A DNA stretch of 64,000 nucleotides from Cellulomonas phragmiteti (GTDB lineage Bacteria; Actinomycetota; Actinomycetes; Actinomycetales; Cellulomonadaceae): NCBI RefSeq assembly GCF_016862775.1, contig NZ_BONP01000005.1:62001-126000 (forward strand), given 5' to 3'. The position numbers and the translations under genes are program-made. Positions 1 through 64,000 of the stretch are shown piece after piece (within the stretch, counting starts at the first letter, position 1; every line of letters starts with the position of its first letter). The notes beneath the pieces were generated by a model. The model ran no database searches. It worked only from the letters and a program-made list of their open reading frames with translations, and had not been told where the DNA came from.

Positions 1-1933
1 TGAGCACCCCGAGCGGGAACGACACGTCGATCCCGCGGAGGTTGTTCTCCCGGGCGCCGACGACGGTGACCTGGCGCGACCTGTCGACGGGTCGGCGCTG
101 TGCCGGCATGGGGATGCTCCGGCGGCCCGAGAGGTAGGCGCCCGTGACGGACTCCTGCGAGGCCAGCAGGCCGTCGAGGTCCCCGGAGTGCACGACGCGG
201 CCCCCGTGCTCGCCGGCACCGGGGCCGATGTCGACGATCCAGTCGGCCGTCCGGATGGTGTCCTCGTCGTGCTCGACGACGATGAGCGTGTTCCCCAGGT
301 CCCGCAGCCGGGTCAGCGTGTCGATGAGCCGACGGTTGTCGCGCTGGTGCAGACCGATCGAGGGCTCGTCGAGCACGTACAGCACGCCGACGAGGCCCGA
401 GCCGATCTGCGTCGCGAGCCGGATCCGCTGCGCCTCGCCGCCCGACAGCGTGCCGGCCGGGCGCATGAGCGAGAGGTAGTCCAGCCCGACGTCCAGCAGG
501 AACCCCAGCCGCGCCTGGATCTCCTTGACGACCTGGGCCGCGATGGCCCGCTCCCGCTCACCCAGCTCGAGGCCGTCGATGAACGCGCGGGCCTCGTCGA
601 TCGGCAGCGCGCAGACGTCGGCGATCGAGCGGCCGCCGACCTTGACCGCGAGCACCTCGGGCTTGAGGCGCGCCCCGTCGCACGCGGGGCACGGCACCTC
701 CCGCATGAACGCCTCGTACTTCTCCTTGCTCCACTCCGAGTCCGTCTCGGCATGACGGCGCTGGAGGAAGGTGATGACGCCCTCGAAACCGGTCGAGTAC
801 TGCCGCTCCCGTCCCCACCGGTTGCGGTAGCGGACGTGCACCTCGTGGTTCTGCCCGTGCAGCACCGAGTCGCGCGCCCGCTGCGGCAGCGCACGCCACG
901 GGGTGTCCATGGAGAACCCGAGGTCCGACGCCAGCGCGGACAGCACCCGCTGGAAGTACTCCGAGGAGGTCTGCGCCCAGGGCGCGACCGCACCCTGCGC
1001 GAGCGAGAGGTCGTCGTCGGGGATGACCAGCTCGGGGTCCACCTCGAGCCGGGACCCGATGCCCGTGCACTCGGGGCACGCGCCGTAGGGCGCGTTGAAG
1101 GAGAACGTGCGGGGCTCGACCTCCTCCAGCGTCAGGACGTGGTCGTTGGGGCACGCCCGGTTCTCGGAGAACCGGCGCTCACGCTGGGGGTCGTCGGCGT
1201 CGGCGTCGACGAGCTCGACGACGAGCAGACCTCCCGCGAGGCCGAGCGCCGTCTCCACGGAGTCGGTGAGCCGCCGCTGCACGCCCTCGCGCGAGACCAG
1301 CCGGTCGACGACGACCTCGATGTCGTGCTTGAGCTTCTTCTCCAGGGTGGGCGGGGTCGCGAGCTGGACGACCTCGCCGTCGACACGGGCGCGGGAGAAC
1401 CCCTTGCCCTGCAGCTCGCGGAACAGGTCGGCGTACTCGCCCTTGCGACCGCGCACGACGGGAGCCAGGACCTGGTAGCGGGTGCCCTCGGGCAGCTCGA
1501 GCAGGCGGTCGACGATCTGCTGCGGGGTCTGCGCGGTGACGCGCTCGCCGCACACGGGGCAGTGCTGGGTGCCCGCACGGGCGAACAGCAGGCGCAGGTA
1601 GTCGTACACCTCAGTGATCGTCCCGACCGTGGACCGCGGGTTGCGGTTCGTCGACTTCTGGTCGATCGAGACCGCCGGCGACAGCCCCTCGATGAAGTCG
1701 ACGTCCGGCTTGTCCATCTGCCCGAGGAACTGCCGGGCGTACGCCGAGAGCGACTCGACGTACCGCCGCTGCCCCTCGGCGAAGATCGTGTCGAACGCCA
1801 ACGACGACTTGCCGGACCCCGACAGCCCGGTGAACGCGATGAGGGCGTCGCGGGGCAGGTCGATGTCGACGTTGCGGAGGTTGTGCTCCCGGGCGCCGCG
1901 GACCACGAGACGGTCGGACAGAGGATGGGTCAC
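1..1933 (-). CDS. uvrA: UvrABC excinuclease subunit A (3' part beyond window)
   Basis: The gene reads leftward and runs off the left edge, so about the first 644 residues are present. UvrA is the damage-recognition ATPase of nucleotide excision repair and loads UvrB. Visible: a Walker [10 protein letters not shown] near residue 36, the typical [11 protein letters not shown] segment, Cys pairs of the zinc-binding insertions (CPVCG, CPEC), the ABC signature LSGGEAQR, and a Walker B with D-E ([12 protein letters not shown]). The chosen start is GTG giving [20 protein letters not shown], which matches the usual N-terminus. A LexA-type box lies 31 bases upstream, so SOS control is likely. uvrB is about 5 kb away in a separate unit. 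Confidence 0.97.
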
Positions 1934-1964
1934 AGCCGACGAGTCTACGTGCGGCCACCGACAA

Positions 1965-1980
1965 TCGCACACGTGTTCGA
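1965..1980. promoter_or_regulatory. LexA (SOS) box upstream of uvrA
   Basis: TCGCACACGTGTTCGA matches the actinobacterial LexA operator TCGAAC-N4-GTTCGA with a single mismatch in one half-site. It sits in the 114-bp gap between the divergent uvrA and GH15 genes, close to the uvrA start. uvrA is a classical SOS gene, which supports the assignment. I saw no comparable site before uvrB. Confidence 0.7.
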
Positions 1981-2047
1981 CGTGACGTGCGTCCCTCGCC
2001 GGGGCGGTGGAGCGCGGCACGCGCCGACGCAGGCCATGCTGGTGCCG

Positions 2048-3910
2048 ATGGACGCCACGCCCGCTCCCCCGCCCACCGGCCCCGGACTGCTCGGGGCCCA
2101 GGTGCCGATCGAGGACTACGCCGTGCTGGGCGACGGGCACACCTGCGCCCTGGTCTCGCGCCGCGGCTCGGTCGACTGGCTGTGCCTGCCGCGCTTCGAC
2201 TCCGACGCCTGCTTCGCCGCCCTCCTGGGCACGCCCGACCACGGTCGCTGGCTGCTCACCGTGCGGGACGCCACCGAGGTGACCCGCCGGTACCGGGGGG
2301 ACTCGTTCGTCCTGGAGACGACGTACCGCACCGCGCGCGGCGCGGCCGTGGTGACCGAGACGATGCCGCTGGGCGACGGTCGCGCCGACCTCGTCCGGCA
2401 CCTGGAGTGCACGCAGGGCGAGGTCGAGGTCGAGCACGAGTGGGTGGCGCGGTTCGGGTACGGCGCCGTCGAGCCGTGGGTCCGGCACGAGACCGACGCG
2501 GACGGCTGCGACACCCTGCGGGCCGTCGCGGGACCGGACTCCCTCGTGCTGCGCGGCGACCGGCTGCCGCGCCGCGTCGACCACGGGTACCGCGACCTGC
2601 TGACCCTGCGCGCGGGCGAGAGCCTGGAGCTGTCGCTCACCTGGGTGCACTCGTGGGAGCCGATACCGCCGCGGCTGTCGGTCCCCGACCAGGTCGACGC
2701 GACCGCCGTCGTGTGGGGGCTGTGGGCCCGCGGGTGCACGTACGACGGCCCGTACCGCGAGGCGGTGGTCCGGTCGCTGCTCGTCCTGCGGATGCTCTCG
2801 GACGTGACCACGGGTGGGATCGTCGCCGCGCCCACGACCTCGTTGCCCGAGGCGTTCGGCGGGGAGCGGAACTGGGACTACCGGTACTGCTGGCTGCGCG
2901 ACGCCGCGCTCACCCTCGAGGCGCTGCTCGAGCAGGGGTTCCGGCAGGAGGCGACCCTGTGGCGGGACTGGCTCGCCCGCGCCGTGGCCGGGGATCCCAA
3001 GGACCTGCAGATCATGTACCGCGTGGACGGCGGGCGACGGCTCCCGGAGTCGCACCTCGAGCACCTGCCCGGGTACGCCGGCTCGCGGCCCGTGCGGCTG
3101 GGGAACGCCGCCGTCGGCCAGGTGCAGCACGACGTGCTGGGCGAGGTCATGTCGGCCCTCGCGATGGCGCGGGACGCCGGGCTCGCGGAGACCGCGGACA
3201 CGTGGGCGCTGCAGCGCGTCCTCGTCGACGACCTCGCGGCCACGTGGCGGGAGCCCGACCGCGGCATCTGGGAGGTGCGCGGGGACCCGCAGCACTTCAC
3301 GCACTCGAAGGTGATGGCGTGGGCGGCGCTCGACCGGGCGGTCCGCGCCGTCGAGGAGCACGCGCTCCCTGGGCCCGTCGAGCGGTGGCGGCAGGTGCGC
3401 GAGGAGATCCGCGCGGACGTGCTCGAGCACGGCTGGAGCCCGGAGCTCGGGACCTTCGTGCAGCACTACGGCGCCCGGCACACCGACGCCTCCCTCCTGC
3501 AGGTGGTGCAGGTCGGGTTCGTGCCGGCCGACGGCCCGCACGCCCGGGCGACGATCGCCGCGGTCCGCGCGGAGCTCGAGGTCGCTCCGGGGCTGCTGCT
3601 GCGCTACCGCACGGAGCGGACGGACGACGGCCTGCCGGGGGCCGAGTCCCCCTTCCTCGCGTGCTCGTTCTGGCTCGCCGACGCGCTCGCCCGGGCCGAC
3701 GACGTCGACGGGGCGACGCAGGTGCTCGACGCGCTCGTGCCGCTGGCGAACGACGTCGGGATGCTCGCCGAGCAGTACGACCCGGTGCGGCGGCGCATGG
3801 TCGGCAACGTGCCCCAGGCCCTGTCGCACCTGGCGCTCGTGCGAGCGGCGCACAGCCACGACCTCGCCGTGCGGCGCGCGTCGGCGGTGAGCGGCGGGGT
3901 GTCGCGGTGA
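2048..3910 (+). CDS. GH15-family glycoside hydrolase (trehalase/glucoamylase-like)
   Basis: A 620-residue cytosolic enzyme without signal peptide. The N-terminal beta-rich domain ([32 protein letters not shown]) is followed by an (alpha/alpha)6 catalytic domain with [12 protein letters not shown] at about 275-286. Likely catalytic glutamates are E409 in DRGIWEVRG and E575 in LAEQYDP. Actinobacterial members with this layout include alpha,alpha-trehalases, so trehalose turnover is the best guess, with an alpha-glucan substrate as alternative. An ATG four codons earlier at 2036 is possible but has a worse ribosome-site spacing. Its stop overlaps the next start (GTGA), so the two are probably co-translated. 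Confidence 0.88.
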
Positions 3911-4623
3911 CCGCGGCCGGGTGGACGGGCCGAGTGGTGCCCGGCGGCGAGAGCGCGGTCCGCGTGCTCGACCGCGCGGAGATCCGCACGGCGTCCGTCG
4001 GCGAGATGGACAACGACGCCTACCTCGTGACGTGCCGGCGCTCGGGCGCCCAGCTGCTCGTCGACGCCCCGACGGACCCGGACCGCCTGCTGTCCCTCGT
4101 GCGGGAGGGCGACGGGACCGGACGGCTCGACGTCCTGGTCGTCACGCACCGGCACGGCGACCACCTCGGCGCGGCCGCGGCCGTCGTCGCGCGCACGGGC
4201 GCACGGCTCGCCGCCGGGGAGCACGACGCCGACGAGGTCGGACGTGCGTGCGGCCGGACCGTCGACACGCGGCTCCGGCACGGCGACCGGCTCACCGTGG
4301 GCGACCTGGAGCTCGAGGTCGTCGCCCTGCGCGGCCACACGCCGGGGTCGGTCGCGCTCGCACTCACCGAGCCCGAGGACGCGCACGCGCCCGGCGCCAC
4401 CCCCGGGCGCGTCCACCTCTTCACCGGCGACTCGCTGTTCCCCGGCGGTGTCGGCAGCACCCAGGGCGACCCGGAACGCTTCACGCGGCTGCTCGACGAC
4501 GTGCGCACCCGGCTCTTCGACCGGTACCGGGACGACACGTGCGTGTACCCCGGGCACGGCGACGGCACCACGCTCGGTGCCGAGCGTCCGCACCTCGCGG
4601 CGTGGGCGGCGCGGGGCTGGTGA
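3907..4623 (+). CDS. MBL-fold metallo-hydrolase
   Basis: A 238-residue metallo-beta-lactamase-fold protein of the glyoxalase II-like type. The zinc ligands are visible: THRHGDH (about residue 79), GHTPGS, the bridging Asp in FTGDSLF and the final His in YPGHGDG. No signal peptide is seen, so it should act in the cytosol as a thioester or other hydrolase; the substrate cannot be read from the sequence. The GTG start overlaps the TGA of the GH15 gene by four bases, indicating a two-gene operon. Confidence 0.88.
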
Positions 4624-4690
4624 GCAGCGCACCGCGCGGCACGGGCGCACGTCCCGCCGCGTGGGGGCGCGCCTCGGGCAGGATGGTGCC

Positions 4691-4981
4691 ATGAGCACCT
4701 TCGCCGTCCGGTACACCTACGACGAGCGGGCCGAGGTCCGCGACGTGGTCCGCCCCGAGCACCGCGCCTGGTTGTCCGAGCTGGCCGCGGCCGGCGTGCT
4801 GCTGGGGTCCGGGCCGTTCACGGAGGGCACCCCCGGGGCCCTGCTGGTCCTGCAGGCGGACGACGAGAGCGCGCTGCGGTCCGTGCTGCAGCAGGACCCG
4901 TTCGCGCGCGAGGGCCTGATCGCGCAGACGGAGGTCCGCGGCTGGCACCTGGTCCTCGGCCCGTGGGCGACCGACGCCTGA
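4691..4981 (+). CDS. YciI-like family protein
   Basis: A 96-residue ferredoxin-fold protein of the YciI type (dimeric alpha+beta barrel). The pattern FAVRYTYDERAEVRDVVRPEHRAWLSELAAAGVLLGSGPF, with the conserved RPEHRAWL His and GSGPF turn, then DPFAREGL, is typical. Family members are thought to be small enzymes or enzyme modules, but the reaction is usually unknown. It stands 67 bp after the MBL gene and is convergent to the TerC pair, whose last stop is only 40 bp away. Confidence 0.85.
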   Translation: MSTFAVRYTYDERAEVRDVVRPEHRAWLSELAAAGVLLGSGPFTEGTPGALLVLQADDESALRSVLQQDPFAREGLIAQTEVRGWHLVLGPWATDA

Positions 4982-5021
4982 ACCGACCCGGTCCGGCCGC
5001 GCGGCGCCGACCCGACGCCGG

Positions 5022-6062
5022 TCAGGCAGCGCCGGGCCCGTCCGGCCGGACCTCGTCCGCGGGCGCGACACCCGACGACCGGGCGACGGTCCGGCGCGTG
5101 CGGACCAGGCTCGCGGCGGTCGCGACGACGAGCGCAGCACCGATCACCGCGAGCGAGACCCACGACGGGACCTCCGGGGCCCAGCCCACGGGCCGGCCAC
5201 CGTTGAGGAAGCCGAGCGAGTTGGTCGCGAGCGCCTCGAGCACGAGCTTGCCCCCGATGAAGGCCAGGACGGCCGCGAGGCCGTAGGGCAGGTAGACCAG
5301 CCGGTCGAGCAGCCCGCCGAGCAGGAAGTACAGCTGACGCAGCCCCATCAGCGCGAAGACGTTGGCCGTGAACACGATGAAGGGGTCGTGCGTCAGACCG
5401 AAGATCGCCGGGATCGAGTCGAAGGCGAACAGCAGGTCCGTCGTGCCGATCGCCACGAGGACGACGAGCAGCGGCGTGAAGACCCGACGACCGCCGTGGG
5501 TCGTGCGGAGCCGGCCGCCGTCGTAGGCGGGCGACAGCGGCAGGACACGGCGGACCCCGCGGATCAGCGCGTTCTCCGTGTACTCCTCGTCGGCGCCGCC
5601 CACGCCCTCCCGGACCAGCCGGACCGCGGTCCAGACGAGGAACGCGCCGAACACGTAGAAGACCCACGTGTAGCGCTCGATGATCGCCGCCCCGGCGAGG
5701 ATGAAGCCCGCGCGCAGGACGAGCGCCACGATGATGCCGACCATGAGCACGCGCTGCTGCTGCTCACGCGGGACCGCGAAGCCCGACATGATGAGCAGGA
5801 ACACGAAGAGGTTGTCGACGGACAGGCTGTACTCGGTCAGCCACCCCGCCACGAACTCCCCGGACGGCGCCGGTCCCCCGACGACCGCGAGCAGCGCCGC
5901 GAACACGAGCGCGAGGCCGACGTACACCAGCACCCACAGGAGGCTCTCGCGGATCGAGGGGACGTGCGGGCGTCGCCGCACGATGGCCAGGTCGAGCAGG
6001 AGGATCCCGCCGACCGCGACGAGCGTCGCCACCTGGAAGGCGGCGGGGAGCTCGTGGGTCAC
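5022..6062 (-). CDS. TerC/Alx-family integral membrane protein (second copy)
   Basis: A 346-residue protein with about nine hydrophobic segments. It carries both TerC hallmarks: SLSVDNLFVFLLI in the N-terminal half and FAFDSIPAIFGLT in the C-terminal half, with the acidic residues thought to bind a divalent metal. Family members (Alx, MeeF/MeeY) export Mn2+ or help to metallate secreted enzymes. The start is a GTG overlapping the upstream TerC stop by four bases (GTGA), so it is translated from the same riboswitch-led mRNA. It is a clear paralogue of its neighbour; the C-terminal tail is long and charged. Confidence 0.93.
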   Translation of the reverse strand: MTHELPAAFQVATLVAVGGILLLDLAIVRRRPHVPSIRESLLWVLVYVGLALVFAALLAVVGGPAPSGEFVAGWLTEYSLSVDNLFVFLLIMSGFAVPREQQQRVLMVGIIVALVLRAGFILAGAAIIERYTWVFYVFGAFLVWTAVRLVREGVGGADEEYTENALIRGVRRVLPLSPAYDGGRLRTTHGGRRVFTPLLVVLVAIGTTDLLFAFDSIPAIFGLTHDPFIVFTANVFALMGLRQLYFLLGGLLDRLVYLPYGLAAVLAFIGGKLVLEALATNSLGFLNGGRPVGWAPEVPSWVSLAVIGAALVVATAASLVRTRRTVARSSGVAPADEVRPDGPGAA

Positions 6063-7114
6063 GGGCGGCCCTCGGCCCCGCCCTCGTCGGGGTCGGCGGC
6101 CAGGCCGTGGGTCGCCGCGCGCGACGCCGCGAGGGCGCTGGCCGCCTCGTCCCGGCGCGTGCGGCGCAGCGAGAGCACGGTCGTCACCGCGAGCGTGCCG
6201 ACGATGACGCCGAGCGACACCCAGGTGCCGATCTCCGGGACCACCGTGACGTGCTCGCCCCCGTTGATGAAGGCGACCTCGTTGGTGTGCAGCGCGTGGA
6301 TGAGCAGCTTGATGCCGATGAAGCCGAGGATCACGCCGAGCCCGTAGGACAGGTAGACGAGCTTGTCCAGCAGGCCGTCGATGAGGAAGAAGAGCTGGCG
6401 CAGGCCGAGCAGGGAGAACGCGTTCGCGGTGAAGACGAGGTAGGTCTCCTGCGTGAGGCCGAAGATCGCCGGGATCGAGTCGACCGCGAAGATGATGTCC
6501 GCGGTCCCGATGGCGATCATCACGATGAGCATCGGGGTGATGAAGCGGGTGCCGTCGCGGCGCACGACCATCTTGTCGCCGACGTAGTCGTCGGTGGTCG
6601 GGAAGACCCGCCGCGTCCAGCGCAGCACCCGGTTCTCGTGGTACTCGTCCTCGTCCTGCGCGCCGGCCCTGATCTGGGTCCACGCCGTGTAGATGAGGAA
6701 CCCGCCGAAGATGTAGAAGATCCACGACAGGTTCTCGATCATCGCCGCACCGACGAAGATGAAGGCGGTCCGCAGGACGAGCGCGATCGTGATGCCGATG
6801 AGCAGCACCTTCTGCTGGTAGAGCCGCGGCACCCGGAAGCTGGCCATGATGAGGACGAAGACGAAGAGGTTGTCGACCGACAGGCTCTTCTCGGTCACGT
6901 ACCCGGCGAAGTACTCCGCGCCGTACGTCGACCCCCAGACGGCCCAGACGAGGACCCCGAACACCAGCGCGATGCCGACGTAGCCGGCCGACCACCAGCT
7001 CGACTCCCGCAGGGTCGGCTCGTGCGGCGAGCGCACGTGCCCGACGTAGTCGACGGCCAGCATGAGCAGGATGACACCGACGGTGGCACCCCACACCCAG
7101 AGAGGAACATCCAC
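6059..7114 (-). CDS. TerC/Alx-family integral membrane protein (first copy)
   Basis: A 351-residue polytopic membrane protein with EKSLSVDNLFVFVLI and FAVDSIPAIFGLT, the two conserved acidic motifs of TerC. The start is the GTG giving MDVPLWVWGATVG because GGAGG lies seven bases upstream. A longer frame reaching 7210 would run through the riboswitch and is not believed. Family knowledge points to Mn2+ efflux or metal delivery to exported proteins. The Mn2+ riboswitch upstream strongly supports a manganese role, so the gene should be turned on at high Mn2+. Confidence 0.94.
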   Translation of the reverse strand: MDVPLWVWGATVGVILLMLAVDYVGHVRSPHEPTLRESSWWSAGYVGIALVFGVLVWAVWGSTYGAEYFAGYVTEKSLSVDNLFVFVLIMASFRVPRLYQQKVLLIGITIALVLRTAFIFVGAAMIENLSWIFYIFGGFLIYTAWTQIRAGAQDEDEYHENRVLRWTRRVFPTTDDYVGDKMVVRRDGTRFITPMLIVMIAIGTADIIFAVDSIPAIFGLTQETYLVFTANAFSLLGLRQLFFLIDGLLDKLVYLSYGLGVILGFIGIKLLIHALHTNEVAFINGGEHVTVVPEIGTWVSLGVIVGTLAVTTVLSLRRTRRDEAASALAASRAATHGLAADPDEGGAEGRP

Positions 7115-7147
7115 GAACAGACCTCCGGAACGGTTCGACAGGGGATC

Positions 7148-7268
7148 GGAGGTCTCTTCCGCCAGCGCCTCCCGCACCCGGGGGCGAGGTCGTGCGCGCG
7201 GCCGACGCACCGGGCCGGCTGCGCTGGCGACCGTGATGACGATGACGTCGTGGGGAGTACTCCCCTCC
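7148..7268 (-). ncRNA. yybP-ykoY (Mn2+) riboswitch
   Basis: Reading the minus strand from 7268, the leader starts GGAGGGGAGTA and ends GAAGAGACCTCC at 7148. GGAGG pairs with CCTCC to form the basal P1 helix. The family's conserved GGGGAGTA at the 5' side and GACC at the 3' side are both present. Between them are a CATCGTCATCACGGTC strand and a long arm GCCAGCGC/GCGCTGGC. This is the architecture of the yybP-ykoY manganese aptamer. It begins just after the predicted transcription start and ends 33 bases before the TerC start codon. The CCTCC strand and the nearby GGAGG site suggest control of translation initiation or of antitermination; which one is not clear. Confidence 0.85.
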
Positions 7269-7275
7269 GCGCAGA

Positions 7276-7281
7276 ACTATA
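7276..7281 (-). promoter_or_regulatory. -10 element of the TerC/riboswitch transcript
   Basis: TATAGT on the minus strand is a near-consensus -10 hexamer in a region of extreme GC content. About seven bases downstream is the first G of the riboswitch, so the aptamer would begin at the 5' end of the mRNA. No convincing -35 hexamer is seen 17 bases upstream. Confidence 0.6.
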
Positions 7282-7311
7282 GGTGACGATCCTGGGCGCG
7301 CCAGCCCGGGG

Positions 7312-9417
7312 TCAGGCCGTGGCCGACTGCATCTGGCGCAGCTCCTTCTTCAGCCCGGAGATCTCGTCACGCAGGCGCGCTGCCAGCTCGAACTGCAGCT
7401 CCGCGGCTGCCGCGTGCATCTGGTCGGTGAGCTCCTGGACGAGTCCGGCCAGGTCGTGGGCGGCGGCGCCCGCCAGGCGGGTGCGCTCGTCGTGCCCGCC
7501 GGCGCGCGAGCCCAGTCCCGGGACGGGCGACTTGCCGCGGCTGCTCTGCCGTCCGCTGCCGCCGAGCAGCTCGGCGGTGTCGGCGTCCTCCCGCGCGAGC
7601 ATGTCCGTGATGTCGCCGATCCGCTTGCGCAGCGGCTGCGGGTCGATGCCGTGCTCGAGGTTGTAGGCGATCTGACGGTCGCGGCGGCGTTCGGTCTCGT
7701 CGAGCGCCTGCCGCATCGCCGGCGTCACCGTGTCCGCGTACATGTGCACCTGCCCGGACACGTTGCGCGCCGCGCGGCCGATGGTCTGGATCAGCGACTT
7801 GCCCGACCGCAGGAAGCCCTGCTTGTCGGCGTCGAGGATCGCGACCAGGGAGACCTCGGGCAGGTCGAGGCCCTCCCGCAGGAGGTTGATGCCGACCAGG
7901 ACGTCGTACTCCCCCAGCCGCAGCTCACGCAGCAGCTCGACACGGCGCAGGGTGTCGACCTCCGAGTGCAGGTAGCGCACCCGTACGTCCTTCTCGAGGA
8001 GGTAGTCGGTGAGGTCCTCGGACATCTTCTTGGTCAGCGTCGTGACCAGGACGCGCTCGTCGCGCTCCACGCGGTCCCGGATCTCCCCCAGGAGGTCGTC
8101 GATCTGCCCGGTGGTGGGCTTGACGAGCACCTGCGGGTCGACCAGGCCGGTCGGCCGGATGATCTGCTCGACGACCCCGTCGGACATCGACAGCTCGTAG
8201 TCGCCGGGCGTGGCCGACAGGTAGACCGTCTGGCCGATCCGCTCGACGAACTCCTCCCAGCGCAGCGGCCGGTTGTCGACCGCGCTGGGGAGCCGGAAGC
8301 CGTGGTCGACGAGGGCGCGCTTGCGCGACATGTCGCCCTCGAACATCGCCCCGATCTGCGGGACGGTCACGTGGGACTCGTCGATGACGAGCAGGAAGTC
8401 CTCGGGGAAGTAGTCGATGAGCGTGTTCGGTGCGGAGCCGGGCGCCCGCCCGTCGATGTGGCGGGAGTAGTTCTCGATGCCCGAGCACGAGCCGATCTGG
8501 CGCATCATCTCGATGTCGTACGTCGTACGCATCTGCAGCCGCTGCGCCTCGAGGAGCTTGTTCTGCTGCTCCAGCTCGGCGAGCCGCTGCTCCAGCTCCG
8601 CCTCGATGCCCGTGATCGCCCGCTCCATGCGCTCGGGGCCGGCGACGTAGTGGGTCGCCGGGAACACGTGCATCTGCTGCTCCGAGCGGACCACGTCACC
8701 CGTGAGGGGGTGCAGCGTGGCGATCGCCTCGATCTCGTCGCCGAAGAACTCGATGCGGACCGCGAGCTCCTCGTAGACGGGGATGATCTCGACCGTGTCG
8801 CCCCGCACCCGGAACGTCCCGCGGGTGAACGCCATGTCGTTGCGCGTGTACTGCATCGTGACGAACCTGCGCAGCAGCTGGTCGCGGTCCACCTGGTCGC
8901 CGACCGCGAGCGTCACCATGCGGTCCACGTACTCCTGCGGCGTGCCCAGGCCGTAGATGCACGAGACCGTCGAGACGACGATGACGTCGCGGCGGGTCAG
9001 CAACGAGCTCGTCGCGGAGTGCCGCAGCCGCTCGACCTCCTCGTTGATCGAGGAGTCCTTCTCGATGTAGGTGTCGGACTGAGCGATGTACGCCTCGGGC
9101 TGGTAGTAGTCGTAGTACGAGACGAAGTACTCGACCGCGTTGTTCGGCAGCAGCTCGCGGAACTCCGTCGCCAGCTGGGCGGCGAGGGTCTTGTTGGGCG
9201 CCATGACGAGCGTCGGCCGCTGCAGCTGCTCGATGAGCCAGGCCGTCGTCGCCGACTTCCCGGTGCCGGTGGCGCCGAGCAGGACGACGTCCTTCTCGCC
9301 CGCACGGACCCGTGCCGCGAGCTCGGCGATCGCCGCCGGCTGGTCGCCGCTGGGGGTGTACTCGGAGACCACCTCGAACGGCGCGACGGTCCGCTGCAGA
9401 TCGGTGACGGGGCGCAT
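7312..9417 (-). CDS. uvrB: UvrABC excinuclease subunit B
   Basis: A full-length 701-residue UvrB. It has the Walker [13 protein letters not shown] (about residue 47), the beta-hairpin [10 protein letters not shown] used for strand separation, the DEAD-like VIDESHVT, the helicase motif QTIGRAARN and the C-terminal UVR domain ([20 protein letters not shown]) that contacts UvrC. It acts after UvrA in nucleotide excision repair. The start [20 protein letters not shown] fits the family. It lies alone between a hypothetical gene and the TerC unit. No LexA box is evident in the short upstream gap, unlike uvrA. Confidence 0.97.
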
Positions 9418-9486
9418 GGCCCCACGGTACGTCGACCCACCGACATCGACCCGGCGTCACGGGCCGGGCCTCACCGACCCGGCGCG

Positions 9487-9933
9487 TCAGTCCCCGCTGA
9501 AGGAGACGTGGGCGGCCGGGTCCGCCTGGGAGAGCAGCTTGGCGTACCGGTCCATGAAGCCGCGGTAGGCGCTGAAGCCGCCGATCTTGCGCTTGGCCAT
9601 CGGCACCAGGGCGCTCATGCCCCCGGACTTGACGACGTAGCTGGTGATGAGCGTGCGCACCGTCACGCGACCCACGGCGCGGTCGACCTCGACGTCGAAG
9701 AACAGCACGGGTTCCGTGCTCTCCCGCGTCATGTCACGGACCGAGACCGACACCTTGTTCGCGCTGCGCTCACCCACGCGCAGCCAGCCGTTCTCGTCCT
9801 CGACCGTGGAGGCCGCCGTCGTCACCAGGTCGAGCACCTGCGTGGCTGACAGTGCGCCCGTGGCCACCGACATCGAGGCCTTGGACTGCAGCGGGCGCGC
9901 CTCCCACCCGCTACCGACCGACTGGACCGCCAT
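9487..9933 (-). CDS. Hypothetical protein, 148 aa
   Basis: I do not recognise this family. The product is soluble, has no signal peptide or membrane segment, and shows an alternating beta-strand pattern (VSVSVRDM, VLFFDVEVDRAVGRVTVRTLITSYVV) followed by a basic helical C-terminus (MAKRKIGGFSAYRGFMDRYAKLL). That would suit a small alpha/beta sandwich, possibly lipid-binding or SRPBCC-like, but this is a guess. The ATG has GGAGG four bases upstream, a strong ribosome site. It has its own 184-bp upstream region with a dyad-spanned promoter, so it is probably independently regulated. Confidence 0.75.
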   Translation of the reverse strand: MAVQSVGSGWEARPLQSKASMSVATGALSATQVLDLVTTAASTVEDENGWLRVGERSANKVSVSVRDMTRESTEPVLFFDVEVDRAVGRVTVRTLITSYVVKSGGMSALVPMAKRKIGGFSAYRGFMDRYAKLLSQADPAAHVSFSGD

Positions 9934-10014
9934 CGTTCCTCCGGCTCCGTTGCCTCGGGCCGCCCGACGCGGCCCCCGGACGCGCAGCGCGCGTCCATCC
10001 GAGTGATCGGCGTG

Positions 10015-10047
10015 TGAACGCTACTCCTCGCGTGGACAAGCGTTCAA
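10015..10047 (-). promoter_or_regulatory. Promoter with dyad spanning -35 and -10
   Basis: On the minus strand TTGAAC (10047-10042) and TAGCGT (10023-10018) are spaced 18 bases and form a plausible housekeeping promoter for the 148-aa gene. A perfect 8-bp inverted repeat, TGAACGCT and AGCGTTCA with a 16-base spacer, overlaps both hexamers. This geometry is typical of a repressor operator. The expected transcription start is near 10011. Confidence 0.5.
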
Positions 10048-10117
10048 TTCACTCGAACAGGTGAAGGTTACTCCCCAGTACGGAGGACGAAGGTCCTGCA
10101 CCGCACACCGCCGCTCC

Positions 10118-10747
10118 TCAGCGGGCGTCGGCGGCCCGCTCGTCGGCGCGCTCCACGGCGAGCCGCGCCCAGAGGTCGTCGACCTGCAGCAGCAGGTCGG
10201 CCTCGCTGCCCGTGCCGTCCAGCACGACGTCCGCGACCGCCAGCCGCTCCTCGTCGCGCGCCTGCGCAGCGACTCGCGCCTCCGCGTCCGGGCGCGACAT
10301 GCCGCGCAGCCGCACCAGACGCTCCACCCGCAGCACCGCCGGGGCGTGCACCACCACCACGACGTGGAAGCCGTCGGCCTGACCCGTCTCCACGAGCAGG
10401 GGGATGTCGTGGACGACGACCGCGCCGGCGTCGAGCGCGGCCGCGGCCGCCTCGCGCTCGGCCGCCAGGCGCCGCACGACCGGGTGCACGATCGCGTCGA
10501 GCCGGGCGCGCGCACCCGCGTCGGCGAACACGATCGCTCCGAGCGCCGCCCGGTCCAGCCCGCCGGCGGCGTCGAGCGCCCCCGGGCCGAACTCCGCGAC
10601 CACGTCCTCCAGGCCTGCGGTGCCCGGCGCCACCGCGTCCCGGGCGAGCACGTCGGCGTCGACGACCACCGCCCCGAGCTCGTCGAACCTGCGCGCGGCG
10701 ACCGACTTGCCCGCCGCGATGCCTCCGGTCAGCCCGATCCTCTGCAT
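10118..10747 (-). CDS. coaE: Dephospho-CoA kinase
   Basis: A 209-residue kinase that phosphorylates the ribose 3'-OH of dephospho-CoA, the last step of coenzyme A synthesis. The N-terminal P-loop is LTGGIAAGKS, followed by the DAD motif (VVVDADVLARDAV) and HDIPLLVE, all typical of CoaE. The ATG giving MQRIGLTGG begins right at the P-loop strand, as in the family. Longer open frames upstream are out-of-frame read-through. It lies downstream of rpsA on the same strand, separated by a hairpin terminator. Confidence 0.95.
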   Translation of the reverse strand: MQRIGLTGGIAAGKSVAARRFDELGAVVVDADVLARDAVAPGTAGLEDVVAEFGPGALDAAGGLDRAALGAIVFADAGARARLDAIVHPVVRRLAAEREAAAAALDAGAVVVHDIPLLVETGQADGFHVVVVVHAPAVLRVERLVRLRGMSRPDAEARVAAQARDEERLAVADVVLDGTGSEADLLLQVDDLWARLAVERADERAADAR

Positions 10748-10809
10748 CGCTCCATCGTGGCGTCCACGACGCGTCCGCGCGACCCCGGGTCGCGGGGCCG
10801 CGGGCACGC

Positions 10810-10843
10810 CGACGGCCGGCCACCCGAGGGTGACCGGCCGTCG
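10810..10843 (-). terminator. Hairpin terminator after rpsA
   Basis: CGACGGCCGG pairs perfectly with CCGGCCGTCG, extended by an inner CACC/GGTG helix with one mismatch. It lies 34 bases past the rpsA stop. No T tract follows, as is common in this window. Confidence 0.6.
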
Positions 10844-10877
10844 TCGAGATGCCGGTGCGGGCGCGGCCCGCGCGGCG

Positions 10878-12374
10878 TCAGTTGCCCGTGAGCTTCTCCC
10901 GCAGTGCGGCGAGCGCCTCGTCGGACGCGAGCGTGCCCGTGGCCTCGTCGGACGCCGACGAGTACGTCGACGGCGCGGGGCCGCTGCTCGTGGTGCTGCT
11001 GCTCGCAGCGGGAGCGGACTCCGACGTCGAGGCCTCGAGGTCCGCCTGGGCGGCCGCGGAGACCTGCTTGCGGTGCGCCTCCCAGCGCTCGTGCGCGGCC
11101 GCGTACTGGGCCTCCCACGCCTCACGCTGCGTCTCGAAGCCCTCGAGCCACTCGTTGGTGGTCGGGTCGAAGCCCTCGGGGTACTTGTAGTTCCCCTGCT
11201 CGTCGTACTCCGCCGCCATGCCGTACAGCGCGGGGTCGAAGTCCTCCGACTCGGGGTCGAAGCCCTCGTTGGCCTGCTTGAGCGACAGCGAGATCCGGCG
11301 ACGCTCGAGGTCGATGTCGATGACCTTGACGAAGACGTCGTCGCCCACCTGGACGACCTGCTCCGGGATCTCGACGTGACGCACGGCGAGCTCGGAGATG
11401 TGCACCAGGCCCTCGATGCCGTCCTCGACGCGCACGAACGCACCGAACGGGACGAGCTTGGTGACCTTGCCGGGCACGACCTGGCCGATGGCGTGCGTCC
11501 GGGCGAACGCCTGCCACGGGTCCTCCTGCGTCGCCTTCAGCGACAGGGAGACCCGCTCGCGGTCGAAGTCGACCTCGAGCACCTCGACCGTGACCTCCTG
11601 GCCGACCTCGACGACCTCGGAGGGGTGGTCGATGTGCTTCCAGGACAGCTCGGAGACGTGCACGAGGCCGTCGACGCCACCCAGGTCCACGAACGCGCCG
11701 AAGTTGACGATCGAGGACACGACGCCGGGACGGACCTGGCCCTTCTGCAGGGTCTGCAGGAACGTCGAGCGCACCTCGGACTGCGTCTGCTCGAGCCACG
11801 CACGCCGCGACAGCACGACGTTGTTGCGGTTCTTGTCGAGCTCGATGATCTTCGCCTCGATCTCCTTGCCGACGTACGGCTGGAGGTCGCGCACGCGGCG
11901 CATCTCGACGAGGGAGGCGGGCAGGAAGCCGCGCAGGCCGATGTCGAGGATGAGCCCACCCTTGACGACCTCGATGACGGTGCCGGTGACGACGCCGTCC
12001 TCCTCCTTGATCTTCTCGATCGTGCCCCAGGCGCGCTCGTACTGCGCGCGCTTCTTGGACAGGATCAGACGGCCTTCCTTGTCCTCCTTCTGGAGGACGA
12101 GGGCCTCGACCTCGTCACCGACCTTCACGACCTCGCCGGGGTCCACGTCGTGCTTGATGGACAGCTCGCGGGAGGGGATGACGCCCTCGGTCTTGTAACC
12201 GATGTCGAGCAGGACCTCGTCGCGGTCGACCTTGACGATGGTGCCCTCGACGATGTCACCGTCGTTGAAGTACTTGATGGTGGCGTCGATCGCGGCGAGG
12301 AAGTCCTCGGCCGTACCGATGTCGTTCACCGCGACCTGCGGGCTGGCGGGCTTCGCGGGGGTGGAGATGCTCAT
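10878..12374 (-). CDS. rpsA: 30S ribosomal protein S1
   Basis: A 498-residue S1 protein that binds mRNA and aids translation initiation. Four S1 RNA-binding repeats can be followed: GDIVEGTIVKVDRDEVLLDIG (about 40), GVVTGTVIEVVKGGLILDIG (about 125), GQVRPGVVSSIVNFGAFVDLGG (about 210) and GQVVPGKVTKLVPFGAFVRVEDG (about 300). Each of the last two ends in a VHVSEL/VHISEL strand. The acidic, Ser/Ala-rich C-terminal tail after about residue 420 is usual for actinobacterial S1. The start is the ATG giving MSISTPAKPASPQVAVND. Strong expression is expected. Confidence 0.96.
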   Translation of the reverse strand: MSISTPAKPASPQVAVNDIGTAEDFLAAIDATIKYFNDGDIVEGTIVKVDRDEVLLDIGYKTEGVIPSRELSIKHDVDPGEVVKVGDEVEALVLQKEDKEGRLILSKKRAQYERAWGTIEKIKEEDGVVTGTVIEVVKGGLILDIGLRGFLPASLVEMRRVRDLQPYVGKEIEAKIIELDKNRNNVVLSRRAWLEQTQSEVRSTFLQTLQKGQVRPGVVSSIVNFGAFVDLGGVDGLVHVSELSWKHIDHPSEVVEVGQEVTVEVLEVDFDRERVSLSLKATQEDPWQAFARTHAIGQVVPGKVTKLVPFGAFVRVEDGIEGLVHISELAVRHVEIPEQVVQVGDDVFVKVIDIDLERRRISLSLKQANEGFDPESEDFDPALYGMAAEYDEQGNYKYPEGFDPTTNEWLEGFETQREAWEAQYAAAHERWEAHRKQVSAAAQADLEASTSESAPAASSSTTSSGPAPSTYSSASDEATGTLASDEALAALREKLTGN

Positions 12375-12517
12375 GTAGTGGTGGGCTCCGATGCGGACAG
12401 GAAGTAGGACGGACAGGGATGGTGCGTGGACGAGAACGTCCGCGTCCCGTCCACCACGACCTCGTCGCCGGCGGACCGGGAGACCTCGAGGACTCGGTGG
12501 CACCAGGACGCGCGGCA

Positions 12518-12547
12518 CCGCCGTCCACCCTATCGGGTGGACGGCGG
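12518..12547 (-). terminator. Hairpin terminator after pfkA
   Basis: CCGCCGTCCACCC and GGGTGGACGGCGG form a perfect 13-bp stem closed by a TATC loop. It lies 17 bases beyond the pfkA stop and upstream of the rpsA promoter region. No T tract follows. Confidence 0.7.
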
Positions 12548-12564
12548 CGCAGGCAAAGGGAGCG

Positions 12565-13590
12565 TCAGGCCAGTGCCCGCGCGACGGTCAGCAGGTCCTG
12601 CGGCACGAACTTGACCTTGCCCGCGACCTCGTCGAGCGGCAGCAGCACGACCTGCTCGCCCTGGATCGCCGTCATGACGTTCGACGTTCCCGCCGTGACG
12701 GCGTCGATCGCGGCGACGCCGAAGCGCGAGGCGAGGATCCGGTCCGCGGCGGTCGGGATGCCACCGCGCTGCGTGTGACCCAGCACGGTGACGCGGGTGT
12801 CGAACCCCGTGCGCTGCTCGATCTCGACCTTGAGCCGCTCGCCGATGGCGCCGGCGACGATCTCGCCGAACTTGCCGACCTGCGTCTCGTAGTGCATCGG
12901 CGTGCCCTCCGCGGGGACCGCGCCCTCGGCGACGACGACGATCGAGAAGCTGGCGTGCGCCCGGTGCCGGTGCTTGAGGAAGCGTTCGATGCGGCCGATG
13001 TCGAACGGCTCCTCCGGTGCCAGGACCAGCTCGGCGCCTCCGGCGATGCCGGAGGTCACGGCGATCCACCCCGCGTGCCGGCCCATCACCTCGACGATCA
13101 TGACCCGGTTGTGCGACTCGGCCGTCGTGTGGATCCGGTCGATCGCCTCCGTCGCGATGCTCACCGCGGTGTCGAAGCCGATCGACGCGTCGGTCCCCCA
13201 CACGTCGTTGTCGATCGTCTTGGGGATCCCGACGACCTTGACGCCCGCCGCGGCGACCTTGCTCGCGGCGTTCAGGGTGCCGTCACCGCCGATGCAGATG
13301 AGCGCCTCGATGCGCTCGGCCTCCAGCGTGGCGAGGGCGGCATCGAGGCCACCGTCCGACGCGTGGGGGTGGTACCGCGCCGTCCCGAGCAGCGTGCCGC
13401 CCGTCGGCAGGACGTTGCGGATGTCCCGCCGGGTCAGCGGCATGACGTCGCCGTCGACCACACCCTTCCAGCCGTTGCGGAAGCCGATGATCGAGTGCCC
13501 GTGCTCGCCCTCCCCCCGCTTGACGACCGCTCGGATCGCGGCGTTCAGGCCGGGGACGTCGCCGCCACCGGTGAGCAGACCGACTCGCAC
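12565..13590 (-). CDS. pfkA: 6-phosphofructokinase
   Basis: A 341-residue phosphofructokinase that converts fructose 6-phosphate to fructose 1,6-bisphosphate in glycolysis. Motifs seen: GGGDVPGLNAAIR at the N-terminus, CIGGDGTLNAA, PKTIDNDVWGTD with the catalytic Asp, and MGRHAGW. The Gly in GGDGT favours ATP as phosphoryl donor, whereas Lys in PKTIDND is the residue seen in pyrophosphate-dependent enzymes. This mixture is known from ATP-type actinobacterial PFKs. The start is a GTG (MRVGLLTGGGD) with GAGGAG seven bases upstream. Confidence 0.95.
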   Translation of the reverse strand: MRVGLLTGGGDVPGLNAAIRAVVKRGEGEHGHSIIGFRNGWKGVVDGDVMPLTRRDIRNVLPTGGTLLGTARYHPHASDGGLDAALATLEAERIEALICIGGDGTLNAASKVAAAGVKVVGIPKTIDNDVWGTDASIGFDTAVSIATEAIDRIHTTAESHNRVMIVEVMGRHAGWIAVTSGIAGGAELVLAPEEPFDIGRIERFLKHRHRAHASFSIVVVAEGAVPAEGTPMHYETQVGKFGEIVAGAIGERLKVEIEQRTGFDTRVTVLGHTQRGGIPTAADRILASRFGVAAIDAVTAGTSNVMTAIQGEQVVLLPLDEVAGKVKFVPQDLLTVARALA

Positions 13591-13745
13591 GCTGGAGCTC
13601 CTCGTTCGCAGGGGTCACCCCGTCGAGGTCCGCGGGGGCTGACGCGCGTCGACGCGGCGTCGCGCACCACCCTAGCCATCCCGGACGCGCGACCGGTACG
13701 CCTTCGGTCCCGGTGGACGGCGCACGACCGCGGGCGCGGTCGACC

Positions 13746-15512
13746 TCAGGCCGGGCGCCCGAGGTCCAGGTCCCGCCCGGGGATGGCGTCGAGCAGGGTG
13801 CGCGTGTAGGTCGTGCGCGGCGTGTCGAACACGTCGTCGACCGTGCCCCGCTCCACGATGCGCCCCTCCTGCATGACGCAGACCTCGTCGGCGATCTGGC
13901 GGACCACGGCCAGGTCGTGGCTGATGAACAGGTACGTCAGGCCGAGCCGCTCCTGCAGGTCGGCGAGCAGGTGCAGGATCTGGGACTGGACGATGACGTC
14001 GAGGGCCGAGACGGCCTCGTCGCACACCACGAGGTCCGGCTCGAGGGCCAGCGCTCGGGCGATCGCCACGCGCTGCCGCTGCCCGCCGGACAGCTCGGCC
14101 GGGTAGCGGCGCAGCAGGCCGGCGGGCAGGGCCACCTGGTCCAGGAGCTCGCGGACGCGGGCGTGCCGCTGGGCCCGGTCACCGATCCCGTGCACCCGCA
14201 ACGGCTCCTCGACGGTGCGGTAGACGGTGAACAGCGGGTCGAGCGAGGCGTACGGGTCCTGGAAGATCGGTTGCACGCGGCGCCGGAACGCGACCTCGGC
14301 GGAGCGGTCGGGCTGCGTGACGTCCGTGCCGTCGAACCGGATCGTGCCCGACGTCGGCGCGAGGAGCGCGAGCATCATGCGGGCGACCGTCGACTTGCCG
14401 GAGCCGGACTCCCCGACGACCGCCAGGGTGCGTCCGCGGGGGACGACGAAGCTGACGTCGTCGACGGCCGTGAAGCCGGAGGACCGGCCCAGCAGCCCGC
14501 GGCCGCGGATGGTGAAGACCTTCGTGACGTGCTCCACCTCGACGAGCGGGGGCGCGGAGGCGTCGGCCGCGAGCGCGGGCGACGCCGACGCGGGCGCGGT
14601 GCCGCGGTGCTCCGGGGACCCGTCGGGGGGCACGTCGGCGGGCGCGGGCTCGTCGACGTGCCCCCCGTGGCGCGCGAGCTCGATGCGGCGCGACGCCAGC
14701 GAGGGCGCGGCCGCGAGCAGGCGGCGCGTGTACTCGTGCCGCGGCGCGGTGAGGATGGTCCGCGCGTCGCCCTCCTCGACCACCTCGCCGCGGTACATCA
14801 CCACGACGCGGTCGGCCCGCTCGGCGGCGAGCCCCAGGTCGTGCGTGATGAGCAGCACCGCGACCCCGAGGCGGTCGGTGAGATCCGTGAGCCCGTCGAG
14901 GATCGTGCGCTGGACGGTGACGTCGAGCGCGGAGGTCGGCTCGTCGGCGATGAGGAGCCGGGGACGCGCCGCCAGCCCCATGGCGATGAGCGCGCGCTGC
15001 CGCATGCCGCCGGAGAACTCGTGGGGGTACTGCTGGGCACGTCGCTCGGCGTCGGGCAGGCCCGCCTCGGTGAGCAGCTCGACGGTGCGGGCACGGGCGG
15101 CAGCACCGCGGGCGACGCCGTTGTCCTCGAGGGTCTCGTCGACCTGGGCACCGACCCGGCGGACGGGGTTGAGGTTGGACATGGGGTCCTGCGGCACCAT
15201 GCCGATCCGGCTGCCGCGCAGGCGGTGCATCGCCTCGGGGCCGAGAGCGACGAGGTCCTCGCCCTCGAAGAGGATCTGCCCGGCGGTGACGGAGCCGTTG
15301 CCGGCGAGCAGGCCGATGACCGCGGCGGCCGTCGTGGACTTCCCGGAGCCGGACTCCCCCACCACGGCGACGGTCTGGCCGGCGCGGACGTCGAACGAGA
15401 CGCCGCGCACGGCGGTCGCGCTGCCGGCCTCGGTGCGGAACGTGACCTCGAGGTCGCGGATGCTCAGCAGCGGCTCCGTGCCGCCTGCGGGGTGCTGGGG
15501 TGCGTCCGTCAT
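13746..15512 (-). CDS. Fused peptide ABC transporter ATPase (DppD-DppF type)
   Basis: A 588-residue protein containing two complete ABC ATPase domains in tandem, so it supplies both nucleotide-binding halves of an oligopeptide/dipeptide importer. Each half has GESGSGKST, an ABC signature (FSGGMRQR in the first, LSGGQRQR in the second) and its own Walker B (IADEPTSALDV and VCDEAVSALDV). A Pro/Ala/Asp-rich linker of about 40 residues joins them. The ATG giving MTDAPQHPAGG lies two bases after the permease stop, so it is the last gene of the dpp operon. Loss of Pro in the second Walker B (DEAVS for DEPTS) occurs in other DppF-like domains. Confidence 0.93.
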   Translation of the reverse strand: MTDAPQHPAGGTEPLLSIRDLEVTFRTEAGSATAVRGVSFDVRAGQTVAVVGESGSGKSTTAAAVIGLLAGNGSVTAGQILFEGEDLVALGPEAMHRLRGSRIGMVPQDPMSNLNPVRRVGAQVDETLEDNGVARGAAARARTVELLTEAGLPDAERRAQQYPHEFSGGMRQRALIAMGLAARPRLLIADEPTSALDVTVQRTILDGLTDLTDRLGVAVLLITHDLGLAAERADRVVVMYRGEVVEEGDARTILTAPRHEYTRRLLAAAPSLASRRIELARHGGHVDEPAPADVPPDGSPEHRGTAPASASPALAADASAPPLVEVEHVTKVFTIRGRGLLGRSSGFTAVDDVSFVVPRGRTLAVVGESGSGKSTVARMMLALLAPTSGTIRFDGTDVTQPDRSAEVAFRRRVQPIFQDPYASLDPLFTVYRTVEEPLRVHGIGDRAQRHARVRELLDQVALPAGLLRRYPAELSGGQRQRVAIARALALEPDLVVCDEAVSALDVIVQSQILHLLADLQERLGLTYLFISHDLAVVRQIADEVCVMQEGRIVERGTVDDVFDTPRTTYTRTLLDAIPGRDLDLGRPA

Positions 15513-15514
15513 GC

Positions 15515-16459
15515 TCACCGCCTCCTCGATCGCGGGTCGAGGGCCTCGCGCAGCGCCTCGCCGAACAGGGTGAAGCCGAGGGCCGTCACGGAGATGCAGA
15601 TGCCGGGCCACAGGGCCAGACGAGGCGCGATCTCGAGCTCGTTCTGCGCGGCGACGAGCATGCGCCCCCACTCCGCGGTCGTCGGCGAGCCCCCGCCCAG
15701 GCCGAGGAACGACAGCGCGGCCGCCTCGATCACGGCGGTCGCCAGCAGCAGCGTGGCCTGCACGATCACCGGGGAGACGCTGTTGGGCAGGACGTGGCTC
15801 ATGGTGACGGTGCGTCGGGACAGCCCCAGGGACCGTGCCGCGAGCACGTAGTCCTGCCCCTTCTGCGCGAGCATCGACCCGCGCAGCAGACGCGCGAAGA
15901 CGGGCACCTGGACGACGCCGATCGCCAGGACGACGGACGAGGGGCTCTGCCCGGCCACGGCGGCGATGGAGACGGCGAGCAGCAGGCTGGGCACGGCGAG
16001 CATGAGGTCGACGAGGCGCATCGCGGCCGAGTCGACCCAGCCGCCGAACGTTCCCGCGACCAGGCCGAGCAGCATCCCCCCGGCCAGGCCCAGGAGCGTC
16101 GCGAGGACCCCGATCAGCAGGGACGCGCGTGCGCCCCACACCAGTTGGGAGAACAGGTCGGCCCCGTAGCGGTCGATCCCCAGCGGGTGGTCGGCCGACG
16201 GGCCGGGGATGAACGTGGGTCGCACGTCGGCGCGGCCGGGCAGCTCGCCCGGGCCGAACGGCGCGATGACGGGTGCCAGCAGCGCGACGAGCACGAACGC
16301 GACGACCACCAGGGCGCCGAGGATCGCGGCAGGGTTGCGCACCAGGCGCCGCAGCGCGACGCGCCACAGCGCCTCGCCGGCCCGTCGGTCCTCGGCGAGC
16401 GCGGCGCCCGCGTCGACCGGGCCCTGCTGCGGGACCTCGTACACCTCGGGTGCGCTCAT
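15515..16459 (-). CDS. dppC: Peptide ABC transporter permease DppC-type
   Basis: A 314-residue inner-membrane permease with six predicted helices. The N-terminal hydrophilic stretch leads into a first helix (GALVVVAFVLVALLAPVIAPF), then the PLGIDRYGADLFSQLVWGARASLLIG segment typical of DppC/OppC. The EAA coupling motif is ...DYVLAARSLGLSRRTVTMSHVLPN. The ATG overlaps the dppB stop by four bases (ATGA). It forms the membrane channel with DppB and is energised by the fused ATPase encoded next. Confidence 0.93.
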   Translation of the reverse strand: MSAPEVYEVPQQGPVDAGAALAEDRRAGEALWRVALRRLVRNPAAILGALVVVAFVLVALLAPVIAPFGPGELPGRADVRPTFIPGPSADHPLGIDRYGADLFSQLVWGARASLLIGVLATLLGLAGGMLLGLVAGTFGGWVDSAAMRLVDLMLAVPSLLLAVSIAAVAGQSPSSVVLAIGVVQVPVFARLLRGSMLAQKGQDYVLAARSLGLSRRTVTMSHVLPNSVSPVIVQATLLLATAVIEAAALSFLGLGGGSPTTAEWGRMLVAAQNELEIAPRLALWPGICISVTALGFTLFGEALREALDPRSRRR

Positions 16460-17460
16460 CGCGTCCTCATCCTCGGGTCGATCAGGCCGTACGACACGTC
16501 CACCGCGAGGTTCACGAGGGCGTAGACCACGGCGATGAGCAAGATGAAGCCCTGCAGCACCGCGTAGTCGAGGTCGAAGACGGCGTCGGCGAGGAACTTG
16601 CCGACGCCGGGGAAGGCGAAGACGGTCTCGGTGAGCACGGCCCCCGAGAGCAGCAGCCCGATCTGCAGGCCGATGGTCGTCGAGACCGGCAGCATCGCGT
16701 TGTGCAGGATGACGCGGCCGCGCACGTGGGGGCCCGACAGGCCCTTGGCGCGCGCGGTGCGGACGTAGTCGGCGTGCTGCACGTCGATCACCGACGCGCG
16801 CGTGATGCGCGCGATGATCGCCAGCGGGATCGTGCCGAGGGCGAGCGCCGGCAGCACGAGGTGCGTCAGGGCGTTCCAGCTCGCGTCCCACTCGCGGGTC
16901 AGCACGCCGTCGAGCACGTAGAACCCCGTGGGGTGCGTGGCGATCATCGCGGAGCTCTGCCGACCCGCCGAGGGGAACCAGCCGAGCTGCACGGCGAAGA
17001 GCCACTTGAGCAGGAACGCCAGGAAGAACACGGGGATCGTCACGCCGAGCAGCGAGGCGACGACCGCGGCGTGGTCGACGAGCCTCCCCTGCCGGCGGGC
17101 GGCGACGTACCCCAGCGGGATGCCGAGGCCCACGGCCACGAGCAGGCCGAGCAGCGACAGCTCGATCGTCGCGGGGAACCTGGCGAGGAACTCGTCGAGC
17201 ACGGGCCGCCCGGTGCGGGTCGACACCCCGAAGTTGCCCTGCAGGAGCTGCCCGAGCCAGGTCAGGTACTGCTGGGGCAGCGGCCGGTCGAAGCCGTAGA
17301 GCTGGTTGATGCGCGCGACCGCCTCGGGGGTGGCGCGCTCGCCCAGGAGAGCCGTCGCCGGCCCTCCTGGGAGAGCACGCACCCACAGGAACAGCAGCAC
17401 CGACAACCCGAGCAGGGTGGGGACGAGCAGCGCGAGGCGCCGCAGGATCAGTCGGGTCAT
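16456..17460 (-). CDS. dppB: Peptide ABC transporter permease DppB-type
   Basis: A 334-residue permease. It starts directly in a membrane helix (RLALLVPTLLGLSVLLFLWVRALPG), a DppB/OppB hallmark. It shows the GFDRPLPQQYLTWLGQLLQGNFG segment and the EAA loop ADYVRTARAKGLSGPHVRGRVILHNA, then FPGVGKFLADAVFDLDYAVLQG. It lies 16 bases downstream of the binding-protein gene and pairs with DppC. Confidence 0.94.
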   Translation of the reverse strand: MTRLILRRLALLVPTLLGLSVLLFLWVRALPGGPATALLGERATPEAVARINQLYGFDRPLPQQYLTWLGQLLQGNFGVSTRTGRPVLDEFLARFPATIELSLLGLLVAVGLGIPLGYVAARRQGRLVDHAAVVASLLGVTIPVFFLAFLLKWLFAVQLGWFPSAGRQSSAMIATHPTGFYVLDGVLTREWDASWNALTHLVLPALALGTIPLAIIARITRASVIDVQHADYVRTARAKGLSGPHVRGRVILHNAMLPVSTTIGLQIGLLLSGAVLTETVFAFPGVGKFLADAVFDLDYAVLQGFILLIAVVYALVNLAVDVSYGLIDPRMRTR

Positions 17461-17476
17461 CGGGTGGTGCAGCTCC

Positions 17477-19150
17477 TCAGTCGCCGAGCGTGATCACGTT
17501 GAAGACCTCGTCCTGCACCGGCGAGGCCGGGTAGCCCTTCACCTCGGCCGTGAAGGCCAGCGACGGGACCGGGTGCGCCAGCGGGATGCCGGGCAGGAAC
17601 TCGAGGATCGCCGCGTTGGCCTGCTCGTACGCCACCGTCTGGTCGTCGACGTCGGCCACGTACCGGGCGTCGTTGATGGCGGAGAACAGGGACGGGTTGT
17701 CGAAGCCCCACTCGTTGGAGGTGCCACCGAAGAACACGCCGATGAAGTTGTACGTGTCGTTGTAGTCGCCGGTCCACCCCAGCAGGTGCAGCCCGTGGTC
17801 CGCGCCGCCCTGGATCTTGTCGAGGTACTCCGGGTTCCACGGGTCCGGGACCGGGTTGATCGTGATGCCGACGGCCTCGAGGTCGGCCTCGATGGCCGTG
17901 AACACCTGCTCGGGCGTGGGCATGTACGGGCGCGACACGTTGGTCGGGTAGTTGAAGTCGAGCGTCAGGTCCGACCGGCCGACCTCGGCGAGCAGGGCGC
18001 GCGCCTTGTCCGGGTCGTACTCGTAGGTGACGACGTCGGGGTTCCACCCGGCGACCGACGGCGGGACGAAGTTCGTGGCGACCTCCGTGCCCTCGGGGAG
18101 CGTCTGGGCGACCAGTGCCTCCTTGTTGATCGCGTGGGCGATGGCCTGCCGCACCTTGAGCTCGGCCAGGTCGGGGTTCGCCTGGTTCATGCCGAGGTAC
18201 AGCACGTTGAACGGCTCCCGGTTGACGATCTGGTAGCCGGCGTCCTCCAGCGCGACGACGTCGGCGGGCCCGACGAGGTCGTAGCCGTCGATGTCGCCGG
18301 CCTGCAGCGCCTGCCGCCGCGCGGTCGCGTCGGAGATGACCGGGAACACGACGCGTCGGACCTGTCCCTGCTCGCCCCAGTACCCGTCGTACGCGCTGAG
18401 CACGACCTCCTCGCCGGGGCTCCACGACTTGAACCGGAAGGGACCGGTGCCCGTGGGGTGCGCCGTCGAGTACGCCGGGAGCACGGGCGCCTGCCCGTCC
18501 CCCGTCACGCCGTCGGCGTCGTACTCCTGCAGCGCGGTCGGCGACTGCATCGAGAACGACGGCAGCGACAGGGCCGAGACGAGCTCGGGCAGCGGGCTGC
18601 GCAGCCGGATCACGGCGGTCGCCGGGTCGGGCGCCTCGCACGACTCGTACTTCCCGGTGCCGTCCAGGCTCGCGACGTCGCTGCTCGCGAAGCCGCCGTT
18701 GACCTTCTGCCAGTAGTACGAGAGGGACTCGGACTGCAGCACCCCGGTGAAGTTGTTCCAGCGCTCGAAGTTGAAGCACACCGCGTCGGCGTCGAAGTCG
18801 GTGCCGTCGTGGAACGTCACGTCCTCCTTGAGCGCGAACGTGTACTCCAGGCCGTCGTCGCTGACCTCCCACGACTCGGCGAGCAGCGGGGCGGGGTCGG
18901 CCGTGCCGGGCTCGACGCCGACGAGGCCCTCGAAGATCTGACGTGCCACGCGGAAGGTCTCACCGTCGCTGGCGAACGCGGGGTCCAGCGTCGCGGGGTC
19001 GCTCGACGCCGCGAAGATGAAGGTGTCGCGCCCACCGCTGGTCGCGCCGTCGCCGGCGTCCGCCCCGGAGTCACGGTCGCTGGCGGCGCACGCGGTCAGG
19101 GCGAGCCCGACCACCATCCCGGCCGCGACGGTCTGCCATCTGGTCCTCAC
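17477..19150 (-). CDS. Peptide ABC transporter substrate-binding lipoprotein
   Basis: A 557-residue family 5 (DppA/OppA-like) solute-binding protein. The N-terminus MRTRWQTVAAGMVVGLALTAC carries a lipobox with Cys21, so it should be anchored to the outer face of the membrane after lipidation by Lgt. Family signatures: DPATLDPAFASDGETFRVARQIFEGLVG and VRQAIAHAINKEALV. I place the start at this GTG because GAGAGG lies eight bases upstream; an upstream GTG at 19159 has no usable spacing. The DFDADAVCFNFERW and LHLLGWTGDYNDTYNF stretches suit peptide binders. It is first in its operon, behind two dyad elements. Confidence 0.93.
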   Translation of the reverse strand: MRTRWQTVAAGMVVGLALTACAASDRDSGADAGDGATSGGRDTFIFAASSDPATLDPAFASDGETFRVARQIFEGLVGVEPGTADPAPLLAESWEVSDDGLEYTFALKEDVTFHDGTDFDADAVCFNFERWNNFTGVLQSESLSYYWQKVNGGFASSDVASLDGTGKYESCEAPDPATAVIRLRSPLPELVSALSLPSFSMQSPTALQEYDADGVTGDGQAPVLPAYSTAHPTGTGPFRFKSWSPGEEVVLSAYDGYWGEQGQVRRVVFPVISDATARRQALQAGDIDGYDLVGPADVVALEDAGYQIVNREPFNVLYLGMNQANPDLAELKVRQAIAHAINKEALVAQTLPEGTEVATNFVPPSVAGWNPDVVTYEYDPDKARALLAEVGRSDLTLDFNYPTNVSRPYMPTPEQVFTAIEADLEAVGITINPVPDPWNPEYLDKIQGGADHGLHLLGWTGDYNDTYNFIGVFFGGTSNEWGFDNPSLFSAINDARYVADVDDQTVAYEQANAAILEFLPGIPLAHPVPSLAFTAEVKGYPASPVQDEVFNVITLGD

Positions 19151-19169
19151 TGCTGCCACCTCTCGTCAG

Positions 19170-19235
19170 GGCGTGGTGTGCACCACGCCGCGGGACCCGG
19201 CGAACGCTAGGTGCGGCGTGTCACACGGGTGTTAC
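19170..19235 (-). promoter_or_regulatory. Control region of the dpp operon with two dyads
   Basis: Two inverted repeats flank a likely -10 (TAGCGT, 19209-19204) for the dpp operon. The proximal one, GGCGTGGTG-TG-CACCACGCC at 19170-19189, is a perfect 9-bp dyad at about +8 to +27 of the transcript. The distal one, GTCACAC-GG-GTGTTAC at 19220-19235, has one mismatch and lies just upstream of the -10. Both suit operators of a dimeric repressor. The divergent methyltransferase starts at 19273, so the distal site could serve both genes. Confidence 0.4.
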
Positions 19236-19272
19236 GGACCGGTACGGATCAGGCGTCGGACACACTGGCGGC

Positions 19273-20100
19273 ATGTCGGACGAGTCACGGGACGACGCCC
19301 TGGCGGACGCCGGGTACCGCGAGGTGCCGGACGACCAGGGCGGTGCCGCCGCGCGCGGCTGGTGGGACGCGAACGCCGCGGAGTACCTCGACGAGCACGG
19401 CGACTTCCTGGGGCCGGCCGACCTGCTGTGGTGTCCCGAGGGTGTGCGGGAGTCGCAGGCGCGGCTCCTCGGGGACGTGCGGGGCGCGCGCGTGCTCGAG
19501 GTCGGCGCCGGCGCGGCCCAGGGCACCCGCTGGCTGCGCACGGTCGCCGGTGCGCAGGCGGTCGCGACCGACGTCTCCGCCGGCATGCTCGCCGCCGGCG
19601 CCCGGCTCGACGCGACCGCCGGCACCCGGACACCCCTCGTCCAGGCCGACGCCCGGGCGCTGCCGTTCGCGGACGGGTCCTTCGACATCGTCTTCACCGC
19701 CTTCGGTGCGCTGCCGTTCGTGCCCGACGTGCCGCGCGTCCACGCCGAGGTCCTGCGGGTGCTGCGCCCGGGCGGGCGCTGGGTCTTCGCGGTCACCCAC
19801 CCGCTGCGGTGGGCGTTCCCGGACGACCCCGGTGCCGGCGGGCTCACCGCGACGCGCTCCTACTTCGACCGCCGGCCCTACGTCGAGTCGGCCGCCGACG
19901 GGCGGGTGCTGTACGCGGAGTACCACCGCACGGTGGGCGACCACGTGGCCGACGTCGTCGGCGCCGGGTTCGTCCTCGACGGCCTGGTCGAGCCCGAGTG
20001 GCCCCCCGACCACCGCCGGGTGTGGGGCGGCTGGGGGCCGGTGCGCGGCGCCCGGTTGCCCGGGACGCTCATCGTGCGTGCGCACCGGCCGCCCGCCTGA
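19273..20100 (+). CDS. Class I SAM-dependent methyltransferase
   Basis: A 275-residue Rossmann-fold methyltransferase. The SAM-binding motif I is VLEVGAGAAQGTRWL (about residue 74). It is followed by an acidic strand end (VATDVSAGMLAAG), motif II around VQADARALPFADGSFDIVFTAFGALPFV and the Methyltransf_11-type VLRPGGRWVFAVTHPLRW. The substrate cannot be told from the sequence. The N-terminal GWWDANAAEYLDEHGDFL resembles other uncharacterised actinobacterial methyltransferases. It is divergent from dpp and convergent with actP, with only three bases between the stops. Confidence 0.88.
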   Translation: MSDESRDDALADAGYREVPDDQGGAAARGWWDANAAEYLDEHGDFLGPADLLWCPEGVRESQARLLGDVRGARVLEVGAGAAQGTRWLRTVAGAQAVATDVSAGMLAAGARLDATAGTRTPLVQADARALPFADGSFDIVFTAFGALPFVPDVPRVHAEVLRVLRPGGRWVFAVTHPLRWAFPDDPGAGGLTATRSYFDRRPYVESAADGRVLYAEYHRTVGDHVADVVGAGFVLDGLVEPEWPPDHRRVWGGWGPVRGARLPGTLIVRAHRPPA

Positions 20101-20103
20101 TCG

Positions 20104-21765
20104 TCAGTGGCTCGTGGCCTTCTCCGCCCCGGCGCCGGTCAGCGAGCGCACCTCCATCTCGGCGAACTTCTCGGGGTGCGGCTGCTCCTTGGACAGCAGC
20201 GTCCCGACGATGCCGAGCAGGAAGGCCAGCGGGATCGAGACGATCCCGGGGTTCTCCAGCGGGAACACCGCGAAGTCGACCGACGTGTCCCGGATCATCG
20301 ACAGGCTCTCACCGGTCACCGGGTCGACCTTGCCGGACACCACCGGTGACAGGGCGATGAGCACGACGCACGAGAGCAGGCCGCCGTACATGCTCCACAG
20401 CGCGCCGGCGGTGTTGAACCGCTTCCAGAACAGCGAGTAGATGATCGTCGGCAGGTTCGCCGACGCCGCGACCGCGAACGCCAGCGCCACGAGGAACGCG
20501 ACGTTCTGGCCGTTCGCGAAGATGCCGCCCACGATCGCCAGGGCCCCGATGACGAGCACCGTGATCCGCGCGACCCGCACCTCACCGTCGGGAGCGACCT
20601 CACCACGCTTGATGACCGAGGCGTAGATGTCGTGCGCGAACGACGCCGCGGCCGTGATCGTCAGGCCCGCCACCACCGCGAGGATCGTCGCGAACGCGAC
20701 GGCGGAGATCACCCCGAGCAGGAGCACCCCACCGAGCTCGTAGGCGAGCAGCGGCGCGGCGGAGTTCGCCCGGCCGGGTGCCGCCATGATCGCCTCGGGC
20801 CCCACCAGGGCCCCCGCGCCGTACCCGAGCACGAGCGTGAACAGGTAGAAGATGCCGATCAACCAGATCGCCCACACGACCGAGCGCCGGGCCTCCTTGG
20901 CGGACGGCACCGTGTAGAACCGCATGAGCACGTGGGGCAGCCCGGCCGTGCCGAGCACCAGCGCGAGCGCCAGCGACAGGAAGTTCAGCTGGGTCAGCGA
21001 GGACGCCCCGTACTGGCGCCCGGGCTCGATGAGCGTCTCGCCGCCCTCGCCCGCGGTGTCGATCGCGCCCTGCAGGAGCGCGGACAGGTCGAACCCGTAC
21101 CTCGCGAGCACCCAGACGGTCATGACCCCTGCGCCGGCGATGAGCAGGATGGCCTTGATGATCTGGACCCAGGTGGTGCCCTTCATGCCACCGACGAGGA
21201 CGTAGAAGATCATCAGCGCGCCGACGACGGCGATGACGACACCCTGACCCGCTGCCCCGTCGATCCCGAGCAGCAGCGCCACCAGCCCGCCGGCACCGGC
21301 CATCTGCGCGAGGAGGTAGAAGAAGACGACGGCGAGCGTCGACAGCGCGGCGGCCATGCGCACGGGTCGCTGGCGCAGCCGGAACGACAGCACGTCGGCC
21401 ATGGTGAACCGGCCCGTGTTGCGCAGCAGCTCGGCGACGAGCAGCAGCGCCACGAGCCACGCGACGAGGAACCCGATGGAGTAGAGGAACCCGTCGTAGC
21501 CGTAGATCGCGATCGCGCCGCAGATGCCGAGGAACGACGCGGCCGACAGGTAGTCGCCCGCGATCGCCGTCCCGTTCTGCGGGCCGGTGAAGGACCGCCC
21601 GGCGGCGTAGTAGTCCGCGGCGCTCCTGTTGTTGCGCGACGCGCGGAACACGATGACCAGCGTCACGAGGACGAAGGCGCCGAAGATCGCGATGTTCACG
21701 AGCGGGTCGCCGATCTGCCCGGAGTCGGCGGCCACTGCGAGGACGGTGGCGTCGGACCGCGTCAT
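20104..21765 (-). CDS. actP: Cation/acetate symporter (sodium:solute symporter family)
   Basis: A 553-residue transporter of the SSS family with about 13-14 membrane helices. The segments DYYAAGRSFTGPQNGTAIAGDYLSAASFLGICGAIA and GLPHVLMRFYTVPSAKEARRSV are characteristic of ActP-type acetate/short-chain carboxylate permeases. The protein takes up acetate with a cation. The start is the ATG giving MTRSDATVLAVA, overlapping the DUF485 stop by four bases (ATGA). Pairing with a DUF485 protein is the classical yjcH-actP arrangement. Confidence 0.94.
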   Translation of the reverse strand: MTRSDATVLAVAADSGQIGDPLVNIAIFGAFVLVTLVIVFRASRNNRSAADYYAAGRSFTGPQNGTAIAGDYLSAASFLGICGAIAIYGYDGFLYSIGFLVAWLVALLLVAELLRNTGRFTMADVLSFRLRQRPVRMAAALSTLAVVFFYLLAQMAGAGGLVALLLGIDGAAGQGVVIAVVGALMIFYVLVGGMKGTTWVQIIKAILLIAGAGVMTVWVLARYGFDLSALLQGAIDTAGEGGETLIEPGRQYGASSLTQLNFLSLALALVLGTAGLPHVLMRFYTVPSAKEARRSVVWAIWLIGIFYLFTLVLGYGAGALVGPEAIMAAPGRANSAAPLLAYELGGVLLLGVISAVAFATILAVVAGLTITAAASFAHDIYASVIKRGEVAPDGEVRVARITVLVIGALAIVGGIFANGQNVAFLVALAFAVAASANLPTIIYSLFWKRFNTAGALWSMYGGLLSCVVLIALSPVVSGKVDPVTGESLSMIRDTSVDFAVFPLENPGIVSIPLAFLLGIVGTLLSKEQPHPEKFAEMEVRSLTGAGAEKATSH

Positions 21766-22130
21766 GCGAGGCTCCCGCCGTGCCGGGCGTCCGCGCCGCC
21801 GTCGATGAGGGCGCCGGACTCGATGTGCTCGCGGAGGTTCGCGGCGACGGCGTCCTGCTTCCGGTTCGCCCAGCGGGCGTAGGTCATCGTGATGACGAAG
21901 GTGGACACGAACTGGCCGAGCCCGAGCAGCAGCCCGACGGTGATGTTGCCGACGACACGCTGGCTCATGAACGCCTGGGCGTAGTTCGCGAGAAGGACGT
22001 ACAGGAAGTACCAGGCCAGGAACAGCGCGGTCATGGGGAACACGAAGCGACGGAACCTGCGGCGCAGGTCCTGGAACTCCGGTGAGCGTTGAACGCGCTG
22101 GTAGTCGGTCTCCTGAGGACTCTCGGACAC
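21762..22130 (-). CDS. yjcH: DUF485 membrane protein (YjcH-like)
   Basis: A 122-residue protein with two membrane helices (FPMTALFLAWYFLYVLLANYA and VGLLLGLGQFVSTFVITMTYA), preceded by RRFRRFVFP, as in DUF485/YjcH. These proteins almost always sit directly upstream of an acetate symporter and may help its assembly, though the mechanism is unknown. The GTG giving MSESPQETDYQRVQ has GGAGG five bases upstream. Longer frames to 22259 are possible on paper but have no better signal. ActP is translationally coupled downstream. Confidence 0.9.
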   Translation of the reverse strand: MSESPQETDYQRVQRSPEFQDLRRRFRRFVFPMTALFLAWYFLYVLLANYAQAFMSQRVVGNITVGLLLGLGQFVSTFVITMTYARWANRKQDAVAANLREHIESGALIDGGADARHGGSLA

Positions 22131-22304
22131 GTGCACCTCCGCTGGTCCGGACGGCCTCGTCGCCGCCGCGGGGACCACTGTGACGCACAACACCCGACAT
22201 TTCCAGACATCGCGGCCGTCGAGATCAACCGGAGTGCGAATGTCCTCGACGGGGGTCACACGTTCTGGTGACTCCCTGCCGGACCGTGGGGGGTGCGCCG
22301 CCGC

Positions 22305-25031
22305 TCAGTGACCCGCCTCGTGCCAGCTCGCGCCGACACCGACCGACACGTCGAGCGGCACGTCGAGCGCGCCACCGGGGACGCCGTCGCCCGCGTGCGC
22401 CATCTGCGTGCGGACGACCGACTCGACCTCCTCGCGCTCCCCCTCGGCCACCTCGAGCACCAGCTCGTCGTGGACCTGCAGCAGCATCCGCGAGCGCAGC
22501 CCCCGCCGCGTGAGCTCGGCGTCCACCCCGAGCATCGCGACCTTGATGAGGTCCGCGGCGCTGCCCTGGATGGGTGCGTTGAGCGCCATGCGCTCCGCCG
22601 TCTCGCGCCGTTGCCGGTTGTCGCTGGTGAGGTCCGGCAGGTAGCGCCGGCGGCCGAGGATCGTCGCCGTGTACCCGGTGGCCCGTGCCTCGTCCACGAC
22701 CCCGGTGAGGTAGTCGCGGACACCGCCGAAGCGCTCGAAGTAGTCCGTCATGAGCGCGGACGCCTCCGAGACCTCGATCGCGAGCTGCTGGGAGAGCCCG
22801 TACGACGACAGGCCGTAGGCCAGGCCGTAGCTCATGGCCTTGATCTTCGAGCGCATCGCCGGGGTCACGTCACCCGTGGCGACGCCGAACACCCGGGACC
22901 CGACGTAGCTGTGCAGGTCCTCCCCCGAGCGGAACGCCGCGATGAGGCCCTCGTCGCCCGACAGGTGCGCCATGATCCGCATCTCGATCTGCGAGTAGTC
23001 GGCGGTCAGCAGCGTGGAGTAGCCCGGTCCCACGACGAACGCGCGCCGGATCTGGCGGCCGGCCTCCGTGCGGATCGGGATGTTCTGCAGGTTCGGGTCC
23101 GCCGAGGACAGCCGCCCGGTCGCGGCGATGGTCTGCTGGAACGTGGTGTGGATGCGCCCGTCGTCGCCGACCGAGCGCAGCAGCCCCTCGACCGTCTGGC
23201 GCAGCCGGATCGCGTCGCGGTGGGCCAGCAGGTGCTCGAGGAAGGGGTGGCCGGTCCGCGCGAACAGGTCGGTGAGCGCGGCCGCGTCGGTGGTCCACCC
23301 GGTCTTGATGCGCTTCGTCCTCGGCATGCCGAGCTGGTCGAAGAGCACCTCCTGCAGCTGCTTCGGCGAGCCGAGGTTCACCTCACGCCCGATGACGGCG
23401 TAGGCGTCCGCGGCGGCGCCCTGGACCCGCCCGTCGAACTCCTGCTCGAGCGACGAGAGGTAGCCGCGGTCGATCGCGATGCCCGTGCGCTCCATGCGCG
23501 CCAGCACGTCCTGCAGCGGGAGCTCGAGGTCCGTGAGCAGGGTCGTCGCCCCCCGGTCGGCGACCTCGCCCCCGAGGACGTCGACCAGGTCCCGCACCGC
23601 GGCCGCGCGGACCGCGGCACGCCTGCCCTCGTCGGCGCCGTCGACCTCCAGGTCGAGCGCGCCCTGCCCGGCGGACGTGGCCGCGTCGCTGCTCAGCTCG
23701 CGTCGCAGGTACCCGATCGCCAGGTCGGGCAGGTCGTACGCGCGCCGGTCCGGCTGGCACAGGTAGGCGGCGAGCTCGGTGTCGAAGCGGACGCCGCGCA
23801 GGGCCAGCCCGCGCCCGTCGAGCGCGTGCCACGCCTCCTTGGCGGCGTGCAGCGACTTGCCGCGGTCGGGGTCGCCCAACCAGGCAGCGAGCGCCGCGTC
23901 GTCGGCCGGCTCGATCGCGGTCAGGTCGTAGGCCACGGCCTGACCGGCGCCGTCCGCGATCGCGACCCCCCAGGCGTCGCCGCGGGCGGGTGCTCCCGAG
24001 CCGCGGACGTCGAGCCCGAGCACCTCGTCGGCGCGGGCGTCGAGCCACGCGCCGAGCCCGCCGTCACCGGTCTGCACCAGGTCGAGGGCGGCGGCCGTGG
24101 CCACCCTCTCGTCGCGCGTCTCGTCGGGCAGCATCGCGAACAGCCGGTCACGCAGCGTGCGGAACTCGAGCTCGTCGAGCATCTCGTGCAGCGCCTGGCG
24201 GTCCCACGGACGCACGGCCAGGTCCTCGGGCCCGACGGGCAGCTCCACGTCGACGAGGAGCCGGTTGAGCTCACGGTTGAGCTCCACCTGGGCGAGGTGC
24301 GCCCGCAGCGACTCGCCGGCCTTGCCGGTGATGCGCTCGGCGTTCTCCAGCACGCCCGGGAGCCCGTCGTACTGGGTGATCCACTTGGCCGCCGTCTTGG
24401 GGCCGACGCCGGGCACGCCGGGGAGGTTGTCGCTCGTCTCGCCGACGAGCGCAGCCAGGTCCGGGTAGCGCGCCGGGGGCAGGCCGTACTTCGCCTCGAC
24501 CGCGTCCGGCGTCATGCGGGACATCTCCGACACGCCGCGCACCGGGTACAGGACGGTCACGGTGGGCCCGACGAGCTGGAACGTGTCGCGGTCGCCCGAG
24601 CAGACCAGGACCTCCATGCCCTGGTCGCGCGCCTGCGCCGTGAGGGTGGCCAGGATGTCGTCCGCCTCGACGCCGGGCTTGTCGAGCACCTGCACGTGCA
24701 GGGTGGCCAGCAGCGCCCGGATGATGTCGACCTGCCCGCGGAACGGCTCGGGGGTCGAGGCCCGGTTGCCCTTGTACGACTCGAGGCGCTCGGTGCGGAA
24801 CGTGGTGCGGCCGGCGTCGAACGCCACGGCCACGTGCGTGGGCTCCTCGTCGCGGAGCAGGTTCGCGAGCATGGACGTGAACCCGAACACGGCGTTGGTC
24901 GGCTGGCCGGTGGAGGTCGCGAAGTTCTCCACCGGCAGGGCGTAGAAGGCGCGGTACGCCATCGAGTGCCCGTCGATGAGGAGCAGGCGGGGGGTCGTCG
25001 AGCCGGTGGTCGCTGGCTGGTCGGCACTCAC
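22305..25031 (-). CDS. polA: DNA polymerase I
   Basis: A 908-residue DNA polymerase I for Okazaki fragment processing and repair synthesis. The N-terminal 5'-3' nuclease domain (about 1-310) has LLLIDGHSMAYRAFYAL and ADDILATL. The central domain lacks the DxE exonuclease motif (LGLDVRGSG instead), so proofreading should be absent, as usual in actinobacteria. The polymerase domain has motif A DYSQIEMR, motif B RSKIKAMSYGLAYG and motif C VHDEL. I chose the GTG giving MSADQPATTG; an ATG at 25052 would add seven residues and overlap the divergent thioesterase start. Confidence 0.96.
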   Translation of the reverse strand: MSADQPATTGSTTPRLLLIDGHSMAYRAFYALPVENFATSTGQPTNAVFGFTSMLANLLRDEEPTHVAVAFDAGRTTFRTERLESYKGNRASTPEPFRGQVDIIRALLATLHVQVLDKPGVEADDILATLTAQARDQGMEVLVCSGDRDTFQLVGPTVTVLYPVRGVSEMSRMTPDAVEAKYGLPPARYPDLAALVGETSDNLPGVPGVGPKTAAKWITQYDGLPGVLENAERITGKAGESLRAHLAQVELNRELNRLLVDVELPVGPEDLAVRPWDRQALHEMLDELEFRTLRDRLFAMLPDETRDERVATAAALDLVQTGDGGLGAWLDARADEVLGLDVRGSGAPARGDAWGVAIADGAGQAVAYDLTAIEPADDAALAAWLGDPDRGKSLHAAKEAWHALDGRGLALRGVRFDTELAAYLCQPDRRAYDLPDLAIGYLRRELSSDAATSAGQGALDLEVDGADEGRRAAVRAAAVRDLVDVLGGEVADRGATTLLTDLELPLQDVLARMERTGIAIDRGYLSSLEQEFDGRVQGAAADAYAVIGREVNLGSPKQLQEVLFDQLGMPRTKRIKTGWTTDAAALTDLFARTGHPFLEHLLAHRDAIRLRQTVEGLLRSVGDDGRIHTTFQQTIAATGRLSSADPNLQNIPIRTEAGRQIRRAFVVGPGYSTLLTADYSQIEMRIMAHLSGDEGLIAAFRSGEDLHSYVGSRVFGVATGDVTPAMRSKIKAMSYGLAYGLSSYGLSQQLAIEVSEASALMTDYFERFGGVRDYLTGVVDEARATGYTATILGRRRYLPDLTSDNRQRRETAERMALNAPIQGSAADLIKVAMLGVDAELTRRGLRSRMLLQVHDELVLEVAEGEREEVESVVRTQMAHAGDGVPGGALDVPLDVSVGVGASWHEAGH

Positions 25032-25050
25032 GGGTGCCAACCTATCTGCC

Positions 25051-25455
25051 ATGTCCGACATCCCCTTCGCCATCCCGCCGACCGACGACACCCTCCTGGA
25101 GCGCCTGGGGATGGAGATCCTGCACGTCGACGCCGAGGGGGCGACGGGCCGCATGCCGGTCGCCGGCAACACCCAGCCCTACGGGCTGCTCCACGGCGGC
25201 GCGTCCGCCGCGCTCGCCGAGACGCTGGGCTCGCTGGCTGCCGCGGCCCACGCCGGGCCGGGACGCGCCGCGGTCGGGATCGAGCTCAACGCCACCCACC
25301 ACCGATCGGCCCGCGCGGGCACGGTCACGGGCACGGCGCGCGCCGTGCACCGAGGACGTTCGCTCGCCTCCTACGAGGTGGTCGTGGAGGACGGCGACGG
25401 GCGACGCCTGTGCACCGCGCGGGTCACCTGCATGCTCATCGACGCGCCGGTCTGA
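25051..25455 (+). CDS. PaaI-family hotdog thioesterase
   Basis: A 134-residue single hotdog domain. The core motif NTQPYGLLHGGASAALAETLGS carries the catalytic acidic residue and the HGG turn of PaaI-type acyl-CoA thioesterases. It is followed by VGIELNATHHRSARAGTVTGTA. It probably hydrolyses an aromatic or medium acyl-CoA in the cytosol, but the substrate is not evident. It is divergent from polA by 19 bp, a conserved neighbourhood in actinobacteria. Its 3' end overlaps the convergent acetyltransferase frame by 85 bp. Confidence 0.92.
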   Translation: MSDIPFAIPPTDDTLLERLGMEILHVDAEGATGRMPVAGNTQPYGLLHGGASAALAETLGSLAAAAHAGPGRAAVGIELNATHHRSARAGTVTGTARAVHRGRSLASYEVVVEDGDGRRLCTARVTCMLIDAPV

Positions 25456-26051
25456 CGCGCGAGGTCCTCGTCGGCACCGACCCGCGCCCGGGCGCGACGG
25501 CGTCGCTCGATGAGATCCTCCAGGCCGCGTGCCGCCGGGCGCCGCGCCACCGTCGGCACGTCGAGCGCGAGACGTCGCTGCAGCGCGCCGGTGCTCACCA
25601 CGCGGTGCGCCGCGGCCGGGGCGAACCCCAGCCGCGCCAGGAAGCGCTGCATCCCGCGCGAGCCGGGCAACGGGGCGGCGTACACGTCCTGGGCGCCGGC
25701 CGCGTCGGCGACCTCGACCGCGGCCTGCAGCATCGCGTGGCCCAGGCCACGCCGACGGTGCAGCGGCGCCACGTAGACGGCATCGAGGCTGAGGACCACC
25801 GCGTCGGACAGCATCCCGGGGCGCAGCAGCCGGCACAGGACCATGCCGGCGGGCTCGCCGTCGCACGTCGCCACGAGGACGACGCCGTCCGGGACCGAGG
25901 CCAGCGCCGCCAGCTGCCGGTGCAGCGTGCCGCGGTCGGCGGCGCACAGCTGCCGGCCGGCACCCGACTCGGCACGCGCCTGCAGGCACAGGTCGACGAG
26001 ATCCTCCAGGTCCGACGACGCCGCGCGTCGGACGTGCACACCTGGCCGCAC
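25371..26051 (-). CDS. GNAT-family N-acetyltransferase
   Basis: A 226-residue protein with one GNAT domain. Strand VHVRRAASSDLEDLVDLCLQARAES starts the fold, and the acetyl-CoA site is VYVAPLHRRRGLGHAMLQAAVEVA (Q/RxxGxG/A pattern). The C-terminal strand pair is DVYAAPLPGSRGMQRFLARLGFAP. The start is a GTG with GGGAGG six bases upstream. After about residue 165 the sequence becomes an Arg-rich tail, and its last 28 residues are encoded antisense to the thioesterase gene. The acceptor substrate is unknown. The C-terminal tail may be a by-product of a missing earlier stop. Confidence 0.78.
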   Translation of the reverse strand: MRPGVHVRRAASSDLEDLVDLCLQARAESGAGRQLCAADRGTLHRQLAALASVPDGVVLVATCDGEPAGMVLCRLLRPGMLSDAVVLSLDAVYVAPLHRRRGLGHAMLQAAVEVADAAGAQDVYAAPLPGSRGMQRFLARLGFAPAAAHRVVSTGALQRRLALDVPTVARRPAARGLEDLIERRRRARARVGADEDLARQTGASMSMQVTRAVHRRRPSPSSTTTS

Positions 26052-26215
26052 TGCGGGCCTCCCGGGGACGAGTGTCGGACTCCGGACGCCCGATCCCCCG
26101 GTCCGGGCGCCCTGCCTCGATGATGGCCCACCCGGGCACGTCTGCCTAGTGCGGCCGCGTGTCACGTCCCGGTGAACCCGGACCAACCGCCCGGATCCAG
26201 CCCGCGTCAGGACGC

Positions 26216-26241
26216 AGTTCCCTACCGATCGGTAGGGAACT
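26216..26241. promoter_or_regulatory. 26-bp perfect palindrome, probable operator
   Basis: The 13-base half AGTTCCCTACCGA is followed without spacer by its exact reverse complement. The core CTACCGATCGGTAG resembles TetR-family operators. It is centred about 62 bases before the predicted livH transcription start. There is no T tract and no preceding gene in the right orientation, so a terminator is unlikely. Confidence 0.6.
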
Positions 26242-26256
26242 CTCGCGCTCACGTAA

Positions 26257-26284
26257 TGAACAGGACACAATCCCTCCCTATCGT
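26257..26284 (+). promoter_or_regulatory. Candidate promoter of livHMGF
   Basis: TGAACA (26257-26262) and TATCGT (26279-26284) are spaced 16 bases and form the best housekeeping-type promoter in this gap. The start would be near 26291, leaving a leader of about 75 bases. Confidence 0.4.
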
Positions 26285-26365
26285 CTGCTGACCGGTGGGC
26301 GAGGGCTCACCTCATCGTGCGGCGCGCCCGGCGCCCGTGCCCGATCACCAGGACGGAGGTCTGAC

Positions 26366-27799
26366 GTGCGAGCAGTCGCGTGCCGGGACCGTTCCGTCGC
26401 CCTGCGACGAGGAGGTGCCGGCCTCCTGCTGGTCCTCCTCACGGCCCTGTCGACGCTCGTCGTCGGCAGCCCCGCGCACGCGGCGACCACCCCCTGCAGC
26501 CCGGACGACGCCACGGCGTGCCTCAACGTGACGGTCACCGTCCCCGGCACCGGACCCGCCGCCGGGGTCGCCCTGGAGGTCGAGGGCGAGGACGGCACCG
26601 TCACCGCCACGACCGACGACGCCGGCAAGGTCTCCGTGGCGCTGACGACGGCGGGCGACTACACCGTCACCGTCGACGAGAGCACGCTGCCCGCCGGGAC
26701 CGTCCTGCGGGACCCCGACGAGAACCCGGCGGTCGTGACGGTGGCGCTCGGGCGCTCCGCGGGCCGGATCGTGCAGGTCGTCCCCCCGGGCCAGGCCCCG
26801 CCGAGCGGGCAGACCGAGACGGCCAGCCCGTCCGCCGGCCCGACCACGGGTGCCGCGGGGACCGACCTGGACGCCGGTGCCGAGGCGGAGGCGAGCGCGG
26901 AGGCGTCCGCCGGCCCCGGGACCAACCGGTACGCCCAGCTCGTGCTCGCCGGGACGGTGTTCGGCGTGCTGCTCGCGCTGGCTGCGCTCGGGGCCAACCT
27001 CATCTACGGGACCACCGGGCTGTCGAACTTCGCGCACGGTGAGCTCGTCACGCTCGGCGGCATGACCGCGTTCATGGCCGTGCAGTGGTGGGACCTGCCG
27101 CTGTGGCTCGCGATCGTCGTGTCGACCGCCGCGGGCGGGCTGGCCGGGTGGCTGCTCAACCGCGTCGTGTTCGGCCCGCTGCGTCGCCGTGGCGTGGGCG
27201 TGACGCAGCAGATGATCGTGACGATCGGTCTGTCGCTCGCGATGCTGTCGGGCTTCCTGTTCTTCTTCGGGGCACGGCCCGCGCCGATCGTGTCGGGCAT
27301 CTCCCAGCGCATGCAGATCGGACCGGTGCAGATCTCCGGGCAGTCGCTCGTGTCGGTCGGCATCGCCCTGGTCGTGCTCGCGGTCGTCGCCTTCGCGCTG
27401 GCCCGCACCCGGCTCGGACGGGCGACACGGGCCGTGTCCGACAACCCGGCGCTCGCCGCCGCCACGGGCATCAAGGTCGAAGCGGTCATCAGCAGGGTCT
27501 GGATCGTCTCCGCCGCCCTGGCCTCGCTCGGCGGCGTGCTCCTCGCGCTGTACCTCAACACCACACGCTTCAACTTCGGGTCGACGCTGCTGCTGCTGAT
27601 GTTCGCCGCGATCACCCTCGGAGGTCTGGGGTCCCCGCTCGGCGCCGTGCTCGGCGCACTCGTCATCGGCCTGGTCGTCGAGCTCTCGACGCTGGTCCTG
27701 CCGAGCGACATGCGTTACGCGAGCGCGCTCGTGATCCTCATCCTCGTCCTGCTGCTGCGGCCGCAGGGCATCCTCGGGCGCGCCGAGCGCATCGGTTAG
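26366..27799 (+). CDS. livH: LivH-type ABC permease with secreted N-terminal domain
   Basis: A 477-residue protein. From about residue 188 it is a branched-chain amino acid permease (ANLIYGTTGLSNFAHGELVTLGGMTAF, VLGALVIGLVVELS, LLLRPQGILG) with about eight helices. Ahead of this is a signal peptide (1-39, cleavage after AHA), a beta-rich domain (about 42-145) resembling Cna-B/carboxypeptidase-like folds (VTVPGTGPAAGVALEVEGEDGTVTATTDDAGKVSVALTTAGDYTV) with Cys44 and Cys52, and an Ala/Glu/Ser/Pro linker (146-187). Ordinary LivH proteins are about 290-310 residues and lack all this. The GTG start has GGAGG six bases upstream, so the extension is genuinely translated. It is first in livHMGF. Confidence 0.9.
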   Translation: MRAVACRDRSVALRRGGAGLLLVLLTALSTLVVGSPAHAATTPCSPDDATACLNVTVTVPGTGPAAGVALEVEGEDGTVTATTDDAGKVSVALTTAGDYTVTVDESTLPAGTVLRDPDENPAVVTVALGRSAGRIVQVVPPGQAPPSGQTETASPSAGPTTGAAGTDLDAGAEAEASAEASAGPGTNRYAQLVLAGTVFGVLLALAALGANLIYGTTGLSNFAHGELVTLGGMTAFMAVQWWDLPLWLAIVVSTAAGGLAGWLLNRVVFGPLRRRGVGVTQQMIVTIGLSLAMLSGFLFFFGARPAPIVSGISQRMQIGPVQISGQSLVSVGIALVVLAVVAFALARTRLGRATRAVSDNPALAAATGIKVEAVISRVWIVSAALASLGGVLLALYLNTTRFNFGSTLLLLMFAAITLGGLGSPLGAVLGALVIGLVVELSTLVLPSDMRYASALVILILVLLLRPQGILGRAERIG

Positions 27800-27817
27800 C
27801 GGGAGGTCGTCGCCGTC

Positions 27818-28804
27818 ATGGACTACGGACAGCTCTTCACGAACGTCCTCAACGAGATGCTGGGCCCCACCGCGATCGCGTACGCGCTCGCGGCGATCGG
27901 GCTGAACATCCACTTCGGGCTCACGGGCCTGATCAACATGGGTCAGGCAGGGTTCATGCTGCTGGGCGCGTACGGCTTCGCCGTCGCGACCATCCAGGGC
28001 GCCCCGCTGTGGCTCGCCTTCCTCGTAGCGATCACCGCCGCGGTGATCTTCGCCCTGCTCCTCGGGCTACCGACGCTCAAGCTGCGGGGCGACTACCTCG
28101 CGATCGTGACGATCGCCGCCGCCGAGATCGTCCGGATGGTGGGGCGCTCGACGGCGCTGACCGACATCACCGGCGGCTCGGAGGGCCTGACCGGCAACGC
28201 GTTCAAGGGCACCTTCCAGGACGCGTCGCCGTTCCCGGACGACCGGTGGACGCTCGGCCCGATCACGCTGGCGACCAACACCTCCAACTCCTGGTGGCTG
28301 CGCATCGTCGGCTGGAGCCTCGTGCTGCTCGCGTGCCTGCTCGTGTGGCGCCTCATCCGCAGCCCGTGGGGCCGCGTGCTCAAGGGCATCCGCGAGGACG
28401 AGGACGCCGTGCGGGCGCTCGGCAAGAACGTCTACGGATACAAGCTGCAGGCGCTGGTCCTGGGTGGGGTCTTCGGCGCCCTGGGTGGCATCGTGTTCGT
28501 CCTGGCGAGCTCGGTGCAGGCCGACTCGCTCGGCCGGCCGGTGACGTTCAACACCTGGACGATCCTGCTGCTCGGCGGCGCCGCCACGGTGCTCGGACCC
28601 GTCCTGGGCTCCCTGCTCTTCTGGGGCGCGCTGGTCTTCGTGCGCGGCTTCCTGCGCGGGGTCGTCCCGCCCGACGTGCTGTCGGTGCAGCAGATCGAGC
28701 AGATCGGCTGGATCCTCGTCGGACTGACGCTGATGATGCTCATCATCTTCCGACCCCAGGGGATCCTGGGCGACAAGAAGGAGCTCGCGATCAATGCCCA
28801 CTGA
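27818..28804 (+). CDS. livM: Branched-chain amino acid ABC permease LivM
   Basis: A 328-residue permease with about nine membrane helices. The GLNIHFGLTGLINMGQAGFMLLGAYG segment and the coupling region RSPWGRVLKGIREDEDAVRALGKNVYGYKLQALVLG are LivM hallmarks. It closes with IIFRPQGILGDKKEL. It pairs with LivH in the membrane. It starts 18 bases after livH and its last 11 bases overlap livG. Confidence 0.94.
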   Translation: MDYGQLFTNVLNEMLGPTAIAYALAAIGLNIHFGLTGLINMGQAGFMLLGAYGFAVATIQGAPLWLAFLVAITAAVIFALLLGLPTLKLRGDYLAIVTIAAAEIVRMVGRSTALTDITGGSEGLTGNAFKGTFQDASPFPDDRWTLGPITLATNTSNSWWLRIVGWSLVLLACLLVWRLIRSPWGRVLKGIREDEDAVRALGKNVYGYKLQALVLGGVFGALGGIVFVLASSVQADSLGRPVTFNTWTILLLGGAATVLGPVLGSLLFWGALVFVRGFLRGVVPPDVLSVQQIEQIGWILVGLTLMMLIIFRPQGILGDKKELAINAH

Positions 28805-29747
28805 GGACGTCGTCGAGCAGGCCAGGCACGGCCTGGCACAGGTCCCCCGCGTCCCCGGCGCACCCAAGCCGCAGGCGCTGCTCGTCGCCGACGGCGTGCG
28901 GCGCAGCTTCGGCGGCGTCAACGCGGTCGACGTCGAGCACGTCGAGGTGCAGCAGCACGTCATCACGGCGCTCATCGGACCCAACGGGGCGGGGAAGACC
29001 ACCTTCTTCAACCTCATGACCGGCTTTGACAAGCCGGACACGGGCAGCTGGGTCTTCGACGGCACACCGCTGGCCGGTGTCGCCGCGTCCCGCGTCGCGA
29101 AGTCCGGCATGGTGCGCACCTTCCAGCTGACCAAAGCGCTCGCGCGCATGACGGTCCTGGACAACATGCGCCTGGGTGCACGCGCGCAGCCCGGTGAGGG
29201 CCTCTTCACCGCCCTCGTGAAGCCCTTGTGGGCGCCACGCGAGCGCGAGATCACCGACAAGGCGATGACGCTGCTGGAGCGCTTCAAGCTCGACACCAAG
29301 AAGGACGACTTCGCCGGGTCGCTGTCCGGCGGGCAGCGCAAGCTGCTCGAGATGGCGCGCGCCCTCATGTCGGACCCGACGCTCGTCATGCTCGACGAGC
29401 CCATGGCCGGCGTGAACCCCGCGCTCACGCAGTCCCTGCTGGGACACATCACCGACCTGCGCGACTCGGGCACGACCGTGCTGTTCGTCGAGCACGACAT
29501 GCACATGGTCCGCCACATCTCGGACTGGGTCGTCGTCATGGCGCAGGGCAAGGTCGTCGCGGAGGGTCCGCCGGCCGAGGTCATGGCCGACCAGGCGGTC
29601 ATCGACGCCTACCTCGGTGCGCACCACGACACGGACCTCGGTGACGACGCCCTGCTGGACGAGGGCGGCGTCATCGACGCCGAGGCGGAGGCGGAGGCCG
29701 AGGCCGAGATGGCCCCGGCGACGAAGGCTGAGGAGAAGGCGCCGTGA
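28794..29747 (+). CDS. livG: Branched-chain amino acid ABC ATPase LivG
   Basis: A 317-residue ATPase. Walker A is GPNGAGKTTF, the signature LSGGQRKLLEMARALMSDP and Walker B VMLDEPMAGVNP; the switch His lies in FVEHDMHMV. The catalytic core ends near residue 280. It has two unusual parts: an N-terminal extension of about 30 residues and an acidic C-terminal tail (DAEAEAEAEAEMAPATKAEEKAP) encoded by GAG/GCG repeats. It energises LivHM together with LivF. It overlaps livM by 11 bases and livF by four. Confidence 0.94.
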   Translation: MPTEDVVEQARHGLAQVPRVPGAPKPQALLVADGVRRSFGGVNAVDVEHVEVQQHVITALIGPNGAGKTTFFNLMTGFDKPDTGSWVFDGTPLAGVAASRVAKSGMVRTFQLTKALARMTVLDNMRLGARAQPGEGLFTALVKPLWAPREREITDKAMTLLERFKLDTKKDDFAGSLSGGQRKLLEMARALMSDPTLVMLDEPMAGVNPALTQSLLGHITDLRDSGTTVLFVEHDMHMVRHISDWVVVMAQGKVVAEGPPAEVMADQAVIDAYLGAHHDTDLGDDALLDEGGVIDAEAEAEAEAEMAPATKAEEKAP

Positions 29748-30562
29748 CCGAGACCACCGCACCCGCGCTGCACCGCGGCGCGCCGCAGGGCGAGCCGCTG
29801 CTGCACGCCGACTCCCTCGTCGCCGGGTACCTGCCCGGGGTGAACATCCTCAACGAGTGCTCCCTGGTCCTGCACCCCGGCGAGCTCGTCGGGATCATCG
29901 GACCCAACGGCGCCGGCAAGTCGACCCTGCTCAAGTCGCTCTTCGGGCTCGTCGCGATCCGCGAGGGCTCGCTGACGCTGCAGGGCGAGTCGATCGCCGG
30001 CCTGCGCGCCGACGCGCTCGTGCAGCGGGGCGTGGGCTTCGTCCCGCAGACGAACAACGTGTTCCCCAGCCTGACGATCGAGGAGAACCTCCAGATGGGC
30101 GTCTACCAGACGCCCCACAAGTTCGCCGACCGGCTGGAGGTCGTGCTGGCGCTGTTCCCCGAGCTGACGCACCGGCGCAAGCAGCGCGCGGGCGCCCTGT
30201 CCGGCGGTGAGCGGCAGATGGTCGCGATGGCACGCGCTCTCATGCCCGAGCCGTCCGTCCTGCTCCTCGACGAGCCCTCCGCGGGCCTGTCGCCCGTCCG
30301 GCAGGACGAGGCGTTCCTGCGGACCCGCCGCATCAACAAGGCGGGCGTGTCGGTGGTCATCGTGGAGCAGAACGCGCGGCGGGCCCTGCAGATCTGCGAC
30401 CGCGCCTACGTGCTCGACCAGGGCCGCAACGCCTACTCCGGGCCCGGCCGGGAGCTCATGCACGACCCGAAGGTCATCGAGCTGTACCTGGGCACCCTGG
30501 CGACCGACGTGGACGCCGCACGGGACGCGCAGCCCGGGCCGGCGGGCTCCCCCGCCGCCTGA
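29744..30562 (+). CDS. livF: Branched-chain amino acid ABC ATPase LivF
   Basis: A 272-residue ATPase. Walker A is GPNGAGKSTLLKSLFG, the signature LSGGERQMVAMARALMPEP and Walker B LLLDEPSAGLSP. The typical FVPQTNNVFPSLTIEENLQMG segment identifies LivF. The GTG start overlaps the livG stop (GTGA). It is the last gene of the operon, followed after eight bases by a large hairpin terminator. The binding protein livK lies just beyond on the other strand. Confidence 0.94.
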   Translation: MTETTAPALHRGAPQGEPLLHADSLVAGYLPGVNILNECSLVLHPGELVGIIGPNGAGKSTLLKSLFGLVAIREGSLTLQGESIAGLRADALVQRGVGFVPQTNNVFPSLTIEENLQMGVYQTPHKFADRLEVVLALFPELTHRRKQRAGALSGGERQMVAMARALMPEPSVLLLDEPSAGLSPVRQDEAFLRTRRINKAGVSVVIVEQNARRALQICDRAYVLDQGRNAYSGPGRELMHDPKVIELYLGTLATDVDAARDAQPGPAGSPAA

Positions 30563-30570
30563 CCGGACGC

Positions 30571-30616
30571 ACGAGGCCCGGTGGCCGACCTGACGAGGTC
30601 GGCCACCGGGCCTCGT
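30571..30616 (+). terminator. Hairpin terminator after livF
   Basis: Two 21-base arms, from ACGAGGCCCGG to CCGGGCCTCGT, pair perfectly around a GACG loop. It lies eight bases beyond the livF stop. No T tract follows. Being symmetrical, it could also block convergent transcription from livK. Confidence 0.8.
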
Positions 30617-30706
30617 CGTGCCGGCAGGCCGCGACCGGCACGACGCCGTGCCGGGTACTGCCCCGCCGCGCACCCCTCCGGTCGCCCCGGACGGCCCTGG
30701 ACGCGC

Positions 30707-30741
30707 GGCAGCCCCCGGAGCCGACGGCTCCGGGGGCTGCC
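30707..30741 (-). terminator. Hairpin terminator after livK
   Basis: GGCAGCCCCCGGAGCC and GGCTCCGGGGGCTGCC make a perfect 16-bp stem with a three-base loop, 20 bases after the livK stop. No T tract. Together with the livF hairpin it separates the two convergent units. Confidence 0.75.
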
Positions 30742-30761
30742 CTCAGACGGTGGTCAGCAGG

Positions 30762-32045
30762 TCAGCCCTGCGGGACCTCGCCCTCCTCCGAGCGGTTGAA
30801 CGTGTAGGTGTTCTCGGGGCCGAACTGGTAGATCCCGATGAACGCCGACGACGGGTCGTTGGCCTCGTTGAACGGACCGACACCCGAGACGGCCTGGTAC
30901 GCGATGTCCTCGCCGTCCTCGATGAGCGCCTTGCACTCCTCCCAGCCGGTGCACTCCGTGCCACCGTCCGCGCCGGAGACCGCCGCCATGTTGGCCTGGA
31001 TGGTCGCGCCGTCGGACGCCCCACCCTTCAGCGCGGCGAGCGCGACGAGCATCGTCGCGTCGTACGACTCGGGACCGTAGGAGTAGTCCTTCAGGTCCGG
31101 GTCGATCTCGAGCATGCGCGCCTGGAACTCCTCCGACGGGTACGCGCCGGGCAGCGTGCCCTGGGCGTTCTCGAGGGTGCCGGCCGGGAAGCCGACGTCA
31201 CCGTCGACCCCGAAGTTCTGCAGGTTGCCGTCGACGAAGTACGTCTTGCTCATGTCCCAGCCCTGCGCGACGAGCTCACGCACGATCGACGGGGTCTGGT
31301 CGGTGAACGCGAGGATCGCCAGCGCGTCGGGGCCCGACGAGATCGCGTCCGCGACGATCGTCGCGAAGTTCGTCTCGGCCGGGTCGAACTCCTGGCCCGA
31401 GGTGCCGTAGACGACCGAGCCGCCGGCCTCGTCGACGACGCCCTCGACGACGTCGCGCAGCGACGTGCCGTAGGAGTCGTTGAAGACCAGGATGCCGACG
31501 TTGCTGGCGCCGTCGCTGACGATGAGGTTGCCGAGGACGTCACCCTGCACGGTGTCGGGCGGTGCGGTCCGGAAGTAGAAGTCCGAGTAGCCCGACAGGT
31601 CCGTGGCCGTGTTGGCCGGGGAGACCTGCACGATGCCCGCGCCGGTGATGTCGTCCACGATGTTCTTGGTGACGGACGAGGACGCCGCGCCGATGATGGC
31701 CGAGACTCCCGAGGAGATCAGCTGCTGGGCCGAGGCCGTCGCGACCGACGCGTTCTGCGCGTCCGAGGAGTCGGTGTGCTCCACCTCGACGTCGGCGCCG
31801 AACAGGCCACCGGCGTCGTTGATCTCCTTCACCGCGAGGTCCACGCCGGCGATCTCCGGCGGGCCCAGCTGCGCGAGCGACCCGGTGACGGGGAGGATCG
31901 TGCCGATGAGGAGCGGCTCGCCGCCACCTGTCCCGGCCGTCTCGTCGTCGCCGGCGTCGTCGGAGCCGCCGGCGCACGCGGTGAGCGCCAGTGCGACCAC
32001 TCCTGCGACCGCCAGCGCGCGTCCTGCACGTGTGGAACGAATCAT
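30762..32045 (-). CDS. livK: Branched-chain amino acid ABC substrate-binding lipoprotein
   Basis: A 427-residue LivK/LivJ-type receptor (periplasmic-binding-protein-like fold I). The N-terminus MIRSTRAGRALAVAGVVALALTAC is a lipoprotein signal with Cys24. It is followed by PLLIGTILPVTGSLAQLGPPEIAGVDLAVKEINDAGG and the hinge segments SSGVSAIIGAASSSVTKNI and SPANTATDLSG. It delivers a branched-chain amino acid or related amide to LivHMGF. The ATG has AGAGGGG ten bases upstream. A longer frame to 32099 would place a non-signal N-terminus before the signal and is rejected. The gene is convergent to livHMGF, not in the same operon. Confidence 0.93.
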   Translation of the reverse strand: MIRSTRAGRALAVAGVVALALTACAGGSDDAGDDETAGTGGGEPLLIGTILPVTGSLAQLGPPEIAGVDLAVKEINDAGGLFGADVEVEHTDSSDAQNASVATASAQQLISSGVSAIIGAASSSVTKNIVDDITGAGIVQVSPANTATDLSGYSDFYFRTAPPDTVQGDVLGNLIVSDGASNVGILVFNDSYGTSLRDVVEGVVDEAGGSVVYGTSGQEFDPAETNFATIVADAISSGPDALAILAFTDQTPSIVRELVAQGWDMSKTYFVDGNLQNFGVDGDVGFPAGTLENAQGTLPGAYPSEEFQARMLEIDPDLKDYSYGPESYDATMLVALAALKGGASDGATIQANMAAVSGADGGTECTGWEECKALIEDGEDIAYQAVSGVGPFNEANDPSSAFIGIYQFGPENTYTFNRSEEGEVPQG

Positions 32046-32122
32046 GCGTGTGGTACCCCTCTGTGAGCCCTGCACGGCCGAGGCCCGGGGGCGGGCCACG
32101 GCGATGTGGCGCGAACGTACTC

Positions 32123-32151
32123 ATCGTTTGTGTCCGCCATGTGAATGGCAA
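32123..32151 (-). promoter_or_regulatory. Candidate livK promoter
   Basis: On the minus strand TTGCCA (32151-32146) and AACGAT (32128-32123) are spaced 17 bases, in a locally AT-richer stretch. The start would lie near 32116, about 70 bases before the livK ATG. Confidence 0.35.
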
Positions 32152-32195
32152 CGTCTCACCACGATGTCGTTGTGCACTTGTGACCAAGGACGCGA

Positions 32196-32230
32196 CGAGC
32201 CCGGTCGACGCAGGGCGTCGACCGGGCTCG
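32196..32230 (-). terminator. Hairpin terminator after pdtaR
   Basis: CGAGCCCGGTCGACGC and GCGTCGACCGGGCTCG form a perfect 16-bp stem with an AGG loop. It begins 20 bases beyond the pdtaR stop. No T tract. Confidence 0.75.
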
Positions 32231-32250
32231 GTGACCGGGGTGCTGCAGCG

Positions 32251-32943
32251 TCAGGACGCCGCGCCACCGACCTGCTCGATGACGGCGTCGGCGACCTCGC
32301 GCATCGTCAGCCGGCGGTCCATCGACGTCTTCTGGATCCAGCGGAACGACTCCGGCTCCGACAGCCCCATCTTGGTCATCAGCAGCCCCTTGGCGCGGTC
32401 CACCCGCTTGCGGGTCTCGAAGCGCTCCGCGAGGTCGGCGACCTCGGACTCCAGCGCCGTGATCTGCGCGTAGCGGGAGATCGCGATCTCGACCGCCGGC
32501 AGCAGGTCCGCGGGGCTGAACGGCTTGACCACGTAGGCCATCGCCCCGGCGTCGCGCGCCCGCTCCACGAGCTCGGTCTGCGAGAACGCGGTCAGCAGCA
32601 CGACCGGCGCGAGGTGCGCCTTGCCGATCCGCTCGGCGGCGGAGATCCCGTCCAGCACGGGCATCTTGACGTCCATCACCACGACGTCCGGCTTGAGCTC
32701 CGTCGCGAGCTCCACGGCGCGCTCACCGTCACCCGCCTCGCCCACGACCTCGAACCCCGCCTCGGTGAGCGTCTCGACGACGTCCATCCGGATCAGCGCC
32801 TCGTCCTCGGCGACGACCGCCCGGCGCGCCGGCCGGCCGGCGGACGGCACGGCCGCACGCGGTGCGGGCTCGGCGGCGGACAGGTCCACGGCCTGCGGCG
32901 CGTCCTGCGTGGGCTCGGTGCTGTCGTCCTTGGTCACGTGCAC
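32251..32943 (-). CDS. pdtaR: ANTAR-domain response regulator (PdtaR-like)
   Basis: A 230-residue response regulator. After a disordered N-terminus of about 38 residues comes a receiver domain (AVVAEDEALIRMDVVETL, phospho-acceptor Asp in VVVMDVKMPVLDG, Lys in VVKPFSPADLL). A C-terminal ANTAR RNA-binding domain follows (ERFETRKRVDRAKGLLMTKMGLSEPESFRWIQKTSMDRRLTMREVADAVI). Such proteins act as antiterminators when phosphorylated by a partner kinase, which is not in this window. Start alternatives are GTG at 32943 or 32937; a TACGCT -10 directly upstream would make it leaderless. Confidence 0.93.
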   Translation of the reverse strand: MHVTKDDSTEPTQDAPQAVDLSAAEPAPRAAVPSAGRPARRAVVAEDEALIRMDVVETLTEAGFEVVGEAGDGERAVELATELKPDVVVMDVKMPVLDGISAAERIGKAHLAPVVLLTAFSQTELVERARDAGAMAYVVKPFSPADLLPAVEIAISRYAQITALESEVADLAERFETRKRVDRAKGLLMTKMGLSEPESFRWIQKTSMDRRLTMREVADAVIEQVGGAAS

Positions 32944-33057
32944 AGCGTAGTGCGCCGACCGCCGGTGGTGGCGCGCGCGCCCTCGTGGCCGCCGTCACGT
33001 GTCGGGGCAGTGCCGCAGTCCGCAGCATGCGGCAGGCCGCACTAGGCTGCTGCCGCG

Positions 33058-33131
33058 GCCCCGATAGCCCAACCGGCAGAGGCGTTCGGCTCAAACCCGA
33101 TCCAGTGTGGGTTCGAATCCCACTCGGGGCA
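33058..33131 (+). tRNA. tRNA with CAA anticodon (tRNA-Leu by anticodon)
   Basis: A 74-base cloverleaf. The acceptor GCCCCGA pairs with TCGGGGC, discriminator A. The D arm is GCC/GGC with GG in the loop. The anticodon stem TTCGG/CCGAT has a T-T mismatch at its end, with loop CTCAAAC (anticodon CAA, codon UUG). The T arm is GTGGG-TTCGAAT-CCCAC. CCA is not encoded. The variable region is only five bases (CCAGT), whereas bacterial leucine tRNAs normally have a long class II variable arm. Fold and T loop are clear; the amino acid identity is therefore less certain than the existence of the tRNA. Confidence 0.88.
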
Positions 33132-33159
33132 CCTGCCCGCCGCGTCGCCCGACGGCGGT

Positions 33160-33711
33160 CTACGTCAGGGCCACCTCGGCTGCCGACGCCGTCTGCGCCG
33201 TCCGTCCCGGCGCCTCCTGGAACCCCCAGTAGAGGTTCGTGTGCGCGATGACGTCGGCCGGTGACGGCGCACCCCACGCCGACAGGTCCTCGGTGGTGTG
33301 GGCGTCCTGCACGAGGGTCACGTCGTAGCCGCGGGTGAACGCACCGTGCACGGTCGACCGGACGCAGGCGTCGGTCTGGGCCCCGCAGACGACCAGCCGG
33401 CCGACGTCGTGCCCGGCGAGGACGTCCTCGAGGTCCGTGTCCTCGAACGCGTCGCCGTACCGCTTGTGCACGACCGGGTCGCCGGGGCCGACGGCGACCT
33501 CGGGCACGATCTGCCACGTCGGGGAGCCGAGCGGGAACTCCTCGCTGCTGTGCTGCACCCACACGACGGGCGTCCCCGAAGCGCGGGCCCGCTCGACGAG
33601 CCCGGCGACCCGGGCGACCACGTCGTCGCGCTCGTACGCCTCCGCAACGACGCCGACCTGGAGGTCGATGACGAGCAGTGCGGTTCCTGGGCGGTTCTCG
33701 AGCGTGGTCAT
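33160..33711 (-). CDS. Isochorismatase-family cysteine hydrolase
   Basis: A 183-residue hydrolase with the catalytic triad visible: Asp16 in TALLVIDLQVG, Lys in VVHKRYGDAF and Cys in CGAQTDACVRSTVHGAFTRGYDV. The family includes nicotinamidases and amidohydrolases; the substrate cannot be deduced. The ATG has GGAGG four bases upstream, so a longer frame to 33738 is rejected. It lies alone between the tRNA and a divergent membrane-protein gene. Confidence 0.92.
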   Translation of the reverse strand: MTTLENRPGTALLVIDLQVGVVAEAYERDDVVARVAGLVERARASGTPVVWVQHSSEEFPLGSPTWQIVPEVAVGPGDPVVHKRYGDAFEDTDLEDVLAGHDVGRLVVCGAQTDACVRSTVHGAFTRGYDVTLVQDAHTTEDLSAWGAPSPADVIAHTNLYWGFQEAPGRTAQTASAAEVALT

Positions 33712-33841
33712 GACGCCTCCTGCGGTCGGATCAGACACGCACCACGCTAGGACCGACCACCGACATCCCCGTCCCGGGCCGGCGCCGCGGCGCGCGTGCG
33801 CCGCCGGCCGGTGGCAGGGTGTGCGCGGGAGGTGCCCTCAC

Positions 33842-34687
33842 GTGCAGTCGACGACGACACCGCCGTCCCCCCGGCCCGCGGTGCGGTCCACGTACCGCAG
33901 CCTGCGCCTCGGGCTCGTGGCGATGGTCGCCATGCTCGCGACCGCCGTCGGGGTGGAGGCGGCGCGGTCAGGATGCTGGCTGGACTCCCTGAGCGCGTAC
34001 TACTGGACCGGCGCCCACGACGTCGTCGTGGGCGCCCTGAGCGCGCTCGGCGTGCTGCTCGTCGTGTACGCCGGTGCGGACGACGTCGAGGACGCGCTGC
34101 TGGACGCGGCCGGGTTCCTCGCGCTCGTCGTCGCCCTCTCCCCCACGCAACCGGGTGCCGGCTGCCCGGCGACGCGCGTGGCCGACGTGCCGGCAGCGCT
34201 CGCCGACGCCCGTACCGGCCTGACGGCGCTGGTGGTGGTCGGTCTGGTGGTCACGCTCACCCGTGCGGCGGTGGCGGTCCGCGGGGCGCCGACGGCAGGC
34301 GACCTCGCGCGGGGGGCCGCGGCCCTGGTGGTGCTGGTCCCGGCCGCGGCTCTCGTGCTCGCGCCCGATCTGCTCGTCGCGCGCGCGCACGACGCGGCGG
34401 CCGTGCTCCTCTTCGTGGCCGTCATCGGTGTCGTGGTACGCCACGCGTTCCTCGCGCGCGCCACCTCCGCCCGGTGGGCGATCGCCTACTCCGCGCTCGG
34501 TGCGCTGATGCTGCTGACGCTGTCGGTCGTCGTGGCGCTGCACGCGACGGTCCCGACGTGGACGCACGCCGTGCTCGTCGTCGAGGCCGCGCTCGTCGCG
34601 CTGTTCGCCACGTTCTGGGTGCTGCAGACGGTCGAGCTCTGGGAGGTCGACACGGTGCGGGGCCGGCCGTCCGGCCGGCCCCGCTGA
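33842..34687 (+). CDS. Uncharacterised multi-pass membrane protein
   Basis: A 281-residue protein with seven or so predicted helices and a short hydrophilic N-terminus. The stretch WLDSLSAYYWTGAHDVVVGALSALGVLLVVYAG resembles a recurring motif of uncharacterised membrane proteins (SxSAYYxTxxHDxFVG), but I cannot name a function. The GTG start has GGAGG nine bases upstream. The last nine codons form half of a GC-rich hairpin, so terminator and coding end overlap. It is convergent to the mini-protein/glycosyltransferase set, with a 49-bp gap. Confidence 0.82.
   Translation: MQSTTTPPSPRPAVRSTYRSLRLGLVAMVAMLATAVGVEAARSGCWLDSLSAYYWTGAHDVVVGALSALGVLLVVYAGADDVEDALLDAAGFLALVVALSPTQPGAGCPATRVADVPAALADARTGLTALVVVGLVVTLTRAAVAVRGAPTAGDLARGAAALVVLVPAAALVLAPDLLVARAHDAAAVLLFVAVIGVVVRHAFLARATSARWAIAYSALGALMLLTLSVVVALHATVPTWTHAVLVVEAALVALFATFWVLQTVELWEVDTVRGRPSGRPR
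34657..34684 (+). terminator. Hairpin overlapping the end of the membrane-protein gene
   Basis: GCGGGGCCGGCC and GGCCGGCCCCGC form a 12-bp perfect stem with a GTCC loop. The arms encode the final RGRPSGRPR of the protein and end directly at the stop codon. Confidence 0.5.
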
Positions 34688-34736
34688 ACGACGCGCGGTC
34701 CCGGCTCGCGGTCGGCCGGTCGAGTCGCCCGCGGCC

Positions 34737-34901
34737 TCAGCGGCCGGCGCCCGCGCGACGTGCCCTGCTGCTCAGGACGCGTGCGACGCTCACGAGCGCC
34801 AGCCCTGCCGCGAGCAGCGTCCACGTCGCGATCCACCCGAAGGCCAGGGCCGCCCCGGTCGCCGCCAGGGCTCCCGTCCCCGTGCCCGTCATCTGGTACA
34901 T
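34737..34901 (-). CDS. 54-aa mini-protein resembling a bare cell-wall sorting signal
   Basis: The product starts MYQMTGTGTGA, then has LAATG (residues 12-16), one hydrophobic helix (about 17-40) and a basic tail [14 protein letters not shown]. This is the layout of an LPXTG/LAXTG sortase signal, yet nothing precedes it except ten residues and there is no N-terminal signal peptide. It may be a small membrane protein whose LAATG is accidental, or a mini-substrate for a class E sortase. The ATG overlaps the glycosyltransferase stop by one base (TGATG) and has a GAGGAGGAG ribosome site, so translation is coupled. It is too small to be found by length-based gene calling. Confidence 0.72.
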   Translation of the reverse strand: MYQMTGTGTGALAATGAALAFGWIATWTLLAAGLALVSVARVLSSRARRAGAGR

Positions 34902-36127
34902 CACTCCTCCTCTCCTCGTGCGGCGCCGGTCGCCGCGGTCCCCACGCACGGCCGGTCGTGCGCGACGGTCAGGTGGCCCCACTGCGGGCTCCGCCCGCGC
35001 AGGTGGTACGACCACGCGTGCAGGTAGGCGCGCTGGAGCACCAGGTCGTAGACGAGCTCGGGCAGGACCAGCAGGCTGATCCACCGCGCCGTCGAGCCGC
35101 CCTCCCACACGGTCACCAGCCGCTCGACGACGAACACCGCCCCGACCGCGAGCCAGAACGGCTGCCACGCGAGGGTGCCGAGCAGGGCGGCGCCGACGGT
35201 CAGCGCGAGCAGCACCCACAGCGTCAGCGTCCCGACCGTGAGCATGAGCTGCTGCAGGTGGTACCCGGCGGTGACGCGGGTCAGCCCGTACGCGCGGAGG
35301 TTGTCCAGCATCCCCGTGTACCACCGCACACGCTGACGGTGCAGGGCCACCGTGCTGGGCATCAGCTCCGTGCGGCAGACGCACGCCGGCGGTGCGACGA
35401 GGCGCCATCCCCGCGTGCGCAGGGCCAGCGTCAGCTCCGAGTCCTCGGTGATGGCCCCGCGGTCGTAGACGTCGCCGGCACGGCCGGGCAGCGCCGACCC
35501 GCGCGCGCACGCCACGTCCCGCAGGGCGGCGTACCGGAAGACCGACGCGGTGCCCGTCACGACGCTGACACGCCCCGTCGAGCCGATCTTCGCGGCGTAG
35601 CGCGTGTACTCGTTGGCCTGGCACCGCTGCAGCCAGCCGTGCGCCCCCGGGCCGAGGAAGATCCCGCTCGCCGCACCCAGCCGCGGGTCGGCGTCGAGCC
35701 GCGACAGGGCCGTCTCGACGAACCGCGGGCCGATCACGGTGTCCGCGTCCAGCACCATGACGTAGTCCGGCGGGGCGTCCACGAGCACGGCCAGCGACTG
35801 GTTGAGCGCCCCCGCCTTGCGGTCCGCGTTGTCGCGCGTGGTGAGGACGTGGGCGCCGTGCGCGCGTGCGACGGCGGCGGTGCCGTCGGTGCAGCGGTCG
35901 GCCACGACCACGACGTGGGCGGGCCGGTACGTCTGGTCACGCACCGCGCGCAGCACCGTCGGCAGCGCCGCCTCCTCGTCGTGGGCGGGGACCAGCACGA
36001 CGAGCCGGGCGCGCGGGACCGTCCGGCACGCGGTCCGCCGGGGTGGGCGGCTCGTCGCGTGCGTCCGTGCGGCGTGGTGACGGCGCGTCGCGACGTGCGG
36101 GCGCGGCGCGACAGCGGCATCGGTCAT
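34901..36127 (-). CDS. Family 2 glycosyltransferase, membrane-bound
   Basis: A 408-residue processive-type GT2. The nucleotide-sugar fold has LVVLVPAHDEEAALPTVLRAV, VVADRCTDGT, the DXD (VLDADTVI), the catalytic ED (ITEDSELTLAL) and the HRQRVRW element, which resembles the QxxRW motif of cellulose/hyaluronan/poly-GlcNAc synthases. Two to three membrane helices follow (about 300-370). It probably elongates an extracellular polysaccharide or decorates the envelope; the sugar is unknown. The ATG giving MTDAAVAPRPH has GGAGG five bases upstream. It lies downstream of a LuxR regulator and is coupled to the 54-aa mini-protein. Confidence 0.9.
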   Translation of the reverse strand: MTDAAVAPRPHVATRRHHAARTHATSRPPRRTACRTVPRARLVVLVPAHDEEAALPTVLRAVRDQTYRPAHVVVVADRCTDGTAAVARAHGAHVLTTRDNADRKAGALNQSLAVLVDAPPDYVMVLDADTVIGPRFVETALSRLDADPRLGAASGIFLGPGAHGWLQRCQANEYTRYAAKIGSTGRVSVVTGTASVFRYAALRDVACARGSALPGRAGDVYDRGAITEDSELTLALRTRGWRLVAPPACVCRTELMPSTVALHRQRVRWYTGMLDNLRAYGLTRVTAGYHLQQLMLTVGTLTLWVLLALTVGAALLGTLAWQPFWLAVGAVFVVERLVTVWEGGSTARWISLLVLPELVYDLVLQRAYLHAWSYHLRGRSPQWGHLTVAHDRPCVGTAATGAARGEEE

Positions 36128-36328
36128 GGCGTCCTCCGGGTGCTCCGGCACCCGGTCCTCGCGGCTCCGCCGGGTGCGTCACCCCCATGCCACGCGCTCC
36201 GGACGACCACTCAGGGCCGGCAGGTCCCGGGGCGAGCAGGCGGGCGGGGAGATGGAGCGGGTCGACCCCGCGCGGCGAGCAGCGCGCGCGGCGGCACTCA
36301 GCCGGCGGGGTGCCGCGAGGCGGCGACC

Positions 36329-38857
36329 TCAGGCCAGACGGCGCGCCAGCCCCTCGCGGTCCGTGACGCCCAGCTTGCGGTAGATCCGGTACAGGTGGTT
36401 GTCGACCGTGCGCACCGACACCCCGAGCGCGGCGGCGACCTCCCGGTTCTGCGCGCCCGCCGCCACGCGGCGCGCCACCTCGACCTCGCGGGCGGACAAC
36501 GACGCGACCGGCCCGACGAGGGCCAGGAGGCGGTCCAGGTCACCCCGGGCTCCTCGCGCCACGTCCTCCGCGCCGGCGAGGTACCGACCTGCGGAGCCGG
36601 CGTCACCGGCCAGCGTGGCCAGGTGCGCGGCCCGGGCGTAGGCGCGGACCGCGTGGACCGGCAGGCCGCAGCCGCGGAGCTCGTCGGCCACGTCGGCCAG
36701 CCGTGCCGCGGGCCCCTCGGCGACGGCCGACACGTAGCGGCCGAGCGCCGGCAGCACCGCCCCCTGGGCGCCCGCGGACGCGGCCGCGACCCGCAGCGCC
36801 GCCGGGTGGTCGACGGCGACGTCGACCGCTGCACTCGCCGCCAGCACCGCTGCGGTGACGCAGCCGCGATCGAGCAGGGCGTCCACCTCGAGCCACGTGC
36901 CGTGCGCCGCCGCTGCGCCGAGGTCCCCCGCCGCGACCGCCGCCTGCGCCTGCGCGACACCCGCCGACGCGAGCGGCACCGGTCCCAGCGGCAGCGCCGT
37001 CGCCGTGACCTGGTCCGCCATGGCCCGCGCCGGGACCGTCCGCCCGTCGTTGGCCGCCAGCGACGCGCCGATCGTCAGGAGCGCCGCACGCGCGTGCGGC
37101 GCGAAGGGCGCGCACGCCCCCACCGCGAGGCTGGCCCACAGGTGCTCGCGCAGGGCGCGGCTGCGGCCGGCGAGCGCGAGGCACAGCGCGAGGACGTACG
37201 CGCACGACTCGACGGCGGCACCGTCGAGGGCGGAACGCGCCTCCGCGAGCAGCCGCGAGGCGTGCTGCACCGCTGCCTCGACACGTCCGTCGAGCAGCTC
37301 GGCGATGACGGCGGCCGGCCGGGGGTCGACGCGCAGCGGGTCGTGAGCGGTGGGCTCGCCGCTCAGCACGTCCGCCGCGTCGACGACCCGTCCGGCCGCC
37401 AGCAGCGACCACCCCCGGACGTAGCGGTCCTCGGGACGGTCCGAGCCGGGCGTCGTCGCGGTGGGCACCGGGCCCGTACCGAGGAACAGGTCGATGCGCC
37501 GCCGGGTGTCGTCCAGGACCGCGGTCCGCTCCGTGGCGGTCGACCCGACGAGCACGCGGCGGGCCGCACCGGGGTCACGCTCCACGCAGGCGAGCCGCAG
37601 CGCCCGCCACGACTCCACGACGGGGACGCCGTCCGGGTCCAGGTGCGTGATGACCTCGTCCTCCACGGCCTCGAGGAGGGCAGCGCCGGAGCCCGCCTCG
37701 AGCAGCGCGTTGAGCCACAGGAGCCCCGAGGTCGTCGACGGCGCCGCGGCCCACTCGTCGCGGCGCTGGTCCACCCGGGTCGCCCGCGACCGCCGCAGAC
37801 GACGGCCGAGGACGGCTGCCTCGTCGCGCGACGTCCCCCACTCCGACGGCATCTGCGCTCCCCCGCGCGACGCCACCGCGACCTGTCCGGCGGGCCGCTC
37901 CACCTCACGGGTGACGCGCCGCCGGGTGCGCACCAGCCGCTCCCGCCCCGGCGCCGCGGTGAGGTGCTCGGCCACCAGCGGCGGTGTCACGACGACCTCG
38001 TCACGGTCACCGAGGTCCAGCACCCGCAGCAGGCCCGCGTCCTCGAGCGCGACGAGGGTGCGCCACGGCACGACCCGACGGGCCACGACGGGCTCGACAG
38101 GTCCGAGCACGGCCAGCGTCTCCAGGGCCCGCAGCTCCCGGCCGCCGAGACCGGCCAGGAGGCGGTCGACCGTGCCGACGAGCTCCGCCGAGCGCACCTC
38201 GCCCACGGCCGACCACACGCCGCCCTGCAGGACGAGGCGACCGTCGCGGCGTGCTCCGTGCAGGATCGCCCGCGCCAGGCCGGGCAGACCCCCGGACAAG
38301 CCGTAGACGCGGCTGACGAGGTCGACGTCCGCGCGGCCGGCGAGCTCACGGTGCACCAGGACCTGCATCTCGTCGAAGCGCAGGGGCGCGGCCTCCCAGC
38401 TGCACACGGTCAGGTCACCGGTGGACCGCAGGGCCGCCGTGCGGCACGCCCGTCCCGGGGACGACGTCACCAGGACACCGAGCCGGCTCGCGCCGGCGGC
38501 GGCCACCACGGCGGCCGTGTCGGCGTCGACGAGGTCCGCGTGCCGCACGAGCACGACACCCCGCCCCGGGCCGGCGCCGTCCACCAGGCGCGCCACGCCT
38601 GCGGCGTACGCGTCGGCGGTCGCGCCGCGCGGGCTCATGCCGCCGAGCGCGAGGGCGGCGAAGGCGCGGCCGGAGACCCCGATGCTCCCCCTGAGCCGGA
38701 CGACGTGCCAGCCGTCGTCCCCCAGGCGTGCGGCGGCCCGCTCCGCCAGGTCCCACGCCCCTGCGCCCGCCAGGCCGGTGAGCAGGACGGCCGAGCCCCC
38801 GCACAGGGCGTCGACGGCGCCCTCGACGACGACGTCGCGCGCGGAGGGCCCCAGCAT
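36329..38857 (-). CDS. LuxR-family regulator with degenerate ATPase domain
   Basis: An 842-residue protein of the large LuxR/MalT-like type. The last 63 residues are a LuxR HTH (SLSAREVEVARRVAAGAQNREVAAALGVSVRTVDNHLYRIYRKLGV). The N-terminus resembles a STAND/AAA ATPase, but the P-loop position reads GLAGAGAW (28-35) with Ala and Trp in place of Lys and Ser/Thr, so ATP hydrolysis is doubtful. The middle is Ala-rich helical repeat, likely a TPR-like sensor region. The regulated target is probably the adjacent glycosyltransferase and mini-protein downstream on the same strand. The start is the ATG giving MLGPSARDVVVEG. Confidence 0.88.
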   Translation of the reverse strand: MLGPSARDVVVEGAVDALCGGSAVLLTGLAGAGAWDLAERAAARLGDDGWHVVRLRGSIGVSGRAFAALALGGMSPRGATADAYAAGVARLVDGAGPGRGVVLVRHADLVDADTAAVVAAAGASRLGVLVTSSPGRACRTAALRSTGDLTVCSWEAAPLRFDEMQVLVHRELAGRADVDLVSRVYGLSGGLPGLARAILHGARRDGRLVLQGGVWSAVGEVRSAELVGTVDRLLAGLGGRELRALETLAVLGPVEPVVARRVVPWRTLVALEDAGLLRVLDLGDRDEVVVTPPLVAEHLTAAPGRERLVRTRRRVTREVERPAGQVAVASRGGAQMPSEWGTSRDEAAVLGRRLRRSRATRVDQRRDEWAAAPSTTSGLLWLNALLEAGSGAALLEAVEDEVITHLDPDGVPVVESWRALRLACVERDPGAARRVLVGSTATERTAVLDDTRRRIDLFLGTGPVPTATTPGSDRPEDRYVRGWSLLAAGRVVDAADVLSGEPTAHDPLRVDPRPAAVIAELLDGRVEAAVQHASRLLAEARSALDGAAVESCAYVLALCLALAGRSRALREHLWASLAVGACAPFAPHARAALLTIGASLAANDGRTVPARAMADQVTATALPLGPVPLASAGVAQAQAAVAAGDLGAAAAHGTWLEVDALLDRGCVTAAVLAASAAVDVAVDHPAALRVAAASAGAQGAVLPALGRYVSAVAEGPAARLADVADELRGCGLPVHAVRAYARAAHLATLAGDAGSAGRYLAGAEDVARGARGDLDRLLALVGPVASLSAREVEVARRVAAGAQNREVAAALGVSVRTVDNHLYRIYRKLGVTDREGLARRLA

Positions 38858-38925
38858 CTCCCCACGCTAGCCATCGTGGCGACCTGCGGCGCGCCGGGGC
38901 CGACGGCAGGGCCCTCACGACGACG

Positions 38926-38959
38926 GACGGCCGCCACCCCCGCAGGGGTGACGGCCGTC
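38926..38959 (-). terminator. Hairpin terminator after pyk
   Basis: GACGGCCGCCACCCC pairs with GGGGTGACGGCCGTC around a CGCA loop with one mismatch. It lies 13 bases past the pyk stop. No T tract. Confidence 0.65.
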
Positions 38960-38971
38960 GGGTCGGACGTC

Positions 38972-40408
38972 TCAGGCGATGCGGCTGCGGGCCGTGTCCT
39001 CGTCGCCGATCTTGTGCACGACGACGGTGTTGGTCGAGCCGACCACGCCGACGGGCGTCCCGGCGACGACGACGACGTAGTCGCCGACCTCGGCCAGGCC
39101 GTTGGCGCGCAGGGTGTGGTCCACCTGGCTGACCATCGAGTCGGTGCTGTCCACCCGCGGCACCTGGTACGTCTGCACGCCCCAGGACAGCGAGAGGCGG
39201 TTGCGCACGTCCTCCTCGGGCGTGAACGCCAGCAGCGGGATGGGCGCGCGCAGGCGCGACATCCGCCGGGCGGAGTCGCCGGACTGCGTGAACGTCACGA
39301 GGTACTTCACCCCGATGCGCTCTCCAATCTCGGCTGCGGCCCGGGTGATCGCGCCACCGCGCGTCGAGGGCACCGAGCCGAGGGGCGCGATGCGCTCGCG
39401 ACCGAGCTCCTCGGTGCTCTCGATGATCCGCGCCATCGTCCGCACGGCCTCGATCGGGAAGTCCCCGACGCTCGTCTCGCCGGACAGCATGACCGCGTCC
39501 GCACCGTCGAGCACCGCGTTGGCGCAGTCGGAGGCCTCGGCACGCGTCGGGCGCGGGCTCGTGATCATCGACTCGAGCACCTGGGTCGCGACGATGACGG
39601 GCTTGGCGTTGCGGCGGGCGAGCTCGACGGCCCGCTTCTGCACCAGCGGCACCTGCTCGAGCGGGAGCTCGACGCCCAGGTCGCCACGGGCCACCATGAT
39701 GCCGTCGAACGCCTGGACGATCTCGGAGAGGTTCTCGACGGCCTGCGGCTTCTCGATCTTGGCGACGACCGGGACGACGCGCCCCTCCTCCTCCATGATG
39801 CGACGCACGTCGTCGTAGTCGGCCGCGGTGCGGACGAACGACAGCGCGATGAGGTCGGCGCCGACGTTGAGGGCCCAGCGCAGGTCCTCCTCGTCCTTGT
39901 CGCTCATCGCCGGGACGGACACCGCGACGCCGGGGAGGTTCAGGCCCTTGTTGTTCGACACCGGGCCGGGCACCTCGACGCGCGTGATGACGTCGCTGCC
40001 CTCGACGGCGGTGACGCGCACGAGCACCTTGCCGTCGTCGATGAGGATCGGGTCACCGGGCTTGACGTCGCCGGTCAGGCCCTTGAACGTCGTCGAGACG
40101 CGCTCCTTGGTGCCCTCGACGTCGTCCGTCGTGATGGTGAAGACGTCACCGACCGCGAGGTCGTGCTTGCCCTCGACGAACCGCCCGAGGCGGATCTTGG
40201 GGCCCTGGAGGTCGACGAGGACGGCCACCGAGCGACCCGAGGCCTTCGCCGCGGCGCGCACGTTGTCGTACACACGCTTGTGCACCTCGGTGTCACCGTG
40301 GCTGCGGTTCAGGCGCGCGACGTCCATGCCGGCGTCGACGAGGGCCTGGACCTGCTCGGGCGACTCCGTCGCCGGGCCGATGGTGCAGACGATCTTGGCT
40401 CTACGCAT
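38972..40408 (-). CDS. pyk: Pyruvate kinase
   Basis: A 478-residue enzyme of glycolysis transferring phosphate from phosphoenolpyruvate to ADP. Signatures: KIVCTIGPATESPEQVQALVDAGMDVARLNRSHG at the N-terminus, VAKIEKPQAVENL, MVARGDLGVELP with the metal site, and MLSGETSVGDFPIEAV. The domain order A-B-A-C is complete. The ATG giving MRRAKIVCTIGP sits seven bases downstream of a TAGTCT -10, with no ribosome site between, so the mRNA is probably leaderless. Confidence 0.96.
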   Translation of the reverse strand: MRRAKIVCTIGPATESPEQVQALVDAGMDVARLNRSHGDTEVHKRVYDNVRAAAKASGRSVAVLVDLQGPKIRLGRFVEGKHDLAVGDVFTITTDDVEGTKERVSTTFKGLTGDVKPGDPILIDDGKVLVRVTAVEGSDVITRVEVPGPVSNNKGLNLPGVAVSVPAMSDKDEEDLRWALNVGADLIALSFVRTAADYDDVRRIMEEEGRVVPVVAKIEKPQAVENLSEIVQAFDGIMVARGDLGVELPLEQVPLVQKRAVELARRNAKPVIVATQVLESMITSPRPTRAEASDCANAVLDGADAVMLSGETSVGDFPIEAVRTMARIIESTEELGRERIAPLGSVPSTRGGAITRAAAEIGERIGVKYLVTFTQSGDSARRMSRLRAPIPLLAFTPEEDVRNRLSLSWGVQTYQVPRVDSTDSMVSQVDHTLRANGLAEVGDYVVVVAGTPVGVVGSTNTVVVHKIGDEDTARSRIA

Positions 40409-40414
40409 AACTGG

Positions 40415-40420
40415 AGACTA
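40415..40420 (-). promoter_or_regulatory. -10 element of a probable leaderless pyk mRNA
   Basis: TAGTCT on the minus strand is followed by CCAGTT and then ATG. The expected transcription start coincides with the A of the start codon. No -35 is convincing. Confidence 0.45.
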
Positions 40421-40514
40421 TGCCTTCCTGGATTTCGGCCGCAGGGCCGGACGTCCCGGGGGTCGCGCCCGGCCTGCGGGTACGTGTCCCGGGAAGGGAC
40501 GGGGGGACGGGTGG

Positions 40515-41981
40515 TCAGGGGCGCAGCGGCACAGCGCTCGCGGAGACGGGGGCGGGGAGCTCGGAGGAGCCCGACAGGTAGGCGTCGACGGAGGCGGCAG
40601 CTGCGCGGCCCTCCGCGATCGCCCACACCACGAGCGACTGGCCGCGGCCGGCGTCACCGGCGACGAAGACGCCCGGCACGCTCGTGGCGTAGTCGTCGTC
40701 GCGGGCGACCGCGCCACGGCTGGTCAGGTCGATGCCGATCTGCTCGGTGAGATGCTCGGTCTCCGGCCCGGTGAAGCCCATCGCCACGAGCACCAGGTCG
40801 GCGGGAATGTCACGCTCGGTGCCCGGGGTCGGGACGCGGCGGCCGTCGGGCAGGTACTCGGTGCGGGCGAGCCGCAGGGCCCGCACGTGCCCGCCGTCGT
40901 CGCCGAGGAACTCGACCGTCGACGCGAGGTACGCGCGCTCGCCTCCCTCCTCGTGCGAGGACGAGACCTCGAACACCACCGGGTCGGTGGGCCACGGCTG
41001 CGACTCGGGTCGCTCGGTCGGAGGCTTCTTGCCGATCGCCAACGTGGTGACCGACGCCGCCCCCTGCCGCAGCGAGGTGCCCAGGCAGTCGGATCCCGTG
41101 TCGCCGCCGCCGATGATCACGACGTGCTTCCCCGCGGCGGTGATCTGGTCGGGCACGTCCTTGCCCGCGACCACGGCGTTGGCCTGGTGCAGGTAGTCCA
41201 TGGCGACGTGGACGCCCTCGAGCTCCAGCCCCGGCACCTGCAGCTGCCGCGGGACGGTGGCGCCCGTGGCGAGCACGATCGCGTCGTACCGGGCCTGCAG
41301 CTGCACCCAGGTGACGTCCCTGCCGACCTCGACGCCGGGGCGGAACCGGGTTCCTTCGGCGCGCATCTGCTCGAGCCGCCGGTCGATGTGGATCTTCTCG
41401 AGCTTGAAGTCCGGCACGCCGTAGCGCAGCAGGCCGCCGATCTCGTCGTCGCGCTCGTACACCGCCACGGTGTGGCCCGCGCGGGTCAGCTGCTGCGCGG
41501 CCGCGAGGCCGGCGGGACCGGACCCGACGACGGCGACCGTGTGGCCGGTGAGCCGTTGCGGCACCTGGGGGGTGACCAGGCCGCGCGCGAACGCCTCGTC
41601 GATGATCGAGACCTCGACGTTCTTGATCGTCACCGCCGGCTGGTTGATCCCCAGCACGCAGCTGGTCTCGCACGGCGCCGGGCAGATCCGCCCCGTGAAC
41701 TCGGGGAAGTTGTTCGTCGCGTGCAGACGGTCGATCGCGTCGGACCACTGCCCGCGCCACACGAGGTCGTTCCACTCGGGGATGAGGTTGCCCAGCGGGC
41801 ACCCGTTGTGGCAGAAGGGGATGCCGCAGTCCATGCAGCGCCCGGCCTGCTCCTTGAGGAACGGCTGCCCCTCCTCGAGGTGCGCGTGGACGTCCTTCCA
41901 GTCGCGCAGGCGGACCTCGACGGGACGGTTCGGCGGGAGCTCGCGGTCCCGCACCTTCAGAAAGCCGCGCGGGTCAGCCAC
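40515..41981 (-). CDS. gltD: Glutamate synthase, small (beta) subunit
   Basis: A 488-residue flavoprotein that supplies NADPH electrons to GltB. The N-terminal Cys motifs for Fe-S clusters are [26 protein letters not shown] and [19 protein letters not shown]. An FAD-binding [13 protein letters not shown] and an NADPH-binding [12 protein letters not shown] follow. The C-terminal [21 protein letters not shown] is typical. The GTG start ([14 protein letters not shown]) overlaps the gltB stop by eight bases, so the two subunits are translated together in stoichiometric amounts. Confidence 0.95.
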
Positions 41982-44900
41982 GGGCCACCTCCAGGATCTT
42001 GTCCCACACGCCGGGCGCGCTCGGGTCGAGGCCCTCGGCCTCGGCCTCGGCGAGCGCGCTGCGGACGCGGGCGTACTCGGTGGGCAGCAGACGGGTGAAG
42101 CGCGCACGCGTGGCGGCAGGGTCCTCGAGCAGCTGGGCGGCCACGATCGAGCCGGTCTCCTCGGCGTAGGACCGCAGCAGCGCCTGGACGAGGTCGTGGT
42201 CGTCGTCGTCGAGCGGGTCGAGCGCGAGCTCGCCGCTGCGCACGGCGTCGAGGTTGACCAGCGCGGGCGTCAGGTCCAGGACGTAGGCGGTGCCGCCGGA
42301 CATCCCGGCCCCGAGGTTGCGACCCGTGGGCCCGAGCACCAGGACCGTCCCCCCGGTCATGTACTCGCACGCGTGGTCGCCCACGCCCTCGACGACGAGG
42401 GTCGCCCCGGAGTTGCGCACCCCGAACCGCTCCCCCACGAGCCCGCGCAGGAAGATCTGGCCCCCGGTGGCGCCGTAGCCGATGACGTTGCCCGCGATGA
42501 CGTTGTGCTGGCTCGTGAGCGCCGAGCTGCGGTCGGGGCGCACGACGATCCGGCCGCCGGACAGACCCTTGCCGACGTAGTCGTTGGCGTCGCCGAACAG
42601 CCGCAGCGTGATGCCCCGGGGCAGGAACGCACCGAACGACTGCCCGGCCGAGCCCGTCAGCGTCACATCGATCGTGTCGTCGGGCAGACCGGCCCCGCCG
42701 TACCGCTTGGTCACGTGGTGGCCCAGCATCGTCCCGACGGTCCGGTTGACGTTGCGCACGGGCAGGTCGATCCGGACCGTCTCGCCGCGCTCGAGCGCGT
42801 CCGCGGCGAGCGCGATGAGCTGGTTGTCGAGCGCACGCTCCAGGCCGTGGTCCTGCGCCCGGACGTGCGACAGGGCCGAGCCGGGCTTGGGCTGGGGCAC
42901 CGCGAGCACCGGCGCCAGGTCGAGTCCCTCGGCCTTCCAGTGGTCGATCGCGTCCCGCGTGTCGAGCATCTCGACGCGCCCGACGGCCTCCTGGATCGAG
43001 CGGAAGCCGAGTGCGGCGAGATGCTCACGGACCTCCTGGGCGATGAACTCGAAGAAGGTGACGACGAACTCGGGCCGTCCGGTGAAGCGTGCCCGCAGCT
43101 CCGGGTTCTGGGTCGCGACGCCGACCGGGCAGGTGTCGAGGTGGCAGACGCGCATCATCACGCAGCCGGAGACGACGAGCGGGGCCGTCGCGAACCCGAA
43201 CTCCTCGGCCCCGAGCAGCGCCCCGACGAGCACGTCGCGCCCGGTCTTGAGCTGGCCGTCGACCTGCACGACGACGCGGTCGCGCAGGTCGTTGAGCACG
43301 AGCGTCTGCTGGGTCTCCGCCAGCCCGATCTCCCACGGGGTGCCGGCGTGCTTGAGCGACGTCAGCGGGCTGGCGCCCGTCCCGCCGTCGTGCCCGGAGA
43401 TCAGGACGACGTCCGAGTGCGCCTTGGCGACGCCCGCCGCGACCGTCCCCACCCCGAACTCGCTGACGAGCTTGGTGTGGATGCGGGCCGACGGGTTGGC
43501 GTTCTTCGCGTCGTGGATGAGCTGCGCGAGGTCCTCGATGGAGTAGATGTCGTGGTGCGGGGGCGGCGAGATCAGACCGACCCCGGGCGTCGAGTGCCGG
43601 GTCCTCGCCACCCACGGGTACACCTTGTGCCCGGGCAGCTGGCCGCCCTCGCCGGGCTTGGCGCCCTGCGCGAGCTTGATCTGGATGTCGTCGGCGTTGG
43701 TGAGGTACTCGCTGGTCACGCCGAACCGCCCCGACGCGATCTGCTTGATGGCCGACCGGCGGCGCGGGTCGTGCAGGCGGTCGGGGTCCTCGCCGCCCTC
43801 GCCGGTGTTCGACTTGCCACCGAGCTCGTTCATGGCGATCGCGAGGGTCTCGTGCGCCTCGGCGGAGATCGAGCCGTAGGACATGGCGCCGGTGTTGAAC
43901 CGCTTGACGATCTCGCTGACGGGCTCGACCTCGTCGATCGGCACCGGCCGGCGGACGCCCTCCTTGAACCGGAGCAGGCCGCGCAGCGTCATCAGGCGCT
44001 CGGCCTGCTCGTCGACGCGCGCGGTGTACTCGCGGAACACGTCCATCTGACGCGTCCGCGTGGAGTGCTGCAGGCGGAACACCGTCTCGGGGTCGAACAG
44101 GTGCTCCTCGCCCCCGCGGCGCCACTGGTACTCGCCGCCGACCGCGAGCCGCTGGTGCGCCTGGCGGTTGCCGCTCGCCGGGTAGGCGTCGGCGTGCCGG
44201 GCCGCGACCTCCGCGGCGATGACGTCGAGGCCGATGCCCCCGAGCCTGCTCGTCGTCCCCGTGAAGTAGCGGTCGACCAGCGCGTGGGACAGCCCGATCG
44301 CCTCGAAGACCTGAGCGCCGCGGTACGACGCGATCGTCGAGATCCCCATCTTCGACATGACCTTCAGGACGCCCTTGCCGAGCGCCTTGATGAGGTTCGC
44401 GACGGCCTTCTCGGGAGTGACCCCCGGCAGGTACCCGCTGCGGGCCTGGTCCTCGACCGTCTCCATCGCCAGGTACGGGTTGACGGCCGCCGCACCGTAG
44501 CCGATGAGCAGGGCCACGTGGTGCACCTCGCGCACGTCACCGGCCTCGACCACGAGGGAGATCTGCGTGCGCGTGTGCCGACGCAGGGTGTGGTGGTGCA
44601 CGGCGGACAGCAGCAGCAGTGACGGGATCGGCGCGAGGTCCGCGTCGGAGTTGCGGTCGGAGAGGACCAGGAAGCTCACGCCGTCGGCGACCGCGCGGTC
44701 GACCTCGGCGAAGATCTCCTCCAGGCGGCGCTCGAGGGCGGCCCCACCGCCGTCGACCTTGTACAGCCCGCGGATCGTCGTGGCGCGGAACCCGAGCGAC
44801 GGCTCCTTCGCGACGTGCACGATCTTGGCGAGCTGGTCGTTGTCGATGACGGGGAACGGCAGCATGATCTTGCGCGCGTGCTCGGGACCGTCGACCAGCA

Positions 44901-46539
44901 GGTTCGGCTCCGGGCCGATCGCCCCACCGATCGAGGTGACGAGCTCCTCGCGGATCGCGTCGAGCGGCGGGTTGGTGACCTGCGCGAACATCTGCGTGAA
45001 GTAGTCGAAGAGCAGCCGCGGCCGCTTGGAGAGCACCGCGACCGGGGTGTCCGACCCCATCGCCCCCAGCGGCTCGGCACCGGCGGACGCCATCGGTGCC
45101 AGGAGGATCTTGAGCTCCTCCTCGGTGTACCCGAAGGCCCGCTGCCGGCGCCGCACGGACGCGGAGGAGTGCGCGACGTGCTCACGGTCCGGCAGTTGCG
45201 AGAGGTGCACCGCGTTCTCCTGCACCCACTGCGCGTAGGGGCGCTGGGCGGCGAGCTGGGCCATCACCTCGACGTCGGCCACGATCCGGCCCTGGCCGGT
45301 GTCGACGAGGAAGAACTGGCCCGGCTCGAGCCGCCCCTTGGCGACGATCGCGGCGGGGTCGATGTCGAGCACACCGGCCTCGGAGGCGCAGACGACCAGG
45401 CCGTCCTCCGTCACCCAGTACCGGCCGGGGCGCAGCCCGTTGCGGTCCTGCACCGCACCGATGAGGGTCCCGTCGGTGAAGGTCATGGCCGCCGGCCCGT
45501 CCCACGGCTCCATGAGCGTGGAGTGGTACTCGAAGAACGCCCGCGTCGACGGGTCCATCTGCGCGTGGTTCTCCCACGGCTCCGGGATCATCATCATCAC
45601 GGCGTGCGGCAGCGACCTGCCTGACAGGTGCAGCAGCTCCAGTACCTCGTCGAAGCTGCCGGAGTCGGAGCCGCCCGGGGTGCAGACCGGCAGCAGCGGC
45701 GCCAGGTCGCCCAGCAGCTCGGACGACAGCATGCCCTCGCGCGCCGCCATCCAGTTGCGGTTGCCCCGGACGGTGTTGATCTCGCCGTTGTGGGCGACCA
45801 TCCGGAACGGCTGCGCCAGCGGCCACGACGGGAAGGTGTTGGTCGAGAACCGCGAGTGGACCAGCGCGATCTCGGACGCGTAGCGCGGGTCCGAGAGGTC
45901 GGCGAAGAAGGGCTCGAGCTGACCCGTCGTCAGCATGCCCTTGTAGGTGATGGTGCGCGCCGAGAGGGACGCGAAGTAGACGCCGTGCTCGCGCTCCGCC
46001 CGCTTGCGCAGGCGGTACGCGCGACGGTCGAGCGCGATGCCCGAGAGCTCGCGCGACGGGTCGGCCACGACGAGCTGGCGGAACACCGGCATCGAGGCCC
46101 GGGCCGTGGGCCCGACGAGGTCGGCCGTCACGACGACGTCGCGCCAGGCGAGGACCTCGAGCTTCTCCTCCGCCGCGACGGCCTCGACGGCCGCCACGAC
46201 GTGCGCGCGCTCGGCCTCGTCGACCGGCAGGAACGCCATGCCGATCGCGTAGAAGCCCGCGGCCGGCAGCTCGGCGTCCACGACGTCACGCAGGAAGGCG
46301 TCGGGGATCTGGGTGAGGATGCCGGCCCCGTCGCCGCTGTCCTCCTCCGCGCCGACCGCCCCGCGGTGGTCGAGGTTGAGCAGCGCGGTCAGGCCGGCGT
46401 CGACGATGTCGCGGCCGGGCGTGCCGCGCAGCGTCGCCACGAAGGCGAACCCGCAGGCGTCGTGCTCGGCCGCAGGGTCGTAGAGGGCGTGCCGGGCGGG
46501 CGCCACGGCGGCGCCGGGGCTCACGGGCGACGTCGACAT
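41974..46539 (-). CDS. gltB: Glutamate synthase, large (alpha) subunit
   Basis: A 1521-residue enzyme making two glutamates from glutamine and 2-oxoglutarate. Cys29 in EHDACGFAF is the glutaminase nucleophile, exposed after removal of an N-terminal propeptide. The central and FMN domains include [19 protein letters not shown] and the 3Fe-4S cluster motif [19 protein letters not shown]. The C-terminal part is a beta-helix rich in Gly ([28 protein letters not shown]). I chose the ATG ([11 protein letters not shown]) with GAGG nine bases upstream. A GTG 15 bases earlier is possible. It leads the gltBD unit. Confidence 0.95.
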
Positions 46540-46693
46540 CAGCACCGTCCTCACAGTCCCCGGGAGGGCCGGGGTGTCGCACGAACAAGGGGGGTACCGG
46601 GACGTCGTCGGCCCGTGCAGTGAGGCGACGATACCGCCCGCGGGGTGGTCGCGATGACCACGTGGGACGTCATCGCGTTCAACGCACCGGGTG

Positions 46694-47569
46694 TCACCGG
46701 GCGCGGTCGGGGATGTCCGCCTCGTCGTCCTGCGTGGTGGGGGGTGTCAGCAGGAGGGTCGTGTCACGTTCGGGATGCCGACGCCCGACCACCACGAACG
46801 CTACCAGCGCGACGAGGCCCAGCAGGATCGACGTCCAGACGTTGAGCCGCACGCCCAGCACCGTCTCCGCCGGGTCGATGCGCAGCATCTCGATCCACAG
46901 GCGCCCCGCGGTGTAGAGCACCACGTACAGCCAGAAGACCCGGCCGTGCCCCAGCCGACGGCGCCTTTCCAGGTGGATGAGCAGGGCGGCCGCGGCGAGG
47001 TTCCACAGCAGCTCGTACAGGAACGTCGGGTGGAACAGCGTGCCGGGGTCGTACCCCGCCGGCAGGTGCAGGTCGTCGATGCGCAGCCCCCACGGCAGCG
47101 TCGTCGGCCCACCGAAGAGCTCCTGGTTGAACCAGTTGCCGAGGCGACCGATGCCCTGGGCCACCAGCAGACCGGGTGCCAGGGCGTCGGCGAACGGCGC
47201 GAGCCGCACGCCGCGGCGCCGGCAGCCGATCCAGGCCCCCACAGCGCCGAGCGCGACCGCACCCCAGATGCCGAGACCGCCCTCCCAGATGGCGAACGCC
47301 TTCCACGGGTCGCCGTCGGGTCCGAAGTACGCGTCCGGTGAGCTGAGGACGTGGTAGATGCGACCGCCGACGATCCCGAAGGGCACCGCCCAGTAGGCGA
47401 TGTCCAGGACCTCCTCGGGGTCCCCGCCGCGCTCCTTCCAGCGCCGTTGCGTCATCACGGTCGCCACGACGATGCCGAGGAGGATCGCGAGCGCGTAGGC
47501 CCGCAGCGGGAAGGGCCCGAGGTACCAGACGCCCTGCGAGGGGCTCGGGATCGCGAGCGGCAGGATCAT
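46694..47569 (-). CDS. lgt: Prolipoprotein diacylglyceryl transferase
   Basis: A 291-residue membrane enzyme that attaches diacylglycerol to the lipobox Cys of prolipoproteins, the first step of lipoprotein maturation. About seven helices are seen. The signature is [22 protein letters not shown], with [12 protein letters not shown] near the N-terminus and [24 protein letters not shown]. The ATG overlaps the trpA stop by four bases, so it ends the trp run, an arrangement common in actinobacteria. The three lipoproteins in this window (two ABC receptors and the FKBP) would depend on it. Confidence 0.95.
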
Positions 47570-48402
47570 CGGGGGTTCCGTGACGCCGAGCGCACGCCCT
47601 CCGCCAGGCCTCCGACCACCGCCGCGAGCGCGTCGAGACCGGCGGACTCGTCGGTCGCCTCGAGCAGCGGGCGCACGAGTGCCGAGCCGACGATCACACC
47701 GTCGGCGTACCCGGCGACCTGCGCCGCCTGCTCGGGCCGCGAGACACCCAGGCCGACGCAGACGCGGGACGCCCCTGCCGCGCGCGTGTCGGCGACGAGC
47801 TGCTCGGCCCGCTCCCCCACGGTCGCGCGCTCGCCGGTGACGCCCATCGTCGATGCCGCGTACACGAAGCCACGGCTCGCGGCGACCGTGGAGGCGAGCC
47901 GCTCGGGGGTCGAGCTCGGCGCGACGAGGAAGACACGGTCGAGACCGTGGGCGTCCGCCGCCGCGATCCACTCGCCGCCCTCGTCCGGGATGAGGTCGGG
48001 CGTGATGAGGCCGGCCCCGCCCGCGGCGGCGAGGTCCCGCGCGAACGCGTCCACGCCGTAGCGCAGCACGAGGTTCCAGTAGGTCATCACCAGCACGGGC
48101 GCACCGGCGTCGGCCACCTGCTCGGCGACGCGTAGGGTGTCGGGCACCCGCGTGCCGTGCGCGAGGGCGTGGTTGGCTGCCGCCTGGATCACCGGCCCGT
48201 CCATGACGGGGTCGGTGTAGGGCACGCCCAGCTCGACGATGTCGACCCCGGCCTCGACCATCGTGCGCACGGCACGTGCCGACCCGGGCACCGACGGGAA
48301 GCCGACCGGGAGGTAGCCGATCAGCGCCGCCCGGGGGGCGGGACCCGCGGCCAGCTCGGCGAGCTTCTCCCCCGTGGCCGACCGCACGTCCGTCACGCTC
48401 AC
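47566..48402 (-). CDS. trpA: Tryptophan synthase alpha chain
   Basis: A 278-residue TIM barrel that cleaves indole-3-glycerol phosphate to indole and glyceraldehyde 3-phosphate. The catalytic Glu and Asp are in [21 protein letters not shown]. Other landmarks are [27 protein letters not shown] and [15 protein letters not shown]. It overlaps trpB by four bases and lgt by four. Indole is channelled to TrpB. Confidence 0.96.
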
Positions 48403-49718
48403 AGCTGCTCCCCCTCGTCGGCCTTCAGCACCGGCTCCGGCTCGATCAGCCCGAACCAGGCAGCGGCCGTCGCGACGTCCTTGTCCCCTCGTCCCGAGAG
48501 GTTGACCAGCAGGACCGGCTCACGGCCGTCCTGCGCCCACGTCGCCGCCTCGGCGCCGAGCTTGATGGCCCCGGCGAGCGCGTGCGCCGACTCGATGGCC
48601 GGGATGATGCCCTCCGTGCGGCACAGCAGGCGGAACGCCTGCATCGCCTCGTCGTCCGTCACGGGGCGGTACTGCGCACGGCCGGTCTCGTGCAGCCAGG
48701 CGTGCTCCGGCCCGACGCTCGGGTAGTCCAGGCCCGCCGACACCGAGTGGCTCGGCAGCGTCTGCCCGTCCTCGTCCTGGAGGAGATAGCTGCGCGCGCC
48801 GTGCAGGACGCCCGGGGCGCCCCCCGAGAAGCGCGCGGAGTGCCGGCCGGAGGCGATCCCCTCACCGCCGGCCTCGAAGCCGAACAGGCGCACCTGCGGG
48901 TCGTCGAGGAACGCGTTGAAGATGCCCATCGCGTTCGACCCGCCGCCGACGCACGCGACGACGGCGTCCGGCAGCGCGCCGGTCTCGTCGAGCATCTGCG
49001 CGCGGGCCTCGTCACCGATGACCCGGTGGAAGTCGCGGACCATCTCCGGGAACGGGTGCGGCCCGGTCACGGTGCCCAGCATGTAGTGGGTCGTCTCGAC
49101 GTTCGCGACCCAGTCCCGCAGCGCCTCGTTGATCGCGTCCTTGAGGGTGCGCGCACCGATCGTGACCGGGACCACCGTGGCACCCAGGAGCTCCATGCGG
49201 GCGACGTTGAGCGCCTGCCGCTGGGTGTCCTCCTCGCCCATGTACACCACGCACTCCAGGTCGAGGAGCGCGGCGGCGGTCGCGGTGGCGACCCCGTGCT
49301 GCCCCGCACCCGTCTCGGCGATCACACGGTGCTTGCCCATGCGCTTGACGAGCAGCGCCTGCCCCAGGACGTTGTTGATCTTGTGCGACCCGGTGTGGTT
49401 GAGGTCCTCCCGCTTGAGGAAGACCCGCACACCCTCGCCGACGTGCCGCGCGAACCGCGGCACCTCCGTGATCGGGCTCGGGCGACCCGTGTAGGTGCGG
49501 TGCAGCCGCTCGAGCTCGTCGGAGAACGCGGGGTCGGCCAGCGCCTTGCGGTAGTGCGTCTCCAGCTCGTCGAGGGCGCCGATGAGGGCCTCGGGCACGA
49601 ACCGTCCGCCGAAGTCACCGAAGTACGGGCCCTCGTGCCGTGCGAGGGGCCCGCCGGCGAGCAGCGCGTCGCGCATCTTGCGGCCGGTCTGCCCGCGTCC
49701 GGGGGCCGGGGCGCTCAC
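48399..49718 (-). CDS. trpB: Tryptophan synthase beta chain
   Basis: A 439-residue PLP enzyme joining indole with serine. The PLP lysine lies in [17 protein letters not shown]. The phosphate-binding loop is [12 protein letters not shown] and the N-terminal block [24 protein letters not shown]. The active-site Glu is in [19 protein letters not shown]. It overlaps trpC and trpA by four bases on either side. Confidence 0.97.
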
Positions 49719-50527
49719 TGCCGCACCGCCCGCAGCGCGGGGTGGGCGCCGGCGGCCACCAGGTCGGCGACGGACTGACGCGGGGCGTCGTCCGTCACCA
49801 GCGCCTCGCCGACGAGGACGACGTCCGCGCCGGCCCGGGCGTAGTCCATGACGTCGTGCGGACCACGCACACCGGACTCCGCGACCTTGACGACGTCGGA
49901 CGGGATGGCCGGCGCGACGCGCGAGAAGGTCGTGCGGTCGACCTCGAGGGAGCGCAGGTCACGGGCGTTGACGCCGATGACGCGCGCGCCGGCGTCCACC
50001 GCGCGGGCGACCTCCTCGGTGTCGTGCACCTCGACCAGCGCCGTCATGCCGAGCGAGTGGACACGCTCGACCAGCGACTCCAGGACCGTCTGCTCGAGCG
50101 CCGCCACGATGAGCAGCACGAGGTCGGCGCCGTGCGCGCGCGCCTCCCAGACCTGGTAGGGCGAGACGACGAAGTCCTTGCGCAGCACGGGCACGTCGAC
50201 CCGGGCACGCACCGCGTCGAGGTCGTCCAGCGAGCCGTTGAACCGGCGCTGCTCGGTGAGCACCGAGATGGCGACCGCACCGCCCTTCTCGTACTCCGCG
50301 GCCAGGGCCGCGGGGTCCGAGATCGCGGCGAGCGCGCCCTTGCTCGGGCTCGAGCGCTTCACCTCCGCGATCACGGTGACCGCGTCGGCCGCCTTGAGAC
50401 GGGAGACGCACTGCAGCGCCGACTCCCGTCGCGCAGCACGTTCCTTGAGCTCCCCCAGAGGCGTCGCTGCCTCCCGCGTGGCGAGGTCTTCCCTGACCCC
50501 CGCGACGATGTCGTCCAGCACGGTCAT
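49715..50527 (-). CDS. trpC: Indole-3-glycerol phosphate synthase
   Basis: A 270-residue TIM barrel that closes the indole ring from carboxyphenylaminodeoxyribulose phosphate. Signatures are [42 protein letters not shown] and [15 protein letters not shown], with [12 protein letters not shown] near the end. The ATG giving [14 protein letters not shown] is conserved. It opens the trpCBA-lgt subrun, about 150 bp downstream of a DUF4190 gene, so a separate internal promoter is possible there. Confidence 0.96.
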
Positions 50528-50674
50528 CGACGGATCATCCCCTCTGGCCGGTTCGTGCGGCGCGTCTCCGCTCCCTGCCCGGGGCCGTCGCCGACGAGCC
50601 ATGGTAGACGCGCCGGGCACCGCACTCGTCCACCCGCCCGAGGCGTGGGACCCGGCGCGCACGACGTGGACCTG

Positions 50675-51241
50675 CTACGGCGCGACGTCCAGGAAGGGCA
50701 CCGTGAGGCCCACCGCGACCACGGGCAGCAGCACGATGAGGAACATGAGGGCGACCACGACGACGCCGAGCCCGGTCGCGACCCACCCGAGCACGATGCC
50801 GGCGATCGCCAGGCCGTCGTTGTCGGCCTCGCCGGCGGCGGCCGCGCGCCGCGCCCGTCCCCCGATCACGACGGCCGGTACCCCGGTGAAGAAGACGCAC
50901 CCGAGGACACCGAGCAGGCCCAGGACCAGCGACCACACGGCGAGGTCGTTGCGCGGCCGGTAGGGCGCCCCGACGGGCGGGTACGGCCCCACGCCCGGCG
51001 GGTAGGGCCCCGCGGTCGGGTAGGCGGCCGCGATCGGGTATGGGGCCGCGGTCGGGGAGGGCCCTGCGGCCGGGGAGGGCCCTGCGGTCGAGGAGGGCCC
51101 CGTCGGCTGGTCGTGACCGGCAGCAGGCTGCGCGGCGGGCGGCTGCTCGGCCGGCTGCTGATCGGCAGGGGCGGGGTACGTGGCGTACGCACCCTCCTGC
51201 CCGTACACGGGTGCGGGTCGTCGGTCGTGCGGCTGGCTCAT
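50675..51241 (-). CDS. DUF4190-type membrane protein
   Basis: A 188-residue protein. A Pro/Ala/Tyr-rich, low-complexity N-terminal half (about 1-95) is followed by two hydrophobic segments (LAVWSLVLGLLGVLGCVFFTGVPAVVIGG and GLAIAGIVLGWVATGLGVVVVALMFLIVLL) of the DUF4190 pattern. The function is unknown. It lies between trpE and trpC in the tryptophan run and looks related to the 218-aa gene two places upstream, suggesting duplication. Confidence 0.85.
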   Translation of the reverse strand: MSQPHDRRPAPVYGQEGAYATYPAPADQQPAEQPPAAQPAAGHDQPTGPSSTAGPSPAAGPSPTAAPYPIAAAYPTAGPYPPGVGPYPPVGAPYRPRNDLAVWSLVLGLLGVLGCVFFTGVPAVVIGGRARRAAAAGEADNDGLAIAGIVLGWVATGLGVVVVALMFLIVLLPVVAVGLTVPFLDVAP

Positions 51242-51289
51242 CGGGGGGACCTCCGGACGGATCGGGTCGAGGGCGCGGCGTGCTCGGCG

Positions 51290-51748
51290 TCAGGGCAGCG
51301 GCGCCGGGCCGAGGTACGGGACGAGCGCGGGCACGTTGCGCAGCACGGTGAAGGCCACGACGACGACGAGCACGGTCCAGGGCACCCAGGACGGCGTCGT
51401 CAGCGGCGGACCGCCGCGCAGCCGGCGCGCCGTCCAGACGCCCCACACCGCCACCAGCAGCGGTGCCGTGAGCGTCCAGAGGGGGTTGGCGAGCCAGGCT
51501 CCGGCGAGGTCGCCGGTGAGCAGGTCGTGCGTCGCGCGCAGGCCGCCGCACCCGGGGCAGGAGACCCCGAGCAGGAGCACCGACGGGCAGAGCCCGTAGC
51601 TCAGGGGCGTGTAGGGCGAGCGCACGACCAGCACGGCGGCGCCCGCCGCGGCGACCGCCGCGACGGCGAACGGCACCGCACCCCGCCGCAGGACCTGCGA
51701 CGGGGGTGCGGTGCCGGTGCTCAGCACAGGGCTCCGTCCAGGGGTCAC
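51290..51748 (-). CDS. DUF2752 membrane protein
   Basis: A 152-residue protein with three or four membrane helices. It carries the DUF2752 signature CPGCGGLRATHDLLTGDLAGAWLANPLW, with a CxxCGGxRA cluster at the membrane face. The function is unknown. I set the start at the GTG that overlaps the upstream DUF4190 stop by four bases (GTGA), giving MTPGRSPVLSTGTA. It is sandwiched between two DUF4190 genes. Confidence 0.87.
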   Translation of the reverse strand: MTPGRSPVLSTGTAPPSQVLRRGAVPFAVAAVAAAGAAVLVVRSPYTPLSYGLCPSVLLLGVSCPGCGGLRATHDLLTGDLAGAWLANPLWTLTAPLLVAVWGVWTARRLRGGPPLTTPSWVPWTVLVVVVAFTVLRNVPALVPYLGPAPLP

Positions 51749-52401
51749 GGGGCCATCTGCTGCTGGCGCTCCATCTCCTGCTGGAGGTACTCGACGAAGC
51801 CGTCCCACCCGCCGTACTGGTTCATGAGCACGCCGTAGCTCACGAGGAAGTACAGGCCCGCCAGGACACCGAGCACGCTGAGGATGATGCCCGTGAGCGC
51901 GAGCCCGCCGTTGCTGGCCTCGCCGCGCGACGCCGCTGCACGTCCCTTGATGCCGAGCCAGATGCCGATCGCGCCGGGCACCAGGCCCACGACGACGCAG
52001 CACAGGCCCAGCGAGACGATGCCGAGCACCAGCGACCAGACACCGAGGGAGTTCCGCGTGGGCGCGGCAGGCGCGCCGTACCCGGCGGCGCCGTAGCCGC
52101 CCGCCTCCTGGCCGTACCCGGGCGCCTGACCGTAGACCGGGGGCTGGCCGGGCCCCGCGGGCCCACCCTGACCGTAGGCCGGCGGCTGCCCGTACCCGGG
52201 CGGCGGCGACTGGCCGTACGCCGGAGCGCCACCCGACGCCGGAGCGCCCGGCGCGTCGGGGCTGGTGCCCGCCGGGTACGGCGGGACCTCGCCCGCCGAC
52301 GGCGGCACCGGCGGCTGAGCCGCGGCGTCGGGTGCCCCGGACCCGTCACCCGCCCGCTCGTCGGGCGTGTACGGGTCGCGGGGCTCGTTCGGGGTCGTCA
52401 T
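51745..52401 (-). CDS. DUF4190-type membrane protein with YGQ-rich N-terminus
   Basis: A 218-residue protein. Residues 1-115 are disordered and rich in Gly, Pro, Tyr and Gln, with repeated YGQ units (AYGQSPPPGYGQPPAYGQ). They precede a two-helix DUF4190 domain (LGVWSLVLGIVSLGLCCVVVGLVPGAIGIWLG and GGLALTGIILSVLGVLAGLYFL). A short hydrophilic C-terminus ends EYLQQEMERQQQMAP. The function is unknown. Its stop overlaps the DUF2752 start. Confidence 0.86.
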   Translation of the reverse strand: MTTPNEPRDPYTPDERAGDGSGAPDAAAQPPVPPSAGEVPPYPAGTSPDAPGAPASGGAPAYGQSPPPGYGQPPAYGQGGPAGPGQPPVYGQAPGYGQEAGGYGAAGYGAPAAPTRNSLGVWSLVLGIVSLGLCCVVVGLVPGAIGIWLGIKGRAAASRGEASNGGLALTGIILSVLGVLAGLYFLVSYGVLMNQYGGWDGFVEYLQQEMERQQQMAP

Positions 52402-52471
52402 GCGGCTCTCCCTGCCTCAGGTGGTGGCCGGTCGAGCCGGCCGGGTACGGACCGGAGGACTCCCGGTACGG

Positions 52472-52777
52472 TCAGTGGCCCCCGCGCCGCTGCGCGCGGG
52501 CCAGCGTGGCGGCGCCGCCCTGGCCGTGGCCGAGCAGCTGCAGGACCTTGCCGAGCACGAGCCCGGCGCCGATGAGGGCCATGCCCGTCCAGAACAGCCA
52601 GACGAGCACGAACGCCACGCCGAGCGCTGCGACGACCCCCCCGAAGACCACGGACCACGTCGTCGCCCAGGCGGCGACGGTGCGACCGTGGTTGGTCGGC
52701 GGCGTCGTCGGCGGCAGGTGGATCGTCTCGGTACGGGTGGGGTTCTGGGCTCGGTGGGCCAGCGAGTGATCGGCCAT
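52472..52777 (-). CDS. HGxxPAAW-family small membrane protein
   Basis: A 101-residue protein with two helices (about 38-85) and a conserved NHGRTVAAW just before the first, a variant of the HGxxPAAW motif after which the family is named. Members are typical of actinobacterial trp operons between trpE and trpC; their function is not known. This copy has HGRTVAAW, lacking the Pro. It lies 70 bp upstream of the 218-aa DUF4190 gene. Confidence 0.85.
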   Translation of the reverse strand: MADHSLAHRAQNPTRTETIHLPPTTPPTNHGRTVAAWATTWSVVFGGVVAALGVAFVLVWLFWTGMALIGAGLVLGKVLQLLGHGQGGAATLARAQRRGGH

Positions 52778-52843
52778 CTGCGGTGCGTCCTCCGTGCTCG
52801 GTTTGCCTCACCCTATCCGAGAGCAGACCCGCCCACGCGCTGG

Positions 52844-53458
52844 TCAGGACGGGTCGTCGCCCCGCGTCAACGCGTCCCAGTCCGCGCGCTCGTCGACGGC
52901 CCCCTGGTCGGGCGCGACGGCGCCGTGCACCGCGGGCCGCTCGTGCCGACGCGAGCGCTGGTGCCACGGGCCGCCGGCACGAGCGAGCGCCCCCGCCAGC
53001 ACGACGACGAGCACGCCCACGGTCAGGGCGACGACCGGCGCCCCGGTGGCCGAGGCCGTCGCGTCACCCGCCGTGACGCCCGTCGCGTCGGCGACGGCGC
53101 CGGACACCGCGCCCGCGGGGTCCGCCAGCACCGTGGCGGCCGCGCCGGCCGCGAGCGCGCCGGCCCCCGCCACCACGACCGCGACCACCCAGCGGCCGAC
53201 GCGACCCACGAGTGCCACGGCTCCCGCCGCCGCCAGCAGCACGAGCGCCGCCGCCGGGACCTGCGGTGCGGCCAGCCGACCCGCGACGTCGACCGCCACC
53301 GGGCCGTCGAGCACGCTCGTGCCCTCGGCAGCCACCCACGTCGGCAGGCCGACGGCGCCGACGGCCGCCGCCGCGAGGACCAGGAGCGCCGCCCAGCGGC
53401 CACGCCGGGGACCCTGCGTGGCGGCCGCCGCCCCGGTGGGCGCCGGCACCGAGGTCAC
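52844..53458 (-). CDS. Tryptophan-associated transmembrane protein
   Basis: A 204-residue protein with four predicted helices, of the Trp-associated membrane family found directly after trpE in actinobacteria. Pattern: RWAALLVLAAAAVGAVGLPTWV, then VPAAALVLLAAAGAVALVG, WVVAVVVAGAGALAA and VVALTVGVLVVVLAGALA. A hydrophilic tail with Trp follows. The function is unknown; a tie to tryptophan synthesis or transport is only by context. The GTG start overlaps the trpE stop by four bases. Confidence 0.88.
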   Translation of the reverse strand: MTSVPAPTGAAAATQGPRRGRWAALLVLAAAAVGAVGLPTWVAAEGTSVLDGPVAVDVAGRLAAPQVPAAALVLLAAAGAVALVGRVGRWVVAVVVAGAGALAAGAAATVLADPAGAVSGAVADATGVTAGDATASATGAPVVALTVGVLVVVLAGALARAGGPWHQRSRRHERPAVHGAVAPDQGAVDERADWDALTRGDDPS

Positions 53459-55032
53459 GGCGTCTCGCGCAGCAGCCGGGACGCGAGCTGCACGGCCCGC
53501 ACGGCCGCCGCCGCCTTGTTGCGGGACTCCTCGTACTCCAGCGCGGGGACCGAGTCCGCGACGATGCCTCCCCCGGCCTGCACGCTCGCGCGCCCGTCGC
53601 GGATCACGGCCGTGCGGATCGCGATGGCCATGTCCATGTCCCCGGCGAAGTCGAAGTAGCCGACGGTGCCGCCGTAGACACCGCGACGGGCGGGCTCGAG
53701 CTCGTCGATCAGCTCGATGGCCCGCGGCTTCGGGGCGCCCGAGAGCGTCCCGGCGGGGAACGTCGCGACGAGCGTCTGCAGCGCGGTCGAGCCGGCCCGC
53801 AACCGGCCGACGACCGTCGAGCAGATGTGCATGATGTGGGAGAAGCGGCGGACCGTCATGAACTCGACGACCTCGACGCTCGTGGGCTCGCACACCTTGA
53901 CCATGTCGTTGCGGGACAGGTCGACGAGCATGATGTGCTCGGCCCGCTCCTTGGGGTCGGCGAGCACGTCGTCGGCGAGGGCGCGGTCCTCCTCGGGTGT
54001 CGCCCCGCGCGGGCGGGAACCGGCGATGGGGAACGTCGTGACGTGACCGTCGACGACCTTCACGAGCGTCTCGGGGCTCGATCCGACGACCGCGAAGTCC
54101 CGGCCGTCGGCGTCCTGCAGCGCGAGGAGGTACATGTACGGGCTCGGGTTCACGGTGCGCAGCACGCGGTAGACGTCGATCGGGTCCGCCGGGCAGTCCA
54201 GGTCGAGCCGCTGGGACAGGACGACCTGGAAAACGTCACCGTCGCGGATCGCCTCCTGACCACGCCGGACCTGGTCCTCGAACTCCTCGCGGGTGCTGCG
54301 GAACTCCAGCTCGGGGGCGGTCGCGTCGGGGTCGATGACGGCGGGTGCGGGCGGTGCGGGGCGCCGCAGGGCGGCCTGCATCTCGTCGAGGCGGCGCACC
54401 GCGTCGGCGTAGGCGTCGTCGACCCGCTCGTCGGTCGCGTCGAAGTTGATCGCGTTCGCGACGAGCCACACCGAGCCGTCCACGTGGTCGACGGCGGCCA
54501 GGTCCGAGGCGAGCAGCATCGTCACCTCGGGGATGCCGAGCTCCTCGGGGGCACGGGCCGGCAGCGTCGGCTCCCAGTGGTGCACGACGTCCCAGCCGAG
54601 GACACCGACGAGGCCCCCGGTCAGGGGCGGCAGCCCGGGGATGCGCGGGGTGTGCAGCACCTCGAGCGTGCGCCCGAGCACGTCCAGGACGTCACCCTCG
54701 GTGGGCACCCCGACCGGGACGTCGCCGGACCACGACGCGCGGCCCGCGCGCACCGACAGGCACGCGCGGGACGTCACGCCCACGAACGACCAGCGCCCCC
54801 AGGTGCCGTCGGACTCGGCCGACTCCAGGACGAACGTGCCGGGACGGCCTGCCGCCAGGGTCCGGTACAGCCCGACGGGCGTCACGTCGTCGGCGAGGAG
54901 CCGGCGCACGACCGGGACCACGCGCCGGTCGGCCGCCAGGGCGCGGAAGCCGTCCGGCGTCGGCCACGTCGCACCCCAGGGCACGTCCGTGGCGGTCGCG
55001 CGCGGCGCGGCGGAGACGGACGGCTGGGTCAC
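53455..55032 (-). CDS. trpE: Anthranilate synthase component I
   Basis: A 525-residue chorismate-utilising enzyme that forms anthranilate with a glutaminase partner, not encoded here. The C-terminal half has [13 protein letters not shown], the [11 protein letters not shown] segment, and the catalytic [23 protein letters not shown]. The N-terminal regulatory part holds [17 protein letters not shown], a tryptophan feedback site region. The GTG overlaps the hisI stop by four bases. Coupling of his and trp genes is characteristic of actinobacteria. Confidence 0.95.
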
Positions 55033-55484
55033 GGCTGGGCTCCTGGGGTGGCGGGGGCGACGGCGCCCACGGACGGGTCGACGGTGCCGGACGTGCTGAC
55101 GGGCAGGGGTCCACCGGCCTCGAAGCAGGTCCGGGTGCCGGTGTGGCACGCGGCGCCCACCTGCTCGACCGTCACGAGCAGGGCGTCCCCGTCGCAGTCG
55201 AGCGCGACGGAGCGCACGTGCTGCACGTGGCCCGAGGTGTCGCCCTTGCGCCAGTACTCCTGGCGCGAGCGGCTCCAGAACGTCACGCGTCCCGACGTGA
55301 GCGTGCGGTGCAGGGCCTCGTCGTCCATCCACCCGAGCATGAGCACGTCACGCGTGTCGTGCTGCTGGACGATCGCGGCGACGAGGCCGGTGTCGTCACG
55401 CCGCAGACGCGCGGCCACCGACGGGTCCAGGGCGGAGTCCGTCACGCGGCCGGCGGGCGGGGTCGTGGGGTCGGTCTGCGGCAC
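55029..55484 (-). CDS. hisI: Phosphoribosyl-AMP cyclohydrolase
   Basis: A 151-residue zinc enzyme opening the purine ring of PR-AMP in histidine synthesis. Seen: [40 protein letters not shown], the metal-binding DCDGDALL, and CHTGTRTCF with zinc-ligand Cys residues. The extension after the core (about 125-151) is Pro/Ala-rich. The start may be the GTG at 55484 or an internal GTG ([10 protein letters not shown]). It leads the hisI-trpE run. The other cyclase gene hisF lies about 5 kb upstream. Confidence 0.95.
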
Positions 55485-55565
55485 GCCACGATCCTGCCAC
55501 GCGGAGCCGCGCCACGATCACGTCGTCCGTGGTGGCCGAGGGCGGGACCGCAGGTCGGGACCCGC

Positions 55566-57410
55566 TCAGCGGGTCTGCGACACCCACGCGGCGTGCATCG
55601 ACGCGTAGTGCTCGCCGCGCGCCACCAGCTCGGTGTGGGTGCCGACCTCGACGACACGTCCGGCGTGCACCACGACCACCAGGTCGGCGGCCTCCGCGGT
55701 CGACAGGCGGTGCGCGATCGTCAGGGTCGTGCGGCCGCGCGCGAGCTCGCGCAGGGCGCGCGCGATCCTCACCTCGGCGACGGGGTCGACCGCGGAGGTC
55801 GCCTCGTCGAGCAGCAGGAGGTCCCCGTCCGCGAGGCGGGCGCGCGCCAGCGCGACCAGCTGCCGCTCCCCCGCCGACAGCAGCTCGCCGCGCTGCCCGA
55901 CCGACGTGGACATGCCCGCGGGGAGCTCGGCGACCCAGGCGTCGAGCCCCAGCTCCTCGACCACCTGGGCCACCCGGGCCTCGACGTGCGGCGGGAGGTC
56001 GGGGCCGAGGGCGGCGGCCTCGTCGCGCAGCCCGTACGCGATGTTCTGCGTGAGGGTGCCGTCGAACAGGAACCCCTCCTGCGGCACGAGCACCACGCGA
56101 CGTCGCAGGTCGGTGGACGCCACGCGCCGCAGGTCGACGCCGTCGAGCAGCACCGCACCGGTCGTCGGGTCCATGAACCGCGCCACGAGCTTGGCCAGCG
56201 TCGTCTTGCCCGACCCGGTGGCCCCGACGACCGCGACGGACGTGCCGGCGGCGACCTGCAGGTCGACGTCCTGCAGGACCGGGGGCCCGCCCGGGTACGC
56301 GTAGCCCACGTGCTGGAACGTCAGCGCGGCGGGACCGCGGGGGCTGGGCACGGCGTCGTCCCCCGGCTCGGCGACGTCGACGGGCGTCTCGAGGACGCCC
56401 AGCACGCGCCGCCAGCCGCTGATGGCGTTCTGCAGCTCGTTGAGGATCTCGGTGGCCATCTGCACGGGTCCCGTGAACAGCTGGACGAGGAACAGGAAGG
56501 CCAGGACGCGACCGACGGTGAGGTCGCCCGCCACCCCGAGCCAGGTGCCGGCGACCACCACGACCGCGAGGACCAGGTTGGCGACGAGCACCCCGGAGGA
56601 GAAGACCACGGCCACGAGGTTCTGGGCGCGCACCATCGCCCGGCGCGTCGCGGCGACGGCGCCGTCGATGCGGCGCTGCGTGCGTGCCGCCACGCCGTAG
56701 GCGCGGATCGTCTCGGCCCCGACGACGGCCTCGGAGACGGCTCCCAGCATCGCGCCGTACCGCTCCCGGACCGCCGCGTACCGGCGGTTCACGCCGCGCT
56801 GCATCCGCGGCAGGACGACCAGCAGGGGGACGAAGCAGGCCCACACGAGCAGGGTGAGCTGCCAGGAGTAGACCGCCATCAGCGTCGTGGCCACGAGGAT
56901 CTGCAGCACCGAGACGAGCAGCATGATGCCGCCCCACTGCACGAACATCGAGATCGTGTCGACGTCGGACGTCACGCGCGAGACCAGGGACCCGCGACGC
57001 TCGGTGTTCTGCGTGAGGACCGACAGGTCGTGCACGTGACGGAACGCCCGGGTGCGCAGCGTCAGCAGGCCCGCCTCGCTCGAGCGGAAGAGCCGCACGT
57101 TGACCAGCGCGGAGCACGCCGCGCCCACGGCGAGCCCGACCGCGGCGATGCCGACGAGGGCGGCCGCCCGGGTCACGTCGGCGCCGCCCGGCGCGAGGAT
57201 CGCCGTGTCCACGGTCTGCTGCACCGCGACGGGCACGAGCACCCGTGCCGCCGCGGCGACGACGGCCAGCGCGAGCGTCAGCGTGAGCCCCTCGAGCAGC
57301 TCCGGCGAGACCTGGGCCGCACGGCGCAGCGTCGCCAGGACACCCAGCGTGCTGGCCGGGGCCATGCGGCCGTCGCGGACGGCGTCCTGCGGTGCGTCGG
57401 CGGCGCTCAC
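55566..57410 (-). CDS. ABC exporter half-transporter (ATPase plus permease)
   Basis: A 614-residue MsbA/LmrA-type half-exporter: a six-helix membrane domain (about 30-330), then an ATPase with VGATGSGKTTLAKLV, the signature LLSAGERQLVALARARL and LLLDEATSAVDP. The canonical LSGGQ reads LSAGE here. It probably forms a heterodimer with the neighbouring half-transporter. The GTG start (MSAADAPQDAVRDG) overlaps that gene's stop by four bases; a longer frame to 57443 is less likely. The substrate is unknown. Confidence 0.92.
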   Translation of the reverse strand: MSAADAPQDAVRDGRMAPASTLGVLATLRRAAQVSPELLEGLTLTLALAVVAAAARVLVPVAVQQTVDTAILAPGGADVTRAAALVGIAAVGLAVGAACSALVNVRLFRSSEAGLLTLRTRAFRHVHDLSVLTQNTERRGSLVSRVTSDVDTISMFVQWGGIMLLVSVLQILVATTLMAVYSWQLTLLVWACFVPLLVVLPRMQRGVNRRYAAVRERYGAMLGAVSEAVVGAETIRAYGVAARTQRRIDGAVAATRRAMVRAQNLVAVVFSSGVLVANLVLAVVVVAGTWLGVAGDLTVGRVLAFLFLVQLFTGPVQMATEILNELQNAISGWRRVLGVLETPVDVAEPGDDAVPSPRGPAALTFQHVGYAYPGGPPVLQDVDLQVAAGTSVAVVGATGSGKTTLAKLVARFMDPTTGAVLLDGVDLRRVASTDLRRRVVLVPQEGFLFDGTLTQNIAYGLRDEAAALGPDLPPHVEARVAQVVEELGLDAWVAELPAGMSTSVGQRGELLSAGERQLVALARARLADGDLLLLDEATSAVDPVAEVRIARALRELARGRTTLTIAHRLSTAEAADLVVVVHAGRVVEVGTHTELVARGEHYASMHAAWVSQTR

Positions 57411-59359
57411 CTGGGTCCTCCTGCCGTGACCTCGTCGTCCCACACGTCGGTGGCCTCCTCGTCGGCCTGCTCCCGCACCCGGCGCTGCGACTCGCGCTCG
57501 TAGGCCGTCGCGAGCTCGCGGTAGCCCGGGTCGCGCGCGAGGAGCTCGGCGTGGGTGCCGCGGTCGACGACGCGCCCGGCCTCGACGTGCACGACCTCGT
57601 CGGCCAGCAGCACCGACGCCATGCGGTAGGCGACCAGGAGCACCGTCGGGCCCGTCGCGTCGTCGTCGGAGCGCAGACCGGTGAGGATGGCGCGTTCGAC
57701 CCGAGGGTCGACCGCGGACGTCGCGTCGTCCAGCACGAGGACCCGGGGCCGGCGCACCAGGGCACGCGCGAGCGCCAGCCGCTGGCGCTGGCCCCCGGAC
57801 AGGTTCGCGCCGCGCTCACCGAGGGGCGCGTCGAGGCCGTCCGGCAGGGCGCGCACCACGTCGTCGACGCGCGCGGCCGCCAGGGCCGCCCACACCTCGT
57901 CGTCGCCCGGTGCGCCCTCGTCGCCCGGGTCGGCGAGCGTGACGTTTCCCCGCACCGTGTCCTCGAAGACGAAGGTCGACTGGCTCACGTACCCGACCTG
58001 CGCGGCGAGGTCGGCGGGCCGCAGCTCGCGGACGTCCGTCCCGTCGAGCTCCACGACCCCCGCCGTCGGGTCGACCAGACGCGGCACGAGGCCCACGAGC
58101 GTCGACTTGCCGGAGCCTGTCGGGCCGACGACCGCCAGCGTGCGCCCCGGGGCGACGTCGAGGTCGATCCCGCGCAGCAGCTCGACCTCGCCCTCCGCGG
58201 TGGGCACGCTCAGCCGCACGTCGCGCATCCGCACGCCGGCACCGGGCGTCGTGGCGGCCCACGGCGTGGCGCCGTCGACCGGCACCTCGCCGGCGTCCAG
58301 GACGCGGGATATCCGGTCGTGGCCCACCAGGCCGCGCGGCAGCTCCCCCAGGACCCACCCGAACGCGCGGACGGGGACGGCGAGCAGCGTGAGCAGGTAC
58401 GCGGCCGCGACGACGTCCCCGGTGCCGATGGCGCCGGCCGCGACCCGGTGGACGCCCACGAGCAGGACCAGCAGCGTGCCGAGGTTCGGCAGCAGGTCGA
58501 TCACGGGGTCGAAGACCGCGCGGACGACACCCACCCGGACGTTGGCCTGGCGCAGCTCGCGCGCCCGGTCGGAGAAGCGCTCCTCCTCGCGGTCCTCGGT
58601 GCCGAGGGACTTCACCAGCGCGGCGGCCTCGAAGCTCTCGTGCGCGACGTCGGCCACCTCGGCGCGCAGCTGCTGCGCACGCGTGATCGCGGGTGTCATG
58701 CGGCGCTGGAACACGAGGTTCGCCACGACCGCGAGCGGCAGGACGACGAGCGCCGCGAGAGCCAGCCAGACGTCCGTGCGCAGCAGCGCCACCGCCGCTG
58801 CCACGATCATCACCACGACCCCGAGCGCGAAGGGCAACGGGTTGAACACCCCGGTCGCGGCCTCGACGTCCGACCCGGCGTTCGACAGCAGCTGGCCCGT
58901 CGGGTGGCGGCGGTGCCAGGACATCGGCAGCCGCAGGTACTGCCGGGTCACGGCGCGCCGGTGGTCGGCCTGGATGTCGGCGACGCCGATCCCGGCGAGG
59001 ACCCGGCGGGCGGCCACGGTGAGGGCCAGCAGGAGCGCGACGAGGGCGACGGCCAGGCCGGCGAGCCAGATCCTCCCCTGCGCCTCGGTCGAGCCGGCGA
59101 GCGCGGGGACGACGACCTGGTCCGTCACGGCTCCCAGGACGCGGCTGACCACGACCGTCAGACCGCCGAACAGCGCCGACGTGCCGATGGCCGCGGCGTA
59201 CGTCCGCGGGTGGGCTCGAAGGCCCCGCCAGATCAGGCCCACGGAGCGCCGGGCCGTGGAGCCGCGCAGCGCGGACCGCGCCGCGGGCGCGGTGGGGCGC
59301 TGGGGGTCGTCAGAGGGCCGGGGGCGCGCGGGCACGGCTGTCACACTCCTGGGGGGCAC
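57407..59359 (-). CDS. ABC exporter half-transporter (ATPase plus permease)
   Basis: A 650-residue half-exporter with a Pro/Arg-rich N-terminus, six helices (about 45-345) and an ATPase carrying VGPTGSGKSTLVGLV, LSGGQRQRLALARALV and VLVLDDATSAVDPRVE. The residue after the Walker B Asp is Asp (LDDAT), where Glu is usual, so this is probably the degenerate nucleotide site of a heterodimeric exporter. The partner has LDEAT. The start is uncertain (GTG at 59359 or 59344). It lies between the hisI run and the TIGR03085 gene. Confidence 0.9.
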   Translation of the reverse strand: MPPRSVTAVPARPRPSDDPQRPTAPAARSALRGSTARRSVGLIWRGLRAHPRTYAAAIGTSALFGGLTVVVSRVLGAVTDQVVVPALAGSTEAQGRIWLAGLAVALVALLLALTVAARRVLAGIGVADIQADHRRAVTRQYLRLPMSWHRRHPTGQLLSNAGSDVEAATGVFNPLPFALGVVVMIVAAAVALLRTDVWLALAALVVLPLAVVANLVFQRRMTPAITRAQQLRAEVADVAHESFEAAALVKSLGTEDREEERFSDRARELRQANVRVGVVRAVFDPVIDLLPNLGTLLVLLVGVHRVAAGAIGTGDVVAAAYLLTLLAVPVRAFGWVLGELPRGLVGHDRISRVLDAGEVPVDGATPWAATTPGAGVRMRDVRLSVPTAEGEVELLRGIDLDVAPGRTLAVVGPTGSGKSTLVGLVPRLVDPTAGVVELDGTDVRELRPADLAAQVGYVSQSTFVFEDTVRGNVTLADPGDEGAPGDDEVWAALAAARVDDVVRALPDGLDAPLGERGANLSGGQRQRLALARALVRRPRVLVLDDATSAVDPRVERAILTGLRSDDDATGPTVLLVAYRMASVLLADEVVHVEAGRVVDRGTHAELLARDPGYRELATAYERESQRRVREQADEEATDVWDDEVTAGGPR

Positions 59360-59462
59360 GGGGATCTGGCGATCTTCTCACGCAGGTGCGACAGCGCCCC
59401 GCGGGAGCGGGTCGCGTGGCGTCCTGCGCGACGGCACCCCTCGCGTGGCACGATCACGTGCC

Positions 59463-60095
59463 ATGACGTGGCACGAGACCGAACGGGACTGGCTCGCCGA
59501 GGCGCTGCGTGCGGCGGACCCGCACGACCCGACGCTGTGCGCGGGCTGGCAGGCGCGCCACCTGGCCGCGCACCTGGTGCTCCGTGAGCGTCCCGCCGTC
59601 GCCGCCTCCGCGGTCCGCGGCGGGCTGGCGGCGGCCACCGAGCGGCTGGCCGCCGGCGCGTCGGACGCGGCCGGCTACTCGGCCCTGGTCGACCGGTTCG
59701 CGGCGCCGCCGCCCCGCTGGAGCCCGCTCGCGTGGGCGGGTGACGCGGTCAACGTGACCGAGTACTTCGTCCACACGGAGGACGTGCGTCGTGGCGCCGG
59801 CACGATCGAGCCGCGCGAGCTGCCCGACGGTCTGCGGGACGCGCTGTGGTCGCAGCTGGTCCGCATGGCGCCGCTGCGGCTGCGCCGCCTCGGGCCGGGC
59901 GTCGTGCTGGTGCGTGACGACGACGTCCGCTCCGCGGTCCACGCGCCCCGTGCGGGCCGTGGGTCGGTCGTGCTGCGGGGCGACGTCGGCGAGCTGGTGC
60001 TCGCCGTCTCGGGGCGCCTGCAGGCCGCGGACGTGCGGCTCGACGGAGCGGCGGACGACGTCGCCGAGGTGCGGGAGCTGCTCACCGGCCCCTGA
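59463..60095 (+). CDS. TIGR03085-family protein (mycothiol-dependent isomerase-like fold)
   Basis: A 210-residue protein related to the DinB/maleylpyruvate-isomerase fold. The N-terminal helix MTWHETERDWLAEALRAADPHDPTLCAGWQARHLAAHLVLRERP contains His residues typical of the metal site, and DAVNVTEYFVHTEDVRRG includes the conserved H-x-E-D. Actinobacteria have many such proteins with mostly unknown substrates; a link to mycothiol chemistry is a family-level inference. It is the only plus-strand gene between 34.7 kb and the end of the window. Confidence 0.85.
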   Translation: MTWHETERDWLAEALRAADPHDPTLCAGWQARHLAAHLVLRERPAVAASAVRGGLAAATERLAAGASDAAGYSALVDRFAAPPPRWSPLAWAGDAVNVTEYFVHTEDVRRGAGTIEPRELPDGLRDALWSQLVRMAPLRLRRLGPGVVLVRDDDVRSAVHAPRAGRGSVVLRGDVGELVLAVSGRLQAADVRLDGAADDVAEVRELLTGP

Positions 60096-60113
60096 GCCGA
60101 CGCCGGCCGGGGG

Positions 60114-60884
60114 TCAGCGCACCACGACGTCGGCTGCCCGCAGCGCCTCCTTCACCTGCCCGATCGTCAGCGCACCGAAGTGGAAGACGCTCGCGGCGAG
60201 CACCGCGTCGGCGCCCGCCCGCGCGGCCGCGACGAAGTGCTCGACGGTGCCGGCACCCCCCGAGGCGACCAGGGGCACGCTCACCCGGGCCCGGACGTCC
60301 GCGATCATCTGCAGGTCGAAGCCGGCGGTGGTGCCGTCCGCGTCCATCGAGTTCAGCAGCACCTCGCCGACCCCGAGGTCCACGGCCCGGTGGGCCCACT
60401 CGACCGCGTCGACGCCCGTGCCGCGGCGACCGCCGTGCGTCGTGACCTCGTACCCGGACGGTGTGCGGACGTCGCCGGTGGTGCGGCGCGCGTCGACCGA
60501 GAGCACCAGCACCTGGGACCCGAACCTGTCGGCGATCTCGGTGATGAGCTCGGGCCGTGCGATCGCGGCGGTGTTGACGCCGACCTTGTCGGCACCGGCA
60601 CGCAGCAGCCGGTCGACGTCGTGCGGCGACCGGACGCCGCCGCCGACCGTCAGCGGCACGAAGACCTCGCCGGCCGTGCGGCGCACCACGTCGTAGGTCG
60701 TCTCGCGGTCGGACGACGACGCGGAGACGTCGAGGAACGTCAGCTCGTCGGCGCCCTCCGCGTCGTAGCGGCGGGCGAGCTCGACCGGGTCACCGGCGTC
60801 CCGCAGGTTCTCGAAGTTGACGCCCTTGACCACGCGGCCCGCATCCACGTCGAGGCAGGGGATCACCCGTAGCGCCAGGCTCAC
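60114..60884 (-). CDS. hisF: Imidazole glycerol phosphate synthase, cyclase subunit
   Basis: A 256-residue TIM barrel that, with HisH, forms imidazole glycerol phosphate and AICAR in histidine synthesis. The two catalytic Asp residues are visible: Asp11 in [15 protein letters not shown] and the one in VLSVDARR. The phosphate loops are [11 protein letters not shown] and [10 protein letters not shown]. The GTG start overlaps the FKBP lipoprotein stop by four bases, so hisF is coupled to the proteasome-associated cluster rather than to other his genes. Confidence 0.97.
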
Positions 60885-61759
60885 GGCGCGACCTGCGCGG
60901 GGGTGCCCGTCGCGAGGATGTCGATCACGAAGACCACCGTCTTTCCGGCCAGCTCCTCGCCGTCGGTGACGCCGAGGGGGTACGAGGGGGGCACGACGAG
61001 CATCACGCGGCTGCCGGCGGGCTGGTCGACCAGCCCCTCGGCCCACGACGGCACGTCCGAGAGCAGGAACGAGACCGGCAGCACGCGCTGCCACGTCGAG
61101 TCGAACAGCGCGCCGTCGTCCCACGCGAACCCGCCGTACTGGACCGTGATGACGTCGCCCGCCGCGACCTGGGCGCCCGTGCCGCGCACGAGCGGCTGCA
61201 CGACGAGGTCGTCGGGGGGAGGGGTCCCCGTGGGTGTCAGCGTGAGCCCGCCGTCGCCGGCCTCCGTGACCACGGGCAGCGCCGGGTCCGGCGTCAGCGG
61301 CTCGCCGACCGCCCGGGTCGGGAGCACGTCCAGCACGGTGACCGTCGGGTAGTCGCCACCCGAACCGCCGGGGGCGACCTGCAGCAGACGTGCCCCGACC
61401 TGCTGTCCCTGCAGCGTCTCGTAGAGGTCCGTCCCCAGGTCCTCGACCGTCAGCATGCGGGGCGTCGGGCTTGTCGAGTAGCTCTCCTTCACCAGGCTCG
61501 CGTCGGTCGCGTTCTCGAGCCAGAAGTCGATGAGGACGGGTGCGCCGTCCACGAGCTCGGCACCGGTGCCCGGCCAGACCGTCTTGCGGTACGTCTCGTC
61601 GACCGTCAGGGGCGTCAGGTAGGTCACCGTCGGCGCCTCCCCCGCGCCGCCCGTCACCGTGACGTCCGGGACGACCGACGACGTCACGCCGCAGGCGGCG
61701 AGCAGGAGGGCCACGAGGACGGGCACCGCCACCCGGCGGGCACCTGCCACCAACCGCAC
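60881..61759 (-). CDS. FKBP-type peptidyl-prolyl isomerase lipoprotein
   Basis: A 292-residue lipoprotein. The signal [14 protein letters not shown] has the lipobox LAAC with Cys23. The last 110 or so residues are an FKBP domain ([60 protein letters not shown]). The preceding region contains another degenerate FKBP-like half. It should help folding of secreted proteins. The GTG start has GGGAGG seven bases upstream. A TACAGT -10 at about 61844-61839 may drive it. FKBP genes beside pafA are common in actinobacteria. Confidence 0.9.
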
Positions 61760-61910
61760 GTCCGCGCCTCCCGTGAGCTCGGTCCACCTCGACGTCGGCG
61801 TGGTCCCGGGTCGCCCGGCCCACGCTCGACGGGGCCTCACTGTACGACCCCGGCGGGGTCGCCCGCCCCGACGTCCGGTCGTCGCCGCCCGGCGCGCGGC
61901 GACGGCGCCC

Positions 61911-63272
61911 TCACATCGACTCGATGAGCCGGTCGACCCGCTCGTCGACGCTGCGGAACGGGTCCTTGCACAGCACGGTGCGCTGCGCCTGGTCGTTGAG
62001 CTTGAGGTGGACCCAGTCCACCGTGTAGTCGCGCCGTGCGTCCTGCGCCGCCCGCACGAAGTCGCCGCGCAGCTTGGCCCGCGTCGTCTGCGGGGGGACG
62101 GCCGTCGCCTCGAAGACGTCGAGGTCGGTCGTGACCCGCTCGACGAGCCCACGCGCGGCGAGCAGGTTGTACAGGCCCTCGGTGCGCGAGATGTCGTGGT
62201 AGGCGAGATCGAGGCGCTGCACGCGCACGTCCGACAGCGCCAGGTCGTGCTTGGCGCGGTACCGCTCGATCATCTGGTGCTTGATGACCCAGTCGAGCTC
62301 GCGCTCCACGAGCGTGAGGTCGCCGGTGCGCAGCGCGCGCAGCCCGCGCTCCCACAGGTCCAGCACCTGCTTGGTCTCGGGCGACGGCCCCACCTCGGCG
62401 GTGACGAAGTCGCTGACCCGCGTGAGGTACTCCTCCTGCAGGTCGATCGCGGTCACCGTGCGGCCCGTCGCCAGCGTCACGGGCTGCTTCCCGGTCATGT
62501 CGTGGCTGATCTCGCGGATCGCCCGGATCGGGTTCTCCAGCGTCATGTCCCGCATGGTCACGCCCGCCTCGATGAGGCGCAGCAGGAGATCGGTGGAGCC
62601 GACCTTGAGCATCGTGGTGGTCTCGGACATCGACGAGTCGCCCACGATCACGTGCAGGCGCCGGTAGTGCTCGGCGTCCGCGTGCGGCTCGTCGCGCGTG
62701 TTGATGATCGGTCGTGACCGGGTCGTCGCGCTGGAGACCGCCTCCCAGATGTGGTCGGCCCGCTGCGACAGGCAGTACACGGCGCCGCGGGGTGTGGCGA
62801 GCACCTTGCCCGCACCGGTGAGGATCTGCCGCGTGATGAGGAACGGCACCAGGACGTCCGACAGCCGGGCGAAGTCCCCCTGACGGCGCACGAGGTAGTT
62901 CTCGTGGCAGCCGTAGGAGTTGCCGGCCGAGTCGGTGTTGTTCTTGAACAGGTGGATGCGTCCGGGCAGGCCCTCGTGCTCGAGCCGCTGCTGGGCGTCC
63001 TCGACGAGTCCCTCGAGGATCCGCTCGCCGGCGCGGTCGTGCGTCACCAGCTGGCGCCAGTCGTCGCACTCGGCCGTCGCGTACTCGGGGTGCGACCCGA
63101 CGTCGAGGTAGAGCCGCGACCCGTTGCGCAGGAACACGTTCGACGACCGGCCCCAGGCCACGACCTTGCGGAACAGGTAGCGCGCGACCTCGTCGGCGGA
63201 CAGCCCGCGGCCGTCCTGGGCCGCGCACGTGACCCCGTACTCGGTCTCGAGACCGAAGATGCGTCTGTCCAT
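61911..63272 (-). CDS. pafA: Pup-protein ligase
   Basis: A 453-residue enzyme that joins Pup to lysines of substrate proteins, marking them for the proteasome. The N-terminal [14 protein letters not shown] is the hallmark of PafA/Dop with the Mg-ATP-binding Glu residues. [23 protein letters not shown] and [18 protein letters not shown] follow. The C-terminal [29 protein letters not shown] is characteristic of PafA. The start [13 protein letters not shown] is the usual one. It is 41 bases downstream of the proteasome alpha gene. Confidence 0.97.
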
Positions 63273-63313
63273 GCGTCACTCCCCGTCGATCGTCCCGCGA
63301 CCCGACCGCACCC

Positions 63314-64000
63314 TCAGGGGGCGGGTGTCGCGTCCCCGCCCGGCGGGGAGTCGTCCCCGCCGAGCACGTCCTCCAGCAGCGCTCCCGTCAGCCGCCGGAA
63401 CGCGCGCCGCGGGCGTGTGCGGTCCAGCACGGCCACCTCGAGCTGCGACGCACCCAGCGTCCGGGGCTCGCCGTCGTCCGCGGCCGACCCCAGCACCTGC
63501 ACGGCGAGCCCGAGCGCCTGCGCGAGCGTCATCCCCGGGCGCCATCCGGCACCCAGGAGCCCGGCCAGCCGCTCCGCCTGACCCCCCATGACGACCCAGC
63601 CGTGCTCGTCGGCCACCGAGCCGTCGTACGACAACCGGTAGATCTGGTCGCCCGCCGGCTCACGACCGACCTCGACGACGACCAGCTCGACCTCGAGGGG
63701 CTTGGACTCCGTGGTGAACACCGTGCCGAGGGTCTGCGCGTAGGCGTTGGCCAGGCCGCGCGCCGTGACGTCGACGCGGTCGTAGGAGTAGCCGCGCAGG
63801 TCGGCGTACCGCACACCGGCGACGCGCAGGTTCTCGAACTCGTTGTACTTGCCCACGGCGGCGAACGCGATGCGGTCGTAGATCTCGGAGATCTTGTGCA
63901 GCGCCCGCGACGGGTTCTCCGTGGCGAACGCGATGCCGTCGTCGTACTGCAGCACCACCACCGAGCGTCCGCGGGCGATGCCCTTGCGCGCGTAGTCCGC
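63314..64000 (-). CDS. prcA: Proteasome alpha subunit (5' part beyond window)
   Basis: The gene enters from the right edge, so the N-terminus is missing. About 228 residues are visible, from [29 protein letters not shown] onward. The fold continues with [57 protein letters not shown], as in actinobacterial PrcA, and ends in a short acidic and Pro-rich tail. PrcA forms the outer rings of the 20S proteasome, gating entry; the catalytic PrcB would be upstream, outside the window. Confidence 0.96.

Follow-up and report, generated by a model that had tools for sequence, protein, structure and literature searches.

The window (the whole stretch of 64,000 nucleotides that was analysed) encodes a 54-aa mini-protein which, on balance, is probably a dedicated single-helix partner of a GT2 polysaccharide synthase and a bare sortase substrate at once. 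This reading draws on a real and conserved gene, its pairing with the GT2, a tripartite sorting signal and sortase genes linked to its relatives. A LuxR regulator, the GT2 and the mini-protein gene were found grouped on the minus strand by sequence and open reading frame, and the coordinates bear out the three-gene layout of the original prediction:

34737..34901, minus strand: mini-protein gene, 54 aa (sequence; database relatives; dN/dS)
34854..34868, minus strand: LAATG, class E-type sorting motif, residues 12-16 (L, A, T and G invariant in 39/39 aligned proteins)
34782..34853, minus strand: hydrophobic helix, residues 17-40, placed by eye, with conserved W27, T28, L29, A32, G33 and A35
34740..34781, minus strand: basic C-terminal tail, residues 41-54, expected to be cytoplasmic (3-9 K/R per tail among 39 proteins)
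34904..34917, minus strand: GAGGAGAGGAGGAG, a purine-rich ribosome-binding stretch in the final part of the GT2 gene (sequence)
34901..36151, minus strand: GT2 family glycosyltransferase, 416 aa from GTG (Pfam, motifs, modelled fold)
36329..38857, minus strand: regulator, 842 aa, with a GerE/LuxR HTH at its C-terminus (Pfam domain; linked in 8/10 close GT2 loci)

The TGA of the GT2 gene and the ATG of the mini-protein gene overlap by one base (TGATG) and GAGGAGAGGAGGAG lies just upstream, in agreement with the predicted coupling through TGATG and a ribosome site. The mini-protein itself consists of MYQMTGTGTGA, LAATG, a single hydrophobic stretch and a basic tail, and had rightly been described as almost only LAATG, helix and basic tail. 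With respect to the GT2, matches to Pfam PF13641, PF13632 and PF00535 were obtained, and the DXD/TED/QRxRW set of processive GT2 enzymes is present as DAD, TED and QRVRW. In 42 aligned GT2 sequences DxD, TED and QRxR(W) were invariant or at least 90% conserved. No N-terminal membrane helix was seen by eye, the helices being at the C-terminus. The structure model (pLDDT 85.6) gave Chlorella virus hyaluronan synthase as its top PDB match, with a TM of 0.63 by query. By motifs and modelled fold the enzyme is thus assigned to the processive type (HAS/cellulose synthase/PgaC), with a putative polymer product.

Pairing of the two genes was followed in a genome scan for the GT2, of which the best 80 of 530 loci were kept. 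A partner helix was present in 80/80 of these, as 52 separate minis starting with MY, 25 separate helices of a second kind (type B) and 3 fused to the GT2 in a single frame (L257, L281 and, by eye, L282). The script that picked small frames downstream of the GT2 gene favoured those with an MY start or the motif; loci that escaped it were inspected by eye, as was the fused helix of L282. Because the helix accompanies every one of these best 80 of 530 loci, we conclude that the mini-protein is a dedicated GT2 partner, with a putative role as a subunit; linkage or fusion is constant in this set, and the two genes are unlinked in two genomes of the window's own clade. In that clade the mini-protein gene was adjacent in 7/10 close GT2 loci, the two intact GT2 genes without a neighbouring mini were accompanied by a full-length mini elsewhere in the genome, and the tenth locus had a decayed GT2 in a genome with no full-length mini. 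In the phylum sample a partner was found at 14/15 GT2 loci and L[AP]xTG at 10/15, where the query was a GT2 itself found through the mini search and both query and window are among the 15. Searching from the mini side in 396 genomes of the order, 6/7 strong places adjoined a GT2, including the window's own place and another whose GT2 frame is broken. Related pairs occur in many Actinobacteria. Placing the MY-type and type-B helices in one family found no direct support, since profile comparison by hhalign was weak (probability 13 and 30; 3 for window-type minis) and only an intermediate, L249, links them. Within the best 80 of 530 loci, one frame (L258) carries a complete LPNTG-helix-basic signal together with a separate type-B-like helix.

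Other polysaccharide synthases have small partners, PgaD and IcaD being those of processive GT2 synthases. PgaC-PgaD and IcaA-IcaD resemble the window pair in that a small membrane protein is encoded beside a DXD/TED/QRxRW GT2, and PgaC was the best NCBIfam match of the window GT2, although at 77.7 bits, far under the cut-off of 422.3. The mini-protein differs from PgaD and IcaD in having one helix and a sortase motif, and without its first Met it had no Pfam match at E<=1, PgaD/IcaD included. A GT2 beside a sorting peptidase is also seen in NF053846, the XrtP-associated glycosyltransferase found with exosortases XrtP/R/S. At L194 the GT2 belongs fully to that family (648.7 bits against a cut-off of 520); immediately upstream of it is a LAYTG mini, and downstream of it an exosortase-like gene. 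The window GT2 scored only 35.5 bits. Exosortase-family genes adjoin the pair at both L194 and L196, with scores under the XrtP/R/S cut-offs, and were not seen in the window type.

The sorting motif was examined among 39 aligned proteins, the window's own mini counted, in which L, A, T and G of LAxTG were invariant (39/39) while the third position was filled by any of six residues (T, A, L, V, S, M). The predicted pattern of a motif kept while its neighbours drift was thus found among window-type proteins. A helix kept with a freely varying motif would have argued the other way, and this was seen in part, and only beyond the 39: in the best 80 of 530 loci L[AP]xTG was retained in 32/52 MY minis, while the other 20/52 kept the helix without it (LTYAG, SPWLG, APFxG and others) and no type-B or fused form carried it, type B mostly retaining LP and not TG. 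Both canonical forms exist, LAxTG and, in L187, L188, L189, L190, L251 and L258, LPxTG. LAxTG was also present in 86/89 proteins from two mini protein searches; this share is biased because the seeds carried LAxTG, and the GT2-anchored 32/52 (best 80 of 530 loci) is the fairer figure. In excerpts from the literature, class E sortases are described as reading LAXTG in Streptomyces, with chaplins as substrates (PMC5148588), Streptomyces biosynthetic clusters as holding class F sortases and LAxTG substrates (PMC6998099), and Actinoplanes as having a class E sortase (PMC13251363). The window genome has a class E sortase (L001; NF033747, 252.4 bits against a cut-off of 160), and no sortase match was found on the window's own contig. 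Of the features of a class E substrate the mini-protein has LAxTG, the helix and basic tail that follow it and a class E sortase in the same genome; a signal peptide is lacking, only 11 residues preceding the motif, and this speaks against a sorting signal. Chaplins, which share LAXTG with it, carry a signal peptide and a displayed domain, and the mini-protein has neither.

Sortase genes were found in 16/52 MY loci versus 0/27 type-B or fused loci of the best 80 of 530 (Fisher p 7e-4, with related loci treated as independent). The 27 do not count L282, and the sortase count leaves out a partial match at the end of L234. Only 4/16 of the sortase-linked loci have motif-bearing minis, the remaining 12/16 being motif-less and beside a class F-type sortase, an assignment made by NCBIfam in 5/5 tried (L223, L226, L229, L230, L240) and by tblastn similarity in the other seven. 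Split accordingly and set against 0/27 within the best 80 of 530, the 32 motif-bearing loci (4/32) gave a two-sided p of 0.12 and the 20 without the motif a p of 2e-6. Against a background of ~0.7% per locus, summed by hand over 33 other genomes, a sortase in 4/32 motif-bearing loci has P of about 8e-5 (best 80 of 530). Three lineages (L187, L244, L277) have the GT2, the mini and a sortase of class E type in direct succession; in L280 the sortase lies further down, and in L251 a mini-sortase pair is divergent from the GT2. With 155.7 and 152.7 bits, the sortases of L244 and L280 fall slightly short of the class E cut-off of 160. Sortase-linked loci (the 16 plus L187) make up about five lineages as counted by eye on a quick tree with several long branches flagged, in which 107/110 rows were labelled (L282, L101 and L103 were not). 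In a genus survey around the Streptomyces-like G325, a sortase-linked GT2 was found in 1/101 genomes, G325 itself, so this arrangement is rare there.

How far these data can be explained by a one-helix scaffold of the synthase, in which LAxTG serves for helix capping or packing and is read by no sortase, is the main alternative to be weighed, and one that we regard as possible but rather unlikely. It fits the persistence of helix, MY start and GT2 neighbour in the 20/52 motif-less MY minis (best 80 of 530), the natural fusions in L257, L281 and, by eye, L282, the type-B helices mostly with LP and without TG, and the non-significant sortase enrichment of motif-bearing loci over type-B and fused ones (p 0.12; best 80 of 530). 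However, a packing motif predicts no alternation of LAxTG and LPxTG with a free third position, and such a scaffold leaves unexplained both the sortase genes in 16/52 MY versus 0/27 other loci (best 80 of 530) and the GT2-mini-sortase order of three lineages. The original prediction had offered accessory subunit and sortase E-type signal as alternatives. The subunit is favoured by a helix in 80/80 loci (best 80 of 530), thrice within the GT2 frame, and the signal by the motif among the 39 proteins, by the class E sortase of the genome and by sortases encoded next to the pair in some five lineages, although 12/16 sortase-linked loci are motif-less (best 80 of 530). As each option holds in part, a joint version is preferred, of a synthase subunit which, where the motif is kept, is also a candidate and probable sorting signal.

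In the joint version the mini-protein would insert N-out/C-in beside the C-terminal helices of the GT2, where the nascent glycan is expected to exit the cell; as it has no signal peptide, export must go by N-tail translocation. A sortase, of class E here, would read LAxTG and cut between T and G, and the N-terminal peptide MY...LAT would then be coupled to lipid II or another amine. With the mini-protein beside the GT2 helices and the cut made there, sortase activity would be coupled to the point of glycan exit, serving either product anchoring or the switching or release of the synthase. The cleaved product would be only ~15 residues, which counts against this version. Lineages that lost the motif or fused the helix would retain just the role as a subunit, or else a changed motif. 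A more specific and quite doubtful extension is that the GT2 carries the tiny substrate at its export site so that a sortase links the glycan to peptidoglycan through the N-terminal peptide, in a protein-primed manner, with the sortase class (E, F) or an exosortase swapped between lineages along with the motif. The glycan might be joined to the conserved Tyr2 or another N-terminal residue, or an amino sugar could act as the nucleophile.

Sortases are known for protein display and pilus building. Should the set of GT2, one-helix bare-signal partner and own sortase hold, sortases would enter polysaccharide assembly in Actinobacteria, with a possible new link of glycan synthesis to the cell wall and a role for small genes called hypothetical or missed by annotation; the extension, if true, would amount to a protein-primed, sortase-made covalent link between polysaccharide and wall. 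In the literature excerpts retrieved by our search, no description was found of a GT2 paired with an LAxTG mini-protein. A parallel is the PEP-CTERM/EpsH system, in which protein sorting is reported to be tied to exopolysaccharide (PMC1569441), as is proposed for the window pair. NF058583 (LAXTG_small_WW, LAXTG motif-containing small protein; NCBIfam) is a distant relative of the window mini and resembles it in its 50-60 aa, MY start, LAxTG, one helix and basic tail. P0077, P0079 and P0082 scored 77.5-94.5 bits on this model, above the cut-off of 65, whereas the window mini scored 19.8 (without its Met) and 21.2 bits. Over the phylum sample 0/396 genomes exceeded the cut-off, and among 18 loci whose motifs were printed the weak matches shown were mostly ends of longer frames, L044 being a true mini. 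The name of the family mentions no link to a GT2 or sortase gene. The PEP-CTERM/EpsH system differs from the window pair in using an exosortase and another motif, and belongs to Gram-negative envelopes.

That the mini-protein is instead an independent sorting-signal peptide, which only shares the GT2 operon and serves as a decoy or timer for sortase or as a tag linked to the wall, is very unlikely. The minis of G009 and G073 and a second mini in G535 (L094) do lie away from a GT2, as such a peptide might, but all three genomes still hold a GT2. The genome with the decayed GT2, devoid of a full-length mini, and the fused forms, which unite helix and GT2, likewise speak against it.

The 54-aa frame is a real gene, because its LAxTG columns are invariant across the 39 proteins. 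In all 39 there was no K/R ahead of the tail and 3-9 within it, which fits the N-out/C-in topology. Over 46 codons the window mini differed from three relatives with pS 0.55-0.59 and pN 0.26-0.34, and dN was below dS in 14/14 other close mini pairs. Many open frames arise in high-GC DNA, but a chance or non-functional frame is rejected as next to impossible on conservation, given the database relatives, purifying selection, ribosome site and co-occurrence with the GT2. Against the sorting reading stands that the motif is no better conserved than the helix, whose conservation a sorting signal would not require. So does the finding that in distant minis, leaving out the 97-aa protein P0088, 12 N-tails had one K or R.

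The original prediction had counted the LuxR regulator as part of one unit with the GT2 and the mini-protein, and here it did not hold. The gene was linked in 8/10 close GT2 loci and was not seen adjoining the GT2 in four other-genus loci (L093, L095, L096, L098), so that it is not counted in the wider unit and was dropped as a core member. In the window, 177 bases separate the end of the LuxR gene from the downstream GT2.

The three minus-strand genes lay where the original prediction had placed them:

34737-34901, minus strand: mini-protein gene, its ATG sharing one base with the stop of the glycosyltransferase gene, behind GAGGAGAGGAGGAG
34901-36151, minus strand: GT2 glycosyltransferase gene (GT2 domains by Pfam)
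36329-38857, minus strand: LuxR-type regulator gene

The predicted DXD, ED and QRxRW elements were retained in the GT2 as DAD, TED and QRxRW. An AlphaFold model of the enzyme (pLDDT 85.6) was structurally closest to hyaluronan synthase (TM 0.63), followed by an archaeal mannosyltransferase and cellulose synthase. PgaC was the best-scoring NCBIfam family at 77.7 bits, yet far under its cut-off. With respect to the mini-protein (mini), a Pfam search returned no family at E<=1, and it was a distant, sub-threshold relative of NCBIfam LAXTG_small_WW. Convergent with it is a 281-aa multi-helix membrane protein (33842-34687, plus strand; no Pfam match at E<=0.001), and a similar reading was also observed downstream of the GT2 in genome G019.

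A profile built from six relatives collected 39 proteins, that of the window included, with named members from Cellulomonas, Microbacterium, Cellulosimicrobium, Isoptericola and Oerskovia. L12, A13, T15, G16, W27, L29, A32, G33, A35 and R41 were invariant in the alignment, while motif position 14 took six residues (2.1 bits of entropy) and positions 5-9 and most of 17-22 drifted, so that LAxTG was kept among variable neighbours, the pattern for which the original prediction had suggested a test. No K/R preceded the tail in any of the 39, and every tail held 3-9; because basic residues are confined to the tail, an N-out/C-in orientation is expected. Comparison of the window mini with three relatives gave pS of 0.55-0.59 and pN of 0.26-0.34. 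The mini is a gene. The public name of one 55-aa homologue (P0014), 'thaumatin family protein', seems to have been transferred wrongly.

Among ten close GT2 loci (identity 57% or more), the window counted in, a mini adjoined the GT2 in seven. Two genomes (G009 and G073) had an intact GT2 without an adjoining mini and carried a full-length mini elsewhere. At the G019 locus (L104/L011) the regulator was absent and the GT2 no longer had the QRxRW motif or the second D of DAD, its frame continuing past a lost stop; no full-length mini match was found in that genome, the single match being weak (26 bits). Searching from the mini side in 396 genomes of the order, six of seven strong places adjoined a GT2, including the window's own and one in G700 that lies upstream of a GT2 whose frame is broken. 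The seventh was an extra copy in G535 (locus L094, 8776-8949; LAMTG) with no GT2 beside it, its neighbours being a 437-aa protein and, by eye, a metF-like gene. Six of 21 weaker places were inspected: three held a mini next to a GT2 or close to one (L079, L080, L084), two were ends of long surface proteins and one lacked the motif.

The pair, sought in other actinobacterial genomes, was found phylum-wide. A GT2 query from a Streptomyces-like genome, run against 326 genomes, matched 15 loci in 14 of them, one locus with a broken GT2 frame, and 14 loci had an adjacent partner: ten with L[AP]xTG (LPITG, LAFTG, LAYTG, LPETG three times, LPDTG, LAHTG, LAATG twice), one with LTYAG and three with a motif-less type B helix. 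In the best 80 of 530 loci from a scan of genome contigs, a partner helix was present in all 80, as a separate mini with an MY start (52), as type B (25) or inside the GT2 frame (3). Motif constancy held in the 39 window-type proteins and failed among these MY-type minis, 20 of 52 lacking L[AP]xTG (mainly Actinomadura, Microtetraspora, Nonomuraea and Planotetraspora) and 32 bearing it. A quick tree built from the GT2s (110 rows) gathered the 38 rows of type B or fused form in a single group (support 90); over the 107 labelled rows, 8 changes were required to account for motif presence. Direct comparison of MY-type and type B helices was weak; the LADTG-bearing L249 resembled both (type B/fused at E 3e-7, MY-type at E 3e-5). 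A 135-aa frame with an MY start in Nocardioides sp. Root140 (L258, 4563-4970) held a complete LPNTG-helix-basic sorting signal followed by a second helix region resembling the type B partner. Linkage, co-occurrence and natural fusion mark the helix as a GT2 partner.

The prediction had offered a sortase E-type anchor as the alternative to a GT2 accessory subunit. Sortases were detected by tblastn with four sortases and classed by NCBIfam models. Class E was the best class in five loci (152.7 to 217.1 bits, against a cut-off of 160 that L244 and L280 narrowly missed). In L187, L244 and L277 the sortase came directly after GT2 and mini, in L280 it lay farther downstream, and in L251 it was paired with the mini divergently from the GT2. 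Class F-type sortases occurred in 12 further loci (five confirmed by NCBIfam), with sortase, GT2 and mini in a row in L230, L232, L235 and L240. Among the best 80 of 530, 16 of 52 MY-type loci were sortase-linked versus none of 27 labelled type B/fused loci (Fisher p 7e-4, kinship ignored). Linked loci, L187 included, fell by eye into about five lineages on the GT2 tree. Against type B/fused, motif-less MY loci were linked in 12 of 20 (p 2e-6) and motif-bearing ones in 4 of 32 (p 0.12), the latter having P of about 8e-5 at a background of about 0.7% per 8-kb locus (from a hand sum over 33 other genomes, about 138 Mb, with 124 sortase matches). Support for a sorting-signal role comes from motif pattern and sortase linkage, and it is limited by the motif-less MY minis, the lack of a signal peptide and the mostly motif-less character of the sortase-linked loci in that set. 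That the mini is GT2 partner and sorting signal together we consider somewhat probable.

The group with class F-type sortases was the one whose minis had lost LAxTG: in 12 loci of Actinomadura and kin (L223-L245), minis of this kind (SPWLG, APFxG) adjoined such a sortase, possibly with a changed recognition motif. A literature search found no description of a GT2-mini-sortase set. In two loci (L194 and L196, genomes G713 and G739) an LAxTG mini, GT2 and exosortase-family gene occurred together with a UDP-GlcNAc 2-epimerase nearby; the GT2 of L194 belongs to NF053846 as a full member, the already known XrtP-associated glycosyltransferase family of NCBIfam.
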